Positions 1-64,000 of a stretch of DNA of 64,000 nucleotides are shown piece by piece (position 1 is the first letter of the stretch; every line of letters begins with the position of its first letter). The DNA comes from Stieleria magnilauensis. GTDB lineage: Bacteria; Planctomycetota; Planctomycetia; Pirellulales; Pirellulaceae. The position numbers and the translations under genes were made by a program. Location: contig CP036432.1 of NCBI GenBank assembly GCA_007753675.1, positions 10,697,381-10,761,380 of the forward strand. The letters run 5' to 3'. The notes beneath the pieces are model-generated. The model was not told the origin of the DNA and did no database searches. It worked only from the letters and a program-made list of their open reading frames with translations.

Positions 1-1
1 G

Positions 2-1750
2 CCCGACGAGCCGCTCCAACGTGGACCGTATGACTTGGTGGTCGTCGGTGGCGGTTACGCCGGCATGGGCTCGGCAATCAGCGCCGCCCGGATGGGATGC
101 CGCGTCGCCCTGATCCAAGATCGTGGTGTCTTGGGAGGCAACGGATCGAGCGAGGTGCGTGTCTGGGCGATGGGCAATATCCGCCGCGGGAAGTTCCCCC
201 GGATCGGCGAGATCATCGAGGAGTTCGCCGACCAAGCGACCAAATCACCCGGCCGCTATGAGGAGTTCGGCGATGATCTGAAAGAACGCGTCGTTCGCGC
301 CGAGCCCCAGATCGATCTGTGGCTCAATCACCACGCCTTCGATGCCGTCGTCCAAGACAATCACATCGTCTCGGTCGATGCGCTCAACACGAAAACCGGC
401 GAGGTCGTTCGCATGCTCGGAGACCGTTTCGTCGATTGCACCGGTCACGGTTGGCTGGGCCAATTCGTCGGTGCCGATAGCGACATGGCGCCCGATGGCC
501 GAATGGGGATGAGCAACATGTGGCGATGGGATGAAACCGATTCACCGAAGTCGTTTCCTGAAACGCCGTGGGCGCTGGATTTGGAAATGCAAGACTTTCC
601 CTATCCCCGCGACCACCACGGTCAGTGGTTCTGGGAAAGCGGTTTTGACAAGGACGCGATCGGTGACGCCGAAGGCATCCGCGACTGGAATTTGCGCGCC
701 GTCTACGGCGCGTTCAACGCCATGAAGAACCGCGACGGCGCCGCCGATCACAAGACCGCCGTCCTCAGTTGGGTCGCCTACGTCGGTGGCCCACGCGAGA
801 GCAATCGGTTGCTCGGGGACGTCGTTCTGACCCAGGATGACATCGTCGCCAAACGCGATTTCCCCGATGGCTGTGTCCCCAGCACCTGGTCGATCGACCT
901 GCATTACCCCAAGGAACAATACGCCAAAAAATATCCCGACAACCCGTTTATCAGCGTCGCCGTCCATGACCGCCGCGTCGATCGATCCTACGGTTACCCC
1001 GTCCCCTATCGCTGTTTCTACAGCCGGAACATCGACAACCTGTTCATGGCCGGACGAAACGTCAGCGTCACCCACGAAGCCCTCGGCACCGTTCGCGTGA
1101 TGAAGACCTGTGGCATGATGGGCGAAGTCGTCGGCAAAGCGGCATCGATCTGCGCCCTTCGCGATTGCACCCCACGCGACGTTTATCAAAACCACCTCGA
1201 TGAGCTGCTGGAATTGTTGGAATTGCCGGGCAAGGCGCGTCGCAGCACTCCGTCGGCTCCGATCACGATCGACGAAGGGGCACTGCCACGGGCATCCAAA
1301 TTCGGCCCGATGACCGGCCAAGATCCGGCGTCCTTCGAAGGCATCGTGATCGACGATCGTGAAGCAGAGCTGAAGGGGAAATGGACCAGCGGCGGCGGCC
1401 GAAATGATCGATATGTCGCCTACAGCTACAAGTACGCCGGCCCGGGCTCGGGGGCCCAAGCGACCTACACGCTCAAAGCCCCGCGAAGCGGTCGATTTCA
1501 AATCCTGGTCGGTTGCTCTCCGGCCGATGACCGTTTCAACAATCGCGCCACCGATGCTCCGGTTGAGATTCGAATCGGAGATCAAGTGGTAACCGAGAGC
1601 GTGAACTACCAGGGAACCGAGGACCGCCAGTTCACGCCGGTCGCGACCATCGACGTCGAAAAGGACGAAGAAATCAAAGTCGTGATCTTGACCGAACAAG
1701 CCAACGGTCTGGTGCATCTGGATGCCGTCCAGATGATTCCGGCAAAGTGA
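2..1750 (+). CDS. FAD-dependent oxidoreductase with C-terminal golvesin/xanthan-lyase-like domain (5' end outside window)
   Basis: The frame is open to the left edge, reading PDEPLQRGPYDLVVVGGG from base 2. The TTG at 35 lies inside the first Rossmann strand, so the true start is upstream of the window. The N-terminal two thirds is an FAD_oxidored-type fold: the dinucleotide motif GGGYAG is followed by GGNGSSEVR, and a late FAD-contact segment reads NLFMAGRNVSVTHEALGTVR. The last 130 or so residues form a separate beta-rich domain like the C-terminal domain of golvesin and xanthan lyase (known family resemblance), probably binding carbohydrate or the cell surface. Planctomycetes carry many such flavoproteins; the substrate cannot be read from sequence. 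It ends at TGA 1748-1750, and a strong palindrome follows 19 bp later. Confidence 0.8.
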   Translation, partial: PDEPLQRGPYDLVVVGGGYAGMGSAISAARMGCRVALIQDRGVLGGNGSSEVRVWAMGNIRRGKFPRIGEIIEEFADQATKSPGRYEEFGDDLKERVVRAEPQIDLWLNHHAFDAVVQDNHIVSVDALNTKTGEVVRMLGDRFVDCTGHGWLGQFVGADSDMAPDGRMGMSNMWRWDETDSPKSFPETPWALDLEMQDFPYPRDHHGQWFWESGFDKDAIGDAEGIRDWNLRAVYGAFNAMKNRDGAADHKTAVLSWVAYVGGPRESNRLLGDVVLTQDDIVAKRDFPDGCVPSTWSIDLHYPKEQYAKKYPDNPFISVAVHDRRVDRSYGYPVPYRCFYSRNIDNLFMAGRNVSVTHEALGTVRVMKTCGMMGEVVGKAASICALRDCTPRDVYQNHLDELLELLELPGKARRSTPSAPITIDEGALPRASKFGPMTGQDPASFEGIVIDDREAELKGKWTSGGGRNDRYVAYSYKYAGPGSGAQATYTLKAPRSGRFQILVGCSPADDRFNNRATDAPVEIRIGDQVVTESVNYQGTEDRQFTPVATIDVEKDEEIKVVILTEQANGLVHLDAVQMIPAK

Positions 1751-1769
1751 CCGACGGCTGACGTGACGC

Positions 1770-1800
1770 ATGCAGGACGGAATGACATTCCGTCCTGCAT
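1770..1800. repeat. Perfect 15-bp inverted repeat, possible terminator
   Basis: The arms ATGCAGGACGGAATG and CATTCCGTCCTGCAT are exact reverse complements around a single central A. The element lies 19 bp after the stop of the FAD oxidoreductase and 110 bp before the helicase start. There is no T-tract after it, so it is not a classical intrinsic terminator, but the RNA could fold into a long stem. It may instead be a mobile palindromic repeat. It contains an in-frame ATG that falsely extends the downstream ORF. Confidence 0.6.
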
Positions 1801-1910
1801 GGTTGCCGCGCACTCATCGGCAGGCCAGATCAAACTTGCCAGTCGTCTCTGATCCCGTTCTAATTCCCGTTCTGCGTCAATCGACCACGGAACCAAAGAA
1901 CGGAAGGCAG

Positions 1911-4631
1911 ATGAGTCAAACGAAGACCCGATCGGCACCATCAGGTGTCCGACGCAAACAAGGCAACGTCTTCCACCAGCGACTCGGGTCGTTGACGTTT
2001 TCCCAAGCCTGCCAGTTGCTCGGTGACGAAGGCGCCGCCTTGATCCGCCAGGGGGCACAGTTTCTTGAGCTCCATCACGACGATGTCTTTCTGGGCGGCG
2101 ATCTGTTCCGCGTCCGACTTCCGGACGCCGAAGCCGACAACGGGGTGGCGATCGCGACCATCACGCTGCAGTCGGGACGCCGTCGGCAATTGATCGTCAA
2201 CTGCAACCAATGCGAGACCCCCTGCTTGCACGTCGGCGCGGCACTGGACCATCTGTTGCAATCCAAAAGCGACCTCGGACTGGCACAACCGCCCGACGAA
2301 TCGGTTCCCTTGGAACACTTGACGCCGAAAGAGCTGCACCAGCGAGCAATCGCCGACCGGGTCAAGCGCGCCGCCGAAGAACGCATGAAAGTGCGATCGA
2401 CCAACACGACCAAGCCGTGGACGGATTACCTCGTCACCAGCGAACGATCCGGCCGAACCTATCGCGTCGCGCTGCGAGGGTTCGATACGGGTCAGGCCTA
2501 TTGCACGTGTCCCGATTTTCGTACCAACAAACTGCAAACGTGCAAACATGTCCTGCACGTCCAAACCAAGGTTCAAAAACGTTTCTCCGCCGCCAAACTG
2601 CGTTCGCCTTACCGCCGCAAAAAGCTTTCGCTGGCCCTTTGCTACGGCGAAGATCGCGGCCTGCTGTTTCATCTGCCCACGAAGGTCGATCCCAAAATGG
2701 AAGAGATCGTCGGCGAGGCAAACACGACCCCGATCACCGACGCGTCAGACGCGATGACGCGGATCTCCGCGTTGGAAAACGCCGGGCAGGATGTCACGAT
2801 CTATCCCGATGCCGAAGCGTTTATTCAACGCCAGTTGACGCAACAGCGTGTTCGCCAAGCCTGTGAGTCGATTCGCAAGGACACCGAGAATCACCCGCTA
2901 CGAACAGAACTGCTCAATGCAACCCTGCTGCCTTACCAGTTGGACGGCATCGCGTTCGCCGCAGGCGCCGGACGCGCGATCCTGGCCGATGACATGGGAC
3001 TGGGCAAAACCATTCAAGGCATCGGCGTCGCAGAACTGTTGTCCCAATTGGCCGACATCAAACGCGTGCTGATCGTCTCTCCGGCCTCGTTGAAGACGCA
3101 GTGGCGAAATGAAATCCGACGCTTCAGTGACCGAACAACCCAAATCGTGCTCGGCACCGGCGCCGAGCGATACGAGCAATATCGCAGCGACGCGTTCTTC
3201 ACGATCTGTAACTACGAACAAGTCCTCCGTGACCTGACCGCGATCGAAGAGGTGCCCTGGGATCTGATCATCTTGGACGAAGGTCAGCGGATCAAGAATT
3301 GGGAGTCGAAAACCAGCAACGTGATCCGGCAGTTGGAAAGCCCGTTCCGATTGGTGTTGTCGGGAACACCGCTTGAGAACCGGCTGGGCGATTTGTTCAC
3401 CGTCACGCGGTTCGTGGACGAAGACCGTTTGGGGCCGGCGTACGAGTTCTTTCACAAGCACCACGTGGTCGATGAACGCGGCAAAACGCTGGGCTACCAC
3501 CGCTTGGACCAGCTACGCGAATCGCTCAAACCGATCCTGCTTCGCCGCACGCGCAGCGAGGTCGCCAAGCAGCTTCCCGAACGGATCGACGAAGTGATTC
3601 GCATCGAACCGACGGCCGAACAAAAAGAAATCAACGATTCCCATGTCGCCATCGTGGCCCAGATCGTCAACAAAAAGTTCATGACCGAAATGGACTTGCT
3701 GCGGATGCAAAAATCGTTGCTGATGGCGCGGATGTCCTGCGACAGCACGTATCTGATCGACCAGGAGGAAACCGAATACAGCAGCAAGCTGGAACGATTG
3801 ACCGAATTGCTGGAAGGGTTGATCGAAGACCCGACGAGGAAAATCGTGTTGTTCAGCGAATGGCGACGCATGCTGGACCGCATCGAGCGACGATTGGACA
3901 CGATGGCCTGTGACTACGTCCGTCTGGATGGACAAGTGCCGCAAAAGAAACGTGGCGAACTGGTGTCGCGTTTTCAAAACGATCCGCAATGCCGTGTGAT
4001 TTGCATGACCAACGCCGGGTCGACGGGATTGAATTTGCAAGCGGCCAACACAGTCATCAACGTGGATTTGCCCTGGAACCCCGCCGTTCTGGAACAACGC
4101 ATCGCCCGCGCCTATCGGATGGGACAAAAGAACCCCGTCCATATTTACAAATTGGTCACCGTCGGCGACACCATCGAAGAACGGTTGCTGGAGACACTGG
4201 CGTCGAAACAGGAACTCGCCGACGCATCGATCGACATGGACAGCGACGTGTCCGAGGTCGCGATGGTCAGCGGCATGGAAGACTTGCGACGCCGATTGGA
4301 AGTCATCTTGGATCCGTTGCCCGCCGCGCCGGTGGACCAAAGCCAACAGCGAAGGGTCGAGGCCGAGGCTCAAGCCTTGCAAGCGAAACGAGAAAAAGTC
4401 GCCGCCGCGACCAGCGGCCTGATCACCGCGGCGCTCTCGTTGGCGGGCGAACTGATTCCATCGGCTGGCGACAAAGCACCCAGCGATGAAACGGTCGCCA
4501 CCCTGACCGAGCGTTTGTCTCAGTGTGTCGACAAAGACGAACAGGGACGGCCACAACTGACGATCACGCTGCCGGACACCGACGCGCTGCGTGGTCTCGC
4601 CACGACGCTGGCAAAGTTGCTCGATTCGTAA
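1911..4631 (+). CDS. SWIM zinc-finger SNF2-family DEAD-like helicase
   Basis: 906 residues. ATG 1911 was chosen because GGAAGG lies about 8 nt upstream; the longer frame from 1770 begins inside a palindrome. Two metal-binding-like clusters sit near the N-terminus: CNQCETPCLH (about residues 97-106) and a SWIM finger YCTCPDF...TCKHV (about 196-212). The SNF2 ATPase follows, with Walker A ADDMGLGKT (about 358-366), Walker B LDEGQ (about 454), and a C-terminal helicase lobe with MTNAGSTGLNLQAA and an arginine-finger segment QRIARAYRMGQ. The family (bacterial HepA/Snf2 with SWIM) remodels nucleoprotein or RNA polymerase complexes; the exact target is unknown. The last 120 residues are alanine/glutamine-rich and helical with no recognised domain. 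It stands alone, 210 bp before the next gene. Confidence 0.9.
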   Translation: MSQTKTRSAPSGVRRKQGNVFHQRLGSLTFSQACQLLGDEGAALIRQGAQFLELHHDDVFLGGDLFRVRLPDAEADNGVAIATITLQSGRRRQLIVNCNQCETPCLHVGAALDHLLQSKSDLGLAQPPDESVPLEHLTPKELHQRAIADRVKRAAEERMKVRSTNTTKPWTDYLVTSERSGRTYRVALRGFDTGQAYCTCPDFRTNKLQTCKHVLHVQTKVQKRFSAAKLRSPYRRKKLSLALCYGEDRGLLFHLPTKVDPKMEEIVGEANTTPITDASDAMTRISALENAGQDVTIYPDAEAFIQRQLTQQRVRQACESIRKDTENHPLRTELLNATLLPYQLDGIAFAAGAGRAILADDMGLGKTIQGIGVAELLSQLADIKRVLIVSPASLKTQWRNEIRRFSDRTTQIVLGTGAERYEQYRSDAFFTICNYEQVLRDLTAIEEVPWDLIILDEGQRIKNWESKTSNVIRQLESPFRLVLSGTPLENRLGDLFTVTRFVDEDRLGPAYEFFHKHHVVDERGKTLGYHRLDQLRESLKPILLRRTRSEVAKQLPERIDEVIRIEPTAEQKEINDSHVAIVAQIVNKKFMTEMDLLRMQKSLLMARMSCDSTYLIDQEETEYSSKLERLTELLEGLIEDPTRKIVLFSEWRRMLDRIERRLDTMACDYVRLDGQVPQKKRGELVSRFQNDPQCRVICMTNAGSTGLNLQAANTVINVDLPWNPAVLEQRIARAYRMGQKNPVHIYKLVTVGDTIEERLLETLASKQELADASIDMDSDVSEVAMVSGMEDLRRRLEVILDPLPAAPVDQSQQRRVEAEAQALQAKREKVAAATSGLITAALSLAGELIPSAGDKAPSDETVATLTERLSQCVDKDEQGRPQLTITLPDTDALRGLATTLAKLLDS

Positions 4632-4841
4632 GAATTGATTTTGATCGGGTGTGGATCACGACCAGGATGACCGCAATCCGACCCGGCCAATCCCTATCAC
4701 CGGCCCATCCCGACCGCAATAATTTGCCAAACCCGACCAGCTGAATCCGCCGGCAGACCACTCATCGTTTGCCGTCCTTTCCGGCGATTGAAGTGAAAAG
4801 AGTCCGACACTCTCTTAAGCTTCGTTTTCCGGTGGGATCCA

Positions 4842-6179
4842 GTGTTTGTCAGTCATTTCAACAGCTTTCTTCGCGGCGGAGCCGCGACGGCTGCGCGACA
4901 ATTGCACGCCGCGCTGCGCAACCGCGGAATCCAAAGCCGGTTTCAATACCTTGCCGGTCAATCCTTCAACGATTCGCAGCCTGCCGAATTTGATACCGAC
5001 GAGTTCTATAGCACCCAATGGGCGCGCAAGGGGACGTTGCCAAATGCGCTCGATCGGGTCCGGTTTCGTGTGCATCGCCAGTCGTTCAAACGTGCCACAC
5101 GCGGCGCGAAAGATGGGGCAGAAATCTTTACTTCGCCGCACGGTCAGCCGTTCACTCCTTGGCCGCCGCTGGATCACCCCGCGGCCGCCGACCCAGCCCA
5201 GCCGCATCTCATCCACCTGCATTGGATCTCCAAGTTCATCGACTTCCCCAGCTTCTTCGGTTCGCTGGACCCAGACCAACCGGTTGTCTGGACACTTCAC
5301 GACATGAACGCCCTGACCGGCGGTTGCCACTTCGCCGGCGGCTGCCAACGGTTTCGTGTCGGCTGCGGAAACTGCCCCCAAGTCAAACGGTCCGGTCAAA
5401 CCGATGTCAGTTTTCAGGCGTTCGAAACCAAACGCCGCGCCTTGAAAGACATCAATCTGCACATCGTCGCGCCGAGCCGTTGGTTGTTGGGGTTGGCGCA
5501 ATCCAGTCCGTTACTGGCCGACGCGAAATCGTTCACCCGAATTCCTTATGGAATGCCGACCGACAAGCTCTACCCGATGCAGAAACAATTTGCCCGTGAA
5601 ACGCTCGGCATTGAGCCCGATGCCTTCATCATCGGCTTTGGTGCGATGAACTTGGGCAGCCGCCGCAAGGGCGCGACCGAACTGTTGGCGGCGTTGGAAC
5701 GTGTGGGGTCGAATCCCAACGTCCGCGGCTTGGTCTTCGGCAGCGGCACGCTCTCCGATGCGACCAAAACGTTGCCGGAGATGATCCACGTCGGCAACGT
5801 TCAAGACGATCGCACGCGCCGTCTGGTGTACAGCGCCGCCGATGTTTTCGTCCTTCCATCGACCGAAGACAATCTTCCGTTGACCGGTCTGGAGGCGATG
5901 GCGTGTGGTACGCCGGTGATCGGATTCGATGCCGGTGGAATCCCCGACTACGTGATTAACGGCAAAACAGGATTGCTCGCCGACAACGGTGACGCCGCCC
6001 AACTCGCACGACGTTTGCAGACCGCGATCGCCAACCCGGATGCCATGCAAGCGATGGGTTCCCAAGCCAGGGATCTGATCATGAATCAGTTTCAATCCGA
6101 TACGCAGGCGCAATGCTACATGGAACTTTATCGAAGTCTGATCGGGTCCGAAAACCAAACACAGCGTCGCGCTGCCTAA
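4842..6179 (+). CDS. Glycosyltransferase family 4 (WcaC-like)
   Basis: 445 residues from GTG 4842, with a weak GGTGGG upstream. The start fits because FVSHFNSFLRGGAATAARQL is a typical GT4 opening strand and glycine loop. A cysteine cluster, HDMNALTGGCHFAGGC then GCGNCPQ, is characteristic of the colanic-acid-type GT4 subgroup. The C-terminal lobe has the nucleotide-sugar EX7E signature in PSTEDNLPLTGLEAMACGTP and the loop GGIPDYVINGKTGLL. It probably adds a sugar from an NDP donor to a surface glycan in the cytoplasm. It lies 20 bp ahead of a GT2 gene on the same strand, so the two are probably co-transcribed. Confidence 0.88.
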   Translation: MFVSHFNSFLRGGAATAARQLHAALRNRGIQSRFQYLAGQSFNDSQPAEFDTDEFYSTQWARKGTLPNALDRVRFRVHRQSFKRATRGAKDGAEIFTSPHGQPFTPWPPLDHPAAADPAQPHLIHLHWISKFIDFPSFFGSLDPDQPVVWTLHDMNALTGGCHFAGGCQRFRVGCGNCPQVKRSGQTDVSFQAFETKRRALKDINLHIVAPSRWLLGLAQSSPLLADAKSFTRIPYGMPTDKLYPMQKQFARETLGIEPDAFIIGFGAMNLGSRRKGATELLAALERVGSNPNVRGLVFGSGTLSDATKTLPEMIHVGNVQDDRTRRLVYSAADVFVLPSTEDNLPLTGLEAMACGTPVIGFDAGGIPDYVINGKTGLLADNGDAAQLARRLQTAIANPDAMQAMGSQARDLIMNQFQSDTQAQCYMELYRSLIGSENQTQRRAA

Positions 6180-6199
6180 CGATCTCCTGGTAAGCCATC

Positions 6200-7156
6200 A
6201 TGTCATCGTCGAATCATCGCCGTCCCACGTTCCGAATCGTTACCCCATCGTACAATCAGGCAGAGTACTTGGAGCAAACGATCCTGAGTGTCTTGACGCA
6301 AGAAGGTCGTGACAGCGACTTTCACTTGCAATACGCTGTCGTAGACGGAGGCAGTTCGGATGGATCCGTCGACATCATCAAACAGCACGACAGCGAACTG
6401 ACCTATTGGTGTAGCGAAAAAGATCGCGGTCAATCCCATGCGATCAATAAAGGATTCGATCGAGTCGATGGTGACATCTGCGCCTACATCAACAGCGACG
6501 ATTATTATCTGCCGGGCGCTTTCCGAAGAATCGTCGCACTTTGGAAAGAGAACCCCGATGCAGATCTGTTTTCCGGTGTCTGCCGAAAAGTGGATGCGCA
6601 AGGAAAACGACTTCGCGATCAGTGTTCGGATATTTCAACGTTGGCCGAAATCGTCGATTTGTGGAATCACTGGCTTCACCCGAATCCCAATCGAAATTTT
6701 ATCCAACCCGAAGTGTTCTGGACGAAACGACTGAGCGACCGACTCGGACCGTTCAATGAATCGCTCTACTACACGATGGATTTCGATTACTGGTTGCGGG
6801 GCTTCGACGCGGGAATGAAGGTCGCCAAGACCGATCGGCCCCTCGCTGCGTTCCGCATTCACGCCAGTCAAAAAACGTCGGCCCGTAACGCCAGCATTTT
6901 GGAACTGCTCGACCGAATCGCGCCCTACCTCACGTCAGACGACGATCGGATTTCGGCCGCACATCGACAGCGATTGCTCCGCCACAGCAGGATGACGCGA
7001 CGAGTCATCGAATCGTCGAACTCAGCTCCCGAACAACGAATCCTTTCACTGTTGGCACTCGCCGCCGACGAGCCGGGCTTGCTGACGTCCAAGCACTATT
7101 GGCGGCAGATGCGACGAAACAGCAAACGAGTGTTCTGGAAACGCCACGCCGCCTGA
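6200..7156 (+). CDS. Glycosyltransferase family 2
   Basis: 318 residues. The GT-A nucleotide-binding start FRIVTPSYNQAEYLEQTILS is followed by VDGGSSDGS, then the metal-binding region YINSDDYYLPGAF, in which SDD serves as the DxD-type motif. The segment TMDFDYWLRG is the usual acceptor-side motif of this branch. No membrane segments are seen, so the enzyme is cytoplasmic or peripheral. It sits 20 bp after the GT4 gene and both belong to the glycan block that continues to 13.2 kb. The C-terminal 100 residues are basic and helical. Confidence 0.9.
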   Translation: MSSSNHRRPTFRIVTPSYNQAEYLEQTILSVLTQEGRDSDFHLQYAVVDGGSSDGSVDIIKQHDSELTYWCSEKDRGQSHAINKGFDRVDGDICAYINSDDYYLPGAFRRIVALWKENPDADLFSGVCRKVDAQGKRLRDQCSDISTLAEIVDLWNHWLHPNPNRNFIQPEVFWTKRLSDRLGPFNESLYYTMDFDYWLRGFDAGMKVAKTDRPLAAFRIHASQKTSARNASILELLDRIAPYLTSDDDRISAAHRQRLLRHSRMTRRVIESSNSAPEQRILSLLALAADEPGLLTSKHYWRQMRRNSKRVFWKRHAA

Positions 7157-7413
7157 GCGAGCAAGGCGTAGATTCCGACACTTCTTTAACGGCCACCGCC
7201 CACATCTATCCGCCCGCGTCAATCTGACTCGTCATTTCCGCGAGTGTGATCCGGGTCGCGACGAAGCGCGCCGCGAAACCGATACGATCGGACCAGACGT
7301 TGTAATTCGCGCGATGATCAAGCGGGTCTGTCTTGCTTTGCTTGACTCAGGGAGTAACGTCAGAAACTGATCTTTCTGCCACGTTCTCTTTGCCACAAAG
7401 CTCGGTCGCTGCA

Positions 7414-10400
7414 ATGGTTCGCTCACGCGCCACCACGGGCATCAAACGCCGTCAAACACATCGATCCCCCCGATGGACCGCCGGTCCGATGGAGCCGCGG
7501 ATCATGCTGGCCGCCGACGCCGGCGCGGCAGTCGCTGCGGTGCCGGTCGCTGAGCCGGTTGAAGTGGCGGCCGCCGGCCCCGTGGCTGATTCGATTCAGA
7601 GCTCGGCGGTGTCGCTGAACCCGACAGCGACGTTGGTGATCGTCGATCCCAGCGTCGCCGACGACTTTGATTTCACCGACGCGATCCCCGCCGGTGCCGA
7701 GTTGGTCGTGCTCGATCAAGCCGTCGACGCCGTTTCACAGATCTCTGAGATCCTGTCCAACCGATCCGGGCTCAACAGCGTGCACCTGATCAGTCACGGG
7801 CAGCCCGGCCGATTGCAATTGGGGCAAGCTCGGGTGGACGCGGACACGGTCGCCAATCGGGCTGCGGAATTGACGCGTTGGAAAGCCTCCTTTGCCCCCG
7901 GCGGCGACTTGCTGATCTACGGCTGTGACGTGGCCGCGGGTGCCGAAGGCCAAACGTTCTTGCGCCAGATCGCTACCGTCACCGGCCTCGACGTTGCCGC
8001 GTCGATTGATCGTACCGGCAGCACCCGTCACGAAGCCGACTGGGACCTCGAGCAAACGATCGGGTCGGTGACACACGCCAACGACCTGGACCGATCCGTT
8101 CTGGCACAGTTCCCAGCCGCGCTGTCAATCCAGATCTACGCCGCCGGTCAAATCGGTGAGGAGGAAATGCAGCTGCAAATCGGCAGCGACGTCGTCGGCA
8201 CCTGGACCATGACAGGTACCGACGCGGGCAATCGACTCTTCGGCGAATTCAGTGTCGGCATCGACAACGCCTCCGTCGATGACATCCGAATCAACTTCAC
8301 CAACGACCGGTGGAACCCTGCGACCGGATTTGATCGGAACCTCCGCATCGATCGGATCGTCGTCGACGGCGTGACCTATCAAACCGAAGACCCAGCGGTC
8401 TTTTCAACGGGGTCGTGGCGAGCCGAGGACGGCGTGGTTCCGGGCTTTCGCCAATCAGAGTACCTGAACGCAAACGGCTACTTCCAATTCGCCTCCACCG
8501 GCAACGGCAGCGGATCTGTCATCTCCATCGATGCGTCGGGCAAGACGGGGCAGGAGCGAATGGAACTGCTCATCGACGGGAACGTTGTGCGAACCTTTGA
8601 CAACGTTTCGACCACCCAGTCGATATACACCTACACGGCAAACCAGACGGTCACTGCCGATCGCATCGAGATCGCGTTTACCAATGACTTTTATGATCCC
8701 GACAACGGCATCGATCGCAACCTGAAAGTCGATCGAATTCGAATCGGAGCCCAGGTGTTCGAAACCGAAGCCCCGTCGACCTACACGACCGGGTTTTTCA
8801 TCGAAGGCCAAGGCATTGTGTCCGGGTTCCATCAAAGCGAAACGTTGTACGGAAACGGCCGCTTTCAATACTTAGCCGACACCCCTCCGCCACCGGTCGA
8901 CCCTCCCAACAATGGCGAATCTGGCAGCTTTGTCTTGGCGGAGGATTTTGCATCGGTGTTCGAATCCGATGCATCGGTCACGCTGACGATCGCGCGTGTC
9001 GGCGGCAGCGACGGGACGGCGTCGGTCCACTATGCCACGGCTTCGGAAACCGCCACCGCGGGTAGTGACTTCATCGCGAATTCCGGAACGCTGGTCTTTG
9101 CCGACGGTGAAACGAGCAAGTCGGTCACCGTCATGCTGCTGCAAGACGGCATCGCCGAAGGGACCGAGTCGTTCAGTTTTCGATTGACAGGATCGGAAAA
9201 CGCCAGCCTGCTCGCACCACGCACGGCAACCATCAACATCCTGGACATCGATCAGGGCTTGCCGACCTACGCCTCGTTTGACTCCGCCGCCAATCTGCAG
9301 CTCAACCGCAACGCAACGCTCAACAACGGCAAGCTACAACTGACCGCCGCGGCCCCACAGCAACGAGGCTCGGCTTATTACACCACGCCGATCAGCGTGA
9401 ACGCCGACACCTCATTCCAAGCGACCTTTGCCGCACAATTCAGTGGCGGACAGGGATCCGCCGGCGGTGAAGGATTGGCCTTCATCATCCAGAATTCTCC
9501 CGGTGGTACCGCCGGACAAGACTTCGGCAACTATTCCGGCGGCCTGGGCTACAACGCCCAACAGAACACCATCGGAATCGAACTGGATACATTCCAAAAC
9601 AGCTACGAACAATTTGCCGACGAAATCACCATCACCGTCAACGGTGTGCTCGTCACCCCGGTCCGCACGATTCAATCACCCTACGATCTCAACGACGGGC
9701 GGACCTACTACACCTGGGTCGACTACAACGGGCAAAGTGACAGCCTGTCGGTCTACCTTTCCGATACCAATGAAAAGCCCGAATTTGCGTTGATGAAAAC
9801 GACGCTGCAACTGGACGGTATCGTCGGCAATCAGGCCTACGTCGGGTTCGCGGCCTCGACCGGGAACGCCTACAACAACACCTCCATTCGGTCCTGGAGT
9901 GTGACACTGGATACGCCGGCTGCTGATCCGCCCACCGTGCCGACCGGCGAAATCATCCGAGAAGACATCATCACGGGACTGAATCAACCGCTGAACGTCG
10001 AATGGTCACCCGATGGACGCAACCTGTACGTCGGTGAAAAAGCCGGCATCATACGAGTCTCCCGCGACGGCGGACCGCTGACCGAAGTCGTGGACCTCTC
10101 CGGGATTACCAACAACGTCCAAGATCGCGGGCTGGTCGATTTTGAACTGCACCCGGATTTGTTTAACAATCCCTATCTGTACATCAACTACACAGTCGAT
10201 CCTCCAGAAGTCTACAACCACGTCGGTAACCCGCTGGCCGGTCCCGATGGTTCGGGCAACCGAGCCGGCCGGCTGATTCGTTTGACACTCGATGCGTCCA
10301 CCAACTACACCACGATCATCCCCGACAGCGGCATCACGTTGCTGGGCGCCAACAGCACGTGGGAGAACTTTAACGCGTTCGTCGACAGCACCTTGAACTT

Positions 10401-11208
10401 CAACGAACCACCGGCGGGACTCAACCCCGATGGCAGCTACCTCCAAGACTTCATCAACAGCGACAGCCGATCCCACACCGTCGGCGGACTGGCCTTCGGC
10501 GGCGACGGCGCCCTGTACGTCGGCATCGGCGACGGCGCCAGCTTCAATCAAACCGATCCCCGCGCCTTGCGCGTTCAAGACCCCAACAGCCTGTCCGGCA
10601 AGATCCTTCGTATCGATCCCATCACCGGCCAAGGATTCAGCGACAATCCGTTCTTCGACGGGGACGTCCATTCCAACCGCAGCAAAGTCTATCAGCTCGG
10701 GTTGAGAAATCCCTGGCGACTTTCGGTGAACCCGAACAACGGACGACTCTACATCGGCGAAACCGGGCTGGTCAGTTTTGAAGAGATCAACACCGGACCG
10801 TCAGGAACCAACTTTGGCTGGCCCTATTACGAGGGCGGCCAAGGGGTCAATCGCCGCACGCCGTCGTATCAGGGATTGCCGCAGGCCCAAGCGTTTTACA
10901 ATTCGGGCCAGCCCGCCAGCCCCGCCTTCATCGCCCAGCCACACACCGCGGGGACCGACGTGATCGTTTTGGGCAGCGTCGGCTGGAATCTGAATTATGG
11001 TCCACAGTACAACAACGACGTGTTCTACGCCGATTTTGCCAGCGGCGTTGTCCGACACGGAAACGTCGACGCGGCGGGCAACTTGACGTCCGTTGGAGTG
11101 TTCGCAACAGGAGCCAACTTTGCCGTCGACATCCAGCAAGGCCCCGATGGATTGCTCTATTACGTCGACATCGTGTCCGGATCGATCGGACGATTCGTGC
11201 TAATTTGA
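7414..11208 (+). CDS. Giant secreted LEPR-XLL protein: DUF4347, two CBM60-like, Calx-beta, lectin and PQQ sugar dehydrogenase domains
   Basis: 1264 residues from ATG 7414; an in-frame TTG at 7333 would add 27 residues. MEPRIMLAADA near residue 28 is the planctomycete LEPR-XLL N-terminal motif, linked to export. Order by reading: DUF4347 (about 72-219, with HLISHGQPG); two copies of a CBM60-like calcium-dependent carbohydrate-binding module (about 238-358 and 369-489; each has a GxExMxL-type opening and an FDRNLRIDRI- or IDRNLKVDRI-like loop); a Calx-beta domain (about 505-612); a legume-type lectin domain (about 623-834, GEGLAFIIQN and IGIELDTF); and a glucose/sorbosone-dehydrogenase PQQ beta-propeller (about 846-1264, with GGLAFGGDGALYVGIGDG and GLRNPWRLS). 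It is probably a cell-surface or extracellular sugar-binding oxidoreductase. It lies among glycan genes. Confidence 0.85.
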   Translation: MVRSRATTGIKRRQTHRSPRWTAGPMEPRIMLAADAGAAVAAVPVAEPVEVAAAGPVADSIQSSAVSLNPTATLVIVDPSVADDFDFTDAIPAGAELVVLDQAVDAVSQISEILSNRSGLNSVHLISHGQPGRLQLGQARVDADTVANRAAELTRWKASFAPGGDLLIYGCDVAAGAEGQTFLRQIATVTGLDVAASIDRTGSTRHEADWDLEQTIGSVTHANDLDRSVLAQFPAALSIQIYAAGQIGEEEMQLQIGSDVVGTWTMTGTDAGNRLFGEFSVGIDNASVDDIRINFTNDRWNPATGFDRNLRIDRIVVDGVTYQTEDPAVFSTGSWRAEDGVVPGFRQSEYLNANGYFQFASTGNGSGSVISIDASGKTGQERMELLIDGNVVRTFDNVSTTQSIYTYTANQTVTADRIEIAFTNDFYDPDNGIDRNLKVDRIRIGAQVFETEAPSTYTTGFFIEGQGIVSGFHQSETLYGNGRFQYLADTPPPPVDPPNNGESGSFVLAEDFASVFESDASVTLTIARVGGSDGTASVHYATASETATAGSDFIANSGTLVFADGETSKSVTVMLLQDGIAEGTESFSFRLTGSENASLLAPRTATINILDIDQGLPTYASFDSAANLQLNRNATLNNGKLQLTAAAPQQRGSAYYTTPISVNADTSFQATFAAQFSGGQGSAGGEGLAFIIQNSPGGTAGQDFGNYSGGLGYNAQQNTIGIELDTFQNSYEQFADEITITVNGVLVTPVRTIQSPYDLNDGRTYYTWVDYNGQSDSLSVYLSDTNEKPEFALMKTTLQLDGIVGNQAYVGFAASTGNAYNNTSIRSWSVTLDTPAADPPTVPTGEIIREDIITGLNQPLNVEWSPDGRNLYVGEKAGIIRVSRDGGPLTEVVDLSGITNNVQDRGLVDFELHPDLFNNPYLYINYTVDPPEVYNHVGNPLAGPDGSGNRAGRLIRLTLDASTNYTTIIPDSGITLLGANSTWENFNAFVDSTLNFNEPPAGLNPDGSYLQDFINSDSRSHTVGGLAFGGDGALYVGIGDGASFNQTDPRALRVQDPNSLSGKILRIDPITGQGFSDNPFFDGDVHSNRSKVYQLGLRNPWRLSVNPNNGRLYIGETGLVSFEEINTGPSGTNFGWPYYEGGQGVNRRTPSYQGLPQAQAFYNSGQPASPAFIAQPHTAGTDVIVLGSVGWNLNYGPQYNNDVFYADFASGVVRHGNVDAAGNLTSVGVFATGANFAVDIQQGPDGLLYYVDIVSGSIGRFVLI

Positions 11209-11280
11209 ACGGTGGGTACAGGAGTCGAGATCAGCATCTTGCTTGCCGTCTCGAATCGCAGTGATTCGCAAACGGGACGC

Positions 11281-12312
11281 TCACGCCGCCTTACCCAACT
11301 TCGTCACGACATCCGCCGCCATGCGTCGCAATCGGATCGCGCTGCGTCGCGGTTCCGCCGGCCGTGGACTGACCTGCGACGACAGTGTCGGGGCTAGCGC
11401 CGCACCCAGCGGTTTGACCGCGTCGAGTTGTCGTTTTAACGCGTCGTCGTCATATCCCAATCGATGCAGCAGATCGTGGCCGAGATGACGCCGGTAGTCA
11501 TCCATCAATCTCCAGTCGGTCGCACGCGTCGCCGCCCGCTGCAGATACTTTTCGATCGAATCGAGTTGCGCCGCAGCATGCTGATGAACCCCTTTAGGAT
11601 CACCATAGGTGCGTCGCTCGGCGCTGCCGTAGTGCTGCAGGCCGTCGACGGGCTGGAGGCCGATGAAGGATTGCAGTTGCATCAAGTGCTGCGCGGGATC
11701 ACGTACCAAATCTTCGTACCGCAGCGAGTGGATCCGGTCGTCCTGAATCGACATCGCAGCAGCGATCCGCGCCGGTGCTTCCAGCAAGTCGCCGCGATAA
11801 TCTTTTAAGAAACCGACTCGCGTGCGACGTGTCCATGTTTCCATGATCGATGATAAAACCGCCAGCGGGTTGCGCCGCAGCAAAATGATGCGGCAATCGG
11901 GGATCAGACTCAGTAAGTCTTCGATGATCCAGTAGTAGCGGGGTGTCTTGTCGATCAGAACGCTTGCGCCGGCGCGGACGCGTGCCGCTTCGTAGATCCG
12001 CGCCGCCGCACGACCGATCTCGGCTTGCATTTCACTCCATCCGCCGCTCAGATTTTCGCGAACAAACTCGCCGACCGCGTCGTCGGCCAAACACTGGTCA
12101 TAGGGTGATTGAACGTCACGGCGAGATCCAGCAATCGCGTGGACCAGCGGCAACATCAACCAGGCTTCACCGGGAGCATGAACATCATCGTGCCGGGATA
12201 ACATGGTTTGCAACAGCGTCGAACCCGCACGCGGCTGGGAGACGATAAACACGACAGAAGATGTCACAACAAAATCACTCTTCAGTAGAAGGAGCGGCGA
12301 GTGCTCGGCCAA
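11281..12312 (-). CDS. Sulfotransferase family protein
   Basis: 343 residues from TTG 12312. A GTG at 12267 would begin VTSSVVFIVSQPRAGST and fits the family better, because the PAPS-binding strand normally lies at the very N-terminus; the start is unresolved. The 5'-phosphosulfate loop is QPRAGSTLLQ. The 3'-phosphate-binding segment is CRIILLRRNPLAVLSSIMET, with LRYEDLVRDP further on. The family moves sulfate from PAPS to carbohydrate or other acceptors. The gene converges on the giant lectin/dehydrogenase gene and is followed upstream by a GT2 gene on the same strand, so sulfation of a surface glycan is a fair inference. Confidence 0.85.
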   Translation of the reverse strand: MAEHSPLLLLKSDFVVTSSVVFIVSQPRAGSTLLQTMLSRHDDVHAPGEAWLMLPLVHAIAGSRRDVQSPYDQCLADDAVGEFVRENLSGGWSEMQAEIGRAAARIYEAARVRAGASVLIDKTPRYYWIIEDLLSLIPDCRIILLRRNPLAVLSSIMETWTRRTRVGFLKDYRGDLLEAPARIAAAMSIQDDRIHSLRYEDLVRDPAQHLMQLQSFIGLQPVDGLQHYGSAERRTYGDPKGVHQHAAAQLDSIEKYLQRAATRATDWRLMDDYRRHLGHDLLHRLGYDDDALKRQLDAVKPLGAALAPTLSSQVSPRPAEPRRSAIRLRRMAADVVTKLGKAA

Positions 12313-12338
12313 TCCTAAAATTCATACTCAACAAACCA

Positions 12339-13151
12339 TTAGGCGGCCTTGCGGTCCCGTAGTCGATTGCGGGTCAAGATGCCATGCAGTCGTCCGGCCA
12401 GGGAGAGCAATCGCATCGGATCGCCGTCAAAGCCTTCGCCGCCATGTTTCTTTCGAATCACCGCTTGGCATTTTTGATGCAACGGTGCGGCTGCGGCGGA
12501 CAGACCGCTGCCGTGTCGACGATAGCCGATGCCGACCGCACCGGTGTACTTGAAAACCGCTTTCTGTGCGAGCCGCAGCTTGTAATCCCAGTCCTCGTAG
12601 ATCGGCAGGTCGACATCAAATCCGCCGACACTGCGAGCCAGTTCAGCCGACAGCAAAAAGTCACGCGGGATCATCACGCGACGGTCCAAGATCGCCTGGT
12701 ACAAGATGCCTTCCATCGGCGGCGCGATCGCGCTGGATTGCAGCATCGTTTGGCCGTTTGCATCGATCCACCTCACGTCGCTGTAGACGATCGTTCGTTC
12801 GGGATCCGGACACGTGTGCAACAATTCCCACTCGCGAGCCAGCTTTCGCGGATCAACATACAAGTCGTCGCCGTCGAGCGACGTCAAGAACCCGCCGTTG
12901 GCCGCTTCGAGCAATTGGTTGCGCACCCGCGAGATACCGCAGTTGTTTTGGTTCGGGATCAATCGGATTCGCGAATCTCCGATCGCCTTGATACGGTCGA
13001 CCGAGTCATCGGAGGAGGCGTCGTCGATGATCAGCAATTCCAACGGGACGTCGATTTGCTGTGACAGCACCGACTCGACCGCTGCTTCGATGTATCGGGC
13101 ATTGTTGCAACACGGCATCATCACCGAGATCGTCGGGCACGTGTCGTCCAT
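12339..13151 (-). CDS. Glycosyltransferase family 2
   Basis: 270 residues from ATG 13151, giving MDDTCPTISVMMPCCNNARY; the longer frame to 13283 runs into a repeat and lacks family sequence. GT-A motifs: SVMMPCCNNARYIEAAVESV, LLIIDDASSDDS, then TSLDGDDLYVDP as the metal-binding DxD region, and a late IYEDWDYKLRLA segment. It is a cytoplasmic enzyme transferring sugar from an NDP donor. It lies upstream of the sulfotransferase on the same strand, about 26 bp apart, and probably forms a two-gene operon with it. Confidence 0.88.
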   Translation of the reverse strand: MDDTCPTISVMMPCCNNARYIEAAVESVLSQQIDVPLELLIIDDASSDDSVDRIKAIGDSRIRLIPNQNNCGISRVRNQLLEAANGGFLTSLDGDDLYVDPRKLAREWELLHTCPDPERTIVYSDVRWIDANGQTMLQSSAIAPPMEGILYQAILDRRVMIPRDFLLSAELARSVGGFDVDLPIYEDWDYKLRLAQKAVFKYTGAVGIGYRRHGSGLSAAAAPLHQKCQAVIRKKHGGEGFDGDPMRLLSLAGRLHGILTRNRLRDRKAA

Positions 13152-13171
13152 GAAACCATCCGATTGGGAAT

Positions 13172-13374
13172 GAAGTGGCGTGAGCGTCCAGCTTGCGAGA
13201 TCCGATCCGCGCCCGCGGATCCCCGGCCACGCAACGGCACAGCACACGCAAACCTCGCAAAAACCCGGCGCAAATGTCAACACGAAGTCACGACAACATC
13301 GAGCGCGAATCGTCCGAAGTGGCGTAAGCTTCCAGCTTGCGAGATCCGAGCCGCGTCAGCGGATCCCCAGCACG
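13172..13374. repeat. Imperfect 59-60-bp direct repeat pair
   Basis: Copies at about 13172-13231 and 13316-13374 share GAAGTGGCGT, then CCAGCTTGCGAGATCCGA, then CGGATCCCC, differing at scattered bases. They lie in the 700-bp gene-free stretch upstream of the GT2 gene, just before repeat cluster 1. No gene is supported across them. The sequence looks like a dispersed intergenic element. Confidence 0.7.
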
Positions 13375-13489
13375 TCACGAGGATCAGCACCTCGATTGTC
13401 CGACCCCCAAATTTCCGACCTCTCTGCGGCCCTAATCCTCGGGTGCACGCTGCCAAGATTCAATTGATATCAAACCACACACCATCCCT

Positions 13490-13769
13490 GGGGTCTGTCC
13501 CCACACACACGAACCGGGGTCCACACGAACCGGGGTCTGTCCCCGAATCGATCTCTGGGGTCTGTCCCCGAATCGATCTCTGGGGTCTGTCCCCGAATCG
13601 ATCTCTGGGGTCTGTCCCCGAATCGATCTCTGGGGTCTGTCCCCGAATCGATCTCTGGGGTCTGTCCCCGAATCGATCATTTGATAGCAACCTCACGGAA
13701 CCAGCACCGGGGTCTGTCCCCGCGCATGGATCTGGGGTCTGTCCCCGCATGGATCTGGGGTCTGTCCCT
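13490..13769. repeat. GGGGTCTGTCCCC repeat cluster 1, with a six-unit 25-bp tandem array
   Basis: Nine exact copies of GGGGTCTGTCCCC start at 13490, 13532, 13557, 13582, 13607, 13632, 13657, 13709 and 13734. A near copy is at 13757 and a truncated one at 13516. Six of them (13532-13657) are spaced exactly 25 bp with the spacer GAATCGATCTCT. All copies are in the same orientation. The 13-mer is an imperfect palindrome (four G-C pairs, a T/T mismatch, then C-G around a central T). The same 13-mer recurs at 33.1, 34.3 and 35.9 kb around an HUH transposase gene. The 25-bp period is not a multiple of three, so the open frames across it are not genes. Confidence 0.92.
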
Positions 13770-13855
13770 GGGTGGAGTGGGGGGGGTTAAGTTGAGGCGG
13801 GGGCTGCGGTTGGTTCTTGACGCTCGATCGCAAACCTTTTTTCCAGACAACCCGA

Positions 13856-14584
13856 ATGCGCATTCCAACCCTCCGTGGGCTCATTGACCGCCGCGTGCTC
13901 GTTAATTTCCGGGTGGATCCTGAGGTGCTGTCGCGCGTTTGTCCCTCGCCGTTTCGCCCGCAGATTGTTAATGGATACGGCGTCGCGGGCATCTGTCTGA
14001 TTCGCCTGAAACAGATTCGCCCGAAACGTTTGCCTTCGTTTGTCGGCATCACGTCGGAAAATGCCGCGCACCGCATTGCCGTCCAATGGGATGCTGATGG
14101 CGTCGCGCAGACGGGAGTCTATATCCCCCGACGCGACACCTCATCGTTCATGACAGCATTTGCCGGTGGTCGAATCTTCCCGGGCGTTCACCATCGTGCC
14201 CAGTTTGATGTCCACGAAACGGACCACGAGTATCGCATTACCATGGCCAGCAAGGACGGCGCCGTTCATGCTGCTGTCGATGGACAAACGACCGACGAAT
14301 GGCCGGACACTTCCGTTTTCACAACGGTTGCCTCCTGCTCGCAGTTCTTCGAAGCTGGCTTCCTGGGATACTCCCCGGCGAGTTCACCGGCAACCTTCGA
14401 TGGGCTGGAGCTGCAAACGCGCAACTGGCACGTGCAGCCGCTTTCCCTACGCAACGTACAGTCTTCGTTCTTCGACAACCGCGACGCGTTTCCTGAGGGT
14501 TCGATCACCTTTGACAACGCACTGTTGATGCGAGGAATCGAACACGAATGGCGGAGCCGAACGTCATTGTGCGGCGACTGCTGA
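13856..14584 (+). CDS. DUF2071 family protein
   Basis: 242 residues from ATG 13856 (RIPTLRGLIDRRVLVNFRVD); an in-frame TTG at 13817 is less likely. The sequence matches the DUF2071 pattern: an opening in which the protein must fit its ligand (RVLVNFRVDPEVLSRVCPSP), then a GITSENAAHRIAVQW segment and GVYIPRRDTSSFMTAFAGGR. The family resembles acetoacetate-decarboxylase-like beta folds and has no established reaction. It sits alone between repeat cluster 1 and the convergent phosphorelay operon. The function is unknown. Confidence 0.75.
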   Translation: MRIPTLRGLIDRRVLVNFRVDPEVLSRVCPSPFRPQIVNGYGVAGICLIRLKQIRPKRLPSFVGITSENAAHRIAVQWDADGVAQTGVYIPRRDTSSFMTAFAGGRIFPGVHHRAQFDVHETDHEYRITMASKDGAVHAAVDGQTTDEWPDTSVFTTVASCSQFFEAGFLGYSPASSPATFDGLELQTRNWHVQPLSLRNVQSSFFDNRDAFPEGSITFDNALLMRGIEHEWRSRTSLCGDC

Positions 14585-14679
14585 ATAGAATTGGACGCGC
14601 TGCTGCGTCGCGAACCCCTTCGCCATTTGTCCGAGCTTCGCTCAGCCCGTCGCACACCTCTGTCAAACCGCCGGCCAGT

Positions 14680-15060
14680 TCAGCCGGCCAATTCGCCGAT
14701 CTCGGTCACGAGCGTGTTCAATTGTGGTCGGACCGAGGCGTGAACCGACGTCACCGAGGCTTCGTCACCGGCGCGTGCCGCGTCGATCAAGGGTTGCAGT
14801 TCACTGACCGGTTCGCCGGTTTCAAAGGTGCTCAAGAGCCCCTTGAGCGCGTGACCGACCTTCGCCGCCTCGGCGAGTTCGCCTTGCTGGATGTGATCCT
14901 GCAATTGAGACATCAATCCGGGAGCGTCCTCGGCAGCAATCTTCGCCAACATCTCCAGGACTTCCTCGTCGCCCGCGACTCGACTGAGGGCTGCGGAGAA
15001 ACGTTGTCGTTGTGATTCGGTCATCTTCTTCGGTTGCCGGTGTGTGGTTTGCAAAGGCAT
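14680..15060 (-). CDS. Hpt phosphotransfer-domain protein
   Basis: 126 residues from ATG 15060; an in-frame ATG at 15024 (MTESQRQRF) would give 114. It is a single helical-bundle Hpt domain, and the phospho-accepting histidine is most likely the one in KVGHALKGLLSTF. It lies 14 bp downstream of the sigma-54 response regulator, in the same operon as the hybrid kinase. Known phosphorelay logic (hybrid kinase receiver to Hpt to a separate receiver) suggests it relays phosphate between its two operon partners. It is cytoplasmic. Confidence 0.83.
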   Translation of the reverse strand: MPLQTTHRQPKKMTESQRQRFSAALSRVAGDEEVLEMLAKIAAEDAPGLMSQLQDHIQQGELAEAAKVGHALKGLLSTFETGEPVSELQPLIDAARAGDEASVTSVHASVRPQLNTLVTEIGELAG

Positions 15061-15074
15061 TGGACCAGTCGCCT

Positions 15075-16601
15075 CTACTCCTCGACTGACACGTCGCTCT
15101 TGAGGACGATGTTGTACGAGTTGATTCGGTCTCGCAATTTGCCTCGCGTGATGCCGAGCATCTCCGCCGCTTGGCTCTGGTTACCATCGGTCGTTTGCAA
15201 CACTTTCAGGATGACAAAACGTTCCATGTACTCCATCGCTTCGGCGTAAATATTGGTCGAACGTTCATCTAGCAAACGCTGCACCAATTGCGGCAATTGT
15301 GTTCCTTCGGTGGGTTCTTCTCGCGGGACGACATCCTGGGTCGGAGTTTTCTTGACCGGAGAAACGGTGCCGGTGATCGCGCCGGGGAGGATGTCGGGGG
15401 TAATGACCGGCATGACGGTGTCGAGCACGCAGCGGCGGATCACGGCCCGCAATTGTCGGACGTTGCCCGGCCAGTCGTACGCGGTCAGCAATGCCACCGC
15501 CTCGGGGGACAGCCCTTCCAGGTCGGGTTTGTTGAATTCCTTTTTGGCCTGGGCGAGAAAGAAGCGAATCAAGGACGGGACGTCACTGAGACGGTCGCGC
15601 AGCGGGGGCAATTCGATGGTCACCCCGTTGAGCCGGTACAGCAAGTCTTCGCGATATTCGCCGTCTTCGACCATCTGTTCCAGCGGTCGGTTGGTCGCGG
15701 CGATGATCCGAACATCGGTGGTCAGCTCTTTGTTGCCACCGACACGTTCAAAGCGTTGTTCTTGTAGCACGCGCAGTACTTTGGCCTGGACGGTCGGCGC
15801 CATGTCACCGATCTCATCCAAGAACAACGTGCCGCCGTTGCATTGTTCGAACTTCCCGATCCGGCGACTTTCGGCCCCCGTGAACGCGCCTTTTTCGTGT
15901 CCGAACAATTCGCTCTCGAGCAAATTATCTGGCAAGGCCGCACAGTTGACGGCCAGAAACGTTTCCTCGCTGCGGTGGCTGTATTGGAACAGGGCCCGGG
16001 CGACCAATTCTTTTCCGGTGCCGCTTTCACCCCGAACTAAAATCGGCACGTCTTGCTTGGCGACCTTTCCGATTGCTTTAAAAACGTCCAGCATGGCTGG
16101 TGAGCGACCGATGAACAGCTCGGCTGCTTGGTCGCCCCCTTCGTCATCGGCGGAGATGGCGACGGGCACGCTGCTGATCTGCCGCTGCTCGATCGCTTTT
16201 TCGACCAGATCCCGTAACGGTTCGACGTGCAGGGGTTTGGCGATGTAATCAAACGCCCCCAACTGCATCGCTTCGATCGCGGTGTTGCTGGCCGCCTCGA
16301 CGGTCATGAAGATCACGGGGATGCGGCGATCGTGCTCGCGGATTTCGCAGTAAACGGCCAGCCCGTTTTGATCGGGCAGCTGAATATCCAGCAACACCGC
16401 GTCGTAGGACCCGCGTCTCAGTTCGGCCAGACCCTCGCCGGCGCTGGCACAGGTGGTGATGTCCGCAATCGGCGAAAGCGTTTTTTCCGCCAGAGCCAAA
16501 ATTGCACGGTCATCATCAATGACTAAGAGACTAGGCATCGCTTTGGACCACTTGGATCGGAGGATGGGCTGGGGTTTGGATAAAGTGGTGCCTGTTGCCA
16601 T
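15075..16601 (-). CDS. Sigma-54-dependent response regulator, NtrC type
   Basis: 508 residues from ATG 16601, preceded by AGGTGA; ATG 16538 would start right at the receiver (MPSLLVIDDDR). The receiver domain (about 22-140) has the phospho-acceptor Asp in AVLLDIQLPDQNG. The AAA+ domain has Walker A GESGTGKE, the sigma-54 contact loop GAFTGA (in ELFGHEKGAFTGA), Walker B GGTLFLDEIGDM and RVGGNKELTTDVRIIAATNR. The C-terminal Fis-type helix-turn-helix is NQSQAAEMLGITRGKLRDRI. It activates sigma-54 promoters when phosphorylated. It is the middle gene of the operon kinase - regulator - Hpt; targets are unknown and no -24/-12 site was found beside the operon. Confidence 0.93.
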   Translation of the reverse strand: MATGTTLSKPQPILRSKWSKAMPSLLVIDDDRAILALAEKTLSPIADITTCASAGEGLAELRRGSYDAVLLDIQLPDQNGLAVYCEIREHDRRIPVIFMTVEAASNTAIEAMQLGAFDYIAKPLHVEPLRDLVEKAIEQRQISSVPVAISADDEGGDQAAELFIGRSPAMLDVFKAIGKVAKQDVPILVRGESGTGKELVARALFQYSHRSEETFLAVNCAALPDNLLESELFGHEKGAFTGAESRRIGKFEQCNGGTLFLDEIGDMAPTVQAKVLRVLQEQRFERVGGNKELTTDVRIIAATNRPLEQMVEDGEYREDLLYRLNGVTIELPPLRDRLSDVPSLIRFFLAQAKKEFNKPDLEGLSPEAVALLTAYDWPGNVRQLRAVIRRCVLDTVMPVITPDILPGAITGTVSPVKKTPTQDVVPREEPTEGTQLPQLVQRLLDERSTNIYAEAMEYMERFVILKVLQTTDGNQSQAAEMLGITRGKLRDRINSYNIVLKSDVSVEE

Positions 16602-16693
16602 GGAAGATCACCTGGACTGAAAAAATATCATCGCTGTAGCGGTTTGTCGATCGGATTGGTCGCTGACCGAGCAAAAGGCGGGCCAAACGTGGC

Positions 16694-19192
<2,499 letters not shown>

Positions 19193-19497
19193 GCCTCACT
19201 TTCCCACAGAAAACCGGGCGATGAAAAAGGCAAACCCAAACTCTCTCCACCTCAGCATCACGCCCTGCCAGAAGCCTCACACTCGTAAGATTGAATTCGA
19301 CGATTGCCGGATCGTCAATGAGATGCAACGCAGGATCGCCGCGCTCGTCGGTTGGACCAAGCGACCCTTTCCATCACGGGCTGCCTGTGGGGAAATCGGC
19401 TCAGCGTCGCTGCACCCGCAACTGACCGGGCTGGAGGTCACTCGCCAGATGCGGTGAGGCAATCAGCACCATGACTGGTGCGTGCGTCGCGGAGGGC
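19193..19497. other. Gene-free spacer upstream of the hybrid kinase
   Basis: About 305 bp between the hybrid kinase start and the 3' end of the nuclease gene. It must hold the phosphorelay operon promoter. No clear promoter consensus, hairpin or repeat was seen, and no -24/-12 sigma-54 match on the minus strand. Confidence 0.5.
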
Positions 19498-20631
19498 TCA
19501 CCGAGCTGGAATCACGGTTTCGACGTGTAGCGGGTCGGCCTGCTTGGCTCGCATCAGTCGCTCTGCGGCTTCTGCCTCATCGCCTTCCTTTTCTTCAAGT
19601 TGATCGTGTTCGTGATGCATCGTCGGTTCGAGCTGCAGGTCGATCAGAATTGGAAAGTGGTCTGAGCCGACATGCGGTAATCGCCGCAGATCACGAAACG
19701 CAAAATGCGTGGAGTGAAACACATGATCGAGCGGAAACCGCATCCACATCCGATCGGCGTGAAACGAGTTGAAAAATCCCCGTCCGCGGCGTGGGTCCAG
19801 CAATCGACTCAGACGCAGAAACAGGCGCGTTGATTGTGACCATGCGACATCGTTCAAATCACCACCGATGATAATTGGGCGATCGTCTTCGGCGAGTTCC
19901 TTGCCCCACAAAACCAACTCAGCGTCGCGGGCGGTTGCATCGTTGTCGCGGATCGGCTCGGGAGGCCGCGGATGAACCCCCACAATTCGGACTTCATCAC
20001 CGCTGGGCAATTGGACCATCGTGTCAATCGATGGCACATCATCCTGCACTCGAAAACGAATCTCACTTTCAAGGATCGGAAGTCGCGACAACAACGCCAT
20101 CCCGTACCAATTGCTTTGGGGGTGAACGATTTGGTTGGGATAGTCTGATTTCAGCTCCGCGATCGCTTCGGCCCACCGCTGATCCACCTCGGCGACGATG
20201 ATGATGTCTGCGTCCTGTTCCAGAACGACCTGTTGCCAACGAGCAAATTGATCGTTCTCTTCTTCCACGTTGGTAACCAGCACCCGAAGCCGACGGGCAT
20301 CGTGATCCGGGTCGGCGGCCTGTTCCGGCCGCCAGGACTTGGTCTGCGTCGCCGCCAGGGGCGTGTACGGGATGATGCGGAACAAATGCCAAACGGTTAA
20401 TGCCAGCGTTAAGGTCGCGATGACAGTCCATCTGACCGTCGACGGTTGTCCGGCGATCGCATTGGTTGTGATCAGCGCCGCCGCAGCCAGCCACGTGATC
20501 ACCAGGATTTGCATCCGCGGGAAATCCCAGCCACGAATGAACCAGTGTGGATGCGAGCTGAGCGGCAACAACGATCCGGCCACCAAGATGCCGAAAAGCA
20601 AATAGATCACGCAGTTGAAGAAGGATAACAT
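19498..20631 (-). CDS. Membrane-anchored endonuclease/exonuclease/phosphatase family protein
   Basis: 377 residues. The first 95 residues hold three hydrophobic helices (YLLFGILVAGSLLPL, MQILVITWLAAAALITTNAI, WTVIATLTLALTVWHLF). The rest is an EEP fold: LRVLVTNVEEEN (metal-binding Asn), DIIIVAEVDQRW (Glu), IVGVHPRPP, IIIGGDLNDVAW (Asp and Asn) and the closing GSDHFPILIDLQL (Asp-His). This matches membrane-anchored EEP proteins of planctomycetes and proteobacteria, which act on an unknown phosphodiester. The tail after residue 345 is charged and disordered. It stands alone on the minus strand. Confidence 0.87.
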   Translation of the reverse strand: MLSFFNCVIYLLFGILVAGSLLPLSSHPHWFIRGWDFPRMQILVITWLAAAALITTNAIAGQPSTVRWTVIATLTLALTVWHLFRIIPYTPLAATQTKSWRPEQAADPDHDARRLRVLVTNVEEENDQFARWQQVVLEQDADIIIVAEVDQRWAEAIAELKSDYPNQIVHPQSNWYGMALLSRLPILESEIRFRVQDDVPSIDTMVQLPSGDEVRIVGVHPRPPEPIRDNDATARDAELVLWGKELAEDDRPIIIGGDLNDVAWSQSTRLFLRLSRLLDPRRGRGFFNSFHADRMWMRFPLDHVFHSTHFAFRDLRRLPHVGSDHFPILIDLQLEPTMHHEHDQLEEKEGDEAEAAERLMRAKQADPLHVETVIPAR

Positions 20632-20777
20632 GGGGATCCTCGTGGTGGCCTCCGGCTAGGTGAGGGAATGGCGGTTTCGAGTACTCGATGGGCCGGAGGA
20701 TCGATTGGGATTCTGGTTTCTGACTCCGTTTCTAATCTCATCAGCAGCTCTTGATAATCACCGGGTGCGACGCCATC

Positions 20778-21905
20778 CTAAACACTACCTACGGGCCGCG
20801 GTTGAGGCGGCTTGTTTCCTGCCGGCCACCCCTCACGTTGTCGCGTTCGATCGCCGTCGGATTGTTCGGTTTGATCGTGGAACAGCATCACATTGGTCGG
20901 GTACGGCATATCGATTGCGGCGTCATCCAACGCTTCTTTGATCGAGGCGATCACTTCATTGCCGACTTGGACGACGTTCGCTCGCTCTGGGGCGGTCCAC
21001 CAGCGGGCACGTAGTACGACACTGCTCCCGCCGAGCTCCGTGGCAATCACATCCGGGGCCGGATCGCTATCCACTCCATCGACAGACTCCAACGTCTGCT
21101 GCATCACCTGCGCGGCTTTCCGCAAATCGTCTCCATAGCCGACGCCGACGTCGTACTGACTGCGAATGCATTGAAACGCGGTATTAACGACAACGGGGTT
21201 TGTGTAGATCTGACTGTTCGGGATAACGACCTTTTTGCCATCGTACGTTCGAATGTTGGTGGCTCGAGTTTCGATCGATTCGACCGTCCCCTCGTGGTCC
21301 CCAGAGACGATTTGGTCGCCGACGCTGAACGGTTCATTGATCAGAATCAAAAGGCCGGCCATGAAGTTTTGCAAGATGTCCTTGAACGCGAATCCGATCG
21401 CGACCCCACCGATACCCAGGGACGCAATCAGCTTACCGGCCGTGACCGTAGGCGCCATGATGGTGACTGCAAGCAACAAGCCAATAAAGACGAGTGCCCA
21501 TTGAGCCAACCGACCGACGACGCGACCCACATTGGCCGACGGTTTGTCAGCGGTCGCGCGGTTGATTCCCTTGCGAGCGAACTTGCCGACGAAAAAAAAG
21601 ACCACGAAGACCACGACGCCAATCAACAGGAACGGCAGACGGTCGAGAAATCCATCGATCATGTTGTCGATGGTCTCCCAGACGGTGGCGACCGAAACGT
21701 CGATCTCACCGGTCTTGTCGACAGCGCCAGACGCATCGCCTGGCGATGGGTCGCCTGCCGTCGTCTCGCTACCCGCTTGCGCCAGGAGCGCGGCAAACGG
21801 TGTGGACAAATTGTCAATCATGGTCATGGAACTCAAGTCGGGGGTTCGATCGGTCGGCAGGGAAAGTGAGCTGCCGGACCGCGCCGTTTGACGGCCGTCC
21901 GGCAT
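20778..21905 (-). CDS. MscS family mechanosensitive ion channel
   Basis: 375 residues from ATG 21905, or 349 from ATG 21827 (MTMIDNLSTPFAALLAQAG), which looks like a better N-terminus. A flexible acidic linker precedes three membrane helices (FLLIGVVVFVVFFFVGKFA; WALVFIGLLLAVTIMA; the pore helix region LIASLGIGGVAIGFAFKDIL). The beta domain SVGDQIVSGDHEGTVESI and the alpha-beta C-terminus end in a Pro/Gln-rich tail. It opens on membrane tension to release solutes in osmotic downshock. It lies 12 bp downstream of a Pmp3-like peptide gene on the same strand, inside a membrane-stress neighbourhood with a second MscS gene at 25.3 kb. Confidence 0.9.
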   Translation of the reverse strand: MPDGRQTARSGSSLSLPTDRTPDLSSMTMIDNLSTPFAALLAQAGSETTAGDPSPGDASGAVDKTGEIDVSVATVWETIDNMIDGFLDRLPFLLIGVVVFVVFFFVGKFARKGINRATADKPSANVGRVVGRLAQWALVFIGLLLAVTIMAPTVTAGKLIASLGIGGVAIGFAFKDILQNFMAGLLILINEPFSVGDQIVSGDHEGTVESIETRATNIRTYDGKKVVIPNSQIYTNPVVVNTAFQCIRSQYDVGVGYGDDLRKAAQVMQQTLESVDGVDSDPAPDVIATELGGSSVVLRARWWTAPERANVVQVGNEVIASIKEALDDAAIDMPYPTNVMLFHDQTEQSDGDRTRQREGWPAGNKPPQPRPVGSV

Positions 21906-21917
21906 CTCGGATCACCC

Positions 21918-22097
21918 TTACAACACGACGATCAACGCGTGAATGATTCCGATGATCCAGAATCCGACCAGGGTCAACACAATGTTCAAGATGAATTGCG
22001 TTCCGACCCCACGGTCCATGAATACCGCCAAGGGTGGCAGCAAGATGGCGAGGATCACTTTCAGCAGGGTGTTCTGGCTTTTAACGGTGGTTGACAT
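21918..22097 (-). CDS. YqaE/Pmp3 family small membrane protein
   Basis: 59 residues from ATG 22097 (MSTTVKSQNTLLK), with GGAACC upstream. Two membrane helices: ILAILLPPLAVFMDRG and FILNIVLTLVGFWIIGIIHA. The LPPLAVF and the GFWIIGIIHA segments are the family signature (Pmp3/UPF0057). Family members respond to salt and cold and affect membrane potential. The longer frame to 22193 adds non-family sequence. Directly upstream of the MscS gene; likely co-transcribed. Confidence 0.87.
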   Translation of the reverse strand: MSTTVKSQNTLLKVILAILLPPLAVFMDRGVGTQFILNIVLTLVGFWIIGIIHALIVVL

Positions 22098-22236
22098 AAC
22101 AGGTTCCGATGTTTGAGGTGTGCTGTGAAGCGTGCGGTAAAGCAATGTGTTTGGTGTGGCGGCGGGGAATGCCTGCGGTGGCTCATCAATCATTGGGGCA
22201 AGACCGGATTGAGCCCGCCCACCATCGGGCCGACGT

Positions 22237-22512
22237 TTATTCGTCAGCAGGCAAGTCGACGTCCACGTCGGGAACTTTCACCTTCTTCTTTTCCATATCG
22301 ACGTCCACATCTGGGACGCTGATCTCCTTTTCTTCCATCGAGACATCCACATCAGGACCGTCGACATCGTATTCGGGCAACTTGCCCGGATCGCCTGACA
22401 CATCCACGTCTACATTCGGCAGCCGACCATCTTCTGTCTTATCGACATCGCAACCTGCAGTGGAAAAAGCCAGCGCGAGCGAAAGCGAGGCGTAAAGAAA
22501 TTTCTTGATCAT
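22237..22512 (-). CDS. Acidic lipoprotein with V-D-V-D repeats
   Basis: 91 residues from ATG 22512 (MIKKFLYASLSLALAFSTAGC). The signal peptide ends in a lipobox-like STAGC, so the mature protein starts at a lipidated Cys. The remaining 70 residues alternate Val and Asp: PNVDVDVSGDPG, GPDVDVSMEEKE, VPDVDVDMEKKK, VPDVDVDLPADE. The period is roughly 15-20 residues, and the pattern suggests a calcium-binding or beta-strand acidic surface protein. No family is recognised. It lies between the Pmp3 gene and a repeat-rich spacer, in the stress gene neighbourhood. Confidence 0.7.
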   Translation of the reverse strand: MIKKFLYASLSLALAFSTAGCDVDKTEDGRLPNVDVDVSGDPGKLPEYDVDGPDVDVSMEEKEISVPDVDVDMEKKKVKVPDVDVDLPADE

Positions 22513-22743
22513 GTTGATTCCATGGGCTTTCCCAGGCTTGGCGGCACATCGCCTGTGGAGGTGTGTGAAAGGTTCATTCGCCGCTGCACACCGACAAACG
22601 CAAAGGGTGTGCCGGAGAGGCCGAAGCAAGAGAAAGACCCTAATTTCGTTCCAACAGACGAAGATTTGACAGACGATCAACCGCGCTGGTTGAAACAAGA
22701 CCACACGTGAGCGTTTCTTTCGGCGTGGTGGACGTTCAAGTCC

Positions 22744-23150
22744 AGGATTGACGGCAATCCTGCGAAGCTAAGCGTCGTCTCTTCTCGCTTCGGCCCATCG
22801 GCTCGCGACTAACGGCTGATCGCCCAATGAGAACAGCCGATTTGCGCCATCGTCCGCGCCCCCCTCATTGACGTTGTTGATTTCATAGCGGAAATCAAGA
22901 CAAGCTTGGACGAGAATCGTCCACACGTTTAGAAAGAATGGGCCGCAGCCCAGATAGACGACGCGCGAGAGCCATCGGATTGATGAAACAATTGCCGGGC
23001 AACGTTGAACGCGCTACGCCAACGCTGTGAAGCGTTTATTCCCTGCGTTTGACGAGGTGTCAGCGGCAGGACGCAAGCCCTCCGGTCCCTCATCATTCCC
23101 GAAATACCGGAGGGCTCGCGGCCTACCGCTAAAAAAATGCGTCACAGCGT
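22744..23150. repeat. Dispersed hairpin repeat, copy A, in a 640-bp gene-free spacer
   Basis: The spacer 22513-23155 holds no supported gene. A small hairpin (AGGATTG / CAATCCT) lies at 22744-22761. At 23076-23116 arms AGCCCTCCGGT and ACCGGAGGGCT pair perfectly over 11 bp. This is followed by CTACCGCTAAAAAA and TCACAGCGTTG. The same hairpin and tail recur at 51018-51101, and the right half again at 51394. Upstream, AACGGCTGAT...GCGCC.TCGTCCG at about 22811 also matches copy B, so a composite dispersed element is likely. Confidence 0.75.
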
Positions 23151-23155
23151 TGCCG

Positions 23156-23419
23156 TCACGGTTTCAGTTTCCACCCGACCACGACCCCCAGACCGAACGC
23201 CCAGCAGGCGGCGACATCGGGGTGATCCTTGGCATACTCCTTGGCCAGACTGATCAAGTCCTTGGCCGGTTCCTGGACGTAATGCTGGGCCGCATCCTGT
23301 CCGATCTCCTTCGCACCCGTCGCAATCCGCTGCGCCGTTTCGCGAGCGCGTCGGGCTGCTTCACTGTTGGATTGATCGGTGTTTTGGGCAGACGTATTGG
23401 GAGCTTTCGTATCGGACAT
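23156..23419 (-). CDS. Small anchored protein, DUF883/YqjD-like, last gene of stress operon
   Basis: 87 residues from ATG 23419. A hydrophilic, Ala/Gln/Asn-rich N-terminus with a helical ETAQRIATGAKEIGQDAAQH is followed by one glycine-rich membrane helix near the C-terminus: DVAACWAFGLGVVVGWKLKP. This is the architecture of YqjD/ElaB-type (DUF883) inner-membrane anchors, but similarity is by pattern only. It begins 4 bp after the stop of the holin-like gene. Confidence 0.65.
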   Translation of the reverse strand: MSDTKAPNTSAQNTDQSNSEAARRARETAQRIATGAKEIGQDAAQHYVQEPAKDLISLAKEYAKDHPDVAACWAFGLGVVVGWKLKP

Positions 23420-23423
23420 GGAA

Positions 23424-23909
23424 TTACCTTCGTGACAGGGGAGAGACGGTTTCGGTGGTGTAGTAACGCTCGCGACGTCCGTCATTGGCAAACGATTCGC
23501 GGCGAAACTGATTTCGTGGGGAGGAGTCCGGCGCCACGAGTGTTGCTTTGAGCCAGCGGAGATTCTCGCTGAACTCGGACTTCGATTCATCCATGGCGGC
23601 GGCGGCCGATTTAGCACCGCTCATCGCGATCAGCAGTAGGACGCCGACGACGACTAACGTCCCCGCGCCCACAATCAGCAGCGCCGTGCCGGTCGACAGA
23701 ACCGTCCATTCATCGAGCAGGAATCCGAGGCCGAAAAGGAAAACGGTGAATCCCGAGCCGACCAACAGCAGCGCGACCAAACTGCAGACAATTGCCCGGC
23801 CGAGACTTCGCTTGGCAGCTTGTGCATCAACTGAGAACAATTGCCATTGCAATTCCCAGAGGTCGATGAGGTCGTGAATCACTTTTTGAAAACTTGAATT
23901 TCGGTGCAT
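23424..23909 (-). CDS. Phage-holin superfamily III-like (DUF1469) membrane protein
   Basis: 161 residues. An amphipathic N-terminus with DLIDLWELQWQLFSVDAQAAK precedes two long membrane helices (AIVCSLVALLLVGSGFTVFL; GTALLIVGAGTLVVVGVLLL) and a charged C-terminus. This is the pattern of the DUF1469/Phage_holin_3_6 family found beside CsbD and DUF883 genes in many bacteria; its role in envelope stress is not settled. Spacing is 6 bp from the upstream gene and 4 bp to the downstream gene. Confidence 0.75.
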   Translation of the reverse strand: MHRNSSFQKVIHDLIDLWELQWQLFSVDAQAAKRSLGRAIVCSLVALLLVGSGFTVFLFGLGFLLDEWTVLSTGTALLIVGAGTLVVVGVLLLIAMSGAKSAAAAMDESKSEFSENLRWLKATLVAPDSSPRNQFRRESFANDGRRERYYTTETVSPLSRR

Positions 23910-23915
23910 GGTCCT

Positions 23916-24119
23916 TTACCGCCATTTACGTTTAACGAGCCAACCGAGTGTCAGTCCGACTGCGCCGGCGGCGGCCAAGGCCAGCGTCGGGTGCTTGGCG
24001 ATGGTCTGATGAACAAAGCTCGCCTTCGATCGCTCAGGATCGTTGCGATGCAGTGGACGATCCAGATCATCGAACCGTTCATCTTCCAGGGGGCGCGACG
24101 GGAATGGAGGAGCGATCAT
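23916..24119 (-). CDS. Small single-membrane-helix protein of the stress operon
   Basis: 67 residues from ATG 24119, whose ATG overlaps the TGA of the upstream gene (ATGA), so translation is probably coupled. A proline- and acid-rich N-terminus is followed by HPTLALAAAGAVGLTLGWLVKRKW, a glycine-zipper-like membrane helix with a basic end, like the other anchors in this operon. No family recognised. Confidence 0.6.
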   Translation of the reverse strand: MIAPPFPSRPLEDERFDDLDRPLHRNDPERSKASFVHQTIAKHPTLALAAAGAVGLTLGWLVKRKWR

Positions 24120-24523
24120 GGTGTTTTTGGTTTGGTCAGAAGTTGACTGATCTGGTGCGAGGCGACCGTCGTGAGTTGTTTTAAGGCGAGCGAGGTGACA
24201 GCTCCCATGATTCCACCGATGAAGCCACGCTTCGCGGGAGCCTGCGCTGCACCACATTCTTTCGTGGTGTTGCCATGCGAGTCCTGGTGAATGATGATCG
24301 GCTCGGCTGCCGGTTTCGATTTGGAAGGGACGAGCAAGTAGCCGATACCCGCGGCGACCGCCAACAGCGGCAGCGGGTGACGCGCCATGTGATACTTCCA
24401 GTCGGTCAATTCACGCACACGCATGCGGGCGTCGTCGACGTCGTAAGGCAACTCCGTACGAATCTCCGCCATCCGCTGCTTGATCGCGTTGGCCTGTTTT
24501 TCAGTGGCAAGCGTGGTGGCCAT
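24116..24523 (-). CDS. Membrane-anchored helical protein of the stress operon
   Basis: 135 residues from ATG 24523 (MATTLATEKQANAIKQRMAE). An N-terminal amphipathic helix (about 1-45) resembles the DUF3618-like pattern of short coils before a membrane anchor. The hydrophobic helix LPLLAVAAGIGYLLVPSK follows, and the C-terminus GGIMGAVTSLALKQLTTVA is a second weakly hydrophobic stretch. It starts 2 bp after the CsbD-family stop and overlaps the next gene by 4 bp. No enzymatic motif. Confidence 0.62.
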   Translation of the reverse strand: MATTLATEKQANAIKQRMAEIRTELPYDVDDARMRVRELTDWKYHMARHPLPLLAVAAGIGYLLVPSKSKPAAEPIIIHQDSHGNTTKECGAAQAPAKRGFIGGIMGAVTSLALKQLTTVASHQISQLLTKPKTP

Positions 24524-24525
24524 GA

Positions 24526-24957
24526 CTATTTCTTGTTCCCCATGAAGAACAACGCACCGGCTGCGATCCCCAGACCGAAGGCGATCGCCAGCGACTCGGC
24601 GGGACGACTGCGAACCGTCTCGGCGACTTTTGCGGTGTATTCGCCCGACTGTGACGCCAAACGGCGGTAATTCTCGCGGGCGTAGGCGGCTGCATCGGTG
24701 GCCGCAGCCTGTGCCGCTTCGGCATACTGTTGAACGCTTTCGGCAGCGCGATCGCCAAAGCTTCCGTTGAGCACGTTGTCGAGAAACGATTCGACTTCGC
24801 TGCGGCTGGCCCCCGTTTTTTGCTGGACAACACCGACCAACTGATCGGCTGACCCTTCGGCGCGCTGCAAGTCGTCTTCGGTGAGTTGGCCCCAATGTTC
24901 TTTCAAGCGTCCCTTGACTTCGTTCCACTGACCCTTGAGCTCTTGTCGATTGACCAT
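24526..24957 (-). CDS. CsbD family stress protein with C-terminal membrane anchor
   Basis: 143 residues with a strong GGAGG 8 nt upstream of ATG 24957. Residues 1-60 are a CsbD domain ([20 protein letters not shown], then [14 protein letters not shown]). Residues 70-143 are a DUF883-like helix ending in a glycine-rich membrane segment [20 protein letters not shown]. CsbD proteins are general-stress proteins of unknown mechanism; the fused anchor would place it at the inner membrane. It is the first gene of a tight five-gene operon running down to 23156. Confidence 0.87.
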
Positions 24958-25182
24958 TTAATTTTCCTCCATTGATGAAACTCGCTGTAATCCCGTCATC
25001 GGGCTGTTTCAACTCCACGACGCATATCGCGGACCAATCGTCTTTCAGCGGCAAAATGTCCGTTTCGGCGCCCGGATCGGGCCAGACGGTGGGGCGGCAG
25101 GAACCAAGCTGGACGGAAATCGTCCACCGCTGCGGCCGTATGTCGTCGCGTCTGCCGCCGATCGAGCGTTGGAACGCGGTTT

Positions 25183-25240
25183 GCGTCGCGGCTTGGTTTT
25201 GCGTCGCGGCTTTTGCGTCGCGGCTTTTGCGTCGCGGCAT
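25183..25240. repeat. 14-bp tandem repeat (GCGTCGCGGCTTTT)
   Basis: Four units beginning at 25183, 25201, 25215 and 25229. The first is 18 bp with an inserted TTGG, the middle two are identical 14-mers, and the last is cut short. It lies in the 321-bp divergent spacer between the csbD operon and the MscS-BON gene. No other feature was seen in that spacer. Confidence 0.75.
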
Positions 25241-25278
25241 GGTTACGAAAATGGACTCCTCACCCGAACAACTTCCTC

Positions 25279-26556
25279 ATGGCATTCGTCCGACTTGCGA
25301 TCCTTCTCCTCGTACTCGCGTCGGTCGGGCAAGGTTCCGTCGCCCTCGTGTCTGCGCAAGATCCAATGGATTCACTGCAGCAGGTGCAGGACGCTGCAAC
25401 GTCCGAGTCGACCACCGAAACCAACGGCCCCGCTGAGACCGTCGCGGTGAAGGGCGTTGCCGATGATGCCTCGATCCGCCAGCGGTTGTCCATGATCTAT
25501 GACGCTGCGGCGAAGGCGGGTTGGTTGACCGAGATCGACGTGGACTTGAACAGCGGCATCGTGACCTTGAAGGGGCGCGCGGACTCCGAGGAGCACCGTC
25601 AGTGGGCAGAAAATGTTGCCCGCAAGACAGAAGACGTCGTGGCCGTCATCAACGAGCTGGCTGTCGATCAGCAGCTGGATTTGGAATCGACGCGGGACGT
25701 TGTGGCGCGATCGCTGAATACCTTATGGACGGATTTCCTGGTGCGGTCACCGTTGTTGCTGGCCGCGGCGGTGATCGTTGTGCTGACCGGGTTGCTTGCC
25801 AAACTATCCAGTTGGACCGTGCATCGGGTGCTCGATCAGCGTGGCATCCGGGCCAGCTTGAAGGACTTGGTCTACCAGTTCACCACCATCATCATTTGGA
25901 TCATCGGCCTTCTGGTCGCCACCGTGGTCGCCTTTCCGGGCATGACCCCCTCCAAAGCACTGACGGTACTCGGACTCGGGTCGGTTGCGATCGGGTTTGC
26001 GTTCAAAGATATCTTCGAGAATTTCTTTGCCGGCATCTTGATCTTGTGGCGCTACCCCTTCGATCGCGGAGACTTCATCACGTGCGGCGACCTGACCGGC
26101 AAAGTCCAACAAATCACGATTCGAAATACGATGATCCAGAGACTCGATGGTGAATTGGCAGTCGTCCCCAACGCGACGCTGTTTAAAAACAACGTCGACG
26201 TCCTGACCAGCCAACCGCAACGCCGCGTCCGGATCATTTGCGGTGTGGCATACGATGAAAACGTCGAACAGGCGCGTGAGGTCATCAAACAGGCCGTGCT
26301 GTCCTGTGATTCGGTGTTGGGCAAGCGGACGGTGGAAGTGTTCGCCCAAGAATTCGCCAGTTCCAGCGTCAACTTCGAAGTCGCCTGGTGGACGGGATCC
26401 AAGCCGGTCGACATCCGACGCAGTCGAGACGAAGTGGTCGAGGCGATCAAACGCGAGCTGGACGGGGCTGGCATTGAAATCCCGTTCCCTTATCGCACGT
26501 TGACGTTCAAGAACCCCGCGGTTGCCGAGGCGGTCGCGAACGCAGCAGCCCAGTAA
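25279..26556 (+). CDS. MscS family channel with periplasmic BON domain
   Basis: 425 residues from ATG 25279 (MAFVRLAILLLVLASVGQG), giving a signal peptide that ends near SAQD. Residues about 55-130 form a BON domain: DASIRQRLSMIYDAAAKAGW, VDLNSGIVTLKGRADSEEHR and VAVINELAV. Three membrane helices and the MscS pore follow (LGLGSVAIGFAFKDIFENFF), then the beta domain FDRGDFITCGDLTGKVQQI and alpha-beta C-terminus. BON domains bind phospholipid, so it may couple envelope contact to gating (inference). It diverges from the csbD operon. Confidence 0.9.
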   Translation: MAFVRLAILLLVLASVGQGSVALVSAQDPMDSLQQVQDAATSESTTETNGPAETVAVKGVADDASIRQRLSMIYDAAAKAGWLTEIDVDLNSGIVTLKGRADSEEHRQWAENVARKTEDVVAVINELAVDQQLDLESTRDVVARSLNTLWTDFLVRSPLLLAAAVIVVLTGLLAKLSSWTVHRVLDQRGIRASLKDLVYQFTTIIIWIIGLLVATVVAFPGMTPSKALTVLGLGSVAIGFAFKDIFENFFAGILILWRYPFDRGDFITCGDLTGKVQQITIRNTMIQRLDGELAVVPNATLFKNNVDVLTSQPQRRVRIICGVAYDENVEQAREVIKQAVLSCDSVLGKRTVEVFAQEFASSSVNFEVAWWTGSKPVDIRRSRDEVVEAIKRELDGAGIEIPFPYRTLTFKNPAVAEAVANAAAQ

Positions 26557-26930
26557 CCAGCAGCCCAGTGACGCACTCGCGTTCGTGCTCGCTGATTGGG
26601 GACCATTCGATGTGATCGATCGGGGGGCAGTCCGCTCGATGCGTCTGACCGATCGGTCCGCACTCTCGGCCTATTTGACCGGGCAATAGGCTGGATCGGG
26701 GTGATGCCACGCTGCGCAGCACGGTTTTCGGCATATCGTTTGCGACCCATCCCTCGCAGCTCATTTCAAGAATGCAGCGCCGAATCGAGACGGGGGCTGT
26801 CATCGATCTTGGCTCTCTCGTCAATTCCACTCGAGGGGCGACATGAACTGGCAAAGCTTTTAACGCGGCTTGATCCTAGCGCGTGACGATTCGGCATGAC
26901 TGACCTAACACCGTATTCCAGGAACGCCGG
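26557..26930. other. Gene-free spacer
   Basis: About 374 bp between the MscS-BON gene and a response regulator. A short direct duplication (CCAGCAGCCCAGT twice) lies at its left end, overlapping the MscS stop. No promoter, hairpin or gene could be supported. Confidence 0.4.
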
Positions 26931-27395
26931 ATGATTAAACCGATTTCTCTTCATGGACCGGTTCGATCGTTGAAGTCGTTGGGAGTGCGGACCGCGCTGA
27001 TCGTCGATGATGTGGAAGCCATGCGGGCGATCGTCGATCGCACGGTTCGGCAACTCGATGTCGCGACCCTTGAAGCCGGAAATGGCCGAGACGCCTTTGA
27101 CCTGCTGCAGCAACATCCGATCGACGTGGTGATTACGGATGTCGAGATGCCGGTGTGGAGCGGGTTTGATCTGCTGGAAGCGATCCGCAGCTCAGATGAT
27201 CCAGGATTACAAGAGCTGCCCGTCGTCGTGATCAGCAGCTTGCCCGATCGTGCGATCTTGGTCCAAACCACGCAGTATGAGGACACCTACTTTTTACCCA
27301 AGCCGGTTTCGATTCCGCAATTGCGAGTCACGTTGAAGATGATCGCGACCCGTCTTTGGTTGCGCAACCATCCGTTTGCGAACCATCGCCAGTAG
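26931..27395 (+). CDS. Single-domain response regulator (CheY-like)
   Basis: 154 residues from ATG 26931, with AGGAA 8 nt upstream. It is a receiver domain only: TALIVDDVEAMRAI holds the acidic pocket, VDVVITDVEMPVWSGFDLLE the phospho-acceptor Asp, VVVISS the Thr/Ser switch, and FLPKPVS the conserved Lys. There is no output domain, so it probably acts by protein contact. No kinase gene is adjacent. The UbiB-like gene starts 275 bp downstream on the same strand. Confidence 0.88.
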   Translation: MIKPISLHGPVRSLKSLGVRTALIVDDVEAMRAIVDRTVRQLDVATLEAGNGRDAFDLLQQHPIDVVITDVEMPVWSGFDLLEAIRSSDDPGLQELPVVVISSLPDRAILVQTTQYEDTYFLPKPVSIPQLRVTLKMIATRLWLRNHPFANHRQ

Positions 27396-27669
27396 CGTCC
27401 CAAAAGCCTCAAGGGCTAGTCGATTCAATCGATATACCGTCGACCGTCTCTGCGAGAGGCCTTTCGATCGGTCGTTGAAAGCCCAAGCTGGTTGGTCATG
27501 CACCAGTCTTTGCCCTGGACTCACTTTAGGGCTGGCAATCGATCGCTCGGTATACCGTTTGCTCCCCGTTGTGGCTTTGATCCCCGCTGTCCGTCGTATC
27601 AGGACCATTGTTTCGCCCGATCAGGGTCATTGTTGCGGGGCCTTTTGCGTCTACCACCGATCAACTGAC

Positions 27670-29328
27670 ATGCTGACCACGCTGCCCGCCGATAGTGTTC
27701 ATTACGCCAAGCTCTCTGTGCTGCTGTGGAAGCATGGGCGCCATGACCTTGCCGAACAACTCGGCTGGACAAAGAAGGAGAACGATGCCGACGGCTCTTG
27801 TCAAAGCGCGACGGCTCGGGAGGCTGCCGAAGAATGTGCGCGGGATATCGAACAACTCGGCACGGCGTACATCAAGCTCGCCCAAATCGCCAGCACCCGA
27901 CAGGACATGCTGCCGCCCGAATACGTGGACGCTTTCGGGCGACTGCAAGACGACGTCGAACCGGTATCCGTGGAGGAACTCGAAGCGATCTTGGAAGAAG
28001 GGCTTGGTGCCAAACCATCCGTCTTGTTCAGCCGCTTCGATCGATCCCCACTGGCCAGCGCTTCGATCGGGCAAGTTCACCGAGCGGCATTGCATGACGG
28101 CCGCGAAGTGGTGGTCAAGTTTCGACGCCCGGGTATCGCTCAGCAAGCCACCGAGCAACTCGGCAGTTTAAAGCGACTGGCCGCAATGGTCGACGACAAG
28201 ACGGAGATCGGGAAACAGTTTCGTTTTCGTTCGCTCGTTGGCGCCGTCGAGTACGCTTTGAAAAGCGAACTGGACTACTGCCAAGAAGCCAACCATCTGC
28301 AGCATTTGGCCGAGAACCTGAAAGCGTTTGACCGAATCCGTGTCCCGCTTCCGGTGTCGCAGATGGTCTGTAGCGAAGTGCTGGTGATGGAGTATCTGTC
28401 CGGACCGGCGATCAAAGATGTCAGCGGCGTGGTGCTGAACGAAGTGGACACGACAGCCCTGGCGGACGAGTTGGTACGGGCCTACCTCCAACAGATTTTG
28501 ATCGATGGCTTGTTCCATGCCGATCCGCATCCCGGCAATCTGATCTTGCACGAGGGTGGAAAGATCGGTCTGCTCGATGGCGGGATGGTCGTGAGCCTTC
28601 CGCCGATGCTTCGTCGCGAGATCGCTGCGTTGTTGTTGGCATTTAGTGCCGGTGAAGGTGAACGAGCCGCGGCGATCGCAAACCGGATCGGCCAGACCGA
28701 TGTCGGTTTTGATGCCCAAGCGTTTCGCACCGCGGCGTCGCGAGTCGTTGCGTCGGCCGGTGACGGCAAGTTTGATTCAATGTCTTTAGGACGCACCCAG
28801 GTTGAGTTTCTCAATGTCGCCGGCAGTCACGGATTGGTGTTGCCGTTCGAAATGATCTTGCTGAGCAAAGCGTTTTTGCAACTCGAGACGACGCTCGCAC
28901 AGCTGAATCCCGACCTAGACGCCAAGGCGATCATCCGGGGTTACACGCTCGAACTGTTGGCCGACCGCGCCAAGGAACAATTGAGTGTCAGCCAGATCGC
29001 GGCCGCGGCACTGGATTCCGCAGCCTTGGCGTCCAATCTGCCTGCTCGGATGAACGAATTCACTCGCTTGCTGGCCGAGAATCAACTGCGTGTCGATGTC
29101 GATGCGATCGACGAAGCGGCTTTGTTGGCGGGGCTGGGAAAAATCGCCAACCGAATCACATCCGGATTGATTGTCGCGGCCATGATCGTCGGGGCCTCTC
29201 TGATCATGCGGATGCAGACGGGCACCCAGCTGTTCGGCTACCCGGTACTCGCCACGATCTTCTTCCTGCTCGCCGCCGCAATCGGGCTGGTCTTGTTATA
29301 CAAGGCCATGTTTGCCGACGAACGCTAA
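27670..29328 (+). CDS. ABC1/UbiB family atypical kinase
   Basis: 552 residues from ATG 27670; the frame upstream to 27376 has no family sequence. It has the UbiB/ADCK fold: the KxGQ motif region reads AYIKLAQIASTRQDMLPPEY (the Gly is replaced by Ala), the Ala-rich loop is PLASASIGQVHRA, the lysine strand VVVKFRRPG, the EEA motif region ELDYCQEANHL, catalytic HADPHPGNLIL and metal-binding KIGLLDGGM. Two C-terminal membrane helices (GLIVAAMIVGASLIM; TIFFLLAAAIGLVLLY) anchor it. The family supports ubiquinone synthesis or lipid handling. Its TAA overlaps the next start codon. Confidence 0.88.
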   Translation: MLTTLPADSVHYAKLSVLLWKHGRHDLAEQLGWTKKENDADGSCQSATAREAAEECARDIEQLGTAYIKLAQIASTRQDMLPPEYVDAFGRLQDDVEPVSVEELEAILEEGLGAKPSVLFSRFDRSPLASASIGQVHRAALHDGREVVVKFRRPGIAQQATEQLGSLKRLAAMVDDKTEIGKQFRFRSLVGAVEYALKSELDYCQEANHLQHLAENLKAFDRIRVPLPVSQMVCSEVLVMEYLSGPAIKDVSGVVLNEVDTTALADELVRAYLQQILIDGLFHADPHPGNLILHEGGKIGLLDGGMVVSLPPMLRREIAALLLAFSAGEGERAAAIANRIGQTDVGFDAQAFRTAASRVVASAGDGKFDSMSLGRTQVEFLNVAGSHGLVLPFEMILLSKAFLQLETTLAQLNPDLDAKAIIRGYTLELLADRAKEQLSVSQIAAAALDSAALASNLPARMNEFTRLLAENQLRVDVDAIDEAALLAGLGKIANRITSGLIVAAMIVGASLIMRMQTGTQLFGYPVLATIFFLLAAAIGLVLLYKAMFADER

Positions 29329-29441
29329 TGCCTCAGCCGCACGAGACCGAACCATTGGGGGATCGGCACGTCCGATGCAACCGTTTTGCCTGCCGCGCGA
29401 TGATTCGTCACGCGGATTCGAATCACGTCGAAGAGAACGCC

Positions 29442-29900
29442 ATGAATCTTGAAACGAAGACCAACCTGAGCGACATCACAATCGCCAAGTTGCAGAAATT
29501 GATTCAAGCCAATCTCGATTCGTACGCAGGCTTTCACGAAGCGGCCGACAAGCTCAAACATGCCGAGCTTGCGGCGCTCTTTCGCAGCATCGGCAACGAG
29601 CGAGCCGCGATGGCGAGGGAATTGCAACAGTACGTCGAGTTCAGCGGCGAAAAGCCCCGGGACGACGGAAGTGTTGCCGCCAAGATCCATCGCCTCTGGA
29701 TGGACATTCGCGCCGAACTGAACGATGGCGATCCGCAGGTAATATTGAATGAAGCCGAACGCGGCGAAGATCACATCAAGGAAGCCTACGAAGCCGTGTT
29801 GAAAGAAACCGCCGGCGGCGCAATGAATGACGTCTTGATTGTACAGTTCGCCAAAATCAAAGCCGGCCACGACAAGATTCGCGATCTCCGCGACGCCTGA
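29442..29900 (+). CDS. DUF2383 / PA2169-type four-helix-bundle protein
   Basis: 152 residues from ATG 29442, with GAAGAG 6 nt upstream; the ATG at 29328 gives a longer, less family-like start. Sequence such as KLQKLIQANLDSYAGFHEAA, RSIGNERAAMARELQQYV, DGSVAAKIHRLWMDIRAEL and NEAERGEDHIKEAYEAVL matches the DUF2383 ferritin-like bundle. The Glu/His spacing could bind a di-metal site (inference). The family is stress-associated. It is probably co-transcribed with the UbiB-like gene. Confidence 0.85.
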   Translation: MNLETKTNLSDITIAKLQKLIQANLDSYAGFHEAADKLKHAELAALFRSIGNERAAMARELQQYVEFSGEKPRDDGSVAAKIHRLWMDIRAELNDGDPQVILNEAERGEDHIKEAYEAVLKETAGGAMNDVLIVQFAKIKAGHDKIRDLRDA

Positions 29901-30196
29901 AAACAAATTCGTTGCCTGTTGCATCGACAGACGTTGTGGGTGCTACGCGAGAACACCGGTGCACCACGTTTTCAGCTCCCTGTTTATCTGATTGACGAAC
30001 GTGCAATCTGATGGACATTCGCCAGCTGACGACCCAGTACGATGTCAAGACCGGCAATGCGACGCATCACACGTCGCGATTGACAGACACCCGGCAAAAC
30101 CTTAGAAAGCTGTACGGCGTATGCATCTTTTGATCGGTTGGGCGTGACGCGTTGGGAACAACGCATGACGCAGCGGTGTTGTGGACGGAAACTGGC

Positions 30197-30754
30197 ATGA
30201 AACGAAACGTGATCTTGGTCTCGATCCTGCTCGGTTCGTTGGGCGTATCGATGCGGCTCGGAGTGCCCAAGCAGCTGTCCGCTGACGATTCGCATCCGAC
30301 TTCATCGGCGACGTCATTCCCCGCGCCGACAACGACGCTTGAGGCTCGAGCCCGGGCCAAGTTGCTGCATGAGGCGATTCGAGGAACGCTGCAAGTCGTC
30401 CATCGCGATTTCTTTGACGAGGACGATGCGCACGCGATCCCTTCGGCTTCGCTCGAAGACGTCTTTCATGCGATGTCGGAAAGTTACGACGTCGAATTGA
30501 AATGGTTGATTGTTGAAACCGACGTCGTCAACGTCGATCACCAGCCCCAAGACAAGTTTGAAAAGGACGCGGTGAGGGCGCTCAAGTCGGGCAAGCCGAT
30601 GCATGAAGCCGTGCAAGCGGAACGTTATCGATTTGCCGGCCCGATTCGATTGGCCTCGCAATGTTTGAAATGTCACGTCAAGAATCGAAAGAGCACCGAG
30701 GATCGAACCGCCGGCCTGTTGATTTCGATGCCGCTGGTTCAGCGGAGCTTTTGA
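30197..30754 (+). CDS. DUF3365 (Tll0287-like) c-type haem protein
   Basis: 185 residues from ATG 30197. A signal peptide-like N-terminus (MKRNVILVSILLGSLGVS) is followed by a helical DUF3365 domain with one CxxCH haem site (SQCLKCHVK) near the C-terminus and RTAGLLISMPL. Members of this family are exported haem-containing redox sensors or electron carriers; the redox partner is unknown. Its 3' end overlaps that of the convergent hemerythrin gene by 16 bp. Confidence 0.82.
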   Translation: MKRNVILVSILLGSLGVSMRLGVPKQLSADDSHPTSSATSFPAPTTTLEARARAKLLHEAIRGTLQVVHRDFFDEDDAHAIPSASLEDVFHAMSESYDVELKWLIVETDVVNVDHQPQDKFEKDAVRALKSGKPMHEAVQAERYRFAGPIRLASQCLKCHVKNRKSTEDRTAGLLISMPLVQRSF

Positions 30755-31197
30755 AGCAGCGCTTCGATCGCCCGGGTTTCGGTCAACTCGTGTTGTTCCA
30801 TTCGCTTGATAAAAACCTGGACTTGCTTCATCGCGGCTTGCCATGAAGAAAAAGGTGGATCCATCTCGCTGAGGCGGTCCACCAAGTCGTCCAAATGGGC
30901 GCCCAGCAAGTGGTGATCATTGAGCGACTGTGACCGCAAGTGGTCAAAGTCCACGGAGGGCTCCGCCAGCGATTCCGCTAGGCGGGTGATCATTTCATCT
31001 TCCTGCTGAAAATGCTTTTGCAAACGCTCACGCAAGGGGAGCAGCCGATTCGCGGTCTCACCGAAATGGGGGATGCCGAGTTGTTCAACCTCCGTCATCC
31101 AGTCACGGACCTCGCGGAGTGATTCGTGCATTCGGCGGTCTTCGCTCAACCAGTCGTCAAAGATTTTCGACAGGGGTTCGCTAATATTCGAGCTCAT
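30739..31197 (-). CDS. Hemerythrin HHE domain protein
   Basis: 152 residues from ATG 31197, with GAGGAG 5-6 nt upstream; the frame start at 31209 falls inside that site. Candidate metal ligands for a non-haem di-iron site: His in DRRMHESLREV, RLQKHFQQEDEM, LNDHHLLGAHLDDL and MEQHELTETRAIEA. The family binds O2, iron or NO. It lies 3'-to-3' with the DUF3365 haem gene. Confidence 0.85.
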   Translation of the reverse strand: MSSNISEPLSKIFDDWLSEDRRMHESLREVRDWMTEVEQLGIPHFGETANRLLPLRERLQKHFQQEDEMITRLAESLAEPSVDFDHLRSQSLNDHHLLGAHLDDLVDRLSEMDPPFSSWQAAMKQVQVFIKRMEQHELTETRAIEALLQKLR

Positions 31198-31530
31198 TTT
31201 GCTCCTCACGGATCAGAATCGTCGCGTGCTGCGTGGAGTTCAGGTTGATGGCAAATCGCGTGGTCGTGTGACACCGTGCACCACAGCGGTTGATCGGCAA
31301 CACCCATGCCAAATCGGCTGGCAGCAAGGCGATTCGGTCCGGAACGGTTGCCGGTCGTAACCTGGGGCACTTCGAGAGATCTGCATCAGTAATGCTCTGA
31401 AGTGCACGATGCCGGCTCGAAATTGCTCGATGCGGTCGCGTCGTGCTGAGTTCGACCACCGCTGGCGAAGCATGATGAAGAATTTGCTGAGGCCGGCGAC
31501 AAAATGATTCGGCGTCCGCACTGTGTCACA
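31198..31530. other. Gene-free spacer
   Basis: About 333 bp between the hemerythrin start and the 3' end of the deacetylase gene. No ORF with family sequence, no palindrome and no promoter consensus were seen. Confidence 0.4.
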
Positions 31531-32469
31531 TCAGCACGCTTTTGTCAGCAAGGCTTCCAGATGAATCCCAACGCAATCGGTCAGGGCATCTGGGTTGTAT
31601 CCCCCTTCCAAGACGCTGACCAGTTTTCCGTCGGTGTGTTCTTCCGCGACGTCCAGCAGGCAACGCGTGAGAACACCAAAGTCATCGCTCTCCAGGCCCA
31701 ACGAACCGATGGGGTCATCCTTGTGGGCGTCGAAGCCGGCGCTGACGAGAATGAGTTGAGGTCGGATCTTCTCGGCGAAGCGTTTGACTTCACGTTCGAA
31801 CAGTCGCAGTTGCTCGTCACGTGGCGTACCGTAGGTGATCGGCAGATTGAGCGTGGTTCCGGTGCCGGCGCCGGCGCCGATTTCGTCAGCCGCACCGGTT
31901 CCCGGGTAGAAGGGCGACCGGTGCATCGACAGAAAGCCGACATCGGCTGCTTCCCAAAACATCGCTTGTGTTCCGTTGCCGTGGTGCACGTCGAAGTCGA
32001 CGATCAGCGCCCGCTCGATCCCTAGCTCTTGCGTGGCAACACCGGCACCGACTGCGATGTTGTTAAACAAACAAAACCCCATCGCGTGGTCCGGCATCGC
32101 GTGGTGTCCCGGCGGACGAATCAGACAGAATGCGTTCTTGTCTTCGCCGCCGACCACGCGTGCGACGGCATCACAAACCGCCCCGGCGGCCATCCGCGCG
32201 ACGTCGTACGACCGCACGCTGACGACGGTATCCGGTTCGATGTAGCCGCCACCGCTGGCGGCAAAATGGTGGATCAGGTCGACGTAGTCTGGCGTGTGCA
32301 CATAACGCAGCCGCTCCAGCGAGGCGGGCTCCCAAGCGGGCCGACGACAACAGCTGTCCAGTGCCACAAAGTTCAAATGCCGAACCACCGGAAGAATCCG
32401 GTCACCGTTTTCTGGATGGTCTCCCGTGACGTGCTCTTGAAACACCGGATCGTAGTAAAGCAGTGTCAT
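31531..32469 (-). CDS. Histone-deacetylase-family (AcuC/HdaH-like) deacetylase
   Basis: 312 residues. It carries the zinc-dependent deacetylase fold: RPPGHHAMPDHAMGFCLFNN (general-base His-His), VDFDVHHGNGTQAMF (zinc-binding Asp and His), SMHRSPFYPGTG, and VSAGFDAHKDDPIG (second zinc Asp). LEGGYNPDAL is the usual terminal glycine motif. Bacterial members remove acetyl groups from small metabolites, polyamines or lysine; the substrate here is unknown. It starts 6 bp after the DUF1579 gene on the same strand, so they are likely one operon. Confidence 0.92.
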   Translation of the reverse strand: MTLLYYDPVFQEHVTGDHPENGDRILPVVRHLNFVALDSCCRRPAWEPASLERLRYVHTPDYVDLIHHFAASGGGYIEPDTVVSVRSYDVARMAAGAVCDAVARVVGGEDKNAFCLIRPPGHHAMPDHAMGFCLFNNIAVGAGVATQELGIERALIVDFDVHHGNGTQAMFWEAADVGFLSMHRSPFYPGTGAADEIGAGAGTGTTLNLPITYGTPRDEQLRLFEREVKRFAEKIRPQLILVSAGFDAHKDDPIGSLGLESDDFGVLTRCLLDVAEEHTDGKLVSVLEGGYNPDALTDCVGIHLEALLTKAC

Positions 32470-32475
32470 CGGGTT

Positions 32476-32949
32476 TCAGCCACGCGCGTGTTTTCCAGTC
32501 ATGAATCGTACCCACTCGCCTGTCCCGGTCTGCAACTCGCTGGTCATCCGCCAATGGTCAGCGTCGGTGATTTCGATCGTGTCGCGATAGTTGCAGGTCC
32601 CACCGCCGTCAAAGCTTGGACCGAGCGTCTCGAGCACCAGTCGCTTTCCGGTCGCGTCCAGTGCGCCCTGGTACAGCCAGAGGTTGGCCATCATGGAACC
32701 GACAAACGTGCCGACGTATTGGTCTTTTGCCGGATCAAAGCCGAGCGTCATGATTGACGACCATGGGCCACTGTCGGGCGCGTCACCGCTGCTTTCGCAG
32801 ACCAGCCAGAGTCCACCGAGCGAGCGGCATGTCATCTTGCCGGACGCGGTTGAAGTGTTTCCATCAGGCATTTGACAGTCATGGTCAAAGCTCCAGTCGC
32901 CGAGCAACTGATCCAGCCAGGTGTGTTCGGCTTGTGGTTTGGCAAACAT
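32476..32949 (-). CDS. DUF1579 family protein
   Basis: 157 residues. HTWLDQLLGDWSFDHDCQMP, then GKMTCRSLGGLWLVCESS and MTLGFDPAKDQYVGTFVGSM, is the DUF1579 beta-barrel signature, common in planctomycetes. No active-site residues are defined for the family. It is the first gene of a pair with the deacetylase. Upstream the next 500 bp hold repeat cluster 2. Confidence 0.83.
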   Translation of the reverse strand: MFAKPQAEHTWLDQLLGDWSFDHDCQMPDGNTSTASGKMTCRSLGGLWLVCESSGDAPDSGPWSSIMTLGFDPAKDQYVGTFVGSMMANLWLYQGALDATGKRLVLETLGPSFDGGGTCNYRDTIEITDADHWRMTSELQTGTGEWVRFMTGKHARG

Positions 32950-33136
32950 ACGTGATTCCTACCGATCCGAAAGAGTGACTGTTGAACGAACGCGCCCGGC
33001 CAGTGGCAAGTGTAGTGACTGATTGTTTCCAGATTCTCGATTCATCGTGGTCCAAATCGACAAGGAATCACCGAATTTCTGCAAATTCACACCCCATCGC
33101 CTGACCACCAGTCGTCCCAGCAATCACCAACCGCTC

Positions 33137-33328
33137 AGGGACAGACCCCAACCATCCCATCATCCGGGGACAGACCCCGAGATTCACGAGTGTTCAGATC
33201 CGAATCATCCGGGGACAGACCCCGGTTGGCACGGGGACGGTTGGCACGGGGACAGACCCCGATTGGGTTGGCACGGGGACAGACCCCGGTTGGGACAACC
33301 ATCCAGTTAGATTCCGGAGGCAGACCCC
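33137..33328. repeat. GGGGACAGACCCC repeat cluster 2
   Basis: Exact copies start at 33166, 33211, 33248 and 33275. Near copies lie at 33137 (AGGG start) and 33316 (GGAGG start), and a truncated one at 33233. All read GGGGACAGACCCC on the plus strand, opposite to cluster 1. Spacers are variable but several contain GGTTGGCAC, so partial tandem duplication is visible. The cluster fills the gap 32950-33463 between DUF1579 and the L9-C-like gene; nothing else is visible in that gap. Confidence 0.9.
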
Positions 33329-33463
33329 GTAATTCACCATCCTTCGATAGGTCTACTGGAACGTCGAAATCGCAGAGAAGACGAAAGGAATCAAGACATG
33401 CTATATTCGATCGAGTCGTCTGATTGCAATCATTGTCAAATCCAACCGCCAATGGAGGTCACC

Positions 33464-34228
33464 ATGATAGGTTGGCTTAAGTCATTGTTTTCCAGACGGG
33501 AAAGGTGCGATCCTGAGCCGGATGATCTGTGGAACGCCATGGAATCGATGGATCCACGAAACTCTCTCGCTCGACTTTATCAGTTAAAGTTGGACTCGAA
33601 GCAATTTCCGGTCGTAAAGAGATTGCTCGACGGCACCCTTTCTCCGGCTGATTTCCCCGGCGTCACCGACTGGTGTCAAGCAGAAGCGGTGAATCCAACT
33701 GGAATGGACGCCCTGGCCTATGCCCTGCAACTTGCACTGAACAGTTCCGGCACACTCTATGTCATCCCGAAAGGTCAGATCGTTCCGGCTGCAATACTGC
33801 CAAAATTTGTCAGTCGGGGCCAGCTGACCATTGTCGTAAACCACATGGGCGGCACGCCTGTCCTTCTCACTTCGCTGGATGAGTATCTTTCGAGCAACAA
33901 CATCGTTGACTACTCGTTGGAAACCCTGACACCGTCAAAATGGCGTCGGCGATTGCCGAGTAAGTCGGATCGCGTTCGAGATCGCAACGTCACTCCAAGT
34001 GTCACGATTGAGAAGCGTACCAATGATCAAGGTCGTCTGCTGGAACCGTTGGCGGCGAACGATTTGGTCGCCGCGATCAATCAAGAACTAGACTACAATC
34101 TGACACCGGACCAGCTACTGAAGGATTCGCATCCCATCGATCAGTTAGGTCTCTACAATTTTGATGTCCAAATCGATCCCTCGAGCAAAAAGAAGATCAA
34201 CGTCTGGGTTGTTCCATCTGTGGATTAG
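33464..34228 (+). CDS. Unknown protein with C-terminal ribosomal-L9-C-like domain
   Basis: 254 residues from ATG 33464, which has GGAGGT 5 nt upstream. Residues about 1-165 match no family I recognise. The last 75 residues read VTIEKRTNDQGRLLEPLAAN, then LVAAINQEL, HPIDQLGLYNFDVQI and KKKINVWVV. This is the pattern of the C-terminal domain of ribosomal protein bL9, an identification from pattern only. Base composition is visibly lower in GC than the neighbours (45 and 55 percent in two 60-base lines counted), which suggests transfer. It is bracketed by repeat clusters 2 and 3. Confidence 0.7.
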   Translation: MIGWLKSLFSRRERCDPEPDDLWNAMESMDPRNSLARLYQLKLDSKQFPVVKRLLDGTLSPADFPGVTDWCQAEAVNPTGMDALAYALQLALNSSGTLYVIPKGQIVPAAILPKFVSRGQLTIVVNHMGGTPVLLTSLDEYLSSNNIVDYSLETLTPSKWRRRLPSKSDRVRDRNVTPSVTIEKRTNDQGRLLEPLAANDLVAAINQELDYNLTPDQLLKDSHPIDQLGLYNFDVQIDPSSKKKINVWVVPSVD

Positions 34229-34262
34229 GTAGGATCGAAGATCTAAAATCATCCACGCCAGT

Positions 34263-34356
34263 AGGGTCTGTCCCCAATGCTTTCCGTAGGGTCTGTCCCC
34301 AACAATGCTTTCCGTAGGGTCTGTCCCCAATGCTTTCCTCTTCGGGGACAGACCCC
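34263..34356. repeat. GGGGTCTGTCCCC-type repeat cluster 3 with inverted pair
   Basis: Three copies of AGGGTCTGTCCCC start at 34263, 34288 and 34316, each preceded by GT (GTAGGGTCTG). One copy of GGGGACAGACCCC in the opposite orientation starts at 34344. The last two can pair into a 12-bp stem. A 14-bp direct duplication (GACCCCGCGAGATT) follows at 34351-34378. The cluster lies between the L9-C-like gene and the 3' end of the HUH transposase gene. The rest of the 398-bp gap shows nothing. Confidence 0.9.
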
Positions 34357-34626
34357 GCGAGATTGACCCCGCGAGATTCCTCGGACAACTCGACGGGCGC
34401 CAGGGGGTTGCGCGCGTGGATCGGTCGATGCGGCATGAGAGGTCACGACGCCACTGTGGTGTCCTGTCCGGTGACCAGCGGCCTGTCAAGTTGGACACGC
34501 GGCTTCAACCGTTTGATAACTCACCGCGTTCGCGTCGCCCTCCGCGGTCACCGTGTGCAAATCCCGAGCGACTCGCAGCAGCGTGGTTTCGATTCCCTGG
34601 AAGGGATCGTTGAGAGGAGGGGTTCC

Positions 34627-35730
34627 CTAAGCCGCTTGGCCGAATAGGTCGCGGGCTTGCTTGGGCACGTAGAAACGACGCCCTGTCTGCTTGGTCCGCT
34701 CGGTATCGAGATGATCCGGCCGACCCGCGATAGTGGAAAACAGGCTGCCGAAGTTTGCGACGAGCGACAACCAAAGCGTCGGCGATAAACCAAGACGCTC
34801 CAAGATTGGCGGATATCCTTTCGGGGTGCAGCCTCGTTTGCCCGCAGCCAAATGACGAGCGCTCCAGTCCAACACCTCCAAGTAGTTCTCTTCGCTCATT
34901 GTGAGGAAGCCTTTATCGCTACAACGCGCGTTCGTTTTGCTCGGCTGCGGTCCAACTGGAGCATTTGCCTCGTGAAGATTCACGGGTGACAGAAAGGCGT
35001 CCGCACGGCGAGCTTGCGGAACGGCGGTTGGTGTATTGTCAACAACCGACGCGTTCGATTCGTCCGGTGGAGCCTGCTGTGAAGCCTGGACCGATTCGAC
35101 CCGCCGTTGTGCCGACGTATGGTCACTCAGCTCAATCGTCTCCGCGAGGCACGCTCGGATTAGATTCAGATCGACATAGACAGAACAGGCCAAAACAGCC
35201 TCTTCATCGACCAGCGGAACCGCCTTGAAGCGTCCTTCGAAAAAGTGCCCCCTCGTGTCGTCTTCCATGTGGGCGCGTTGAGCGATTCGCTGATTCAACA
35301 GACGCATCCACCAGGAAATGTTGCTCAGCCGCTCGCGGATCTCGGCAAGCTTCTTGGGACATTTCCGAATGCGATCCAGTTCCGAAGCTGACGGCGCCAT
35401 CGGATTGCCCTGGTCGTCTCGTCGCTCGGGGCAAATCATCAGCCAGCGCCGGGCCACTTCGGTGTCGTCCCACGTCTTTACGATGTCAGCGCGGGATCGC
35501 AGCACGAGGTGGAAGTGGTTGGAAAGAATGGCGAAGGACAGTAAGTCGATCGCGAAGCACGCTGCAAAACGTTGGAGGTACTCTTCGATCCAGACTTTAC
35601 GGTGGTCGTAGTTCTTGCCTGAGATCGCATCCTCGCCGAAGAGCCAGCAAGCACGCGTGGTTCGGCTGATGACGTGAAAGACTTGAACTTCGCTCGGATC
35701 CACCACTTCGCAACGATTGGATCTTGCCAT
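34627..35730 (-). CDS. IS200-like HUH (RAYT-type) transposase
   Basis: 367 residues from ATG 35730, with GGGGAG 8 nt upstream. The Y1_Tnp (IS200/RAYT) fold is shown by VFHVISRTTRACWLF, the HUH motif LSNHFHLVLRSR (His72, His74) and the segment GHFFEGRFKAVPLV then CSVYVDLNLIRACLAE, where the catalytic Tyr is expected. The unusually long C-terminal region (about 240-367) is not part of the minimal domain. RAYTs cut and paste REP palindromes as single strands (known). Here the gene lies between two clusters of the same palindrome, 270 bp and 163 bp away. No IS ends were found. Confidence 0.88.
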   Translation of the reverse strand: MARSNRCEVVDPSEVQVFHVISRTTRACWLFGEDAISGKNYDHRKVWIEEYLQRFAACFAIDLLSFAILSNHFHLVLRSRADIVKTWDDTEVARRWLMICPERRDDQGNPMAPSASELDRIRKCPKKLAEIRERLSNISWWMRLLNQRIAQRAHMEDDTRGHFFEGRFKAVPLVDEEAVLACSVYVDLNLIRACLAETIELSDHTSAQRRVESVQASQQAPPDESNASVVDNTPTAVPQARRADAFLSPVNLHEANAPVGPQPSKTNARCSDKGFLTMSEENYLEVLDWSARHLAAGKRGCTPKGYPPILERLGLSPTLWLSLVANFGSLFSTIAGRPDHLDTERTKQTGRRFYVPKQARDLFGQAA

Positions 35731-35892
35731 CGCAGAGTCTCCCCAACTCGTTTCAGGAAACTGCTGCGGGATTGAGGATCTTTCTCAACCATTCGCAGCG
35801 AAACTAACGAGTAATCGTGATACTCTGCCTAACTACACCCATTCCACCCGAATGGTCCTTGGAAGTCAAGTAAAAAAATGACGAACAAGCGT

Positions 35893-36164
35893 GCGAGATC
35901 TTGCAGGGACAGACCCCGAATCTTGGACAGACCCTACGGGTCCTGGGGTCTGTCCCCGTTCGAATTTTGCGAGATCTTGCAGGGACAGACCCCGAATCTT
36001 GGACAGACCCTACGGGTCCTGGGGTCTGTCCCCGTTCGAATTCCCGGTGGGTTGGGGACTGTCCCCGGTGGGTTGTTCGGTGAGTTGGGGACTGTCCCCG
36101 GTGGGTTGTTCGGTAAGTCGGGGTCTGTCCCCGGTGGGTTGTTAATAAGTCGGGGTCTGTCCCC
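35893..36164. repeat. GGGGTCTGTCCCC-type repeat cluster 4 with a 76-bp tandem duplication
   Basis: Two near-identical 76-bp units begin at 35893 and 35969. Each contains AGGGACAGACCCC (35905, 35981) followed by GGGGTCTGTCCCC in opposite orientation (35945, 36021), a facing pair. Four further units then follow with 33, 33 and 32 bp spacing: GGGGACTGTCCCC at 36054 and 36087, and GGGGTCTGTCCCC at 36120 and 36152, joined by GGTGGGTTGTTCGGT-type spacers. The GGGGACTGTCCCC variant is fully self-complementary but for its centre. The array abuts the stop codon of the glycosylase gene at 36174. Confidence 0.92.
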
Positions 36165-36173
36165 GGTGGGTTG

Positions 36174-37589
36174 TTAGGTTGGGGGGCGGGTGGGGTGGAT
36201 GCGTGTGAGGTCGGCAACGAGTTGTTGTTGCATTTCGGTTCGTCGGTGCTGGTCGGGCATGCGGAGGATCGCCGCGGGATGCCAGGTGGCCATCGTGCGA
36301 TCGCACCAATCGGTCGCGCGGATCTCGCCGCGGTGCTTGGAGACTTGAAAGTCGCGTCCAAACAATGCTTGCGATGGCGTTGCTCCCAAACAGAGGATCG
36401 CGATGGGTTGGATCAGCATCAGTTCCGCTTCCAACCACGGCCGACAGGCAAACACTTCACGTGCGTTCGGCTTTTGATGCAGTCGACGTTTGCCGCGGGA
36501 CGTCGGCGGTTCGGTGAACTTGAAATGCTTGACGACGTTGGTCAGATAAACGTCACCGCGGCGGATCCCGGCTTGGCTCAATGCCTCATCAAGCAGCTTG
36601 CCGGCCGGACCGACGAAGGGGCGTCCGTCCAGATCTTCCCGATCCCCCGGCTGCTCGCCTACCAAAACGATTCTGGCATCCGGTGGCCCCTCGCCGAACA
36701 CCGGTTGTGTCGCGTGTTGGTGCAAGTCACACGCCTGACAATCGACCACCGCAGCGCGCAACGATTCCAAGTCGATTCGCTCGGGCATGTAGTGCATCGC
36801 CGTTTCCGCAAAGCCCTCGTTCTGATCCACCATCGCAGCCACCCGCTCGGGCGCAGTGTGCAGCAAATCGGCAATCAGCGACGTTTCCGGCAGCGTCGGC
36901 CAATGACGCACCGGCATCTCTCGTTTCATCGTGTCGACTTTCACGCGAGCCGGGTTGAAGATCGATGCGTAGTACGTTTTCCAAAGCTCTTCCAACGCAT
37001 CATCGTCGGGGGCATCGCTGACAGGGACGCCGGGGCCGTATTGCAGTGACGTCTGGTCCCAGGTCACCGATTCGTCGGGCGTGAGGATCGACCAATTCAT
37101 GCCGCTGAATCGGCGGCTAAAGAACGGAGCGGCTAAGCGGACAATGCGATGATCAGGCCGGTGCCACGCGACGTAAACCTCTCGTCCGTCCGAATCGATC
37201 ACTTTGCGAAACCGCACGAACGCCTTCATCTTGTGAACGTCTCGCGTGACCGCTTTCCGCATCGACATCAATGCGTCAACGTCCTGGTCGGTTGTAATCT
37301 GCAACAGATGACGTTCGCCATGCATCAGACGCCACAAGGTCCGGTAGAGCAACGACCAACGCGTCCCTATGCGATGACAGGCGATGATCTTGGCCAACTC
37401 CAAAAACGCTTTGGGAACGGTGAAGGCAGCTTGTGTCACGGGAAGTTCCGCATCCCCATGTGAATCGAACAAGGAAAGTTGCTCGTCGTCCGCCATCCAA
37501 GCCACCTGCTCCGGCGGCACATCGGAGAGGAGCAACCGCCGCGCTTCGGTCCGCCACTGGTCGAACGTCTGGACCTTCACAAACCGCAT
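36174..37589 (-). CDS. UdgX-type uracil-DNA glycosylase fused to an N-terminal DUF4130 domain
   Basis: 471 residues. The N-terminal half (about 1-250) is the TIGR03915/DUF4130 putative DNA-repair domain (FLELAKIIACHRIGTRWSLL; MHGERHLLQITTDQDVDAL; HKMKAFVRFRK). The C-terminal half is a family-4-like UDG: CQACDLHQHATQPVFGEGP, VLVGEQPGDREDLDGRPFVG and TWHPAAILR. The loop GKRRLHQKPN (His371) is the UdgX signature, in which His forms a covalent bond with DNA at uracil (known for UdgX). The start of the downstream partner on the same strand lies 9 bp beyond the start of this gene. Its 3' end abuts repeat cluster 4. Confidence 0.88.
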   Translation of the reverse strand: MRFVKVQTFDQWRTEARRLLLSDVPPEQVAWMADDEQLSLFDSHGDAELPVTQAAFTVPKAFLELAKIIACHRIGTRWSLLYRTLWRLMHGERHLLQITTDQDVDALMSMRKAVTRDVHKMKAFVRFRKVIDSDGREVYVAWHRPDHRIVRLAAPFFSRRFSGMNWSILTPDESVTWDQTSLQYGPGVPVSDAPDDDALEELWKTYYASIFNPARVKVDTMKREMPVRHWPTLPETSLIADLLHTAPERVAAMVDQNEGFAETAMHYMPERIDLESLRAAVVDCQACDLHQHATQPVFGEGPPDARIVLVGEQPGDREDLDGRPFVGPAGKLLDEALSQAGIRRGDVYLTNVVKHFKFTEPPTSRGKRRLHQKPNAREVFACRPWLEAELMLIQPIAILCLGATPSQALFGRDFQVSKHRGEIRATDWCDRTMATWHPAAILRMPDQHRRTEMQQQLVADLTRIHPTRPPT

Positions 37590-37598
37590 GACGTGAAC

Positions 37599-38852
37599 TT
37601 AGACCTCGCCGGTCAGTGCGGATTGGCGGGTGTCGAACAACATCAGTTGTGTCGGTTTGGGTTGTGCTCGCTTGCGGAGATCGGCTTTGTCCAAATTGGC
37701 CAGTTGGGGATTGTGGTCCGCGGTCAACACAAAGTACTTGGCCCGGTTCCAAGCGACGCGAAGTTTCTTCAGGTCTTCGCTGCGCAAGTGCTTGTGCCGG
37801 CGAATGCCCAAGATCCGTTTGACGCTACGGGCGCCGATGCCGGGAATCCGCAACAACTCTTCCCGGCTGGCACGATTGACATCCACCGGAAAGAAGTGCC
37901 GATTGGCGAGAGCCCAGGCCAGTTTCGGATCGATATCGAGCGAAAGATTCTGATCGGCCTCGGCGACAATCTCACTCGCGTCGAAACCATAGAAACGCAT
38001 CAGCCAATCGGCTTGATAAAGACGATGTTCGCGGACCAGCGGGGGTGATTGGCCGGGCAACCGGGCATCGGCATGCGGGATGGGGCTGTAGGCCGAGTAA
38101 TAGACACGACGAAGGTTCTGTCCATCGTAGAGCTGTGACGCCGTCTTCAGGATTTCGACGTCGGGCGTGTCCGTCGCTCCGACGATCATCTGGGTGCTTT
38201 GCCCGGCCGGTGCAAAGTTCGGCGGATGAAGCCCCGCATTCTGATCGTCTTTGGTTTCGTCGATCTTTTGTCGAATCCCCTGCATGGCGTCGACAATTTG
38301 TGGTTTCTTCTTCTCCGGAGCAAGTTTTTGAAGGTCGCCTTCGGTCGGCAGTTCGATGTTGACGCTCAACCGGTCAGCCCAGAGGCCGGCTTCTTGAATC
38401 AGTGCCTGCGACGCGTTGGGGATGGTTTTCAGATGGATGTATCCGCCGTAATGTTCATCCGTTCGCAACTTCTTCGCGACCGAAATCAGTTGCTCCATCG
38501 TGTAATCGGATGTCTGAATGATGCCAGAACTAAGGAACAGTCCTTCGATGTAGTTGCGTTTGTAAAACTCGATCGTCAACGAGACCACTTCGTCGACGGT
38601 GAATCGAGCCCGCGGCGTGTCGCTGGAGATTCGGTTGACGCAATATTGACAATCGTAGATGCAATAGTTCGTCAGCAAGATTTTCAGCAACGAGATGCAT
38701 CGACCATCCGGCGTGTAGCTGTGGCAGATGCCCATCCCCTCGGTGCTGCCGATCTTGCTGCCGGCCCGAGTGGACTTGGAGCCGCTGCTGGCGCAGGAGG
38801 CATCGTATTTGGCCGCGTCGGCGAGAATCGCAAGTTTTTCACGAACGTCCAT
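37599..38852 (-). CDS. Radical-SAM protein linked to UdgX (TIGR03916-like)
   Basis: 417 residues from ATG 38852 (MDVREKLAILADAAKYD), the family's usual opening; a GTG at 38861 is possible. The 4Fe-4S cluster motif is NYCIYDCQYC (Cys64, Cys68, Cys71). SVNIELPTEGDLQKLAPEKK is typical of the family. A helix-hairpin-helix near the C-terminus, LLRIPGIGARSVKRILGIRR, suggests DNA binding. It is encoded 9 bp upstream of the DUF4130-UdgX fusion. Known family practice pairs these genes as a putative DNA modification/repair cassette, but its reaction is not established. Confidence 0.9.
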   Translation of the reverse strand: MDVREKLAILADAAKYDASCASSGSKSTRAGSKIGSTEGMGICHSYTPDGRCISLLKILLTNYCIYDCQYCVNRISSDTPRARFTVDEVVSLTIEFYKRNYIEGLFLSSGIIQTSDYTMEQLISVAKKLRTDEHYGGYIHLKTIPNASQALIQEAGLWADRLSVNIELPTEGDLQKLAPEKKKPQIVDAMQGIRQKIDETKDDQNAGLHPPNFAPAGQSTQMIVGATDTPDVEILKTASQLYDGQNLRRVYYSAYSPIPHADARLPGQSPPLVREHRLYQADWLMRFYGFDASEIVAEADQNLSLDIDPKLAWALANRHFFPVDVNRASREELLRIPGIGARSVKRILGIRRHKHLRSEDLKKLRVAWNRAKYFVLTADHNPQLANLDKADLRKRAQPKPTQLMLFDTRQSALTGEV

Positions 38853-39019
38853 TTCCGCCACGGCAGAACCAGAGAGATGATTGGGAAGAGGGTTTTACAT
38901 GGATACGATAGGCAGGTGGCAAGCCGGTCGGATGGAAGGTGCACGCGGCCTGAATGGGTTCTTTGCGGCGGCAATTGTTCAGCGGTGACCGTCGACCCTC
39001 CCCTCGCTTCGCTCGACCC

Positions 39020-40451
39020 CATAGGCATCAAGTTAAGGAATATTCGAGCAAGTTGGGATCGCGGAGCAATTCCGCAGTTCCCGGCTTTTTCCGCCTTTTT
39101 GTTCGCTTGCAGATCGGTAGGACTCGGTTTCGGATTTTTGCGAGATATTCGCAAAGTCTTGAATGCGATACGAGGCAACTGGCCAATTCATCCATCCAAT
39201 TTGCAAGCCGCTTAGCTATCTTTGCGAAGCTTAGCGATGAATTCTCGAACCAGCCCGCCAGTATGACCAACCACTGCTGGAGAAGTGCACCACAGAGGCG
39301 GACCCAAAACCGGGCCATCGAAATGGTGTCCGTGCGCCCATCCATCAGATCGATCTGGCAGTACGTTTTCCATCGCTTGAAGAGCAATTCAATTTGCCAG
39401 CGGCTGCGGTACAAAACGATCGCCTCTTGGACGCTCAATTGCTCTACTGCAAGATTGGTGGCTAAAAAGTTCCAGTCGCAAGCCGCCAAGCGGTCCTGAC
39501 TCGGTGTACGGCCCTTCTTTTTCGCCCGTTTGCGAACTTCCCTGCGACGTTTCGCGGCGATTGCCTTGGGGATTCGCCATGCGATCAATCGGCAGTCCAG
39601 CGGAGTGCCTTGGCCGACTGTGACGTCGCAGTCGATCAGTGAGTCATTTTGTCGGCTCAGCCAAGCAACTAGCCCTTCGGAGTGATCGTCCACCTTGATT
39701 TTCACGTTGTAAAGCAATCGCGTCAGGAAAAAGGCTCCCCACGCTGCATAACACGAAAGGACGGCGGATGAGAAATAGCCGAGGTCAGCGATTCGAAGTG
39801 AGCCTTTCTGGAGTGGCACGACTTGACGGTTTGTTGCCTGATCGGGCGACTTCCCTGGTTCGAGTTGAATGCACTGCAACTCCCCATTGGCCAGGTCAAG
39901 TTCGGTTTGAAGCTTCACTGCAGCGGTATTGTGCTCCCCTACACCGCCACAACCTGCAAATTCTGCTGCCAAACTCGGCGGCAAGCTGATCACCGAACTG
40001 TCGATCAGCTTGACCGACGTAAATCGTTCCAAAAGCGGGGCGAGCTTCGACTCGGAGTGCATGACCTGCATACTCATCTTGGCAAACAGCGAACGAAAGA
40101 AGGCGACCAATTGATCGCTATATCGTTGCTCAACGGCCTGGGGAGAAATCGTCAGCCCCACAGAAGCAGCCATGCTGGCAATGTCCTCCTCGTTGGCGGT
40201 CGGTTTGGCTAGCATGGCCAAAATGAACGACTTCGCGAGCGTTGAGGCATCAAACTTTCGTCGTCGTTTGATGACCTTGGATTCGGCGGCAGATTGCTCG
40301 GCAAGTTCTCCGAAACTGGTCTGTAACAAAGTGGCCAATCGATCTATGGTCTTCACGGCGGAAACTCCTTCTTCCGAGGTTGTGGTGATAACTACCTCAT
40401 GAAGGTTTTTCCGCTTTTTTTCTACCTCAATTCCTTAACTTGGTGCGTATG
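39020..40451. mobile_element. IS4-family insertion sequence with 22-bp terminal inverted repeats
   Basis: The left end CATAGGCATCAAGTTAAGGAAT (39020-39041) matches the complement of the right end (40430-40451) at 20 of 22 positions. One transposase gene fills the interior, with its stop codon inside the left end. Directly outside both ends is an identical 20-bp direct repeat, CCCCTCGCTTCGCTCGACCC, at 39000-39019 and 40452-40471. That is longer than usual IS4 target duplications, so it may be a pre-existing repeat or hotspot. Confidence 0.82.
39028..40356 (-). CDS. IS4-family DDE transposase
   Basis: 442 residues from GTG 40356, with AAGGAG 8 nt upstream. Likely catalytic residues: Asp in SVKLIDSSVISLP, Asp in SLRIADLGYFS, and Glu in the IS4 YREK-type motif YRSRWQIELLFKRWK. 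The region KRRREVRKRAKKKG is basic and probably contacts DNA. The reading frame is intact from end to end, so the element may be active. Only this gene is present in the element. Confidence 0.9.
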   Translation of the reverse strand: MKTIDRLATLLQTSFGELAEQSAAESKVIKRRRKFDASTLAKSFILAMLAKPTANEEDIASMAASVGLTISPQAVEQRYSDQLVAFFRSLFAKMSMQVMHSESKLAPLLERFTSVKLIDSSVISLPPSLAAEFAGCGGVGEHNTAAVKLQTELDLANGELQCIQLEPGKSPDQATNRQVVPLQKGSLRIADLGYFSSAVLSCYAAWGAFFLTRLLYNVKIKVDDHSEGLVAWLSRQNDSLIDCDVTVGQGTPLDCRLIAWRIPKAIAAKRRREVRKRAKKKGRTPSQDRLAACDWNFLATNLAVEQLSVQEAIVLYRSRWQIELLFKRWKTYCQIDLMDGRTDTISMARFWVRLCGALLQQWLVILAGWFENSSLSFAKIAKRLANWMDELASCLVSHSRLCEYLAKIRNRVLPICKRTKRRKKPGTAELLRDPNLLEYSLT

Positions 40452-40648
40452 CCCCTCGCTTCGCTCGACCCTCCCTGCCAGGGAGCGTGACTTCGAAACC
40501 TGCACGACCGTTTTTCTCAGAGAGAGAGAACCGTTGGTGGGTCTGTGCAAACGCGATGGAGGCGATGGACACGTCGCCTGTACGGTCAGCTCCAATTGCG
40601 AACGAAGACCCGAAGACCCACCGATGGACCGCGTTAAACCGACCCACC

Positions 40649-40960
40649 CTACACTTGAAGCAGCTCCACCAGCCGCTGCATGGGCAGGTGCTCTTGTTCG
40701 ATCCGTCGATTGGTTCGGCAAACCCTCTCGTAACACGCTTGTTCATCGTCGCTTAGATGGGGCAGTTCTCGCGTCTGCGAACCATTGCCGGCCGTGGCCA
40801 AGTCCTGGAATTGATCGAACACACTTCCGTCCATCAACAGGCTTTGCACGCCGGGCAGCGCTTGCCGTAAAAAGTAAACCACATACGCGGCGAGATCCGC
40901 CTTGAGCAATCGGGCGGTGGGGGATGACTCCAGAAAGGTGGTGAGGGCGTCGAGATTCAT
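40649..40960 (-). CDS. Hypothetical protein
   Basis: 103 residues from ATG 40960. No recognised family. It begins MNLDALTTFLESSPTARLLK, then an amphipathic region DLAAYVVYFLRQALPGVQSL, and ends in a charged helix-rich half. The opening faintly resembles the N-terminus of DUF3375-type proteins, but it is far shorter, and this could be chance. It lies between the IS element and the sigma-54 regulator. There is no strong ribosome-binding site, so whether it is expressed is uncertain. Confidence 0.5.
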   Translation of the reverse strand: MNLDALTTFLESSPTARLLKADLAAYVVYFLRQALPGVQSLLMDGSVFDQFQDLATAGNGSQTRELPHLSDDEQACYERVCRTNRRIEQEHLPMQRLVELLQV

Positions 40961-41008
40961 GGCCCGATTTTAATCACAACCGGGGAGTCCATGCTTCACG
41001 GCGTTGCC

Positions 41009-42457
41009 TCAACGGGTGTCCGAATCCGCCTTGAGCCGTTTTTCGAAGGTCAGTCCCAGATCGGTGATCTTGGTTCGCAGGGTGCTGCGGGCGATGCCCA
41101 GCAGTTCGCTGGCGTGGGCCTGATTTCCGTCGGCGTGGTTGAGCACCTCGGGAAGCAGGATGCGGTCGATTTCGCTATGCAATTCTTGATAGACGTTGGG
41201 CTGGTCGTGGGACAGCAGGTCGTGGATGAAGTTGCGAATGTTCTCGGCATCCAGCTCCGACCGATGTTTTTCTGAACCGGTCGGTCGGATGTCGCGGCAG
41301 GTATCCGGCAGGGAGGAGACCGTCAGCACTTCGCCGACGTTTCGCACCAAGGCGTGCTTCATCGCGCTTTGAAGTTCACGGACGTTGCCCGGCCAGCGGT
41401 AGTGTTTCAGCCGCTGCATCGCGTCGGGTGCGATGGAACGAATCTGTTTTTGCATGTCTCGGTTGAGCAGATGGATAAAGTGTTCGGCCAGCACGGGGAT
41501 GTCTTCGGGCCGTTCACGCAACGGCGGCAATTGGATCATGAAGACGCTCATCCGGTAGTACAGGTCTTCGCGAAACGTGCCTTCTCTGACCATCTGGAGC
41601 AAGTTGCGGTTGGTCGCCGCGATGATTCGGACGTCGACGCGGATCGTTTCGTTGTTACCGACGCGTTCAAAACTGCCGTCTTGCAGCAACCGCAGCACCT
41701 TGGCTTGGGTCGCCGGAGTCATGTCGCCGATTTCGTCCAAGAAGATGGTTCCGCCGTTGACCTGTTCGAACTTTCCGATGCGGCGTTTGTCGGCGCCGGT
41801 GAAGGAACCGCGCTCGTGCCCGAACAGTTCGCTTTCGAGTAAGTTTTCGGGCAGGGCGGCGCAGTTGATGGCCATGAACGGTCGTTCGGCTCGGCGACTG
41901 TGTTGGTAGATCGCGCGGGCAACCATTTCTTTGCCGGTTCCGCTTTCACCCAGGATCAGTGCGTTGACATCTTGCGGGGCGACCTGTCCGATCAACTTGT
42001 AGACTTCCTGCATCGCCTGAGACCGACCGACGATTTGGTCGGCGGAAGTATCGCCATCTGAATCGATACCGAACTGGGCCGGGGTGCGACTCATCAAGCT
42101 GACGTCGATGGCGTTTTGGACGGTTGTCAGCAGCTTTTCGAACTCGACGGGTTTGAGCAGGTATTCGAATGCGCCCCGCTTCATCGCATCGATCGCGGTC
42201 TCGGTCGTCGAATACGCGGTGATGATGATCACCGGGACTCGGGCATCGAGTTCGTGGATGATGCTGAATGCGTCCAACCCGGACATGTCCGGCAACCGCA
42301 CGTCCAAAATGACGGCATCGGGTTGATGCTCGCGGACGGCCGCGATGCCGCTTTCGGCGGTCGCAGCGGTGACCACTTCCAAGCTGTCTGTTTCGAGACT
42401 TTTCTTGAGCGAGTAGCGGAGGTTGGGTTCGTCATCAATGATGATTAATTTCGGCAC
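41009..42457 (-). CDS. Sigma-54-dependent response regulator, NtrC type
   Basis: 482 residues from GTG 42457 (PKLIIIDDEPNLRYSLKKSL), with GGAA 6 nt upstream; TTG 42469 would add four residues. The receiver has Asp in AVILDVRLPDMSG and Lys in YLLKPVEF. The AAA+ domain has GESGTGKE, the sigma-54 loop GSFTGA (ELFGHERGSFTGA), GGTIFLDEIGDM and RVDVRIIAATNR. The Fis-type HTH is NQAHASELLGIARSTLRTKI. It is encoded about 25 bp downstream of its sensor kinase. The pair diverges from a SulP-carbonic anhydrase gene that has a near-consensus sigma-54 promoter, so that gene is the likely target. Confidence 0.93.
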   Translation of the reverse strand: MPKLIIIDDEPNLRYSLKKSLETDSLEVVTAATAESGIAAVREHQPDAVILDVRLPDMSGLDAFSIIHELDARVPVIIITAYSTTETAIDAMKRGAFEYLLKPVEFEKLLTTVQNAIDVSLMSRTPAQFGIDSDGDTSADQIVGRSQAMQEVYKLIGQVAPQDVNALILGESGTGKEMVARAIYQHSRRAERPFMAINCAALPENLLESELFGHERGSFTGADKRRIGKFEQVNGGTIFLDEIGDMTPATQAKVLRLLQDGSFERVGNNETIRVDVRIIAATNRNLLQMVREGTFREDLYYRMSVFMIQLPPLRERPEDIPVLAEHFIHLLNRDMQKQIRSIAPDAMQRLKHYRWPGNVRELQSAMKHALVRNVGEVLTVSSLPDTCRDIRPTGSEKHRSELDAENIRNFIHDLLSHDQPNVYQELHSEIDRILLPEVLNHADGNQAHASELLGIARSTLRTKITDLGLTFEKRLKADSDTR

Positions 42458-42481
42458 ATTCGATTCCAATGCGGGAAAGGG

Positions 42482-44020
42482 TTAGCACTGTCCGTTGAAG
42501 CGGGCTTTCGAGTCGGCCGATGGCAGCGGCAGGATCACCTTGACGACCGTGCCGCCTTGGGGGCGATCTTCGGCCAGCAACTGGCCTTCGTGTGCGTCGA
42601 TGATTCGTTGGGAGATCGCTAAACCGAGCCCCAGACCTGGATCTTTGGTGCTGAAAAACGGCTCGAACATGCGGTCTCGGTCGCGCTGGTCGGCGGGCAT
42701 TCCGCAACCATCGTCGGCGACGCTCAAGCATACCCACTCGGTCGGCCGATTCGGTGTCGCGTGCGGAACCTCGTCGCGGCCGATCCGTTCCACCGTAACG
42801 GTAATCCTGCCTTCGGTGGGCACCGCATCCAAGGCGTTGAGCAACAAATTGAGTAACACCTGTCGCAACTGCATGGCGTCGCCGCGGACCTGAGCGGATG
42901 CGCAGGGAAGTTGACAGTCGATTCGAATGTTCCGTGTCTCGGCGCGGCTTGCCACCAGGTCCACGGTTTGATGCACGATCGGTGAAAGTTCGACCAGACA
43001 GAACTGCGGTTCCGAGGGGCGAGCGAAATCGAGAAACGTTTGCAGCAGACTATCGACCCGTGTGATCTCCTCATCCAGCACGGCGATGTCGGTCGCATTC
43101 AAGCTGCCCGAATCGGGGTTGCGTCGGGCGGACTGCACCAGGGTTTTCATGCACATCAGCGGGTTGCGCAATTCGTGTGCCAGACCGGCCGCCAGTTTTC
43201 CGACCGCCGCCAACTGATCCGCCCGGACGATTTCTTGATGCCGCTGATGCAACTGTTCGACGACCGAACCGACACGCGAAGAAACGGTCTCGAGCACCAG
43301 TTGCAGATCGCGGAGGCTGGGGTCCGCGGAGACTTCGACGGGTCCGACGACGGTTTCGAGCTTGCCCGCCACATCACGGATCGGGACCGACAGCATAAAC
43401 ATCGTTCGGTTGATGGCTTGGGCGACACCGTAGCCGGCTTCCAATCCGGCGATGGCGCCGCAGATGCCCAAGAACACCATCACCATGGCCAGCTTTTGGG
43501 CCAGACGTTGGTTTTCTTGGTTGCTTTGTTCCAGCTCCGACTCGTTGAACTTCAGGTAGTTGTGGGCGGCGACCAAGATTTGCTCGGAAAGCGTTTTCTC
43601 CTCCAGCTGATCGACCACTTCGGAAGAAATCGCCCTGTCCGGGTCATCGATCAATTGATGCAGTTGTTCAAAGTACTTTTCCAGTCGATGCTCAAGATCA
43701 GCGACGAATGCTCGCTCCTGGTCGGTTGCGGAAAGTTGACGCGCCTTGGACAGCCACGCGTTGGCCTTGTCCTGCTTTTCCGCCGCCCTGACCAGGTAGT
43801 TGCGGTCCATCGTCAACAGAAAACGATCCAGTTCATGTCGCATCTCGCGAGCGATCAATTCCAATTCTTCGGCGCAGCGAATACTGGCGACGTTGATGTC
43901 CAGCAGGCGTGAATTCTGTTTCTGGATTTCAATGACGTACCACGCGCCCGAAATGCCCAGACACAACAGGATGCATCCGGTGATCGGCAGAAAGCAACCA
44001 ATCTTGTCGCGCAGCTTCAT
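42482..44020 (-). CDS. Sensor histidine kinase, partner of the sigma-54 regulator
   Basis: 512 residues. Two membrane helices (about 10-31 and 177-198) bracket a 145-residue helical periplasmic sensor region of unknown ligand. A linker (about 200-270) is followed by HisKA with His282 (LAAGLAHELRNPLMCMKTL), then HATPase_c with QVLLNLLLNALDA, SVADDGCGMP and DPGLGLGLAIS. It is encoded just upstream of the response regulator. The sensor region shows no named domain; it could read an extracellular ion or nutrient. Confidence 0.9.
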   Translation of the reverse strand: MKLRDKIGCFLPITGCILLCLGISGAWYVIEIQKQNSRLLDINVASIRCAEELELIAREMRHELDRFLLTMDRNYLVRAAEKQDKANAWLSKARQLSATDQERAFVADLEHRLEKYFEQLHQLIDDPDRAISSEVVDQLEEKTLSEQILVAAHNYLKFNESELEQSNQENQRLAQKLAMVMVFLGICGAIAGLEAGYGVAQAINRTMFMLSVPIRDVAGKLETVVGPVEVSADPSLRDLQLVLETVSSRVGSVVEQLHQRHQEIVRADQLAAVGKLAAGLAHELRNPLMCMKTLVQSARRNPDSGSLNATDIAVLDEEITRVDSLLQTFLDFARPSEPQFCLVELSPIVHQTVDLVASRAETRNIRIDCQLPCASAQVRGDAMQLRQVLLNLLLNALDAVPTEGRITVTVERIGRDEVPHATPNRPTEWVCLSVADDGCGMPADQRDRDRMFEPFFSTKDPGLGLGLAISQRIIDAHEGQLLAEDRPQGGTVVKVILPLPSADSKARFNGQC

Positions 44021-44519
44021 GGAATCGGTCTCGTGATGTGCATGAAATTCAGCCAGATCGTCGGGAATTCGGGCGCGGTCGGTTGGTGGTGTGACGTCGA
44101 TGGAGTGGCTGAAGAAAACCCGGGCAGGGTTTGTTCCCGCAGTACACGCGACACGTCCGATCGCCTGTTGGCAAACGCTGTGCCCTGGAAGCGTTGGATC
44201 GTTTGATTGCGATGCTTTTTTGATCCCGAGCCGGTTGGGGGTTTCCGATCCGTTCGTCTGCGATCACCGGCCGCGACCCCGATTGCGTTTCCTGGCGCGT
44301 TTTGTGGGGTGGGCAGTTCAGCGGGCAGTTCGGCGCACCATTCAGCCAGCCGGCGGCGAAAAACAGTCAGCGCGACTGAAATTCGACAGTTTGAATAAAC
44401 ATTAGACCGATTCCGCGAAGTGATCGAGTGTTAAATCGATGATCGGACTGCACGTGAGGAGGAAATTCAGTAGGATTGCAGGGAGATTCCAGGGTGCCTT
44501 TGGACCAGCCCGAGCGAGT

Positions 44520-44535
44520 TGGCCCGACCTTTGCT
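44520..44535 (+). promoter_or_regulatory. Near-consensus sigma-54 -24/-12 promoter before SulP-carbonic anhydrase gene
   Basis: TGGCCCGACCTTTGCT matches the consensus TGGCACG-N4-TTGCW at all defined positions except the fifth (C for A). The invariant GG and GC are 10 bp apart as required. Transcription would start near 44546, before both likely translation starts (44600, 44618). The divergent operon encodes a sigma-54 activator. The rest of the spacer 44021-44617 holds no gene. No activator-binding palindrome was identified. Confidence 0.68.
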
Positions 44536-44617
44536 AAGCGAAAACCCGCTTCGACGTGCGCACGTCGCACGATTACGCGAAAGATTCGTTTCAAGATCGA
44601 TGGAGAACAGCTGGACT

Positions 44618-46894
44618 ATGGATGACTCATCCAACTCGATACTCGCCCCGACCAATCTACTTCGTGACTTCACGGCGTCGATTGTGGTGTTTCTGGTGGC
44701 ACTTCCGTTGTGCCTGGGGATTGCGCTGGCGTCCGGTGCACCGTTGTTTTCTGGTCTGATCGCTGGGATCGTTGGCGGGATCGTCGTCGGATCGCTGAGC
44801 GGATCGCACACCAGCGTCAGCGGCCCGGCGGCCGGATTGACGGCGGTGGTGTCGGCCCAGATCGCGAATCTGGGCACCTTCGATGCGTTCTTGCTTGCGG
44901 TCGTCGTCGGCGGGGTGATCCAAATCGGGTTGGGCATCGCCAAGGCCGGGGCGCTGTCAGCGTTTTTCCCCTCCAGCGTGATCAAGGGGCTGTTGGCTGC
45001 GATCGGGGTGATCCTGATCTTGAAACAGATTCCCCACCTGTTCGGTCACGATACCGATCCGGAAGGGGAGATGTCGTTCTCGCAGCCGGATGAGCAAAAC
45101 ACGTTCTCCGAACTTTACACGTTGATCGCCGGTGATTTGCACTTTGGTGCCGCCGTGGTGGGACTGCTCTCACTCGGCTTGTTGTTGATTTGGGATCGGA
45201 CGAAACCGCTGAAGAACTCGATCGTCCCGGGGCCGTTGGTGGTGGTGTTGGTGGGCGTCGCACTGCAAGCTCTGTTTGCCGGGTTCGGCGGCTCCTGGGC
45301 GATCGGCGTGACGCACTTGGTGCAGATTCCGGTGGCGGAAAGCTTTTCGGACTTCGGCAGTTTTTTGCGGACGCCCGATTTCTCCCAATGGGCCAACCCC
45401 GCGGTTTACATCGGCGGCATCACGATCGCGATCGTCGCCTCGCTGGAATCATTGCTGAACTTGGAAGCGACCGACAAGCTCGACACCCAACGCCGTAGTT
45501 CGCCGCCCAGTCGCGAGCTGTTGGCGCAGGGGTGCGGTAACGTGGCGGCCGGATTGATCGGTGGGATTCCGGTCACGTCGGTGATCATCCGCAGTAGCGT
45601 GAACGTCAACTCGGGAGCCAAGTCGAAGTTGTCGACGATTTTCCACGGCATCTTGCTGTTGGTTTGTGTCGGTATGTTCCCGGTTTATTTGAACATGATC
45701 CCGTTGAGCGCGTTGGCGGCGATTCTGTTGGTGACGGGGTTCAAACTCGCCAGCCCGCAATTGTTCGCGCAGATGTGGAAGGAGGGTCGGTATCAATTCA
45801 TCCCGTTCATCTCGACGGTCTTGGCGATCGTGCTGACGGACTTGCTGATCGGCATTCTGATCGGACTGATGATCAGCGTGTTGTTCATCCTCAACAGCAA
45901 CCTGCGTCGGCCGATCCGCCGGGTGGTCGAGACCCATCTCGATGGCGACATCCTGCACATCGAATTGGCCGATCAAGTCAGCTTTCTGAATCGCGCCGCG
46001 TTGGACAAATTGTTTAACAGTGCGGCCCGGGACACCAAGCTGTTGATCGACGCGTCGGGTTCGGATTACATCGACCCTGACATTCTGAGTCTGATTCGTG
46101 ATTTCAAGAACAACATCGGCCCCGCCCGCGGGGTCAGTGTCAGCCTGCGCGGATTCCGAGACAAGTACGAGTTGCGGGACGACATTCAATTCGCGGACTA
46201 TTCGACACGGGAATTGCAAAGTCGCATCACGCCGGAACAGGTACTGAAGATTCTGCGCGACGGCAACGAGCGTTTTCGCACGGGACACCGCATCACTCGG
46301 GATTTCGGTCGTCAGGTGGGGGCGACGGCGACGGGGCAAAGCCCGTTGGCGGTGGTGCTCAGCTGCATCGACTCACGTGTTCCCGCCGAACTGGTGTTTG
46401 ATCTCGGCATCGGCGACATCTTTAGCGTGCGGGTCGCCGGAAACATCATCGGCACGAAGTCGCTGGGAAGCATGGAATTTGGCGTCGCGATTGCCGGCGC
46501 GAAACTGATCGTCGTGCTCGGTCATACCCGCTGCGGTGCGGTCACGTCGTCGGTGGAGATGTTTGAGGACAGAACGGATGTCGAGCAGGCGAGTGGTTGT
46601 GGCCACCTGCACGCCATCGTGTCGGAGATCCAGCAATGCATCGATCCCGACGAGTGTCGTGGCATCAGCAGCATGACGCCGGAGGCCAAGGACGCCTGTA
46701 TCGACTCGGTTGCTCGGAAGAACGTGCAACGAACGGTTCGTGAAATCATTGCCCGCAGCGATGCCATCCGCCGAGCGGTTGAAAACGGCGAGGCCATGGT
46801 CATCGGTGCGCTCTATGATGTAAAAACCGGCGAAATTGATTTCATGACGGATCGTGCGGTCGACTCGCAAGCCTCACATCAAGCAAACGTGTAG
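44618..46894 (+). CDS. SulP-family anion transporter fused to beta-carbonic anhydrase
   Basis: 758 residues from ATG 44618 (MDDSSNSILAPTNLLRD); ATG 44600 is the alternative. About ten to twelve membrane helices form the SulP core, beginning DFTASIVVFLVALPLCLGIA; the GSHTSVSGPAAGLTAVVSA segment is typical of the transport site. A STAS-like stretch follows (LHIELADQVSFLNRAALDKL ... LLIDASGSDYIDPD). A beta-carbonic anhydrase domain completes it, with zinc ligands and dyad Cys583, Asp585 (SCIDSR), His636 and Cys639 (GHTRCGAV). Such fusions are thought to take up bicarbonate and interconvert it with CO2 (family knowledge). It is followed after 99 bp by a Na+/H+ antiporter gene. Confidence 0.92.
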   Translation: MDDSSNSILAPTNLLRDFTASIVVFLVALPLCLGIALASGAPLFSGLIAGIVGGIVVGSLSGSHTSVSGPAAGLTAVVSAQIANLGTFDAFLLAVVVGGVIQIGLGIAKAGALSAFFPSSVIKGLLAAIGVILILKQIPHLFGHDTDPEGEMSFSQPDEQNTFSELYTLIAGDLHFGAAVVGLLSLGLLLIWDRTKPLKNSIVPGPLVVVLVGVALQALFAGFGGSWAIGVTHLVQIPVAESFSDFGSFLRTPDFSQWANPAVYIGGITIAIVASLESLLNLEATDKLDTQRRSSPPSRELLAQGCGNVAAGLIGGIPVTSVIIRSSVNVNSGAKSKLSTIFHGILLLVCVGMFPVYLNMIPLSALAAILLVTGFKLASPQLFAQMWKEGRYQFIPFISTVLAIVLTDLLIGILIGLMISVLFILNSNLRRPIRRVVETHLDGDILHIELADQVSFLNRAALDKLFNSAARDTKLLIDASGSDYIDPDILSLIRDFKNNIGPARGVSVSLRGFRDKYELRDDIQFADYSTRELQSRITPEQVLKILRDGNERFRTGHRITRDFGRQVGATATGQSPLAVVLSCIDSRVPAELVFDLGIGDIFSVRVAGNIIGTKSLGSMEFGVAIAGAKLIVVLGHTRCGAVTSSVEMFEDRTDVEQASGCGHLHAIVSEIQQCIDPDECRGISSMTPEAKDACIDSVARKNVQRTVREIIARSDAIRRAVENGEAMVIGALYDVKTGEIDFMTDRAVDSQASHQANV

Positions 46895-46993
46895 CGGCAA
46901 AGTCGACGCCGCATCCCAGGCTGTCGTCTCGCCCAGACGTGGTTTTGAGCAGATGCGTCGGAATCGAGATCAGGGTGGGGCGCAGGAAGCTGG

Positions 46994-49183
46994 ATGCATA
47001 CCAACGAAATCTTGACGAGCTTCACGCTGGCCGCAGCGCTGGGCGTGTGCCTGTTCACGGTGGCGTCCTACTTGCGGACCTCCCCGATCGTGTTGCTGCT
47101 CCTCGGCGGGATCGTGGCCGGTCCCGAGGTGTTGGGGCTGGTTCATCCCAGTGCACTCGGTGACGGACTTCGCACGATCGTCTCGCTGGCGGTCGCGATC
47201 ATCCTGTTCGAAGGCGGCTTGACGCTCGACTTGCGCGGGTACCGGACCGTCAGTCAGGAGATCTGCCGCGTCCTGACGATCGGAGTGCTCGTCACCTGGA
47301 TCGGAACGGCGGTCCTGTTGCGGTTGATCTTTGGATTTGACATCGCCTTCTGCGTGCTGGCGGCTAGCCTGGTGATCGTGACCGGGCCCACCGTGATCGG
47401 CCCGCTGCTGCATCGGATCCGAGTTCAACCCAAACTGCATCACATTCTTCACTGGGAGGGCGTTCTGATCGATCCGATCGGCGTGTTCCTGGCGTTATTG
47501 AGTTTCGAGTTCTATGTGAGTACCGATGGCACGCAGCAATTGGTCGTCAAAGACTTTCTGTTGCGGTTTGCCGTCGGCGTGGTATTCGGGGTCGCGTTCG
47601 GTTTCCTGATGGACTTTTTGTTGCGACGCCAATGGATCAGCAAGGGGCAAACCAACATCTTCGTTCTCGCGATGGCGATGTTGAACTTTGCCATGGCCGA
47701 TGTAGCGATCAGTGAAAGCGGATTGTTGAGCGTGACGGTCGCCGGTCTGGTCCTGGGCAGCCGCAAGACGCCGCAGTTGCGTGAGATTGTCAGTTACAAG
47801 ATCGAGCTGAAAGATTTTGCGATCGGGCTGTTGTTCGTGCTGCTGGCGGCCAATCTGGAATTGCGTGCGTTCGTCGAGTTCGGCTGGAATCTGATCCTCG
47901 CCGTGATCGGGATCATGCTGATCGTCAGGCCGCTGAACATCTTTCTATCGACGAGTCAGAGCATCCTGACGTTGAAAGAAAAACTGTTTCTGTGTTGGAT
48001 CGCCCCCCGCGGAATTGTGGCCGCCTCGATGGCGTCGCTGTTCGCGTTGGAGTTGCGGCGTCGCGGGATTGAAAACGCGGTCTTTCTTGAATCGTTCACG
48101 TATTCCGTCATCGCCGGAACCGTCGTGGTGCAAGGCTTCACGGCGGGATCGGTCGGACGCTGGCTGGGTGTTGTCCGTCCGGTGCCGACCGGATGGATCA
48201 TCGTCGGGGCGCACGCACTGGGGCGTCAGGTCGCGAGGTTTTTTGGCCGGCACGGCGTGGATGTCGTGTTGATCGACACCAACGCCCGCGAAGTCCGCGC
48301 GGCTGAGCGAGACGGATTGGTCGCCATCAACGAAGACGCGATGCAAGTGACTCCGGAGAAATACGCCGCGTTCTACCGATGTGGGAATCTGCTGGCACTG
48401 ACCGCTAACGCCGATCTCAACCGGATGTTGTGTCGCCGCTGGTCTGAATTGCTGGAAGAGGCAACGTTGTTTCGATGGGAGAGGTCCGGCTATCAAACGG
48501 CGAACAACGAACACCTGTTGGTCGGCAAGCGGGTCTGGACCGAATTGCCACTAAACCATTGGATGCACCCCGACAGCGAACCGCCACCGCTGGATATCCG
48601 GCTGCGCGCGACCGATGCGTTGCCAGAACCCGAGAATGTTTTGATGACGGTCCGCAATGGCGTGGTGGTGCCCGGCGACGCTCGCGAGCTGGATGACAAC
48701 GACGTCGAATGGCTGGTGTACGATCCCCGCGGGGAACAAGAAACGAGTGTCCTGCCACTCGCGCAAGAGAACGTCATTTTCTCCGCGCAAACCGATCTCC
48801 GCGAACTCTATCGCGAGATGCTGTACCACCTGCGAAATCAACTTCCCGGCATCGACCCGGAGCAGATGCTGGTCGAGATCTGGCGCCGCGAGGAGGACTA
48901 CACCAGCCTGCTCGGTCATGGGATCGCGTTGCCGCACACCTGGTCCAGCGCCGTGGATCATGCGACGTTGATGGTCGCGCGTCCGCAGAATCAATTGCTC
49001 TGCCCGCTGACAGATCTGCCGATCGAAATCGTGTTCATGTTGCTCAGCCCCGCCGGCCAACCCGACGAGCACCTGGCCTGTCTCTCTTACATCGCGCGGC
49101 TGATCGGAACGGAATCACGGCGCGAACGCATTCTCGCCGCCGACAACGCCGCCGAGTTGCATCGGTTGATCGTCCGCAGCTGA
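46994..49183 (+). CDS. Na+/H+ antiporter (CPA family) fused to TrkA-N and PTS EIIA-like domains
   Basis: 729 residues from ATG 46994, preceded by AGGAAG. About twelve membrane helices form a CPA1/NhaP-type exchanger (VTGPTVIGPLLHRIRV; EGVLIDPIGVFLALL; the transport acid lies in LIDPIGV). A TrkA-N-like Rossmann domain follows from about residue 400 (WIIVGAHALGRQVARFFGRH). From about 590 to the end is a PTS EIIA-like domain with the phosphorylatable His648 in LGHGIALPHTWSSAV. The combination suggests Na+ or K+ exchange controlled by a nucleotide and perhaps by phosphorylation. It lies 99 bp after the SulP-carbonic anhydrase gene. Confidence 0.88.
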   Translation: MHTNEILTSFTLAAALGVCLFTVASYLRTSPIVLLLLGGIVAGPEVLGLVHPSALGDGLRTIVSLAVAIILFEGGLTLDLRGYRTVSQEICRVLTIGVLVTWIGTAVLLRLIFGFDIAFCVLAASLVIVTGPTVIGPLLHRIRVQPKLHHILHWEGVLIDPIGVFLALLSFEFYVSTDGTQQLVVKDFLLRFAVGVVFGVAFGFLMDFLLRRQWISKGQTNIFVLAMAMLNFAMADVAISESGLLSVTVAGLVLGSRKTPQLREIVSYKIELKDFAIGLLFVLLAANLELRAFVEFGWNLILAVIGIMLIVRPLNIFLSTSQSILTLKEKLFLCWIAPRGIVAASMASLFALELRRRGIENAVFLESFTYSVIAGTVVVQGFTAGSVGRWLGVVRPVPTGWIIVGAHALGRQVARFFGRHGVDVVLIDTNAREVRAAERDGLVAINEDAMQVTPEKYAAFYRCGNLLALTANADLNRMLCRRWSELLEEATLFRWERSGYQTANNEHLLVGKRVWTELPLNHWMHPDSEPPPLDIRLRATDALPEPENVLMTVRNGVVVPGDARELDDNDVEWLVYDPRGEQETSVLPLAQENVIFSAQTDLRELYREMLYHLRNQLPGIDPEQMLVEIWRREEDYTSLLGHGIALPHTWSSAVDHATLMVARPQNQLLCPLTDLPIEIVFMLLSPAGQPDEHLACLSYIARLIGTESRRERILAADNAAELHRLIVRS

Positions 49184-49225
49184 GCCGTCGAGCGCTCTAG
49201 CACACTAACAGATCGGGCCGCAGCG

Positions 49226-49444
49226 TTAGGACGCCTGTGCGTTCAAGTCGCCACAGGCAGGCGTCGGTTGCAGCGGCGCCGCAACCGGTTCGATGAACTG
49301 ACGCAGTTCGCCCCGCTGGATGGACACATTGCGGGGCGCTTCGATTCCGATCCGCACCCGACCGCCGGAAAGACTTGACACCTTGATGATGATGTCGGAT
49401 CCGATTTGGATCGTTTCGCCGACCTTGCGAGAAAGAACTAACAT
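49226..49444 (-). CDS. csrA: Carbon storage regulator CsrA
   Basis: 72 residues from ATG 49444, with AAGGA 8 nt upstream; the ORF frame extends to 49651 without family sequence. MLVLSRKVGETIQIGSDIII is the CsrA opening, then VRIGIEAPRNVSIQRGEL is the usual RNA-binding core. The C-terminal 18 residues are an extension beyond the standard 61-residue protein. CsrA binds GGA motifs near ribosome-binding sites. The gene converges on the antiporter gene, 42 bp away. Confidence 0.92.
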   Translation of the reverse strand: MLVLSRKVGETIQIGSDIIIKVSSLSGGRVRIGIEAPRNVSIQRGELRQFIEPVAAPLQPTPACGDLNAQAS

Positions 49445-49694
49445 GGGGCCATCCTTGCAAAAAAATGTGGGAGGTCGCCGAGTGCGAGGGGCACTGGGTC
49501 GAATCGGGATTTGTATCTTTGCAAATGTTGAGCCAATTTTTCTATTTTCGAGAAAGTTCATACAAACAACCCGAATTAGCGTTGTGGAGGTCCTTGTTCG
49601 CTGCCCTTGCGCGTCGCTTGCAAATGCAAGCAAACGGTGAACGAGCTGCATCCGTTTGCATGACCCGGAAAAAATTTGCCGGCTTGGCAGGTTT

Positions 49695-49852
49695 CTTGCC
49701 AGCGCACAGTTTCTTGCCAGCGGTCAGTGGCTTGCCAGCGGTCAGTGGCTTGCCAGCGGTCAGTGGCTTGCCAGCGGTCAGTGGCTTGCCAGCGGTCAGT
49801 GGCTTGCCAGCGGTCAGTGGCTTGCCAGCGGTCAGTGGCTTGCCAGCACACC
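49695..49852. repeat. 18-bp tandem array CTTGCCAGCGGTCAGTGG
   Basis: Seven exact copies start at 49713, 49731, 49749, 49767, 49785, 49803 and 49821, flanked by a degenerate copy at 49695 and a partial copy at 49839. Because 18 is a multiple of three, all frames through it stay open (for example LPAVSG repeats), but no frame has a convincing start or neighbouring coding sequence. It lies in the 537-bp gap between csrA and a glycosyltransferase gene; the rest of the gap shows nothing. Confidence 0.88.
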
Positions 49853-49981
49853 ACGATTCGGACTGCTCTTGCCGGGGGGGGAACTAGACCCTTAGGATCG
49901 CGCGGGTGGCGAGGTCGCCACGGCTGCGTCGCGCATGGCGGAGTCTGTCTCCGTCTTCACTTGGGCTAAGAGTGACTCTAT

Positions 49982-50878
49982 ATGCAACGCCCCATCGTAT
50001 TTGTTCATTGTGGCAGCGGCGAGCATCTCCATCTGGCGACCCGTCAAGCCAAGCTACACAACCCGGATTCGCCGATTGTGCTGTTGGGCGATCATTCCAA
50101 CCGCACGCTCAAATTCGTCGACCAGCATTACTGCGCCGCAGATTTCTTCGACGGCGCGGCCCGATTCGCCGAGCGCTACATTCACCACAGCCGCAATCGC
50201 GTCGACTGGGAACGATTCTGTTTTGAACGCTGGTTCATTCTCAACGAGTGGATGGGCAAACAGGATTGCGAGTCCGCCTGGACCTTTGATTCCGATGTGT
50301 TGGTTTACAGTGACCTGGACGAGGTCGCGGCGGAGCTCGCCGGCGACGCTCTGGCATACTGCACGGTAAGCGGTCACGCCATGTTGGTCGCAGCACGTAC
50401 CGGCCTGGATGCGTTTTGTCATTTTTGTGAATCGATGTACGAACCCACTGAGCAAAAGCGGCAGCGGTTGGCGGATTACGCCGAGGCTCAGTTGAAACGG
50501 GACGGCCAGGGTGTCTCCGACATGACCGCACTGGCTTGGTTTCGCCACGAGTCTGGATTGTCGATCGGGGACTTGTCGTGCCCGATCAACGGACGTTTCT
50601 TCGACGATAATCTCTGTTTGTCCCAGGGCTACGACGCCGTCGGTCGCAAACGGATCCGTTGGCGAGACGGTCTGCCGTACGCGACCGACACCGCAACCGG
50701 GCAGTTGGTCGGAATGCACGCGATCCACTTTCAGGGAAATGCCAAGAAGCTGATGCCCGCTTACTCCAGTCGCCCCGATCTGGTCGTACTGGGCAGTTTT
50801 CTGCGTCGCAACTTGCACTCGCCCATCCGCCGAATCCGTCGCAAACTCAAAATGATTCGAGCGTCTCAGGCCGCCTAG
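49982..50878 (+). CDS. Putative GT-A-fold glycosyltransferase
   Basis: 298 residues from ATG 49982 (MQRPIVFVHCGSGEHLHLAT); only a weak AAGAG lies upstream. The N-terminus looks like a nucleotide-sugar Rossmann-like strand, and AWTFDSDVLVYSDLDEV offers a DxD metal site. The middle holds TGLDAFCHFCESMY and the C-terminus FQGNAKKLMP. It resembles planctomycete glycosyltransferases annotated as hypothetical or Gnt-like. No membrane segment; the acceptor is unknown. It is flanked by repeat arrays on both sides. Confidence 0.6.
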   Translation: MQRPIVFVHCGSGEHLHLATRQAKLHNPDSPIVLLGDHSNRTLKFVDQHYCAADFFDGAARFAERYIHHSRNRVDWERFCFERWFILNEWMGKQDCESAWTFDSDVLVYSDLDEVAAELAGDALAYCTVSGHAMLVAARTGLDAFCHFCESMYEPTEQKRQRLADYAEAQLKRDGQGVSDMTALAWFRHESGLSIGDLSCPINGRFFDDNLCLSQGYDAVGRKRIRWRDGLPYATDTATGQLVGMHAIHFQGNAKKLMPAYSSRPDLVVLGSFLRRNLHSPIRRIRRKLKMIRASQAA

Positions 50879-50938
50879 TGCTCCGGCAACGTTTGGATAG
50901 AGGGTGCCATGTGAGGGGACCCGTAGGCCCCGCGCCAA

Positions 50939-51445
50939 ACGGCTGATCATCGTTTGACATCAGCCGGTTCGCGCCAGCGTCCGGGCGGCGCATCAATCTC
51001 GATTTAGCGGTTTTGGTCGCGAGCCCTCCGGTCCCCAATCGTTCCCGCAACACCGGAGGGCTCGCGCCCTACCGCTAAAAAATGCTTCACAGCGTTGCCC
51101 GGACGGGGTCGCAGCGAATCAATCTGCCGGCGGAGCAGCAGTGCGCCCTTTTGAAGGAGTTGGTTGGTGAGCTGGAGCGTGCGGGCTGGCCGGGTCCGAG
51201 GGCTCTAACGTCAATTGCTTCGACACCCTTCGGGGTCGCGTCAGGCGGGGGACCGGATTTCCGGAGGTGTCGCTTCGCTCACCTCCGGCTACTGGCTTTG
51301 ACCCCGTCGGGGTCATGCCGCCCACTTTGGCGTCGAAGGTGGTAGCGGAATGGCGCGAGTCGTCCGGTGGCAGTGTCGAAAACGCGGTGACAGACCGGAG
51401 GGCTCGCGCACTACCGCTAAAAACTACTTCACCGCGTTGCGAGCC
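50939..51445. repeat. Dispersed hairpin repeat, copies B and C, in a 670-bp gene-free spacer
   Basis: Copy B at 51018-51066 has arms CGCGAGCCCTCCGGT and ACCGGAGGGCTCGCG that pair perfectly over 15 bp with a 19-nt loop. It is followed by CTACCGCTAAAAAATGC and TCACAGCGTTG. Copy C at 51394-51445 has the right arm and tail only. Between them lie two other hairpins: CCGGAGGTG/CACCTCCGG (51261-51288) and TGACCCC/GGGGTCA (51299-51315). Copy A is at 23076. Upstream of copy B, about 50939-50985 matches the AACGGCTGAT...GCGCC segment of copy A. Confidence 0.75.
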
Positions 51446-51549
51446 AGGGTCGGGGCGTCTGTGCTGACTTCTCGACGCGGATCGCCGCGGTGACGCTATA
51501 CTGCTGGATGGTTCGCACCCAGTTTTGGGGTGCACCCGACAAAAACCCA

Positions 51550-54186
51550 ATGAGGCGTCTTGTGCAATTTCGGACTCTGCTGACGCTGGCATCCCTGGCG
51601 TTCATCGCGCCTGTCGCTCGTGCCGTCGATCGCGTCGAGCGTGGCTTGCTGGTTCGATACGACTTCAGTGAGAACGACGGGCAGACGATTGTCGATCGCA
51701 GTGGCGTCGGAAAACCGTTGAATTTGGAGATCGATCGATCCAGTCGCGTGCAACGTTCCGATGGGTCGTTGGTGGTCGAATCGTCTTCGTCGATCGCGTC
51801 CACACAACCGGCCACGAAGATCATCGATGCCGTCAAGAAGTCCAATGCGATCAGCGTCGAAGTCTGGCTGAAACCTGCCAATCGATCCCAGTCCGGCCCG
51901 GCCCGCATCGTGTCGATCTCCGCGGACACCAGCCAGCGCAATTTGACGCTGGGACAAGACAAGGATTTCTACGACATTCGGCTACGAGCGACCGGCAGTG
52001 ACAACAATGGACTTCCCTCAACGAGCAGTCCCAAGCGATCCTTGCACACCAAGTTGACCCACGTCGTGTTCACCCGTGAGGCCGGCGGCAAGACGACGAT
52101 TTATCTTGACGGAAAACGCGTGGCCGGCAAAACGGTCAAAGGCAACTTCCGCAACTGGGACCATCGACAGCGATTGTATCTGGCCAATGAAGCGACGAAA
52201 GACCGACCCTGGCTGGGCGAGTTGCATCTGGTGGCCGTCTACGATCGGGCGCTGTCGGACAAGGACGTGCGGCAGAATTTCGCGGCGGGAAGTCGTGCCG
52301 GGCGTGCGGCGTCCTCCGCCGGCTACGTTGCCAAAGCCGACACGCTACTGTTCGACCGACACGTCGCGCCGCTGTTTGCAAAACATTGTCTCGAATGCCA
52401 TGACGCGGCGATCAAAAAGGGCGAACTGGATCTGTCCCACAAGGCGTCCGCCGTGGCCGGGGGCGAAAGCGGCAAGGTGGTTGTGCCGGGAAAAGCGTCG
52501 CAAAGTCTGCTCTGGGAATTGGTTTCCTCGGATGAGATGCCGAAGGATCGTCCACCCCTGTCACCCGAAGAAAAAGACTCGCTGCGAAACTGGATCGACT
52601 CCGGCGCGGCCTGGCCGGTCGAGGCAATTGATCCGGCGGTCTATCTGAACGAAGGCCATGCGGGTGAAGTCTGGTTGCAGCGACTGACCGTCAGCGAGTA
52701 CATCGCCACGGTGCGCAGCGCGGTCGGCGTCGACATCGCAAACGAAGCCCGCCAGATCTTGCCGCCCGACTTGCGTGCCGATGGCTTCAACAACACCGCC
52801 TACAACTTGAACATCGATTTGAAGCATGTCGAAGCCTACAACAAGCTGGCCGAAATCATCGTCAGCCGGATGGACATCCTGGAGTTCGCCGGGCGGTTCT
52901 CCAAGAGTCGAAAACTTTCCACCGACGACACGATGCGCGATCACGTCGCCGCGATGGGGAAATGGTTGCTGCGTGGTCCACTGGATTCCAACGAGATCAA
53001 CAAGTACAGCGGCATCGCGACGACGGTGGCTAGCGCCGGTGGCGATTTCAAAGAGGCGATCGGCTACATCGTGCAAGCCATGCTGCAATCGCCCCGGTTC
53101 GTGTACCGCATCGAATACCAACACGGCGACGGCAGTTCGCGGCTGGTCGATGACTATGAACTCGCGTCCCGGATGAGCTACATCCTGTGGGGAGCGCCGC
53201 CGGACGAGGACTTGCTGCGTGCGGCCGAGAAGGGCGAATTGACGGACCGAACCGTGGTCGAAGCCCATGTCAAACGCATGCTCAAAGATCCGCGTACGAT
53301 CGTGCGTTCCGAGGAGTTTGTTTCACAGTGGTTGAACCTGGGACGCTTGGCCAACTTGCGCCCCAATGCCAAGAGGTTTCCGAACTGGAATGCACAGCTC
53401 GCTGCGGACATGCAACAGGAAACACTCGCCTATTTCAAAGAGGTGGTGTGGACCCAGAACCGGCCGCTCTCGGATTTGTTGAACACACAAGTCACCTTCG
53501 CAACCCCAGCGCTAGCGCGGCACTACGGACTCCAACCGACGGACAAGAGCACTGACAGCAAGCCCGCTCGATACGATCTGACGAAGGTCCCCAGTCGCGG
53601 CGGCTTGCTGACTCAGGCGAGCGTGTTGACGATCGGCGGTGATGAAGCGTCCATGGTCGCGCGCGGTTTGTTTGTGTTGAACGATTTGCTTCGCGGCACG
53701 ATCAACGCACCTCCGCCTTGCGTCAACACCGTTCCACCGCCGACCAAGACGGGTCTGACCCAACGAGGGATCGCGGAAACTCGCATCGCGGACAACAAGT
53801 GCGGTGTTTGCCACACCCGTTTCGAACCGCTGGCGTTCGGGTTGGAAAAATTCGACGGCATCGGTGCGTACCACGACAAAGACGAGCATGGCAACACGCT
53901 GCGCGACGACGGCGAAGTGCTGTTTCCAGGCACGGCGAAACCGGTGGCGTATCAGACATCGAAGGAATTGATGGATCTGCTGGCGACCAGCGAGCGGGTG
54001 CAGCAAAGCTTGACCTGGAAGATGACCCAGTTCGCGCTCGGCAGACCGCTGGTCGCCGAAGATGCTGCGACTGTCGACAAGATTCACAAAACGGCACAAC
54101 AAGCCGGCGGAACCTACTCCGACTTGATCACCGCGATTGTCATGAGCGATCTGGTTCAGCGGGCCAGAACCGAAGCGACCGAGTAG
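51550..54186 (+). CDS. Planctomycete cytochrome: PSCyt1 with LamG, DUF1592, DUF1588 and DUF1585 domains
   Basis: 878 residues from ATG 51550 (MRRLVQFRTLLTLASLAFIA), a signal peptide. Residues about 30-250 are a LamG-like lectin fold (GLLVRYDFSENDG, LYLANEATK). Residues about 260-360 are PSCyt1 with one CxxCH haem (HCLECHDAAIKKGELDLSH). The DUF1587/1595/1592 region (YIVQAMLQSPRFVYRIEYQ) follows, then DUF1588 with a second CxxCH (CGVCHTRFEPLAFGLEKFDG), and C-terminal DUF1585 (SERVQQSLTWKMTQFALGRP). The function is unknown. It is encoded 34 bp before the DUF1552 gene. Confidence 0.92.
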   Translation: MRRLVQFRTLLTLASLAFIAPVARAVDRVERGLLVRYDFSENDGQTIVDRSGVGKPLNLEIDRSSRVQRSDGSLVVESSSSIASTQPATKIIDAVKKSNAISVEVWLKPANRSQSGPARIVSISADTSQRNLTLGQDKDFYDIRLRATGSDNNGLPSTSSPKRSLHTKLTHVVFTREAGGKTTIYLDGKRVAGKTVKGNFRNWDHRQRLYLANEATKDRPWLGELHLVAVYDRALSDKDVRQNFAAGSRAGRAASSAGYVAKADTLLFDRHVAPLFAKHCLECHDAAIKKGELDLSHKASAVAGGESGKVVVPGKASQSLLWELVSSDEMPKDRPPLSPEEKDSLRNWIDSGAAWPVEAIDPAVYLNEGHAGEVWLQRLTVSEYIATVRSAVGVDIANEARQILPPDLRADGFNNTAYNLNIDLKHVEAYNKLAEIIVSRMDILEFAGRFSKSRKLSTDDTMRDHVAAMGKWLLRGPLDSNEINKYSGIATTVASAGGDFKEAIGYIVQAMLQSPRFVYRIEYQHGDGSSRLVDDYELASRMSYILWGAPPDEDLLRAAEKGELTDRTVVEAHVKRMLKDPRTIVRSEEFVSQWLNLGRLANLRPNAKRFPNWNAQLAADMQQETLAYFKEVVWTQNRPLSDLLNTQVTFATPALARHYGLQPTDKSTDSKPARYDLTKVPSRGGLLTQASVLTIGGDEASMVARGLFVLNDLLRGTINAPPPCVNTVPPPTKTGLTQRGIAETRIADNKCGVCHTRFEPLAFGLEKFDGIGAYHDKDEHGNTLRDDGEVLFPGTAKPVAYQTSKELMDLLATSERVQQSLTWKMTQFALGRPLVAEDAATVDKIHKTAQQAGGTYSDLITAIVMSDLVQRARTEATE

Positions 54187-54220
54187 AAACCAAACAGATT
54201 AATTCTGGGAGTATAGGCTG

Positions 54221-55663
54221 ATGCACAGGAAACGAATCGACCGCCGCACCATGCTCAAGGGCGTCGCGGTCAAAGGCGCCGGGGCGGTCGCGATCGGGTT
54301 GCCGTTGTTGGAGGAGATGACGCTGACGAAGGCGATGGCGGCCGAGCAGGTGGATGTTCCGGTGCGGGCGTTCAATGTGTTCTTCGGACTCGGCATCCCG
54401 GCCCCGCTGCAGAAAGAAGGTTTCGACGGAGTGCTGGAGCCACTGAAACCGTTGAGCAAGAAATTGCTGATCATGCGCGGCGTCGATCAGTTGCGTGCCG
54501 ACGAGAAAGGCATCAACGCGCACTACGACGGCGCGACCGCGGCGTTCACCGCCGAACCGCCCGATGGTGAAGCGAAGGCGGGTGGCGCGTCGATCGATCA
54601 AGTGATCCGTCGCAACCACTATCGCGACGGCATGCCGGCCGGCATGGTGCCCACGCTGGTCGCCGGAACGTTCTTTCGCCGCAGCCGGATTGGTCGGTAC
54701 GTTCACAGTTACAACGCCGACGGGACGGTTGCCGCGACGATGCAGGAAAAACCGCGTGACCTGTTCGAGCGCGTGTTCGGAACCATCGGCGCGGCCGACG
54801 AGGATCCCGACAAACGCCGCGCTCGATTGAAACGGAGCGTGCTGGATACGGTCGTCGACCAGTACAAGTTCTACACCGGCGCGAACTCTCCGCTGGGTTC
54901 TACTTCCAAGGCACGTATCGCTGAGCATCTGGACCGGATTCGTGAATTCGAACAGCGGGCGTATGCGATGAAGGGCAAAGTCGCCGGCGCGCCTCCGTTG
55001 CCGCCGCAGTCGCAGTTGCTGCACGGCGGGTCGGCCGATCCGGGCGGCGAAGGCATCGATATCACGCTGGAGGAATTGTCGTCGGAATGGCGTCTGATGG
55101 CCGATCTGTACGCCTTGGCCATCCAAACCGATCGCACCCGCTTCGGCGCGTTGACCTTTTTAGCCGCCGGCGAACGCATTCGTCTGAAAGGCGACTACGA
55201 ATACGACGGCCGCAAGGTCTTTCAATTCGACGACGAAGGACAACACAAGAAATCCGGTTCGGCGGGCTGTAGCCACGAGTGGTGGCATCAGTTCAATGAG
55301 AACAAGAAGAACGAAGCGCTGCGCGCCCACGCGCACCTGAAAATGCGCGAGGTCGCCTACTTCCTCAGCCGACTCGATACCGAGGATTCGGTGGACGCCA
55401 ATGGCAAGACGATTCTGGAAAACTCACTGATCACGATTTCCACCGAGTCCGGCGACGGGCGTCACAACGATGTCAAACGCGAACTGTCGGGCGTGTTCCA
55501 TGCGATCAGCGGAGCCGGGGGGCGTTTCAAAACCGGCCAAATCCTGGACGTCGGTGCCGAGGGTGTCGACGTCTACAACACGATGCTGACCGCGATGGGC
55601 TGCAAGGATCTCCTTGGCCCCCAGAAACGCGACGCGAGAGCCGTGGATGCGATTCGCGCATAG
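54221..55663 (+). CDS. DUF1552 family protein with Tat signal
   Basis: 480 residues. The N-terminus RKRIDRRTMLKGVAVKG is a twin-arginine signal, and the hydrophobic core is AGAVAIGLPLLEEM. The body matches DUF1552: RAFNVFFGLGIPAPL, LLIMRGVDQLRADEKG, HYDGATAAFTAEP and the C-terminal NSLITISTESGDGRHND. The family is a sulfatase-like/alkaline-phosphatase-like fold of unknown role that travels with DUF1592-DUF1588 proteins. It lies 34 bp after the cytochrome gene, consistent with an operon. Confidence 0.92.
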   Translation: MHRKRIDRRTMLKGVAVKGAGAVAIGLPLLEEMTLTKAMAAEQVDVPVRAFNVFFGLGIPAPLQKEGFDGVLEPLKPLSKKLLIMRGVDQLRADEKGINAHYDGATAAFTAEPPDGEAKAGGASIDQVIRRNHYRDGMPAGMVPTLVAGTFFRRSRIGRYVHSYNADGTVAATMQEKPRDLFERVFGTIGAADEDPDKRRARLKRSVLDTVVDQYKFYTGANSPLGSTSKARIAEHLDRIREFEQRAYAMKGKVAGAPPLPPQSQLLHGGSADPGGEGIDITLEELSSEWRLMADLYALAIQTDRTRFGALTFLAAGERIRLKGDYEYDGRKVFQFDDEGQHKKSGSAGCSHEWWHQFNENKKNEALRAHAHLKMREVAYFLSRLDTEDSVDANGKTILENSLITISTESGDGRHNDVKRELSGVFHAISGAGGRFKTGQILDVGAEGVDVYNTMLTAMGCKDLLGPQKRDARAVDAIRA

Positions 55664-56024
55664 TGCTCTGTGCAGATCTGAATGGTGCAGATCTGAATTG
55701 AGGGTTGCGTTTGACAAGCGAACCAAGGTCGGGCTGTAAACTTGCCGGAGTGCTTCGTCAAGATTGAATGTGGCCAGAGCATTCGTGTCTTGTCGCGTGA
55801 TTCGAGGTTGAAACCGGCGCTAGGGCATGGCAGCGTGGGTTCAACCGCGATAGCCGGTTGACCGGCTTGACTGATCGGTCGCCGCCCGGTCTGTTGCTCG
55901 ATGTCTGCGGCGAGTGTGTAGCCGCAACAGAACGCACGCCTCAACCCACTGGCCGGCCCCAACCCATCGACCGGCCCCGTTCGGCTCGTCCACGAGATGA
56001 TGACGGCCAATCAAAGGGACCCGT
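55664..56024. other. Gene-free spacer
   Basis: About 361 bp between DUF1552 and malQ. A short direct duplication, TGCAGATCTGAAT twice, lies at 55671-55698. Otherwise no gene, hairpin or promoter consensus was supported. Confidence 0.4.
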
Positions 56025-57572
56025 ATGACTGACGAGTGCCAGCCAAACCCCGTGTTCTCTCTCCAGGATCGCGCCGCGGGCGTCTTGTTGCACGTCACGT
56101 CGCTGCCGTCACGTTACGGCATCGGCGACCTGGGGCCGCAGTCGCGGATTTGGATCGACTGGCTTCACGACGCCGGGCAATCCTGTTGGCAAGTCTTGCC
56201 GCTGGGACCGATCGGGTGTGGTTACTCCCCGTATTCGTCGCTGTCGTCGTTCGCCGGAAACTGGCTGATGATCAGTCCCGACGATCTGGTCGCCGAGGGT
56301 CTGTTGCAGGCTGACGAGCTGGCCGACGAGTCCCATTCGGCCGCGAGCGACTCGGAAACCTCCGTCGACTACGATTCCGTCATCGCGTTCAAGCAGCGGT
56401 TGCTGACGACGGTCTGGACCAACTTTCGCGGCGGCGCCGGCGACGCCGAGTTGCGACCGGCTTACGAGCAATTCTGTCTGGCTGCGTCGCACTGGCTGGA
56501 CGATTTCGCGATGTTCTGTGCGCTGCGCGATCGGCACGGCGAACACTACCTGCAATGGTCGCGCGAACTGGTCCATCGTGACGCCGACGCGTTGGCCCAA
56601 GCCGGCCGCGATCTGGCGGACGAAATCGATCAGGTTCGATTCAGCCAATTCCTGGTGTTCCGTCAGATCGCCCGATTGAAAGCCTATGCCCATGCCAAGG
56701 GTGTGCGGTTGATCGGCGACCTGCCGTTCTTTGTGTCGGCTGATTCGAGCGACGTGTGGGCCAATCCGGAAATGTTCTTGCTGGACGAGGAGCGTCGACC
56801 GCTTTTCGTCGCCGGAGTCCCGCCGGATTACTTCAGCGCCGATGGCCAGCTGTGGGGAAACCCGGTCTATGACTGGGCGGCGCTACAAGCCACCGGTTAC
56901 CGCTGGTACATCCAACGCATCCGAGCGTTGTTGACTCAAGTGGATCTGGTTCGCCTGGATCATTTCCGCGGATTCGCAGCTGCCTGGCACGTGCCCGCCG
57001 GCGCGGAGACGGCACTCAGCGGTGAGTGGGAGCTTGGTCCGGGTGCCGATTTCTTTTGCGCCCTGCAAACGGATCTGGGGGCACTTCCGTTTCTCGCCGA
57101 GGATTTGGGGTTGATCACGCCGGACGTCAACGAGCTGCGTGACCAGTTTGATCTACCGGGAACACGTGTGTTGCAGTTCGCGTTTGACGGCACGCCGGAC
57201 AATCCCTATCTGCCAGAAAACCACGTGCCCAACACCGTGGTGTACACCGGCACGCACGACAACAACACGACGCGGGGTTGGTTCGAATCGCTCACCGAGG
57301 AGGAGCAGGAAACGGTTTGCAGCGTCCTGAAGATACCCGGTCTGGACGGTGAAGCCGCTGCCGCCGAACTGCTGCGTCTGACCTGGTCGTCGACGGCGAA
57401 CCTGGCGATCGCTCCGCTGCAGGATCTGTTGGGCTTGGGCGCGGAAGCTCGCATGAACGTGCCGGGAACGACGCAGGGGAATTGGAGCTGGCGCGCGACC
57501 CCATCGATGCTGTCCGCGACGGCCTGCCAGCGGTTGCGGGATTTGACGGAAGCCTGCGATCGATTGCGTTGA
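56025..57572 (+). CDS. malQ: 4-alpha-glucanotransferase (amylomaltase, GH77)
   Basis: 515 residues from ATG 56025, with AAGGGA 8 nt upstream. The GH77 opening is AAGVLLHVTSLPSRYGIGDL and WQVLPLGPIGCGYSPYSSLS. The catalytic nucleophile Asp is in VRLDHFRGFAAAW, acid/base Glu in FLAEDLGLITPDV and the stabilising Asp in VYTGTHDNNTTRGW. It transfers alpha-1,4-glucan segments in maltodextrin and glycogen metabolism, in the cytoplasm. It is single on the plus strand, with a flavoprotein gene starting 145 bp later. Confidence 0.94.
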   Translation: MTDECQPNPVFSLQDRAAGVLLHVTSLPSRYGIGDLGPQSRIWIDWLHDAGQSCWQVLPLGPIGCGYSPYSSLSSFAGNWLMISPDDLVAEGLLQADELADESHSAASDSETSVDYDSVIAFKQRLLTTVWTNFRGGAGDAELRPAYEQFCLAASHWLDDFAMFCALRDRHGEHYLQWSRELVHRDADALAQAGRDLADEIDQVRFSQFLVFRQIARLKAYAHAKGVRLIGDLPFFVSADSSDVWANPEMFLLDEERRPLFVAGVPPDYFSADGQLWGNPVYDWAALQATGYRWYIQRIRALLTQVDLVRLDHFRGFAAAWHVPAGAETALSGEWELGPGADFFCALQTDLGALPFLAEDLGLITPDVNELRDQFDLPGTRVLQFAFDGTPDNPYLPENHVPNTVVYTGTHDNNTTRGWFESLTEEEQETVCSVLKIPGLDGEAAAAELLRLTWSSTANLAIAPLQDLLGLGAEARMNVPGTTQGNWSWRATPSMLSATACQRLRDLTEACDRLR

Positions 57573-57716
57573 CGGTGTGTCCGCTGTCGGCGACCCTTGG
57601 CGGTCCGCAGGCGCGGTTCACTATTATGCGATTGGGAAGCGAGCGCGTGCATCGTGTGAACGTGCTGCGTGCCGTCAGATCACCGATCCGCCAAGTAAGC
57701 CTGGAACACCGACAGC

Positions 57717-59240
57717 ATGAACGCACTTCTACCGCGCGACCAGCACAACGAACAACTTGAAGCGAACGTTCATCCGCCGACCTGGATCAATCCGGCACCC
57801 GAGGCTCCTTATCACTTGGTCGTCATTGGTGCCGGGACCGCCGGTCTGGTGACCGCCGCCGGAGCCGCGGGTTTGGGTGCCCGCGTGGCACTGATCGAAC
57901 GCGACCTGATGGGCGGCGATTGTTTGAACGTCGGTTGCGTTCCATCCAAGGGCGTGATCAGTTCGGCGCGGATTGCCGCCACGGTGAAGCAGGCCTCGAA
58001 CTATGGCGTCGACGTGCCCGGTGGAGCAGAAGTGGATTTTGCGGGAGTGATGCAGCGGATGCGTCGACTGCGCGCCGGCATCAGCCGTAACGATGCGGCG
58101 GACCGTTTTCGCGATCTTGGAGTGGATGTCTATTTCGGACAAGCCAGTTTCGTCGACTCCGAAACCATCGACGTCGCCGGCACCAAGCTGCAGTACAAGC
58201 GGGCGGTCATCGCGACCGGTGCCAGAGCCGCGGCGCCGCCGATCGACGGACTCGATCAAATCGACTACCTGACCAACGAGTCGGTGTTCTCGCTGACCGA
58301 GCTTCCGCGACGATTGGGAATCATCGGTGCCGGCCCGATCGGATGCGAGATGGCGCAATCATTCGCCCAGCTGGGGTCGGAGGTGCTGTTGGTCGAATCC
58401 GAGCATGGCATCCTGACCAAAGAAGATCGTGACGCGGCCGAGATCGTTCAACAAGCGATGCTGCGTGACGGGGTAAAACTGTTGTGTTGTGGTCGTCAGT
58501 TAAAGCTCCGGCAAGATGAAACAATCCGGTTGACGGTCGATTCGCACGACCAGCACTACGACGAGCCGATCGATCAGTTGCTGGTCGCCGTCGGTCGCGC
58601 ACCGAACGTGGAGCATTTGAACCTGGACGCGGTCGGTGTTGATTTTGATTCCAAAGGCGTCCGCGTGAACGATCGGCTACAGACGACCCATCCGAGGATC
58701 TACGCCGCGGGCGATGTGTGTTCGAAGTATCAATTCACGCACGCGGCCGATTTCATGGCCCGGATCGTGATCCAGAATGCCTTGTTTGCCGTCGGGCCGT
58801 TTGGCAAAAAGAAGGCCAGCGACTTGGTCATTCCGTGGGCCACTTACACGTCACCTGAAATCGCCCATGTCGGCCTGTACGGGCACGACGCCGAGCAAGC
58901 GGGAATCGAAATCGACACCTACGTCCAGCACTTCAGTGACGTCGATCGCGCGATCCTGGAAGGCGAAGAAGAAGGTTTTGTGAAAGTCCATACCAAGAAA
59001 GGCACAGGTCAAATTGTCGGGGCAACCATTGTCGCCAAGAACGCGGGCGACATGATCTCCGAGATCACGTTGGCGATGGTCAATGAAGTGGGACTGGGAA
59101 AGATCGCCAGTGTCATCCACCCTTATCCGACTCAAGCGGAAGCGATTCGCAAGTTGGGCGATCAATACAATCGAACGCGATTGACCCCGACCAGCAAAAC
59201 GGTGTTGGGCTTGTTGCGACGGTGGAACGTCGGACAGTAG
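57717..59240 (+). CDS. MerA-like pyridine nucleotide-disulfide oxidoreductase
   Basis: 507 residues. A 30-residue N-terminal extension precedes the FAD strand VVIGAGTAGLVTAAGAAGLG. The redox disulfide is GGDCLNVGCVPSK, the NAD(P)H Rossmann motif GIIGAGPIGCEMAQSF, and the FAD-binding end IYAAGDVC. The C-terminal dimer domain contains HPYPTQAEAIRKLGDQYNRT. It has neither an N-terminal metal-binding domain nor the C-terminal Cys-Cys pair of mercuric reductase, so mercury reduction is unlikely. A generic thiol/quinone oxidoreductase is more probable. Confidence 0.87.
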   Translation: MNALLPRDQHNEQLEANVHPPTWINPAPEAPYHLVVIGAGTAGLVTAAGAAGLGARVALIERDLMGGDCLNVGCVPSKGVISSARIAATVKQASNYGVDVPGGAEVDFAGVMQRMRRLRAGISRNDAADRFRDLGVDVYFGQASFVDSETIDVAGTKLQYKRAVIATGARAAAPPIDGLDQIDYLTNESVFSLTELPRRLGIIGAGPIGCEMAQSFAQLGSEVLLVESEHGILTKEDRDAAEIVQQAMLRDGVKLLCCGRQLKLRQDETIRLTVDSHDQHYDEPIDQLLVAVGRAPNVEHLNLDAVGVDFDSKGVRVNDRLQTTHPRIYAAGDVCSKYQFTHAADFMARIVIQNALFAVGPFGKKKASDLVIPWATYTSPEIAHVGLYGHDAEQAGIEIDTYVQHFSDVDRAILEGEEEGFVKVHTKKGTGQIVGATIVAKNAGDMISEITLAMVNEVGLGKIASVIHPYPTQAEAIRKLGDQYNRTRLTPTSKTVLGLLRRWNVGQ

Positions 59241-59367
59241 CACACGCCCGGCCGGCGAACCGTGAATCGCAACCAGCGATTAGCGTGCACACTGAGATGG
59301 CGAACAAGGTGACGAACGCGAGCAGCAGACGGATGGAGAAACGCTGGGGATCCGCTTCGGGGTGAAA

Positions 59368-61068
59368 TTACGCGGCGCGGGCCGTGGTCGTTTGGCGTTG
59401 GGGGAAATCGTTTCGAGATTCACAGACGAGCCATTGCATCGGGCCGCCGCGGCGTTCGCCGATCACTTGGGCTTGCCGTGGTTCGCTCAAGTTGGCCAAC
59501 TCGGGAAGCGACCAATGTTGGGGACGTTGGTCGTCCAACACCGCATCGATCACGGTCACGTGATGCGTGCTGGCAAACTGATCGTACAATCGTTCGCAGA
59601 TCCCCGCTCGAAACATCTCGTGCGTTTCGATGATGAAGTCGGAATCGGCGAAGGCTTCCGCCGCATGATCGTTGACCAACAAGTCCGCTTCGCCGCCTTC
59701 GATGTCACAGATCACCAAGCCGCGTTTTCCATACAGGTCGCCGAACATGCACTCGGCTTGGATTGCCACGCGATCGGCCACACCGTTGGCGGCGGCCATC
59801 TCGGCGATCGCGGCACGGGCTTCGCGTTGCAATTCATAGGCGATTACTTTCGCGTCCGTCCAACGCAGCGCACAACCGATCGCATAGTACCCTTCGGCGC
59901 CGCCGACATCGACGATCACCGGGTAGTCTTTACTGAGCAAGCGTTCGAGAATCGGTTGCAATTCGGCTTCGTAGGTTCCCAACAACTTCGGTGCGAGCGT
60001 GCTGCCGTGTGAATAGGCTTCGGGATAACACAGTCCGGCAAACGGGCCGCGTCGAACCGTCATTTCACTGGCAAATTGCATCACCATTTCACGGTCGCGT
60101 GTTTGGAGCATCGCGCGTCGCGATTGCCGCTCGGCTTCCGCCCGTTGACGACGCTGCTGACGCAACCCGCGACGGTGGTTTCGATAAGCCGCGATTGGAC
60201 CGCGTTGGTACCAGCGACGTTTCTTTTGCGGACGATCGGGAAGTTCGAATCCGGCATCGCGAACGACTTCCGCGACCGCCCAAAACTCATCGGCATAGGG
60301 ATGCGGACGCGATGTCTGCCAAGGTTTCAGACCCTGGCCGGTGAAATGAATGATGTGCGGATCCGTCGTCGGCAGCGGCAACGACGAGGGACCGGCAAAG
60401 AAGCGGTGCGTGACGTTGTATTCCGGTGCCAATCGGGTCCAGCCGTCGGCAAACTGCACGGCCAAGATATCCTGGTCGGGATAGACCCAGCGATCGGGAT
60501 CTTTCATCACCCTGTCCAACATCGTTTCGCTGGTCCGGTTGCTGCGCCACGTGGACAGGTCGATCGCCAACACGCCGCTGTTGAGGTAGGCCGAATCGCG
60601 CGACAAACCGAGTCGCTGGACGGCCGGGTGGGCTTCGGGAACGGCGGCCAATCCGGACTGCCCCAAGTCGAGCTGGAAGAGTTCGTCCAGCGGCCGGCGC
60701 ACCAGCGTGTCCCCGTCCAAGTAGAGCACGCGATCGATGTCGGCCGGCAGAATCTGGGGCAGAGCGAGACGAAACAGGACAGAGACGTCCCAGCTGGAAT
60801 GTTCGGCGAACTGGCGGGGAAAGTCGTCGCCGACGCGATGGAAGTCCACCGATGCACCCTTCGCGTTGATCAATCGTCGCATCTTGGCTTGATCGATGTC
60901 GTCTAGATCGCCGTCATGCACGATGTGAAACGCACTGGGTGGAAACACACTGGGCTGTGTCTGAGACTCGATGACCGACAGCATGCTCACCAAGGCGAAC
61001 GGGATGTAGTCACGGTTGATCGTGTAAACAAACCGGAGCGATTCGCTTGGGGTCCGCTGGCAATCCAT
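59368..61068 (-). CDS. GT8 glycosyltransferase fused to a class-I methyltransferase
   Basis: 566 residues from ATG 61068 (MDCQRTPSESLRFVYTINRD). Residues about 1-270 are a GT8 domain: the metal-binding DGD at about 118-120 (VLYLDGDTLVRRP), AYLNSGVLAIDL, HFTGQGLKPWQTS. A basic linker (about 275-340) is followed by a FkbM-like SAM-dependent methyltransferase with the cofactor loop IVDVGGAEGYYAIGCA and VICDIEGGEADLL. One protein could add and methylate a sugar. It is convergent with the MerA-like gene. No clear ribosome-binding site was seen. Confidence 0.82.
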   Translation of the reverse strand: MDCQRTPSESLRFVYTINRDYIPFALVSMLSVIESQTQPSVFPPSAFHIVHDGDLDDIDQAKMRRLINAKGASVDFHRVGDDFPRQFAEHSSWDVSVLFRLALPQILPADIDRVLYLDGDTLVRRPLDELFQLDLGQSGLAAVPEAHPAVQRLGLSRDSAYLNSGVLAIDLSTWRSNRTSETMLDRVMKDPDRWVYPDQDILAVQFADGWTRLAPEYNVTHRFFAGPSSLPLPTTDPHIIHFTGQGLKPWQTSRPHPYADEFWAVAEVVRDAGFELPDRPQKKRRWYQRGPIAAYRNHRRGLRQQRRQRAEAERQSRRAMLQTRDREMVMQFASEMTVRRGPFAGLCYPEAYSHGSTLAPKLLGTYEAELQPILERLLSKDYPVIVDVGGAEGYYAIGCALRWTDAKVIAYELQREARAAIAEMAAANGVADRVAIQAECMFGDLYGKRGLVICDIEGGEADLLVNDHAAEAFADSDFIIETHEMFRAGICERLYDQFASTHHVTVIDAVLDDQRPQHWSLPELANLSEPRQAQVIGERRGGPMQWLVCESRNDFPQRQTTTARAA

Positions 61069-61141
61069 TGGCGGGCTTTGTGTCGGGGTGATGGGGTGTG
61101 GGTGGGTTGCGGATAACAAATGCGCCCAGCGGGCGGCAAGA

Positions 61142-63280
61142 TCACTTCAAATTTGCTTTCAAGAAGGCCCACAAGTCGGCGTACTGGTCAATCTGCTTGC
61201 TGACCGGCGTGCCCGCCCCGTGTCCGGCTCGGGTTTCGATGCGGATCAACGTGGGATGATCACAACCCTGGGCGGCTTGCAGTGCCGCGGCGAACTTGAA
61301 ACTGTGACCGGGGACGACGCGGTCGTCACGATCGGCGGTGGTGATCAACGTTGCCGGATAACAGGTGCCCGGTTTCAGATTGTGGAGCGGTGAATAAGAC
61401 AACAGGTTTTCGATCTGGTCCGCCTCGTCGCTGCTGCCATACTCGGTGACCCAGGCCCATCCGATCGTGAACTTGTGGTAACGGAGCATGTCCAGCACGC
61501 CGACGGCCGGCAAGCAGGCACCGAACAAGTCTGGCCGCTGAGTCATCACGGCGCCGACCAGTAAACCGCCGTTGCTGCCGCCGCGAATCCCCAATCGACT
61601 GCTGGTCGTGTATCCGGCGTCGATCAAATGTTCGGCCGAGGCGATGAAATCATCGAAGACGTTTTGCTTGTTCAGCCGCATGCCCGATTCGTGCCACTCG
61701 CGTCCGTATTCTCCGCCGCCGCGCAGGTTCGCCACCGCGTAGATGCCTCCGGCGTCGACCCAAGCCGCATTGGCCGGCGAGAACAGGGGCGTCAGCGACA
61801 CGTTGAAACCGCCGTAGGCGTACAGCAGCGTCTGATTGGTTCCGTCCAGTTTGCTGTCTTTGCGGCGGGTGATGATGATTGGAATCTTCGTGCCGTCTTT
61901 ACTTTCGCAGAACACCTGCTCGGTGATGAACGCATCCAGGTCCATGTCGATTTCGCTTTGCCGCCACAGCGACGTCGCTTTGTCGGGCGACGATTCGGTC
62001 AAGTCGACTCGATAGATCGCCCCCGGTGTGACGTAATTGGTGAAGCGAAAGAACGTTTCGGTGGCGTCTTGGCGACCGCCGAACCCGCTGACGGTTCCGA
62101 CACCGGGCAGATCAAAATCGCCGATCGGTGATCCGTCGACCCCGTACCGGCTGACGTGGCTGCGTGCATCGCGGAGGGCATCGACGTAAAACGTTTCGCC
62201 GAACAAGCTCACCGATTCGATCACGTCACTCGACTCGCCGATCACCTGTTTCCAGTGCTCGCGTTCCGGCGACGTGACATCGACGGCGATCACGCGTCGC
62301 CGCGGGGCCTGGTGATCGGTCAAGAAGTACATCGTGTCACCGACCGAGGCGATGAAATCGTATTCGAAGTCGAACCCGGTGATCAGCGGGGTGACTTCTG
62401 AATCCGGATCGCGGAGATCTTTGACGAAGATTTGCGCTTTCGGCTCGCTGCCTTTCCAGTTTTGGATCACCAGGTATCGCCCGTCATCGGTGACGACGGG
62501 AGAGAAACCCCATTTGGGATGATCGGGCCGCTGCAGGATCAACGGGTCTTCGCTCTGGTCGGTCCCCAGGCGATGAAAGTGCAATCGTTGGTTTTCGTTC
62601 GTGCCGGTCAGTTCGGATCCGGCATTGGGTTCGTCGTAACGGGCGTAGAAGAAACCGCTGTTGTCGGGCAACCAGGCGACCGAGCTGAACTTGACCCAAT
62701 CGATCACATCGTCCAGGTCGTTGCCGGTCGCGACATCACGGACTTTCCAGGTCCGCCAATCGCTGCCCCCGTCGGCCAATCCATACGCGACCAGGGATCC
62801 GTCACGGGTGATCACCGTTCCCGCCAGCGCGACCGTGCCGTCGTCACTGAGTTTGTTCGGATCGATCAACACCTGGCGTTCAGCCGAGAGCGAATCGGCC
62901 TTGTAGAGAACGCTTTGGTTTTGCAGCCCGTCGTTGTGGGAATAGAAGTAGCGATCGCCGCGACGACGGGGAATGGTGTAGCGTTCGTAGTTCCACAATT
63001 TCTCCAGCCGTTGCCGCATCGCTTCGCGTTGCGGCAGCGATTTCAGGTACGCCTGCGTGACTTCGTTTTGTGCCGTGACCCAGGCTTCGGTTTCCGCACT
63101 CTCGGTGTCTTCGAGCCAGCGATAGGGATCGGCCACCTCGATGCCGTGATAGGAATCGCGGACATCGGACTGTTGGGTGACGGGGTATTTCAGCGTGGTG
63201 GGTGTGACTTGTGCGTTCAAAGTGGAAACAGCAACTAACAGCAAGGTGATGGACGTGATCGCTCGCGTGGGATGATTCAT
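61142..63280 (-). CDS. Prolyl oligopeptidase family serine peptidase (S9A)
   Basis: 712 residues. The N-terminus MNHPTRAITSITLLLVAVST is a signal peptide, so the enzyme is exported. Residues about 30-430 form the beta-propeller, beginning RDSYHGIEVADPYRWLEDTE. The hydrolase domain holds YAYGGFNVSLTPLFSP, the nucleophile Ser in RGGSNGGLLVGA, Asp in TADRDDRVVPGHS and His in ETRAGHGAGTP. It cuts short peptides after proline in the periplasm. The gene stands alone, divergent from the ComEC-like gene. Confidence 0.93.
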   Translation of the reverse strand: MNHPTRAITSITLLLVAVSTLNAQVTPTTLKYPVTQQSDVRDSYHGIEVADPYRWLEDTESAETEAWVTAQNEVTQAYLKSLPQREAMRQRLEKLWNYERYTIPRRRGDRYFYSHNDGLQNQSVLYKADSLSAERQVLIDPNKLSDDGTVALAGTVITRDGSLVAYGLADGGSDWRTWKVRDVATGNDLDDVIDWVKFSSVAWLPDNSGFFYARYDEPNAGSELTGTNENQRLHFHRLGTDQSEDPLILQRPDHPKWGFSPVVTDDGRYLVIQNWKGSEPKAQIFVKDLRDPDSEVTPLITGFDFEYDFIASVGDTMYFLTDHQAPRRRVIAVDVTSPEREHWKQVIGESSDVIESVSLFGETFYVDALRDARSHVSRYGVDGSPIGDFDLPGVGTVSGFGGRQDATETFFRFTNYVTPGAIYRVDLTESSPDKATSLWRQSEIDMDLDAFITEQVFCESKDGTKIPIIITRRKDSKLDGTNQTLLYAYGGFNVSLTPLFSPANAAWVDAGGIYAVANLRGGGEYGREWHESGMRLNKQNVFDDFIASAEHLIDAGYTTSSRLGIRGGSNGGLLVGAVMTQRPDLFGACLPAVGVLDMLRYHKFTIGWAWVTEYGSSDEADQIENLLSYSPLHNLKPGTCYPATLITTADRDDRVVPGHSFKFAAALQAAQGCDHPTLIRIETRAGHGAGTPVSKQIDQYADLWAFLKANLK

Positions 63281-63413
63281 GGCGGTGGATGGCCCGAGTG
63301 GAGTGGCGTGGCGATGTAAAGTTTTTCACGGGGGGTGTCGGACTACTTCATTACCGGTCGCGACTTGCCTATTCTAACGGTTTTGGCAAGCACGCTAATG
63401 GGAGCGAATCGGG

Positions 63414-64000
63414 GTGGAAGCGGCTTGGAGGCGACGATTGCTGCGGGGACGATTGCTGCTGCGCCAGCGGTTGGAGCGGGACGTGTTCGAGCCCCGCGGG
63501 CGCGTGGTGTCGAGCCTTCATCGGTTTCCGTTTGTCGTCGCCAGCTTCTTTGCAACGCTCGGTGTGATCTGCGATGCGTGGTGGTACGAAACGTTCTGGA
63601 CCAGCGTGACACGTTGGTTGTTGATCGGCGTGGTCGCGGGGTTGCTGCCGGAACTGGTTCATCGTGTGTTCCGACCGTCGCGGCCCGGTGTCAAGGGTTT
63701 GGCGAGAGTGATCACCTGGGCCTGCAACGCGGTTTTGTGGACGAGCTGCTTTGGAACCTTGCACGCGTGGAGCGAAGCTTCGTTTCGCAGCGCGTCGATC
63801 CTTCCCTTGGTCGATCAATCCGCGCAGCCGATCGTCGTTCGGGGAATGTTGGATCGAACGGTCTCGTTGCGGCGAAACCCCGTTTCCTTTGGCCGCCGCG
63901 GCGCGGACGAATCTCCCTGGCAAAGTCAACTGACCGTCGACCTGCAGCAGCGGCGTGTCGAAGACGGGTTTGAGGCCACTGACGGCAAGGTGTTGGTTTA
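63414..64000 (+). CDS. ComEC/Rec2-like protein, N-terminal part (runs off right edge)
   Basis: At least 195 residues, open to the right edge, starting at GTG 63414 with GGGAG about 9 nt upstream; an in-frame stop at 63396 limits the start. Basic N-terminus, then two or three hydrophobic helices (FPFVVASFFATLGVICDAWW; WLLIGVVAGLLPELV; ITWACNAVLWTSCFGTLHAW), then a DUF4131-like beta domain (IVVRGMLDRTVSLRRNP; WQSQLTVDLQQRRV). This is the N-terminal half of ComEC, the inner-membrane DNA-uptake channel, or of related metallo-hydrolase membrane proteins. An overlapping plus-strand frame, 63335-63973, is a shadow. Confidence 0.7.
   Translation, partial: MEAAWRRRLLRGRLLLRQRLERDVFEPRGRVVSSLHRFPFVVASFFATLGVICDAWWYETFWTSVTRWLLIGVVAGLLPELVHRVFRPSRPGVKGLARVITWACNAVLWTSCFGTLHAWSEASFRSASILPLVDQSAQPIVVRGMLDRTVSLRRNPVSFGRRGADESPWQSQLTVDLQQRRVEDGFEATDGKVLV

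Follow-up and report, generated by a model that had tools for sequence, protein, structure and literature searches.

TIRtrons, in which an HUH Y1 transposase gene lies between terminal inverted repeats (TIRs), were described in 2013; in the accessible portions of that description they have GGGGWSAS ends and dispersed TIR families, some in dimers or clusters, and may shed light on the origin of REPs (PMC3733652). For R. baltica, the same text records numerous tyrosine transposase genes together with repeats that flank them (PMC3733652). As far as the accessible text of a second source goes, 20 of 26 published TIRYTs belong to subclass 2.1, and TnpAY1 subclass 2.3 has NHYH, YVDLNP, an HUH-to-Y spacing of ~110 residues (median 110) and ~325 aa, and is reported without identifiable REP-like flanking structures (PMC6006769). 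We analysed a 64,000-nt window (G000:C1:10697381-10761380) of a source genome of 10.77 Mb on one contig (G000), in which the first-pass annotation had proposed a REP/RAYT system. Part of that reading stands: an HUH Y1 enzyme is tied to a 13-mer, copies both cluster around the gene and are dispersed, and the repeat tracks enzyme clade. Other parts do not, as there is no general GTAG foot, ends point inward (clades B, C, and D), the motif can be asymmetric (clades B and C), and gene and arrays are present or absent as a block. The closest described kind is TIRtron/TIRYT, not REPtron/RAYT, and the best fit is a variant of the TIRtron with multiplied ends, a little-studied relative of REP/RAYT systems.

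The gene reported between 13-mer clusters proved intact, with its NHFH motif in place (Table 1). Its product has a TnpA-like HUH Y1 fold, with 4er8 among the matches; it shares the fold of IS200/IS605-type enzymes and is a RAYT-like HUH Y1 protein of the sort found in TIRtrons/TIRYTs. H72, H74, and Y185 are invariant in an alignment of 14 clade A members (window protein included), and in the window protein, which reads NHFH and YVDLNL (YVDLNP in 8 of the 13 other rows), 111 residues separate H74 from Y185. Judged by the described signatures and its 367 aa, the enzyme appears to lie near subclass 2.3, though not letter-perfectly. Searched alone, the protein has no Pfam match up to E 10 and reaches only E 0.011 in NCBIfam, far under the cut-off. 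A second gene copy in the same genome (G000:C1:2767104-2768204) differs at 1 of 367 residues and also has arrays on both sides; the block common to the two copies stops short of the arrays. More distant paralogues in G000 share 62, 50, and 39% identity, and homologues at E 0.001 or better occur in at least 45 of 60 genomes (own genome counted), including 14 of 14 of the genus, with several similar gene copies in the genomes of some relatives.

Table 1. Positions within the window of the transposase gene, its duplicated block, and the 13-mer clusters.
Feature	Position	Strand	Details
HUH Y1 transposase gene, clade A	34627..35730	-	open 367-aa frame with NHFH
Block shared with second gene copy	34512..35877	.	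1366 bp, 99.3% identical to the block around the second copy
Downstream end array	34263..34356	.	4 copies (3 forward one-mismatch, 1 reverse exact)
Upstream end array	35905..36164		8 copies (4 exact, 4 one-mismatch), mixed orientation, before gene start
Further cluster	33137..33287	-	5 copies, past neighbouring gene 33398-34228
Solo array	13490..13769	+	10 copies, between two open frames, gene 21 kb off

The 13-mer GGGGTCTGTCCCC occurs in the window 18 times exactly, as first counted, and 9 times with one mismatch, i.e., 27 matches vs. 0.07 expected from 100 dinucleotide shuffles with at most one mismatch allowed. Genome-wide, a count that the first-pass annotation had proposed as a check, G000 holds 127 exact copies (85 forward, 42 reverse) and no match to a reversed control pattern. 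Two of the originally reported clusters (the solo and downstream end arrays) keep their limits, and the other two were adjusted to those in Table 1; a degenerate copy near 33328 was recognised by eye. The solo array has a period of mostly 25 bp and the spacer GAATCGATCTCT. Most G000 arrays have the 12-mer GGGTCTGTCCCC in common, and many run head-to-tail; their spacers vary little or not at all inside an array and differ from one array to another. Among neighbour pairs at most 100 bp apart in the G000 clusters examined, 137 have the same orientation vs. 4 opposite, such that neighbours are nearly all head-to-tail and facing pairs (REPIN/BIME), a mark of REPtrons/RAYTs, are rare. GTAG precedes a few window copies (e.g., at 34261), but not arrays elsewhere, and the REP hairpin with a GT[AG]G foot is not a general feature. 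Some 13-mers in G005 do form facing pairs, 49 bp apart. The listed G000 13-mers from 0.56 to 2.77 Mb are all on the plus strand and those from 3.1 to 5.1 Mb mostly on the minus strand; a replication-strand bias of arrays was considered and dropped, as GC skew from twenty 20-kb samples was too noisy.

End motifs were compared across the flanks of 86 homologue loci. They read GGGGACAGACCCC in clade A, GGGGACA[CT]GGCAC in clade B (e.g., GGGGACACGGCAC), GGGGACA[CGT]AGCAC in clade C, and GGTGCCACCCACC in clade D, and share GGKGMCA with an added six-base part that varies by clade. Published TIRs were compared through the consensus GGGGWSAS common to some of them; it is matched by GGGGACAG of the window motif and not by clade D (GGTGCCAC). 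Clusters of TIR-like repeats elsewhere in the genome, a trait of some TIRtrons, are also present here. An automatic search recovered a GGKGMCA-type inverted pair in 49 of the 86 loci; many of the other 37 belong to clade A or to distant relatives in which copies are scarce or absent. In the region from 600 bp upstream to 800 bp downstream of the genes, 62 of 69 copies point inward in clade B, 103 of 105 in C, 50 of 51 in D, and 50 of 95 in A (45 outward), and inward motifs at both ends occur at 9/9 B, 18/20 C, 12/19 D, and 3/11 A loci. The window gene itself is flanked on each side by 13-mers without a uniform orientation. One or more copies point outward at 8 of 11 clade A loci vs. 4 of 29 clade B and C loci (Fisher P 7e-4, with orthologous loci not independent). 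Because the inverted arrangement is lost, the clade A repeat is a TIR only by descent. The clusters resemble the gene's own ends, and the earlier statement that it lacks its own IS ends is probably incorrect.

Folding, computed for single 13-mers and with flanks for six loci, likewise differs by clade: single motifs fold in clades A and D only, and the annotated palindrome is thus a property of the clade A motif and not of sister clades B and C, whose motifs are asymmetric and unfolded. The idea that any palindromic end loses its orientation was rejected, since the clade D motif folds and is yet inward in nearly all copies. Motif position 8 was dropped as a specificity code, as the two element ends disagree in G004c-f (GGGGACACAGCAC upstream, GGGGACAGAGCAC downstream). 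At the gammaproteobacterial relatives L142 and L143 the GGGGACA motif is absent; by eye, L142 has an inverted TAGACACCCCG/CGGGGTGTCTA. Ends of GGGGACACAGC type were seen, also by eye, in MAGs named Schlesneria, Planctomyces, or Planctomycetaceae.

On the enzyme tree, 5 changes of motif class are counted over 61 classed loci, vs. at least 29 with shuffled labels (300 shuffles) and at least 16 with labels shuffled within genomes (300 shuffles). The tree holds 67 enzymes, 19 of the 86 loci having been left out for too little motif support, and 6 more rows have no motif class. The fifth change is G005b, which has an A label at a position outside clade A. Motif labels come from flanks and the tree from proteins; since the two are inherited together, the agreement speaks for matching by descent, not recognition, and orthologous loci (e.g., G000a, G001c, G002a, G013b) are not independent.

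Genome-wide counts point the same way (60 genomes; A and B motifs; gene presence taken among the matches listed, which may omit small fragments). Copies of the clade A motif number 58–231 in 6 of 6 genomes with a clade A gene; without a listed clade A gene there are 74 copies in G005, 39 in G034, and 1–8 in six others, and the remaining 46 genomes have 0. The clade B motif has 8–25 copies in exactly the 7 of 7 genomes with a clade B gene, 1 copy in four others, and 0 in 49. G009 (85% complete) has the B gene and B motif and neither the A gene nor the A motif. The tracking of enzyme clade by the repeat therefore holds across relatives with G005 and G034 as exceptions, and the 13-mer is not, in general, equally abundant in genomes without the clade, an outcome that the first-pass annotation had named as counting against its reading. 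The G005 enzymes have the one-base variant GGGGACAGACCTC upstream. No clade A gene lies beside the G005 or G034 motif copies at the 4 places compared (8 overlapping loci), nor any homologue near the G034 copies at the 2 places examined. In G034 (same family, other genus) many 13-mers form pairs at a distance of 31 bp, which recur ~390 bp further along; GGGGTCAGGTTCC lies nearby.

The second locus holds array-gene-array in G000 and G001, whereas in G002 and G013 its flanks surround no gene and no motif core; array-gene-array is present or absent as one block. This alignment leaves ~45 bases on the left and 150–250 on the right unplaced, and with two genomes on each side the difference could be a gain in G000 and G001 or a clean loss in G002 and G013. 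Around the window gene, G001, G002, and G013 have the gene in the same place (G006 matches on one flank), so that it moves rarely, its insertion here being old. The comparisons revealed no cleavage site, target duplication, or intermediate, the second-locus ends being partly unplaced. In one G006 stretch (G006:C81:129180-136379), the upstream flank of the window locus is fused to the second locus's downstream flank, through either recombination between both gene copies or misassembly.

Most G000 arrays lie away from any clade A gene. The G000 stretches examined gave 25 cluster rows, 20 with at least two core copies, in a list that leaves out clusters near 10.26 and 10.29 Mb; only those at 33–36 kb of the window and at L040 lie within ~2.5 kb of a clade A gene. 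Across all loci there are 93 arrays of at least three units, 40 of them with a repeated modal period, which is 21 bp in 14 and 20–22 bp in 20, a count that mixes clades and contains orthologous arrays. In G000, 62 of the 137 same-orientation spacings are exactly 21 bp, units within one array being not independent. Periods are shorter in some clade C arrays, at 17 and 19 bp, and one clade B array has 23 bp (L127, L123, L042; G010, G007, G000); array periods may be clade-specific. By eye, a long hairpin, AATGGGACC...GGTCCCATT, adjoins the 13-mer arrays of five G000 solo clusters (L050, L051, L053, L055, L058). Another short repeat, with CTCCCCTCGCTTCGCTCGACC, lies at 38986-39038 of the window and has many near-identical copies in G001, G002, G006, and G013 among the matches listed.

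Set against TIRtrons/TIRYTs as portrayed in the accessible literature, the system likewise has a RAYT-like HUH gene flanked by repeats that fit GGGGWSAS in the window, inverted in sister clades and of mixed orientation at the window gene, and repeats clustered elsewhere. However, its enzyme signatures fit subclass 2.3, not 2.1, its 13-nt ends stand in arrays, often of 21-bp period and with locus-specific spacers, and it adds a clade-matched motif series, lost orientation in clade A, and in-frame arrays in genes. Within the accessible TIRtron literature we found no subclass 2.3-like enzyme, clade-matched motif series, tandem arrays with locus-specific spacers, orientation loss, or in-frame TIR arrays, though intragenic REPs are described. 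A literature search with the 13-mer, the 12-mer core, and three related motifs (both strands) gave nothing related by title. Subclass 2.3, in its accessible description, matches in NH-aromatic-H, YVDLN, the HUH-to-Y spacing, a long protein, and many copies in some genomes, whereas clades A to D here have a flanking motif. REPtrons/RAYTs (TnpAREP) share the HUH Y1 fold, short repeats both flanking and dispersed, and a repeat type matched to the enzyme, but here repeats run head-to-tail, not in facing pairs, without a general GT[AG]G foot, the B and C motifs are asymmetric, and several gene copies occur with their ends. The ends of IS200/IS605 elements are subterminal hairpins in one orientation; the fold, and several similar copies per genome in some relatives, are alike, whereas the ends here are inverted motif arrays, with single motifs that fold in clades A and D only, and end motifs also stand alone in arrays.

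We consider it likely that the gene is a TIRYT whose ends are the clade-specific 13-nt motif, whose mobile unit is array-gene-array, and pieces of which seed arrays elsewhere. Of this, the data show the association, the clade matching, the presence or absence of the block, and the presence, absence, and copy-number change of solo arrays. HUH Y1 transposases are of a type that works on single-stranded DNA, and the fold suggests that the protein cuts single strands at the 13-nt motif. The enzyme would occasionally move the whole array-gene-array unit and more often move or re-insert single motif-bearing pieces, which may then grow, by the enzyme, replication slippage, or both, into head-to-tail arrays of ~21 bp per unit (the 13-nt motif plus ~8 nt of local sequence). 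Counting against the TIRYT reading are the clade A motif copies of G005 and G034, two genomes with no listed clade A gene (the G005 enzymes do have the variant GGGGACAGACCTC upstream), the lost inversion in clade A, a second-locus difference that may be a loss, rare movement at the window locus, the negative result for cleavage sites, target duplications, and intermediates, and the poor family matches of the window protein.

A canonical REP/RAYT system, with the enzyme as the RAYT and the 13-mer as a REP of unrelated sequence, would account for the HUH Y1 fold (4er8 among its matches), the self-complementary motif of clades A and D, and more than 100 dispersed copies; the missing general foot, the nearly uniform head-to-tail orientation, the asymmetric and unfolded B and C motifs, and several similar gene copies in some relatives together with block presence/absence make it improbable. 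That the 13-mer is an element end and the solo arrays old remnants, grown by slippage alone with the enzyme uninvolved, is a more serious alternative though on the whole an unlikely one. It agrees with spacers that are locus-specific and mostly homogeneous per array and with copy numbers that drift between species. Yet one and the same core, with spacers that vary, occurs at ~25 places across the examined G000 stretches and must therefore have been dispersed, and 20–22 bp periods recur in half of the 40 arrays, also beside transposase genes where no frame is kept; these points do not extend to enzyme-driven array growth.

Both G000 gene copies sit between arrays, and the 99.3% identical block ends before them, as would be expected if the element inserted into pre-existing 13-mer arrays; such a target-site preference is nevertheless very improbable, given gene-free sites without a motif copy in G002 and G013 (two genomes, one locus) and a motif that varies with the enzyme clade and has an inward orientation in B, C, and D. 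We also give little credence to 21-bp arrays as double-strand binding sites, two helical turns apart, at which the transposase or a host protein would bind in some regulatory or iteron-like role: 21 bp is the dominant spacing in the G000 clusters examined, but other clades' arrays (few in number) have 17, 19, and 23 bp, the window solo array has 25 bp, and some arrays lie inside genes.

Within the TIRYT reading, we raise only tentatively that clade A is a REP family arising from a TIR, its enzyme making ~21-nt units that seed arrays, also in frame within genes. The basis offered is the self-complementary GGGG-ACAGA-CCCC, the lost inward orientation, and copy numbers well above those of clade B (58–231 vs. 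8–25) and likewise above those of clade D; a counterpoint is clade D, which is likewise self-complementary but has kept its inward orientation and modest numbers. If true, the clade series would amount to a code, open to reading, that links HUH enzymes to their 13-nt ends. The origin of REP repeats is a question on which TIRtron-like systems may bear, and here related enzymes of one genus come with 13-nt ends that match them and differ among them, some asymmetric and some self-complementary, and that also vary between species in presence/absence and copy number. Residue-level recognition of the variable bases and the TIR-to-REP step are therefore directly testable.

Repeats here also enter genes while keeping the reading frame. 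There are two such in-frame arrays; the gene with the first weakly matches LPG_synthase_TM (E 5.4e-5, under the cut-off) and has 17, 14, 11, and 4 heptad units in G000, G001, G003, and G006 and 0 in G002, G013, and G005. The second gene, of no clear family, has 8, 17, 3, and 4 units in G000, G001, G003, and G006 vs. 0 in G013. Frame-keeping as the sole cause of the 21-bp period was rejected, since arrays beside transposase genes have 21 bp too. In G003 and G006 (L225, L226), an array-bearing gene has a second, unrelated-looking in-frame insert of ~50 codons (SPSR..REGRA...PSQREG).
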